Shown in pieces: positions 1 to 12,174 of a stretch of DNA of 12,174 bases; within the stretch, counting starts at the first letter, position 1; each line of letters starts with the position of its first letter. The stretch comes from Candidatus Woesearchaeota archaeon. Its GTDB lineage: Archaea > Nanobdellota > Nanobdellia > Woesearchaeales > UBA12501. The stretch lies in NCBI GenBank assembly GCA_016203375.1, contig JACQMX010000020.1, positions 1 through 12,174 on the forward strand, written 5' to 3'. The notes under the pieces were generated by a model that did not search any database, was not told where the DNA came from, and was given only the letters and a program-made list of their open reading frames with translations. The position numbers and the translations under genes were made by a program.

Positions 1-1533
1 GATATCAAAACGGCAAAATCCTTCAATTGCAATGTGCGCGTTAAATCTGGCCAACTGCAAACGGCGCTTGGCAATGTTCCCTTGATCACGCACTACTTTA
101 AGGCGTCTGCCGATTACGTTTATAAATTGGAAAAGGCAATTTCTGTTAACGTGAAACATCCGCCGGACAAGCCAGGCATTGAGCCACCAGGAGTATCGTG
201 TACTGCAATTGCCAATATTCCAAGCCAGTATGAATATCTGCGATCCAACTATATTCCAACAAACTCGGAAGAGGAGCTGGTGAATACAATCATCCAAAAT
301 TATGGGGTATACATTGATGAGGCAGCCGCTGCAAACCCAAATGTTCCTCCCTCGCTTATTGTCGCGTTTATTGTGCATGAGTCTGGGGGTAATCCACTTG
401 AAGTGTCTACTGCTGGTGCTGTCGGCTTAATGCAACTCATGCCGCACACATCAAAAAGCGAAGGCAATACCCGCGTTATTGATCCTCAAGACCAACTTGA
501 CGATGCCGGCTTCGATAGGCGTCCAGGTGTTGAGTGGAATGATTATGGCAACACGCTTCGAGCCTATGTACAAGGAAAAACTCCCGCGCAGCTTATCGCT
601 GAAGATCCGCGTTTTGATCCGCGCTTGAACATCCTTTGGGCAACGAGCTATATCAGTAAACTAGTTTCTCGATTTAGCAACGACTTTCACAAAACGACGG
701 CAGGCTATAATGCGGGTCCTCATCGCGTCGATGAATGGATAGCTAATGGTCAGTGGGACAACTTCCAGCGTTCTGGCTACCAGTGCGCAAATCCAAGCTG
801 CACCTATCAACCAGTTCAGCGACCAATTCTATCCATCCCAAAGACACAAAGTTATGTCAATCGAGTTGTAGCAACATTCAAGATGGTAGATCGCATCATG
901 AATCCTGGCAGACAAGCAACGGCAACACCCGGCACATACGCATGGTCTGTTGATCCTTCTGTCGGAAATCGGATTAGTGATTGCTTTAGCAAGGTTGATG
1001 TGGTGGATGGCAGGAGACATTACGGCACGGACATCCCTGTTCCTGAAGGTGTATCTGTTGTGGCGATAGCGGATGGCGTTGTACAAGATGTTTGTGGCCG
1101 TTCAACGGTGCGCTGTGACGAACCCGGATTACCGGTGTGCACTGCTGAAAATTCTTGCAATGGACAGGGAAATTTTGTCGAAGTGCGCACGGATCAAGGA
1201 TGGTACTATAAGTATATGCATCTCACCGAGGAGCATGTAGCGCGTGATACACGCGTAACCAAAGGCCAAGTGATTGGAAAATCCGGCAACACTGGGCATT
1301 CCACTGGTCCGCACATTCATGTTGAAACCTATACAAGTGCCTCCAGCAGAAGTGAAACGGCATTCAACACCCTATGCCTGTACGATCAAAATTTCATTGC
1401 CGGACTAACGTTTGACTCGACTGGGAATTGCAATCTGTATAAAGATGGCGGCGCAACCTTCAATCTAAACAGTAATACCTTCAGACAACAATGCCTCGAT
1501 ATGCAACAGCTATTATCCGGTGGTATGTCATGA
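1..1533 (+). CDS. Secreted lytic transglycosylase / M23 endopeptidase fusion, 5' end missing
   Basis: The frame is open to the first base of the window (it reads DIKTAKSFNCN before the GTG at 34), so the gene starts upstream. Residues below count from that GTG. Residues about 85-285 form a GH23 SLT fold: catalytic Glu116 in HESGGNP, GAVGLMQLMP at 128-137, GYNAGP at 224-229 and the closing TQSYVNRV at 271-278. Residues about 310-440 form an LytM-type M23 peptidase: HYGTD at 329-333 (zinc ligands His329 and Asp333), MHL with His396, and GPHIH with His427 and His429. All catalytic residues expected for both families are present. The family roles are cleavage of glycan strands and of peptide cross-links in peptidoglycan. 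Many cysteines (for example 362, 369, 375, 448, 466, 487) fit an extracytoplasmic protein. No signal peptide can be seen because the N-terminus is cut off. The stop overlaps the next start (ATGA), suggesting coupled translation with the lipoprotein gene. Confidence 0.9.
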   Translation, partial: DIKTAKSFNCNVRVKSGQLQTALGNVPLITHYFKASADYVYKLEKAISVNVKHPPDKPGIEPPGVSCTAIANIPSQYEYLRSNYIPTNSEEELVNTIIQNYGVYIDEAAAANPNVPPSLIVAFIVHESGGNPLEVSTAGAVGLMQLMPHTSKSEGNTRVIDPQDQLDDAGFDRRPGVEWNDYGNTLRAYVQGKTPAQLIAEDPRFDPRLNILWATSYISKLVSRFSNDFHKTTAGYNAGPHRVDEWIANGQWDNFQRSGYQCANPSCTYQPVQRPILSIPKTQSYVNRVVATFKMVDRIMNPGRQATATPGTYAWSVDPSVGNRISDCFSKVDVVDGRRHYGTDIPVPEGVSVVAIADGVVQDVCGRSTVRCDEPGLPVCTAENSCNGQGNFVEVRTDQGWYYKYMHLTEEHVARDTRVTKGQVIGKSGNTGHSTGPHIHVETYTSASSRSETAFNTLCLYDQNFIAGLTFDSTGNCNLYKDGGATFNLNSNTFRQQCLDMQQLLSGGMS

Positions 1534-2549
1534 AAGCAAAATATTTTTGTGTCCTTTTCTTGATGGCTTTAGTTCTTCTTGGTGCATGTCAACTGAAACG
1601 AGGCCAAGGAGGCATACAGCAAGTGCCGTTGCACATAGGTCAGGAAGGACTCGCGCTTAATTTTTTACCGAACTTACCGCCACCAAAATTCTATGCTCCT
1701 GAAGAAGGCGAGGAAACAGAATTCGAAATTGGCGTCGATATCATGAATCGGGGCGCGTACGACATCGTCGGTGGTTACCTTACGCTTGGCCTTGAAAGTG
1801 ATTATGTGCGATTCAAACAATGGAATCTTGAAGATAAGCCGCAATTTACGCAAATTGGCGTTGCCGGCGAGCGCGTTGCCTTCAATCTATTGGGGAGATC
1901 ACAACTTGATCCGCAAGGAGAGCGCGCCGTGATCAGCGCGAATGTCCAACCGTTGTCATTAGACCCTCTTACCGAGCAACATAGAACAACCATTATTGTT
2001 ACTGCGTGCTATCCATACGCGACAGAAGCAAGCGCGCAGATTTGCATTGATACTGATGTATATGGCATGAAGCCCATAGAGAAAGTGTGCAAGCCATCAA
2101 CGGTAACACTTTCAGGAGGGCAAGGGGCTCCTGTCGCGGTAACAAAGGTGGAAGAAAGAATATTATCTTCAGGCGGCGAATATATTCGTCCTCAATTCAT
2201 AATTTTTGTCAAGAACATTGGGCGCGGCACGGTTGTGCGTCAAGATAAAGTAGAAGCGGCGTGCTCCGCACAGGCATTAAGCGAGACAGAGCGAAAACAA
2301 TTCTTTAACAGCGTTACGCTTGATGACATTCGGTTTTCAGAATTCAGCTTTACTGGAGGTCATTTTGACTGCATTCCTGGAGAGGTTAAATTAAAAGATG
2401 GGGAGGGATTTATCAAATGCACACTCCATGATGAACTCTTGAGCATCGAGCGTGAAACCTACGCTACCCCTCTTTTTATCCGTCTTCGCTATGGCTATTT
2501 CCAAACCATTGCTACTGATGTATTACTTGAACGCGTATTACCTTATTAA
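1530..2549 (+). CDS. Cysteine-containing lipoprotein, paralog of the next gene
   Basis: The 339-aa protein starts at the ATG at 1530, inside the ATGA overlap with the upstream hydrolase gene. GGTGGT at 1519-1524 is a plausible ribosome binding site. An in-frame ATG at 1491 would add 13 polar residues before the signal peptide and is less likely. The N-terminus is MKAK, a hydrophobic stretch, then the lipobox LGAC with Cys20, so a membrane-anchored, outward-facing lipoprotein is expected. The rest looks all-beta: stretches such as EFEIGVDIMNRGAYDIVGGY and FIIFVKNIGRGTVV resemble CARDB/Ig-like adhesion repeats, though I cannot assign a family. It shares VTACYxYxTEAxxxxCID, KVC and GAPVAVT(K/R)VEE with the following protein, as well as a C-terminal RYGYFQTIA-type ending. 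The function is unknown; the overlap with a wall hydrolase gene suggests joint work at the cell surface. Confidence 0.85.
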   Translation: MKAKYFCVLFLMALVLLGACQLKRGQGGIQQVPLHIGQEGLALNFLPNLPPPKFYAPEEGEETEFEIGVDIMNRGAYDIVGGYLTLGLESDYVRFKQWNLEDKPQFTQIGVAGERVAFNLLGRSQLDPQGERAVISANVQPLSLDPLTEQHRTTIIVTACYPYATEASAQICIDTDVYGMKPIEKVCKPSTVTLSGGQGAPVAVTKVEERILSSGGEYIRPQFIIFVKNIGRGTVVRQDKVEAACSAQALSETERKQFFNSVTLDDIRFSEFSFTGGHFDCIPGEVKLKDGEGFIKCTLHDELLSIERETYATPLFIRLRYGYFQTIATDVLLERVLPY

Positions 2550-2573
2550 TGCATGCGTATAAACAGCACAAAG

Positions 2574-2581
2574 TTTATATA
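2574..2581 (+). promoter_or_regulatory. TATA box for the second lipoprotein gene
   Basis: TTTATATA lies 32 bases before the ATG at 2613. With usual archaeal spacing the transcript would start near 2600-2605, giving a very short leader. No Shine-Dalgarno sequence precedes the ATG, which agrees with that. The box runs into a perfect 10-base tandem repeat (2578-2597). Confidence 0.6.
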
Positions 2582-2597
2582 GCTAAATATAGCTAAA
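2578..2597 (+). repeat. Perfect 10-bp tandem repeat in the promoter
   Basis: TATAGCTAAA occurs twice with no gap (2578-2587 and 2588-2597), overlapping the TATA box and the space to the predicted transcription start. It could give two alternative TATA registers, or it could simply be replication slippage. Confidence 0.8.
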
Positions 2598-2612
2598 AAC
2601 GACGATAACCTC

Positions 2613-3557
2613 ATGACAATGCGACAAAAGAAGGGTATCTCTATTCCTGTGGTTTTTGTACTTCTCATTTTTTTGTCAAGTTGCACTGGTCTTTATCGGG
2701 GAAGACAGCAAGCTACGCCATACACCTTTCACACTGGAACGCAAGGGATGGTGCTTGAGTTCTTTCCCGGTTCCCCACCAGATCGCCTTTATGAGGGTGA
2801 TTCGTTGACGCTTCTCGTTAAATACGCAAACAAAGGCGCCTACACCGTGGAAGGCGGCATGCTGTATGTCAGTGGTTATGATCGTGCGTACGTGCCTCTA
2901 GTGCCAGATCAAATGCCATTCAATGCTGAGGGAAAAAGTATCTATAATCCAGAAGGCCTTATCTCTTATACCGCAGAGTTTTCAGCGGGCACAGTAATCG
3001 CTCCACCATACGTTGACGTTTTCCCGCAAACATTTAAGGTGACCGCATGCTATAAGTATCGTACTGAAGCCGCGGTTGATGTATGTATTGATCCTGATCC
3101 ATTGCGTATCCAGCCGCAAGATAAGGTATGCGTTATTCACGATGCAAGTCTAAGCTCGCAAGGGGCCCCAGTCGCGGTAACTCGCGTTGAGGAAGACGCA
3201 GCAAAGGGAAGGGTGCAGTTTAAGATCGCTATCAATAACGTTGGCGGTGGAACCGTTATTGCGAGCAGTGCTGGTTCTGTGCCGTTAGATAGGTGTCAAG
3301 CAGATCTCCGCCAGGACGAAGTTGATAAGGTAGAGATCAGCGCGGAACTTTCTGGCAGATTCCTCGAATGTAATCCAAAGCAAGTACGCTTGATCAATGG
3401 GCAAGGTATTGCGTTTTGTTCTCTGTTCTTGACAGATTATCAAACGCAAGATGCGTATCAAACAACGCTGAATGTTTATCTGGATTACGGCTATAGAAAT
3501 TCCATAGCGAAGCGTGTGGACGTTCTCAAATTGCCAGGCACGCCTAGGTTCTATTAA
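2613..3557 (+). CDS. Cysteine-containing lipoprotein, paralog of the preceding gene
   Basis: The 314-aa protein begins MTMRQKKG, then a hydrophobic stretch and the lipobox LSSC with Cys24. A second ATG at 2619 is also possible; both keep the signal peptide. The mature part aligns by eye along its whole length with the preceding lipoprotein: NKGAYTVEGG against NRGAYDIVGG, VTACYKYRTEA against VTACYPYATEA, then CID, KVC, GAPVAVTRVEE, NVGGGTV, a C-terminal CNPKQVRL cysteine, and DYGYRNSIA against RYGYFQTIA. The cysteine positions are kept, so disulfide bonds in an exported beta-rich domain are likely. The gene has its own TATA box and follows by 63 bases, so the pair can be transcribed separately. 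I recognise no named family. A role as a surface or apparatus-associated lipoprotein is inference from the duplication and the neighbouring hydrolase. Confidence 0.85.
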   Translation: MTMRQKKGISIPVVFVLLIFLSSCTGLYRGRQQATPYTFHTGTQGMVLEFFPGSPPDRLYEGDSLTLLVKYANKGAYTVEGGMLYVSGYDRAYVPLVPDQMPFNAEGKSIYNPEGLISYTAEFSAGTVIAPPYVDVFPQTFKVTACYKYRTEAAVDVCIDPDPLRIQPQDKVCVIHDASLSSQGAPVAVTRVEEDAAKGRVQFKIAINNVGGGTVIASSAGSVPLDRCQADLRQDEVDKVEISAELSGRFLECNPKQVRLINGQGIAFCSLFLTDYQTQDAYQTTLNVYLDYGYRNSIAKRVDVLKLPGTPRFY

Positions 3558-3618
3558 CTGCTTCGTTGTGCGTATTATGGAGATATGCAGGTGGGGTTTC
3601 ATACGATAGCCCACCGCT

Positions 3619-3633
3619 CTTCTTTTCTTTTAT
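3619..3633 (+). terminator. Pyrimidine/T-rich terminator after the lipoprotein gene
   Basis: TCTTTTCTTTTAT lies about 60 bases after the stop codon and is followed by a small hairpin (AGCGC, TCC, GCGCT at 3634-3646). T-rich stretches of this kind are typical archaeal termination sites. The call rests on sequence alone. Confidence 0.4.
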
Positions 3634-3700
3634 AGCGCTCCGCGCTTTCTTCTGTTACCTTAGTCCCACCCACCCTTTATGGTGCAGACACTCATTTGAC

Positions 3701-3751
3701 ACGATGTTGATCTTGCGCCCCCAACCTTGAGGGGCACAAGATCAACATCGT
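3701..3751. repeat. Imperfect 21-bp inverted repeat with 9-base loop
   Basis: The arm 3701-3721 (ACGATGTTGATCTTG, one mismatched base, then GCCCC) is complementary to 3731-3751 at 20 of 21 positions. The single mismatch is C3716 against A3736. The loop is 3722-3730. There is no T-run directly after it, so a plain intrinsic terminator is not the obvious reading. Confidence 0.85.
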
Positions 3752-3776
3752 TGTGCATGAAGAAGAGCATTTAAGC

Positions 3777-3997
3777 GCCGAGTGAGATTCGGAACAGCGT
3801 TTCCAACGGCTCTGTCCTGAATCTCGCTTTGCTCGGCCGGTGCCATCGAACGCCAACCAGGCACGCCGCTTCGCCGAGGTTCCGTTCCTCCCCCTTCTAT
3901 GGGGAGGAACGGAACCTCGGCTCAGGTTAAAGCACAAATCCTGCGGAGCGCGCAGGCGCGAAAAAGATGGCACTGGCCACATTCCGGACAGAGCCGT
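3777..3997. repeat. Nested and mutually exclusive inverted repeats
   Basis: Two competing foldings share the segment around 3806-3837. Locally, GCCGAG 3777-3782 pairs with CTCGGC 3832-3837, and GAGATTC 3784-3790 pairs with GAATCTC 3819-3825. At long range, 3806-3822 pairs with 3981-3997 at 16 of 17 positions (including ACGGCTCTGTCC), and 3835-3847 pairs with 3966-3978 at 12 of 13. The perfect hairpin at 3873-3921 sits inside the long-range fold. This could be a structured RNA, or a decayed inverted-repeat element. Confidence 0.6.
3873..3921. repeat. Perfect 21-bp inverted repeat with 7-base loop
   Basis: 3873-3893 (GCCGAGGTTCCGTTCCTCCCC without its last base) is exactly complementary to 3901-3921, with loop 3894-3900. 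The stem is GC-rich and uninterrupted, so it would be very stable as RNA. It does not end in a T-run. Confidence 0.9.
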
Positions 3998-4010
3998 CTC
4001 CAACAAAAGC

Positions 4011-4018
4011 TTTAAATA
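4011..4018 (+). promoter_or_regulatory. TATA box for the first five-helix membrane protein gene
   Basis: TTTAAATA lies 36-43 bases before the ATG at 4054. A start near 4038-4042 would leave a leader of about 12-16 bases that just includes the ribosome binding site GAGGT at 4044-4048. The preceding hairpin island therefore lies upstream of this transcript, not in its leader. Confidence 0.6.
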
Positions 4019-4053
4019 CGTCATCTGCGATAGACTTCTAAAAGAGGTTTCCC

Positions 4054-4644
4054 ATGGCTGAATCGATGTTCAGAGGCATTATCAGCTTCTTTGCAGAACT
4101 TGGCGTCTATGATATCGTGTTGCCATTCCTTCTCGTCTTTACTATCGTTTTCGCCATTCTTGAAAAAACAAAGATTTTAGGTACAGATAATATTGGAGGA
4201 AAAGAGTACACAAAGAAAAACCTCAATTCAATGGTTGCCTTTGTAACGGCATTCTTAGTCATCGCGTCAACAAGACTAGTAGCCATCATCAATGAAACCC
4301 TCGCTCATGTCGCCTTGCTCCTTATCCTCTCTATTTGCTTCCTCATGCTCATTGGCTCGTTTTACAAAGAAGGAGAGCCTGTCGCGCTTTTTGGCAAGTG
4401 GCGTGCCATGTTTATGATTATTATGTTTGTCGGCATTATTCTTATTGCGCTTAATGCGGTTACCTTAGAAAGCGGGGAAAGTGTCCTCGAGTTCACATAC
4501 AATTATTTGAGCAGCAACTGGTCGAGTAACTTCACGGCTTCAGTCATCTTCTTGGTTATCATCATCATTTTTATTTTGTACATAACCTACACTCCAGAAA
4601 AAGGTGGTGGTGGAAGCGCCAGTCATGGCGAGCATGGTCATTAA
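4054..4644 (+). CDS. Five-helix membrane protein, paralog A
   Basis: The 196-aa protein starts at the ATG at 4054, five bases after GAGGT (4044-4048). Predicted membrane helices lie at about residues 17-37, 60-80, 84-104, 117-137 and 160-180. The tail is Gly/His-rich (GGGGSASHGEHGH). The first helix region, YDIVLPFLLVFTIVFAILEK followed by TKILG, closely matches the second protein (DVLLPFFLIFTIVFAILQRT, then KLLG), and the third follows the same plan. The segment between helices 1 and 2 carries GTDNIGGKEYTKKN. I recognise no named family. The three genes and their placement between the wall hydrolase and a type IV filament motor suggest a structural part of an envelope complex, but this is inference. 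Because no enzyme motif is visible, a catalytic role is not supported. Confidence 0.9.
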   Translation: MAESMFRGIISFFAELGVYDIVLPFLLVFTIVFAILEKTKILGTDNIGGKEYTKKNLNSMVAFVTAFLVIASTRLVAIINETLAHVALLLILSICFLMLIGSFYKEGEPVALFGKWRAMFMIIMFVGIILIALNAVTLESGESVLEFTYNYLSSNWSSNFTASVIFLVIIIIFILYITYTPEKGGGGSASHGEHGH

Positions 4645-4701
4645 CTCATTAACCTCTATTTTAGCATCTATCTCTGGGTCAATCAATAGGTCAATCAAAA
4701 C

Positions 4702-4730
4702 CGTTTTATTCTCGTTTTATCCCCCTTTTT
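4702..4730 (+). terminator. T-rich terminator after membrane protein A
   Basis: Two copies of CGTTTTAT (4702-4709 and 4713-4720) are followed by CCCCCTTTTT (4721-4730). Just upstream GGTCAATCA is also repeated (4677-4685, 4689-4697). Successive T-runs are a typical archaeal termination signal. Confidence 0.5.
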
Positions 4731-4736
4731 AAAAAC

Positions 4737-4760
4737 GAAAGTTTTATATACCAAACTTTC
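4737..4760 (+). promoter_or_regulatory. TATA box inside a perfect 8-bp dyad, promoter of membrane protein B
   Basis: TTTTATATA (4742-4750) is overlapped by GAAAGTTT (4737-4744), which is exactly mirrored by AAACTTTC (4753-4760) with an 8-base spacer. Transcription should start near 4770-4775, by the palindrome AACCGGTT (4775-4782). The dyad looks like an operator whose occupant would block TBP binding. Confidence 0.6.
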
Positions 4761-4803
4761 CTCGTATTCCTCATAACCGGTTACGGACGCATGGCGTCCA
4801 AAA

Positions 4804-4810
4804 GAGGAGG
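4804..4810 (+). promoter_or_regulatory. Ribosome binding site deciding the start of membrane protein B
   Basis: GAGGAGG is the strongest Shine-Dalgarno match in this part of the window, and its seven-base spacing points to the ATG at 4818 over the one at 4791. Confidence 0.75.
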
Positions 4811-4817
4811 ATCTATA

Positions 4818-5411
4818 ATGGTTAACTATGGCTATTTTCAGAATGCCGTGGCCCAGCTTGACGCGCTTGGCATAACGGATGTCCTCCTACCATTCTTCCT
4901 CATCTTTACAATTGTTTTTGCGATTCTCCAACGCACAAAACTGCTTGGGGAAAATAGAAAAAACTTCAACGTCATGATCGCGCTTATTTTAGCATTCGCT
5001 GTTGTTATCCCACACGTTACTGGTGGTTATCCTCCAGGAATGGACGTCGTTGATATCATCAATCGCGCCTTGCCCAATGTGTCCTTGGTTCTCGTTGCTA
5101 TCTTGATGGTTCTCATCCTCATTGGTTTATTCGGCTGGTCTGTTGGTGGAGAAGGAACGAGCATTCAGGGATGGATAGCCTTTCTCGCATTTTTGGCAGT
5201 GGTGTACATTTTTGGTGCAGCGGCTGATTTATGGCATATTCCAAATAGGCTTAACTTCTTGCTCAACCCAGACACGCAAGCGCTCATCGTTGTCTTGCTT
5301 ATCTTCGGCATTGTAGTATGGTTCATTACCAAAGAGGAGAAGGAATCTGCCGGAGAAGGCGCCTTGAAGAGCCTGGGCAAGACGCTCGGAGAGCTCTTTA
5401 AGAAGCACTAA
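4818..5411 (+). CDS. Five-helix membrane protein, paralog B
   Basis: I choose the ATG at 4818 because a strong ribosome binding site, GAGGAGG (4804-4810), lies seven bases before it. An in-frame ATG at 4791 would add nine residues but has no such site. The 197-aa protein has helices at about residues 20-37, 50-66, 86-106, 118-136 and 152-171 and a charged, lysine-rich cytosolic-looking tail ending LGELFKKH. Its first helix and following loop match paralog A almost residue for residue (PFFLIFTIVFAILQRTKLLG). The loop after helix 2 has PHVTGGYPPGMD. The promoter is its own, with a dyad over the TATA box. The stop is two bases before the start of paralog C, so B and C are probably translated from one transcript. 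The function is unknown; a subunit of a membrane complex is inferred. Confidence 0.9.
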   Translation: MVNYGYFQNAVAQLDALGITDVLLPFFLIFTIVFAILQRTKLLGENRKNFNVMIALILAFAVVIPHVTGGYPPGMDVVDIINRALPNVSLVLVAILMVLILIGLFGWSVGGEGTSIQGWIAFLAFLAVVYIFGAAADLWHIPNRLNFLLNPDTQALIVVLLIFGIVVWFITKEEKESAGEGALKSLGKTLGELFKKH

Positions 5412-5413
5412 CA

Positions 5414-6034
5414 ATGGCAACAATCCTCGACGTAGGTGTTCTTGCAAACTTTAGCATTGTTTTCGCTATGGTCCTTATCATAGCCATTGTTTATGGAATA
5501 CTTCAATTTACCAAGGCATTCCATGGGACAAAAGGCCTGCATATCCTCATCGCTTTTATCGTTGGCTTGCTCTTTATCTTAACTCCTGACGTGACAAGGG
5601 CGGTATCCATCATGATCCCTTGGTTTACGCTTCTCTTCATCTTCATTGTTTTCCTTTTAATGGCGTACAAGATTTTTGGAGCTACAGATGCAGATATCGT
5701 TGGAGTATTACGGACTGATCGCACGATCGCATGGGTCATCGTTATCATTGCTATCGTCATTGCCATTGGCTCGTTTAGCAGCGTTTATGGCCAGCGTTTC
5801 CTTGCTGAAACAGTTCCTGGTGCTCCTGTTGAACCTTCCGGAGCCCCGACAGGCGCTGTTGCAGGTGTGACCCCCTCTGCTGCTACACCAAGTTTCTCGG
5901 GTAACCTTGCTGCGACATTTTTCCATCCAAAGATCTTAGGCATGCTTTTCTTATTCTTGGTTGCTGTTTTTACCATTGCTGTTCTCGCCATGGAAGCCCG
6001 TAGTGTAGGTGGAGGCGGCCTTGGCGGGCATTAA
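5414..6034 (+). CDS. Five-helix membrane protein, paralog C
   Basis: The 206-aa protein starts two bases after the stop of paralog B and has no clear ribosome binding site, which fits translational coupling. Helices lie at about residues 8-31, 42-56, 67-87, 104-122 and 172-192. The first helix ends IVYGILQFTKAFHG, the same layout as IVFAILxxTKxxG in A and B, but overall it is the most divergent of the three. Between helices 4 and 5 is a Pro/Ala/Gly/Ser/Thr-rich stretch (about residues 133-165), probably an exposed flexible linker that A and B lack. The tail is Gly-rich and ends in His (GGGGLGGH), like that of A. The family is not recognised and the function is inferred only from context. Confidence 0.88.
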   Translation: MATILDVGVLANFSIVFAMVLIIAIVYGILQFTKAFHGTKGLHILIAFIVGLLFILTPDVTRAVSIMIPWFTLLFIFIVFLLMAYKIFGATDADIVGVLRTDRTIAWVIVIIAIVIAIGSFSSVYGQRFLAETVPGAPVEPSGAPTGAVAGVTPSAATPSFSGNLAATFFHPKILGMLFLFLVAVFTIAVLAMEARSVGGGGLGGH

Positions 6035-6062
6035 GAAGAGTGTGAAAATTCTTTAAAATTTC

Positions 6063-6080
6063 TTTTCTAAAGGTTTTTTT
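6063..6080 (+). terminator. T-run terminator after membrane protein C
   Basis: TTTTCTAAAG is repeated (6063-6072 and 6077-6086) with a run of seven T at 6074-6080. It lies in the 65-base gap between two convergent genes. On the opposite strand a run of five T (6095-6099) directly follows the stop of the minus-strand gene and may end that transcript. Confidence 0.55.
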
Positions 6081-6099
6081 CTAAAGAAGTGAGGAAAAA

Positions 6100-6786
6100 C
6101 TACATTGGCTTCTTGTTCATTGGTGATGGCGTCTTCTTTATCTGCTGCGTAATCCTGCTTAGCTCATTCACATTCTCAATGAAGCCTGGCAAGATTTTTT
6201 GGAAGACTTTCTCCAATGCCTTAATTTCAGTCCCAATATCCTGCAAGCCATGATCGTATTCAGAAATCTTGCCAAGCACGCCTTCATGCAAACGATCAAA
6301 GCTGCTCTTCATGTCCTGTATCGCCTGCTCTATTCTTGCTACACGAGATTCTGTGGTGTCTTTCCAATCGAGGATCTTGTTCACATTGTTGATAAGATCC
6401 GTCCACTTTTCGTCAATAATCGCTTCAGCTATTTCCTGAATGCGCTCATCCGTCATTTTTCCTTCATTCATGCCGCCCATGGCTCCAGTTGAGCCCATCC
6501 CTTGCGTTGTGTGAAATGCCGGCGGCGCGCCAGCTCCCATGGAAAATGGTGTGGAGACGATGCCCTCCTTGATGTCCGCTTGGTTAATTGCGTTATTAAT
6601 TTGATCAACGCTGTATCCTGCACGCTGCAGGTTTTGAATGATCTGATTATTTGATAATCCTTGGCTTCGCATGGCAATAACTTGTTCAACAGGGATATCA
6701 TTCGGCATTGGTTTCGTCTCCATAGGTGGCTGAAATGGTTTCTGTGTTGCGGGTTTCTTTCCAAAGATGTCTTCCAGAAATGCCAT
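6100..6786 (-). CDS. Coiled-coil protein with UBA-like N-terminal helices
   Basis: This 228-aa soluble protein begins MAFLEDIFGKK. Residues 32-70 (VEQVIAMRSQGLSNNQIIQN and on to GYSVDQINNAINQA) form a short helical repeat of the UBA type, where a hydrophobic GLS/GYS turn precedes each amphipathic helix. A Gly/Met/Pro-rich linker follows (about 78-110). Residues about 112-217 have heptad-like spacing and should form a long coiled coil. There is no signal peptide or membrane helix, so it is cytosolic. It has its own TATA box and a weak GAGG (6791-6794). Archaeal filament clusters often carry coiled-coil FlaC/D/E proteins that sit around the ATPase; a similar role is possible here but no FlaC or FlaE signature is certain. 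It converges on the membrane-protein operon. Confidence 0.85.
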   Translation of the reverse strand: MAFLEDIFGKKPATQKPFQPPMETKPMPNDIPVEQVIAMRSQGLSNNQIIQNLQRAGYSVDQINNAINQADIKEGIVSTPFSMGAGAPPAFHTTQGMGSTGAMGGMNEGKMTDERIQEIAEAIIDEKWTDLINNVNKILDWKDTTESRVARIEQAIQDMKSSFDRLHEGVLGKISEYDHGLQDIGTEIKALEKVFQKILPGFIENVNELSRITQQIKKTPSPMNKKPM

Positions 6787-6820
6787 GCGTCCTCATTTTA
6801 TAGTACCTGTTTCCATGGTT

Positions 6821-6828
6821 TTTAAATA
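6821..6828 (-). promoter_or_regulatory. TATA box for the UBA/coiled-coil gene
   Basis: Read on the minus strand the box is TATTTAAA, centred about 39 bases before the ATG. This predicts a start near 6799 and a leader of about 12 bases that includes GAGG. It lies just past the stop of the upstream minus-strand gene. Confidence 0.5.
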
Positions 6829-6835
6829 TTACGTT

Positions 6836-7321
6836 TTATCCTTCTCGGAGAAGCGGTCGTTGCCCCAGCTTTTCCTCAATTCTATCGTCAACAATCTTCT
6901 CCACCATCGCCTTGGTGACAAAATTAACGGGTTCCCAAAGGTTGATATAATTTTCCAGCACCTTTACCTCGTCTGTCTTTGCGCATTCCTTTAATTCTTT
7001 TACAATAAGTTTTGTCTTATCACGAAGATCATAAAATTCTCGTCGAAAATCAACAAGTTCTGAATGGGTTGCCTTCAGTTCGCTCGTTAGTTGCTTATTC
7101 ACGTTCAAAATCGTTTGATCGGTATCTTGCGTCTTTTTCCGTAAAGAGGTATAGCGTTCTTCAAGAATGCGAAGGCGCCTGCTCAGGTTATTGAGCTGCA
7201 TCGAAAGGTCGCTGACGCTTACGCCAGCTGCTTCATCATGCTTTCCTCCGAAAAGACCTGCGTGCTTTTTTTCTTCTGGTTGTGTGGGAGGAGCGCCGAA
7301 AGGGAGACCTTCATTTGCCAT
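6836..7321 (-). CDS. Coiled-coil protein, possible FlaC-like filament accessory protein
   Basis: The 161-aa cytosolic protein starts with a Pro/Lys-rich, probably disordered segment containing LFGGK (compare IFGKK in its neighbour). A continuous coiled coil follows from about residue 35 to 112 (SDLSMQLNNLSRRLRILEER and on). The C-terminal block 118-148 (EVKVLENYINLWEPVNFVTK, then a helix) looks like a small folded cap. Length, coiled coil and location beside a FlaI-type ATPase gene resemble archaeal FlaC-type accessory proteins, but this is a resemblance and not a family match that I can prove. The transcript appears leaderless. It is divergent from the ATPase gene, so the two promoters share one 184-base region and could be co-regulated. 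Confidence 0.85.
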   Translation of the reverse strand: MANEGLPFGAPPTQPEEKKHAGLFGGKHDEAAGVSVSDLSMQLNNLSRRLRILEERYTSLRKKTQDTDQTILNVNKQLTSELKATHSELVDFRREFYDLRDKTKLIVKELKECAKTDEVKVLENYINLWEPVNFVTKAMVEKIVDDRIEEKLGQRPLLREG

Positions 7322-7337
7322 AAAGTTAAACCCGCAA

Positions 7338-7347
7338 TATTTATATA
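7338..7347 (-). promoter_or_regulatory. TATA box for the FlaC-like coiled-coil gene
   Basis: On the minus strand the sequence is TATATAAATA, centred about 21 bases before the ATG at 7321. Normal archaeal spacing puts the transcription start at or next to the ATG, so the mRNA should be leaderless; no ribosome binding site is visible. Confidence 0.65.
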
Positions 7348-7407
7348 CCCTCTTCTCCTTTGTTGCCCATAAATTCCGTCGGAAGGGGTTTAATGCGGCA
7401 ACAAGGC

Positions 7408-7417
7408 TTTTTTATAT
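7408..7417 (+). promoter_or_regulatory. TATA box for the ATPase gene
   Basis: TTTTTTATAT is the best box A in the divergent region and predicts a start near 7440, leaving a leader of about 65 bases. That leader holds short repeats: GTGAGTA (7446-7452, 7456-7462) and CAGATAG (7473-7479, 7481-7487). An inverted repeat, TTGTTGCC (7360-7367) with GGCAACAA (7397-7404), sits almost midway between the two divergent TATA boxes. Confidence 0.5.
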
Positions 7418-7505
7418 CTCACGTCTCTTCGAATAATAAAGTTATGTGAGTATACGTGAGTAATAAAAAACACAGATAGGCAGATAGACAAAAAGAGGGT
7501 GTTTG

Positions 7506-9788
7506 ATGCCAGAGGATGTTTGGAAATACGAAGTCATCCGTGAGGGTGAGGATGTCATCCTCCGCATCGATTGCGAACGTCTTGCCCGTGTTCCTTCTCT
7601 TGAAGATGATCCCCTCTATATGGCGAAGACGATTGATATTCTTCTAGAAGTCGGTCAGGTAACAAAAATTGTTTTTTTTCAAAAGCGTGATTTTGAATAC
7701 GATATAGATCAAACGCAGCTTATCCTTGAAATCGCCAATCTCTATGGCATGCTCTTGCGCCAAAAAGATTCCTTTGGTTTCGAAGCCATGACATTTGGTG
7801 GAAGGTGCAGAAAAGGCGCGGAGCAGCGGTACCTTACCATTCAAACAGTTATATTTCGGCATTTGAAAGAAGACACCATTGGTACATATGTCGAGCTGAA
7901 ACGTCTTCTCCGCGATGAGCACATCAAGCAACAAAAACTGCTTGATCCGGTAGACATTGAGTGTTCGCAAAAATACCAAAGCGTACTCAGCTATTTGCTC
8001 AAGCTCCTTGATAAGACCAAACTTATCGCGCTCGCCCGTCCGTATCTTGAAGGCCATCGTGTCGGCACACGGGATATCTATCGCGAAATCCTGCAGCCAC
8101 TTATCAAGCCTGATTTTATGTTCACGCGCTTGATGGCCGCGTATCCTCTTGGTGGTGAAGAGATTGATAATTACACTATTGGTGGGGATACAGAAGTAAC
8201 CCTCTTCAAATTTCCAGACAGTACAAAATACCTTTACCATATCTTGCCTCCCGAATTCAAACTTTCTGAGGAAAAATATGATATTCTTGATATGGCTCGA
8301 AAGATCATGGCGGAGCATAAGCCAACGCGAGCGGAGTTTGTTAATCCTCAACGCATGCGTGATGTATTCTATCACGTTGGTCATGACCTTATCGAAGAAT
8401 TGCTTGCCTATCGAGGCATGCACTTAACGGATGCAGAAATTGATCAATTGACAAAAATCCTTGTGCGATACACGGTGGGCTTTGGGCTGATTGAAGTATT
8501 GCTGCAGGACGATAAAATTCAAGACATCTCTATCAACAGTCCAATGGGAAGAGTGCCAATGTTCATCGTGCATGGAGACTATGCTGATTGTGACAGCAAT
8601 ATCGTTCCCACAACACCAGAAGCGGAATCATGGGCCTCGAAGCTGCGTATGATCTCCGGCAGACCATTAGATGAAGCCAACCCAATCCTTGATACCGAGC
8701 TTCGTCTTGGCTATGCGACAGCGCGCGTTTCCGTAATCACGCAGCCGTTAGATCCTACCGGGCTTGCGTATTCTTTCAGGCGTCATAGAAACAAGCCATG
8801 GACCTTGCCCTTGTTTATCAAGCAACGAATGATAACCCCCATGGCCGCGGGTTTGCTCAGCTTCTTAGTTGATGGTACGCGAACGATGCTTATCGCTGGA
8901 ACAAGAAGCTCTGGAAAATCATCTTTCCTCACATCGCTGATGGTGGAGATCATGCGGCGTTATCGAGTTATCACGATTGAGGACACGCTTGAGCTGCCAA
9001 CGGATTCTCTTCGCGAACTTGGTTATAACATCCAAAGCATGAAGGTAGCAAGTGCCTTGGTGAAAGGCTCAAGCGAAGTGAGCGCCAGCGATGGCATTCG
9101 AAGCACGCTGCGTCTCGGGGATTCTTCCCTTATTATCGGCGAAGTTCGTTCCGCCGAGGCAATCGCGCTTTACGAAGCCATGCGTGTTGGCGCGGCAGCG
9201 AATGTGGTGGCAGGTACCATCCACGGCGATTCACCGTATGGTGTTTTTGATCGTGTCGTGAACGACATTGGCGTTCCACGAACTTCATTCAAGGCAACGG
9301 ACATCATCATTGTCGCTAATCCTATTAGAAGCTCTGATGGCATCCATCGAAACAGGCGAGTCACGCAAATAACGGAAGTGCGAAAACATTGGGAAGAAGA
9401 CCCCTTGCTTGAGGGTGGCTTTGTCGACCTCATGAAGTATGAGCCCAAGAAGGACGAGCTTGAGTTAACGCATGACCTCATTAATGGCGATAGTGATGTG
9501 CTGAAGGCTATCGCCGGCAATGTCGCTGATTTTGCTGGCAATTGGGAGGCGCTTTGGAACAACATCGATCTCCGCGCGAAGATCAAGAAAGCGCAAGTAG
9601 ATTATGTGATGAAGCTTGGCGATCTTGAACTGCTTGAAGCGCCATTTACTATAAGCTGCAATGATCAGTTCCACATCCTGACAGATAAGATAAAAGAGGA
9701 AGTTGGCGCTATAGATACAAAGCGCATTTATGACGAATGGGAGATGTGGCTGAAGAAGGAACTCAAAAAACACAAGATGAAAGAATAG
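7506..9788 (+). CDS. FlaI/GspE-family type IV filament or secretion ATPase, enlarged
   Basis: I choose the ATG at 7506, five bases after GAGGGT (7495-7500); a TTG directly before it is in frame but unnecessary. This gives 760 aa, well above the roughly 500-600 aa usual for FlaI. The C-terminal motor domain is complete: Walker A GTRSSGKS at 465-472 (Lys471), Asp box ITIEDTLEL at 489-497, Walker B region LIIGEVRS at 542-549, and His box GTIHGDSPYG with His573. The N2-type segment with LTDAEIDQLTKILVRYTVGF and RPLDEANPILDTEL lies just before it. The first ~270 residues match no domain I recognise, and about 130 residues follow the motor core. The role in the family is ATP-driven assembly of a pilus/archaellum-like filament or secretion from the cytosolic face, together with a FlaJ/TadC platform, here the next gene. 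Confidence 0.93.
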   Translation: MPEDVWKYEVIREGEDVILRIDCERLARVPSLEDDPLYMAKTIDILLEVGQVTKIVFFQKRDFEYDIDQTQLILEIANLYGMLLRQKDSFGFEAMTFGGRCRKGAEQRYLTIQTVIFRHLKEDTIGTYVELKRLLRDEHIKQQKLLDPVDIECSQKYQSVLSYLLKLLDKTKLIALARPYLEGHRVGTRDIYREILQPLIKPDFMFTRLMAAYPLGGEEIDNYTIGGDTEVTLFKFPDSTKYLYHILPPEFKLSEEKYDILDMARKIMAEHKPTRAEFVNPQRMRDVFYHVGHDLIEELLAYRGMHLTDAEIDQLTKILVRYTVGFGLIEVLLQDDKIQDISINSPMGRVPMFIVHGDYADCDSNIVPTTPEAESWASKLRMISGRPLDEANPILDTELRLGYATARVSVITQPLDPTGLAYSFRRHRNKPWTLPLFIKQRMITPMAAGLLSFLVDGTRTMLIAGTRSSGKSSFLTSLMVEIMRRYRVITIEDTLELPTDSLRELGYNIQSMKVASALVKGSSEVSASDGIRSTLRLGDSSLIIGEVRSAEAIALYEAMRVGAAANVVAGTIHGDSPYGVFDRVVNDIGVPRTSFKATDIIIVANPIRSSDGIHRNRRVTQITEVRKHWEEDPLLEGGFVDLMKYEPKKDELELTHDLINGDSDVLKAIAGNVADFAGNWEALWNNIDLRAKIKKAQVDYVMKLGDLELLEAPFTISCNDQFHILTDKIKEEVGAIDTKRIYDEWEMWLKKELKKHKMKE

Positions 9789-9816
9789 ATTGTTGCGTAT
9801 TTACCATATAGCATGT

Positions 9817-9825
9817 ATTTTATAC
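9817..9825 (+). promoter_or_regulatory. Possible TATA box for the platform protein gene
   Basis: TATTTTATA lies in the 91-base gap after the ATPase gene and would place a start near 9847, inside the ribosome binding site. ATAAATA at 9834-9840 is an alternative. Read-through from the ATPase gene is equally possible, so this is weak. Confidence 0.3.
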
Positions 9826-9844
9826 CATCTTCATAAATAAAAAA

Positions 9845-9874
9845 GAGGTGACCATAGGCAAGCACGTCTATGGT
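9845..9874 (+). promoter_or_regulatory. Ribosome binding site separated from the start codon by a hairpin
   Basis: GAGGTGA (9845-9851) is a strong Shine-Dalgarno match but lies 28 bases before the ATG at 9880. The bases between form a 9-bp stem: 9851-9859 (ACCATAGGC) pairs with 9866-9874 (GTCTATGGT, one G-U pair), with loop AAGCAC. Folding the stem would leave only the five bases 9875-9879 between it and the start codon. An in-frame TAA at 9874-9876 excludes any earlier start. Confidence 0.55.
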
Positions 9875-9879
9875 AAGGT

Positions 9880-12153
9880 ATGGCGTCCGAGAAGAATAAA
9901 CAACCACAAAGTCCGCAAGAACAGCGACGGGATGAGATAGATGAACTTATGCGGAAGTATAATGAGCGGCTAAAGCAGACGCTTGTTACGGGTGAGGAAG
10001 CTCCAGCAACGACAGAAACGCAGCCTATTCGAACCATTGAATATTCAGAATTTAAGAAGCAATACATGCCGCGCCACATGACCTGGTATGAAGCCGTGTG
10101 CCAATTTTCTGAGAAGATTATCAAGATAGCACCTGACCAGAAAAAGCTCCCTGATTACCAAGAAGCAATCAATATTTGCCATCTCAATGTGACCCCCGCA
10201 GGAGTCATGTCATTCGCCATTCTTGGGCCAGTGGTCCTTGCCCTTCTTGGCGCTTTGATAAGCTTGCTTTTTGGTTCTGTCTTTTTTGTTTTGTTTTTTG
10301 TCATTGTGGGCGTTGCACTGCTCAGTCCATTACAGAATTATCCATTCTTCTTAGCCAACACCTGGCGCATGAAAGCGAGCAATCAGATGGTTCTCTGTAT
10401 TTTTTATGTGGTTACATATATGCGCCATACATCAAATATTGAACTGGCCATAGAGTTTGCCTCTGATCATCTTTCTCCACCACTCTCTCTTGATATGAAA
10501 AAGGTCCTTTGGGACGTTGAAACAGAGAAATACGAATCAGTCAAGGAAAGCCTCGACATGTACCTTGATACATGGAGAAAGTGGAACATGGAATTCATCG
10601 AGGCCTTCCATCTTGTTGAAGGATCCTTGTATGAAGGAAGCGAAGATAGGCGTCTTTCCATGCTCGAAAAGGCGCTTTCTACCATTCTTGATGAAACGTA
10701 CGAAAAAATGCTGCATTACGCCCAAAACCTGAAATCCCCCATTACCATGCTTCACATGCTCGGCGTTATATTGCCCATCCTTGGCTTAGTTATTCTTCCG
10801 TTGGTCGTCAGCTTTATGTGCCAAGTCCAATGGTACCATCTCGCTGCATTGTATAACATTATTCTTCCTATTTCCGTGTATTATCTCGGTAAAACCATTC
10901 TCGCGAGCAGGCCAACGGGTTATGGGGATACTGATATTGCTGAAACCAATCCGCAGCTGCGAAAGTTTCGTAATTTCATTCTTAAGATCGGCAAAACAGA
11001 AATCGCGATAAAGCCGGTTTATATCAGTGTTATCATCGGTGTTTTATTCTTGCTCATTGGCATAAGTCCGTTGTTGCTGAACGGTCTTGTCGGGAAAACA
11101 AATTGGGACATCATTCTGGATAATGACAACAATATCAAGCGCGTTTTTGAGCTAGAAAATCGTGATGAGAAATTTTCATTGCTTGGCTACAAGAATTCGA
11201 AAGGATGCCCCCCGGGCGAAGAGGGTGCAGGCGAGCGCATTGGGCCATTTGGTTTGGGTGCAGGACTTCTGAGCTTGAGCCTCGTGCTCTCCCTTGGCTT
11301 GAGCATTGGCATCTATCACAAGATCCGCTCGCAGAATGTCATCAAGATCCGTGAAGAATCAAAAAAACTCGAAGACGAGTTTGCCTCCGCGTTGTTCCAG
11401 TTGGGCAATCGCTTAGGCGACGGATTGCCGGCGGAAATAGCCTTTGGCAAAGTCGCTGAGGTCATGGAAGGCACGATCTCCGGCGAATTTTTCAGGTTGG
11501 TGTCATCAAACATCACGCGCATGGGCATGAGCGTCAACGAAGCAATTTTCCATCCCGATCACGGTGCTTTGGTGTATTATCCTTCCGCCATCATTGAAAG
11601 CTCAATGAAGGTGCTTACGGAATCAGCGAAGAAAGGACCCAAAATTGCCGCGGAAGCAGTCATCAATGTCTCGCGCTATATCAAGGAAATTCATCGCGTT
11701 AACGAACGCCTCAAAGATCTCATGGCTGATGTTATATCCTCAATGAAATCACAGATAAGCTTCCTCACTCCAGTTATCGCTGGCATTGTTATTGGCATCA
11801 CGTCGATGATCACTACCATTCTTGGCAAACTTGGCGTGCAGATACGGAACATCACCGCGCAGAGTGGCGGTGCCGCGGCCGGCGGAGCGACTGGTCTGGT
11901 TGGCTTATTTGGTGATGGCGTACCAACATATTATTTCCAAATCATGGTTGGCCTGTATGTTGTTCAGATTGTGTACATCCTCACCATTCTCACGAATGGC
12001 ATCGAGAATGGTGCGGATAAGCTGAATGAGCGCTATAGCCTTGGCGTGAATATGATCAAGAGCACGATACTCTATGTTCTCGTATCTTTTGGCGTTATAT
12101 TGTTATTCAACATTATCGCTGGAAGTATTATTGGGAGGATATCGCTGGGATGA
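9880..12153 (+). CDS. FlaJ/TadC-family membrane platform protein, two T2SSF modules
   Basis: The start must be the ATG at 9880 because an in-frame stop lies four bases before it. The 757-aa protein has a charged cytosolic N-terminus (about 1-105) and roughly nine membrane helices near residues 107-130, 133-150, 286-312, 318-341, 378-402, 457-479, 624-648, 683-706 and 727-752. Two cytosolic helical modules of the T2SSF type lie at about 160-285 and 490-623; the second contains DEFASALFQLGNRLGDGLPA, typical of TadC/FlaJ proteins. The family forms the inner-membrane platform on which the ATPase works. It is longer than ordinary FlaJ. The segment 403-456 between helices 5 and 6 is polar, has a cysteine and is probably an external loop; a Gly/Ala-rich stretch (662-679) precedes helix 8. 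It follows the ATPase gene, the standard order for these motors. Confidence 0.92.
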   Translation: MASEKNKQPQSPQEQRRDEIDELMRKYNERLKQTLVTGEEAPATTETQPIRTIEYSEFKKQYMPRHMTWYEAVCQFSEKIIKIAPDQKKLPDYQEAINICHLNVTPAGVMSFAILGPVVLALLGALISLLFGSVFFVLFFVIVGVALLSPLQNYPFFLANTWRMKASNQMVLCIFYVVTYMRHTSNIELAIEFASDHLSPPLSLDMKKVLWDVETEKYESVKESLDMYLDTWRKWNMEFIEAFHLVEGSLYEGSEDRRLSMLEKALSTILDETYEKMLHYAQNLKSPITMLHMLGVILPILGLVILPLVVSFMCQVQWYHLAALYNIILPISVYYLGKTILASRPTGYGDTDIAETNPQLRKFRNFILKIGKTEIAIKPVYISVIIGVLFLLIGISPLLLNGLVGKTNWDIILDNDNNIKRVFELENRDEKFSLLGYKNSKGCPPGEEGAGERIGPFGLGAGLLSLSLVLSLGLSIGIYHKIRSQNVIKIREESKKLEDEFASALFQLGNRLGDGLPAEIAFGKVAEVMEGTISGEFFRLVSSNITRMGMSVNEAIFHPDHGALVYYPSAIIESSMKVLTESAKKGPKIAAEAVINVSRYIKEIHRVNERLKDLMADVISSMKSQISFLTPVIAGIVIGITSMITTILGKLGVQIRNITAQSGGAAAGGATGLVGLFGDGVPTYYFQIMVGLYVVQIVYILTILTNGIENGADKLNERYSLGVNMIKSTILYVLVSFGVILLFNIIAGSIIGRISLG

Positions 12154-12174
12154 TTAAGCTTCTATTTACAATGC
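12150..12174 (+). CDS. Start of a further gene, cut by the window end
   Basis: ATG at 12150 overlaps the platform protein stop (ATGA), and GGGAGGA (12133-12139), ten bases upstream, is a good ribosome binding site. The visible codons read MIKLLFTM, a hydrophobic start that would suit a membrane or exported protein, though eight residues cannot decide that. Translational coupling with the platform gene is likely. Confidence 0.55.

What the first reader, a model, noticed from the sequence alone, without database searches (positions are those of the whole stretch)
1..1533. Peptidoglycan-type double hydrolase in an archaeal genome
Both domains keep all their catalytic residues: SLT Glu116, GLMQLMP and GYNAGP, and M23 His329, Asp333, His396, His427 and His429. 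Archaea have no murein, so an intact glycan-plus-peptide hydrolase suggests a target outside the cell: a bacterial partner or competitor, or a pseudomurein wall. That the target is a partner cell is inference.
Basis: partly seen in the sequence, partly recalled or inferred. Interest (0 to 1): 0.7.

Follow-up and report, generated by a model that had tools for sequence, protein, structure and literature searches.

The report
Archaeal membrane arm with wall-cutting tip
A small archaeon that shows no sign of building a bacterial-type wall carries, on an outward-facing membrane protein, two enzymes that cut bacterial cell walls, and its relatives carry the same protein with other wall-cutting enzymes at the tip, which suggests a device for acting on neighbouring bacteria.

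Summary
In detail: nt 1-1533 encode SLT transglycosylase plus M23 endopeptidase with the named catalytic residues present. The gene is cut at its 5' end; another contig of the same genome overlaps it by exactly 119 bp and gives a 1,074-aa protein: about five membrane helices, an outward cysteine-bearing domain, then SLT and M23. Named relatives are mostly Candidatus Woesearchaeota (DPANN).

The front part ('carrier') sits in a conserved operon (prepilin-like protein, carrier, lipoproteins); I recovered 96 carriers from relatives. And the carrier's C-terminal tip varies: 23 of 54 carriers scanned pass a Pfam cut-off, always in a murein-hydrolase family (SLT 14, glucosaminidase 3, NlpC/P60 2, M23 2, amidase 1, M15 1). 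Of 91 carriers with a complete 3' end, 34 have almost no tip. A single clade of SLT tips is rejected (p-AU 0.012).

Best reading: a membrane platform that displays exchangeable murein hydrolases against other, bacterial, cells. Display is well supported; target and purpose are inferred. SLT proteins in Woesearchaeota are already published; six literature searches showed no report of this operon or of tip exchange.

The parts
1..1533 (+). 3' part (510 aa, incl. stop codon 1531-1533) of the 1,074-aa carrier protein; 5' part lies on contig G000:C7 (L003:3-1811, minus strand)
   Evidence: exact 119-bp contig overlap and continuous frame
1..144 (+). end of the conserved extracellular carrier core domain
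   Evidence: carrier-core alignment A2 matches G000:C109:4-144
322..762 (+). SLT (GH23-like) transglycosylase domain, tip part 1; Glu127 codon at 379-381; insertion between 489 and 595
1015..1338 (+). M23 endopeptidase domain, tip part 2; His340, Asp344, His407, His438, His440
1530..2549 (+). LP1, lipoprotein (MKAKYF...LLGAC lipobox); start codon overlaps the carrier stop (ATGA)
   Evidence: family with lipobox in 79 of 83 relatives
2613..3557 (+). LP2, lipoprotein paralogous to LP1 (lipobox LSSC)
   Evidence: family with lipobox in 132 of 147
3690..4040 (.). dispersed hairpin-rich repeat between the two modules (not part of the mechanism)
4054..6034 (+). three small membrane proteins MP1 4054-4644, MP2 4791-5411, MP3 5414-6034; neighbouring module, link to the carrier not shown
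6100..7321 (-). CC1 6100-6786 and CC2 6836-7321, helical proteins of the same neighbouring module
7503..9788 (+). T2SSE/TadA/FlaI-type ATPase of the neighbouring module
   Evidence: Pfam T2SSE 52.9 bits over cut-off; best NCBIfam models TadA and FlaI, below their cut-offs
9880..12153 (+). large membrane protein, FlaJ/TadC-like by position and recall only
   Evidence: no Pfam or NCBIfam family over cut-off

Best explanation
The gene is the C-terminal part of a 1,074-aa membrane protein of a woesearchaeal (DPANN) archaeon. About five N-terminal helices anchor it; a conserved outward domain with invariant cysteines carries a tip made of a glycan-cleaving SLT domain and a peptide-cleaving M23 domain. 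With a prepilin-like protein upstream and two lipoproteins downstream it forms a surface complex. The tip opens the peptidoglycan of a neighbouring bacterium on contact, so that the archaeon can attach, penetrate, feed or kill. Other lineages put other murein hydrolases on the same carrier. Shown by sequence: architecture, operon, exchange of tip families, intact active-site residues. Inferred: outward topology, complex formation, that the substrate is bacterial murein, and the purpose.
For: Joined architecture, repeated in single frames of P0020 and P0031 (66-67% to the carrier part, 65 and 63% to the tip). Operon: prepilin-like gene upstream in 71 of 84, lipoprotein downstream in 84 of 86, two or more lipoproteins in 72 of 80, divergent pelota-like gene in 61 of 75 stretches long enough to show it, out of 96 carriers. 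Tip exchange: 23 of 54 carriers scanned pass a curated Pfam cut-off in six families, all murein hydrolases. P0027, a close relative (49% over the SLT part), has an M15-like end with an EWWH motif in place of M23 (Pfam M15 E=0.0015, below cut-off). One clade of carrier SLTs is rejected, p-AU 0.012. SLT Glu kept in 17 of 18 carrier SLTs; HxxxD and HxH kept in 5 of 7 M23 or M23-like tips. Topology: five helices with K/R-richer loops on the N-terminal side in the window protein; an odd helix count in 66 of 89 carriers with complete N-termini. Lipobox 79 of 83 and 132 of 147 against 15 of 433 other genes. No Mur ligase or transpeptidase hit in the own genome.
Against: No activity, expression, localisation or structure data. 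34 of 91 carriers with a complete 3' end have under 20 aa after the core, and in other orders of the class the frames are mostly short, so the platform's basic job is not wall cutting. About half of the tips of 80 aa or more show no hydrolase family, some look like Ig, fibronectin, PKD or Cys-rich modules. One SLT tip has lost the Glu (L075), two M23-like tips have no metal ligands (L161, L163, judged by eye and motif), and the NlpC tip of L081 lacks the DCSG motif. SLT and M23 domains in the order mostly lie on other proteins. No wall-binding domain was found. PrgK of plasmid pCF10 shows that an M23/LytM domain beside an SLT can be inactive (PMC11323569, abstract).
Confidence: 0.6

Rival explanations
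1. Scavenging: the tip trims dead or shed peptidoglycan near the cell surface for amino acids and sugars; no attack on living cells.
For: Woesearchaeota have small genomes and lack many pathways (literature passages); a paper on Pacearchaeota proposes dead bacterial peptidoglycan as an amino-acid source (PMC11537232, passages). Free secreted-looking SLT and M23 genes are common in the order (83 and 71 of 145 genomes).
Against: Membrane tethering limits reach and fits contact better than release of a soluble enzyme (inference). No transporter linkage was seen in the operon.
Confidence: 0.2
2. The substrate is a surface polymer of an archaeal host or of the cell itself (pseudomurein, S-layer glycan), and the murein-type folds have changed specificity.
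For: [quoted passage not shown]
Against: Six unrelated murein-hydrolase families at one position are hard to explain by a non-murein substrate; no pseudomurein endoisopeptidase family was listed on 54 scanned carriers; active-site residues are kept.
Confidence: 0.1
3. The tips act mainly as binding modules (adhesins) for bacterial walls, with catalysis weak or lost.
For: Many tips are non-enzymatic modules; a few hydrolase tips have lost catalytic residues; an SLT-type protein of DPANN was proposed to mediate attachment (PMC8204110).
Against: The window tip and most SLT tips keep their catalytic residues (17 of 18 Glu).
Confidence: 0.09
4. Assembly chimera or bacterial contamination.
For: The assembly is fragmented (118 contigs, 71% complete) and the gene spans a contig break.
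Against: Same operon in 96 relatives' carriers, same fused architecture in P0020 and P0031, pelota-like gene on the joining contig.
Confidence: 0.01

Closest known systems
Murein-like lytic transglycosylase proteins of Woesearchaeota/Pacearchaeota (fam00969; Castelle et al. 2021, PMC8204110; GH23 in Lake A MAGs, Vigneron et al. 2022, PMC9723730)
   Same: Large SLT-bearing proteins in the same lineages, proposed to act on bacterial walls
   Different: The passages I read describe only the transglycosylase; no carrier operon, membrane anchor, M23 partner or exchange of tip families. Whether fam00969 contains this carrier could not be checked (supplements not available)
Modular archaeal peptidoglycan hydrolases that kill bacteria (Strock et al. 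2025, PMC12352652)
   Same: Archaeal murein hydrolases used outside the cell; M23 domain related to zoocin A, also the best PDB match here (5kvp); domain shuffling
   Different: Their survey required a catalytic plus a wall-binding domain; no wall-binding Pfam family was found here, and this protein is membrane-anchored in a conserved operon
PrgK and VirB1-type wall hydrolases of Gram-positive conjugation machines (PMC11323569, abstract)
   Same: Membrane-tied extracellular protein with M23/LytM and SLT domains that opens walls for a machine
   Different: Those hydrolases serve a bacterial T4SS; here the neighbours are lipoproteins, a prepilin-like protein and, in this genome only, a TadA/FlaI-type module; no T4SS family passed its cut-off
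Phage tail-tip lysins (recalled; a tape-measure protein, 9b45, is among the weak PDB matches)
   Same: Exchangeable murein-hydrolase domains on a conserved delivery structure
   Different: No phage structural genes were recognised in the window

Membership tests
SLT / GH23 lytic transglycosylase | Pfam SLT over cut-off, catalytic Glu, GLMQ and YNAG motifs | tested here: met
SLT / GH23 lytic transglycosylase | cleaves murein glycan | not testable with these tools
   needs an assay
M23 endopeptidase | Pfam M23 over cut-off, HxxxD and HxH zinc ligands | tested here: met
Modular archaeal peptidoglycan hydrolase (Strock et al. definition) | catalytic plus cell-wall-binding domain | tested here: not met
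   only SLT and M23 in the window part, no family in the C7 part
fam00969 (Castelle et al.) | same sequence cluster | not testable with these tools
   supplementary look-ups not available; text read
VirB1/PrgK-type conjugation hydrolase | extracellular SLT plus peptidase on one membrane-tied protein | tested here: met
   (topology by simple hydropathy)
VirB1/PrgK-type conjugation hydrolase | encoded within a type IV secretion system | tested here: not met
   no T4SS family over cut-off among window genes tested; VirB8 for MP3 and VirB11/TrbB for the ATPase are below cut-off
Archaeal prepilin-like protein (upstream gene) | class III signal: K/R, then G/A, then Q before a hydrophobic stretch (motif recalled) | tested here: met
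   54 of 71 family members against 46 of 433 other genes; window copy has RKAQ
Archaeal prepilin-like protein (upstream gene) | membership in a known pilin family | tested here: not met
   no Pfam or NCBIfam family over cut-off

The most novel reading that the evidence does not exclude
Woesearchaeales inherited a class-wide surface complex (prepilin-like protein, multi-helix carrier, lipoproteins) and turned it into a contact-dependent wall-breaching device whose murein-hydrolase tips are exchanged to match changing bacterial hosts or prey: an archaeal counterpart of phage tail-tip lysins.
Probability: 0.35. Interest if true: 0.85.

Novelty: new variant of a known kind. Interest (0 to 1): 0.6.

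Why it matters
The hosts of most uncultured DPANN lineages are unknown, and the abstract of PMC11291902 says all cultivated ones live on archaea. A conserved archaeal platform whose catalytic tips are all murein hydrolases would point to bacteria as partners or prey and gives a single protein to express and test. It also offers a source of new murein hydrolases. The general idea that Woesearchaeota may attack bacteria is already in print (PMC8204110, PMC9723730).

Tried and rejected
Functional link with the TadA/FlaI-type ATPase module next door: considered and set aside. The ATPase occurs in 143 of 145 genomes of the order, but an ATPase or FlaJ match lies in the fetched stretch of only 1 of 96 carriers (L079, a 526-aa match), and 10 of 10 fetched ATPase loci of relatives show no carrier-operon gene. 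The adjacency is special to this genome among those looked at.

'SLT belongs to the carrier': rejected. SLT is found in 83 and M23 in 71 of 145 genomes of the order, mostly on other proteins (the match list is capped). At least seven other frames carry both SLT and M23 by contig and frame length (G010:C9, G115:C11, G095:C22, G093:C3, G085:C14, G078:C131, G120:C10), so the double hydrolase as such is not unique.

Rfam scan of the window: nothing at gathering threshold. Single origin of carrier SLTs: rejected (p-AU 0.012); single origin of carrier plus free woesearchaeal SLTs: not rejected (p-AU 0.264). In that tree the 20 'bac' rows are non-carrier database proteins taken as bacterial; three carry a bacterial name. 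The 20 free woesearchaeal rows were chosen from the top of the list. No M23 tree was made. Planned order-wide searches for PF01832, PF00877 and PF01510 were not run.

Pfam was run on 54 of 96 carriers (30 whole, 20 tips of 80 aa or more, 4 possibly misparsed); the other 42 have short tips and were not scanned. L064 (truncated) has a glucosaminidase match below the cut-off and is not counted in the 23. Tip boundaries come from an HMM and are misparsed in at least L059.

Full report
What is there. Against solved structures the M23 part is closest to zoocin A (5kvp, E=1.8e-8) and the SLT part to Slt70 (1qsa, E=6.9e-9 for that part alone) and MltE; the catalytic motifs are aligned.

The gene is longer than the window. 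Searching the own genome finds the first 39 residues again at the end of contig C7; the two contigs share exactly 119 bp and the joined frame is 1,074 aa. Simple hydropathy gives five helices at 94-238, with the K/R-richer loops on the N-terminal side, so the rest would face outward. Two database proteins, P0020 and P0031 (1,013 and 1,008 aa, the latter on a 321-kb contig), have the whole architecture in one frame, 66-67% identical in the carrier part and 65 and 63% in the tip. The join is therefore sound.

Whose genome. The window's genome (663 kb, 118 contigs, 71% complete) has no name. A scan of named genomes with the carrier core gave 27 loci: 20 titled Candidatus Woesearchaeota, 4 Nanoarchaeota, 1 DPANN group archaeon, 1 uncultured archaeon and 1 Methanosarcinales; the last has the contig length of G139:C113, which lies in the window's order, so its title is probably wrong. 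Contig C7 also carries a protein with eRF1 domains 1-2-3, as in archaeal pelota.

The carrier is conserved, its tip is not. The 603-aa C7 part matches 93 of 145 genomes of the order; the core alignment A2 matches 119 of 194 genomes of the phylum, 30 of them in other orders of the class, there with frames of 291-748 aa. I fetched 100 stretches and found 96 carriers. The neighbours are steady: prepilin-like gene upstream in 71 of 84, lipoprotein gene downstream in 84 of 86, at least two lipoproteins in 72 of 80, divergent pelota-like gene in 61 of 75 (denominators are the stretches that reach far enough). The upstream protein has [KR][GA]Q before its hydrophobic stretch in 54 of 71 against 46 of 433 other genes; the lipobox is present in 79 of 83 LP1 and 132 of 147 LP2 against 15 of 433.

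Tips. Of 91 carriers with a complete 3' end, 46 have 80 aa or more after the core and 34 under 20 aa. Pfam on 54 of 96 carriers gives 23 over a curated cut-off: SLT 14, glucosaminidase 3, NlpC/P60 2, M23 2, Amidase_2 1, M15 1. No other family passed its cut-off; sub-threshold matches include fn3 and PKD. Among the close kin of the window protein, P0027 shares the SLT (49%) but ends in an M15-like stretch with an EWWH motif instead of M23 (Pfam M15 below cut-off). The catalytic Glu is kept in 17 of 18 carrier SLTs and 20 of 20 free SLTs; the M23 ligand motifs in window, P0020, P0031, L087 and L171 but not in the M23-like L161 and L163. The SLT tree (58 rows, 137 columns) puts carrier SLTs in several places: a clade of 7, the window clade of 4, and four mixed with three free woesearchaeal SLTs (98/97); one clade is rejected with p-AU 0.012, though long branches are present.

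Own wall. The own genome has no Mur ligase hit (58 of 145 order genomes do, G014 with three, two of them strong) and no transpeptidase hit, with the limit of 71% completeness. It has a second SLT protein, with a Beta-lactamase2 domain and a twin-arginine-like N-terminus, and a weak second M23 match.

How it most likely works. Membrane anchoring, outward core with invariant cysteines, lipoproteins and a prepilin-like partner describe a surface complex; a tip with one glycan- and one peptide-cleaving domain can open a murein mesh in both directions; six hydrolase families on one carrier point to murein as the common substrate. That the target is a living bacterium touched by the archaeon is inference. 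The short or absent tips in a third of the carriers show that the platform has another basic role, not identified here.

Against print. Large murein-transglycosylase proteins in Woesearchaeota and Pacearchaeota are known (PMC8204110, abstract and section read; PMC9723730, passages; PMC10936187 and PMC11537232, passages). Archaeal peptidoglycan hydrolases that kill bacteria are known, in a survey that required a wall-binding domain (PMC12352652, passages and one section). PMC11323569 and PMC11291902 were seen as abstract and outline. Six searches listed no paper on this operon or on tip exchange; the library holds only open-licence papers.

Noticed in passing
window 3690-4040: Hairpin-rich intergenic element (two 21-bp near-perfect inverted repeats, fold z-score -11.4) with 19 further matches in the own genome list, among them long copies at 88-89% identity on contigs C106 and C27; no Rfam match.
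   Followed up: partly
L206:66-1640 (G000:C98): Second SLT protein of the genome: Beta-lactamase2 domain plus SLT, twin-arginine-like N-terminus by eye, beside a ParA-like gene by eye.
   Followed up: partly
window 4054-12153: MP1-3 / CC1-CC2 / ATPase / FlaJ-like module; the ATPase is in 143 of 145 genomes of the order, and CC or MP genes stand near it in 8 of 10 fetched relatives. Function unknown, TadA/FlaI-like.
   Followed up: partly
G010:C9 and six other frames: Other woesearchaeal proteins carry both SLT and M23 in one frame, apparently without the carrier.
   Followed up: no
L161, L163 carrier tips: M23-like tips without metal ligands, possibly decayed or binding-only.
   Followed up: no
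G014: Three Mur ligase matches, two of them strong, in one genome of the order: transfer or contamination.
   Followed up: no
L119 (isolate bin.69): Carrier locus from an isolate whose name recalls Bin 69 of the Lake A study (PMC9723730); identity not checked.
   Followed up: no
L094 (JAFCBX010000008.1): Record titled Methanosarcinales archaeon has the length of G139:C113 and carries the woesearchaeal operon: probably a wrong title.
   Followed up: partly
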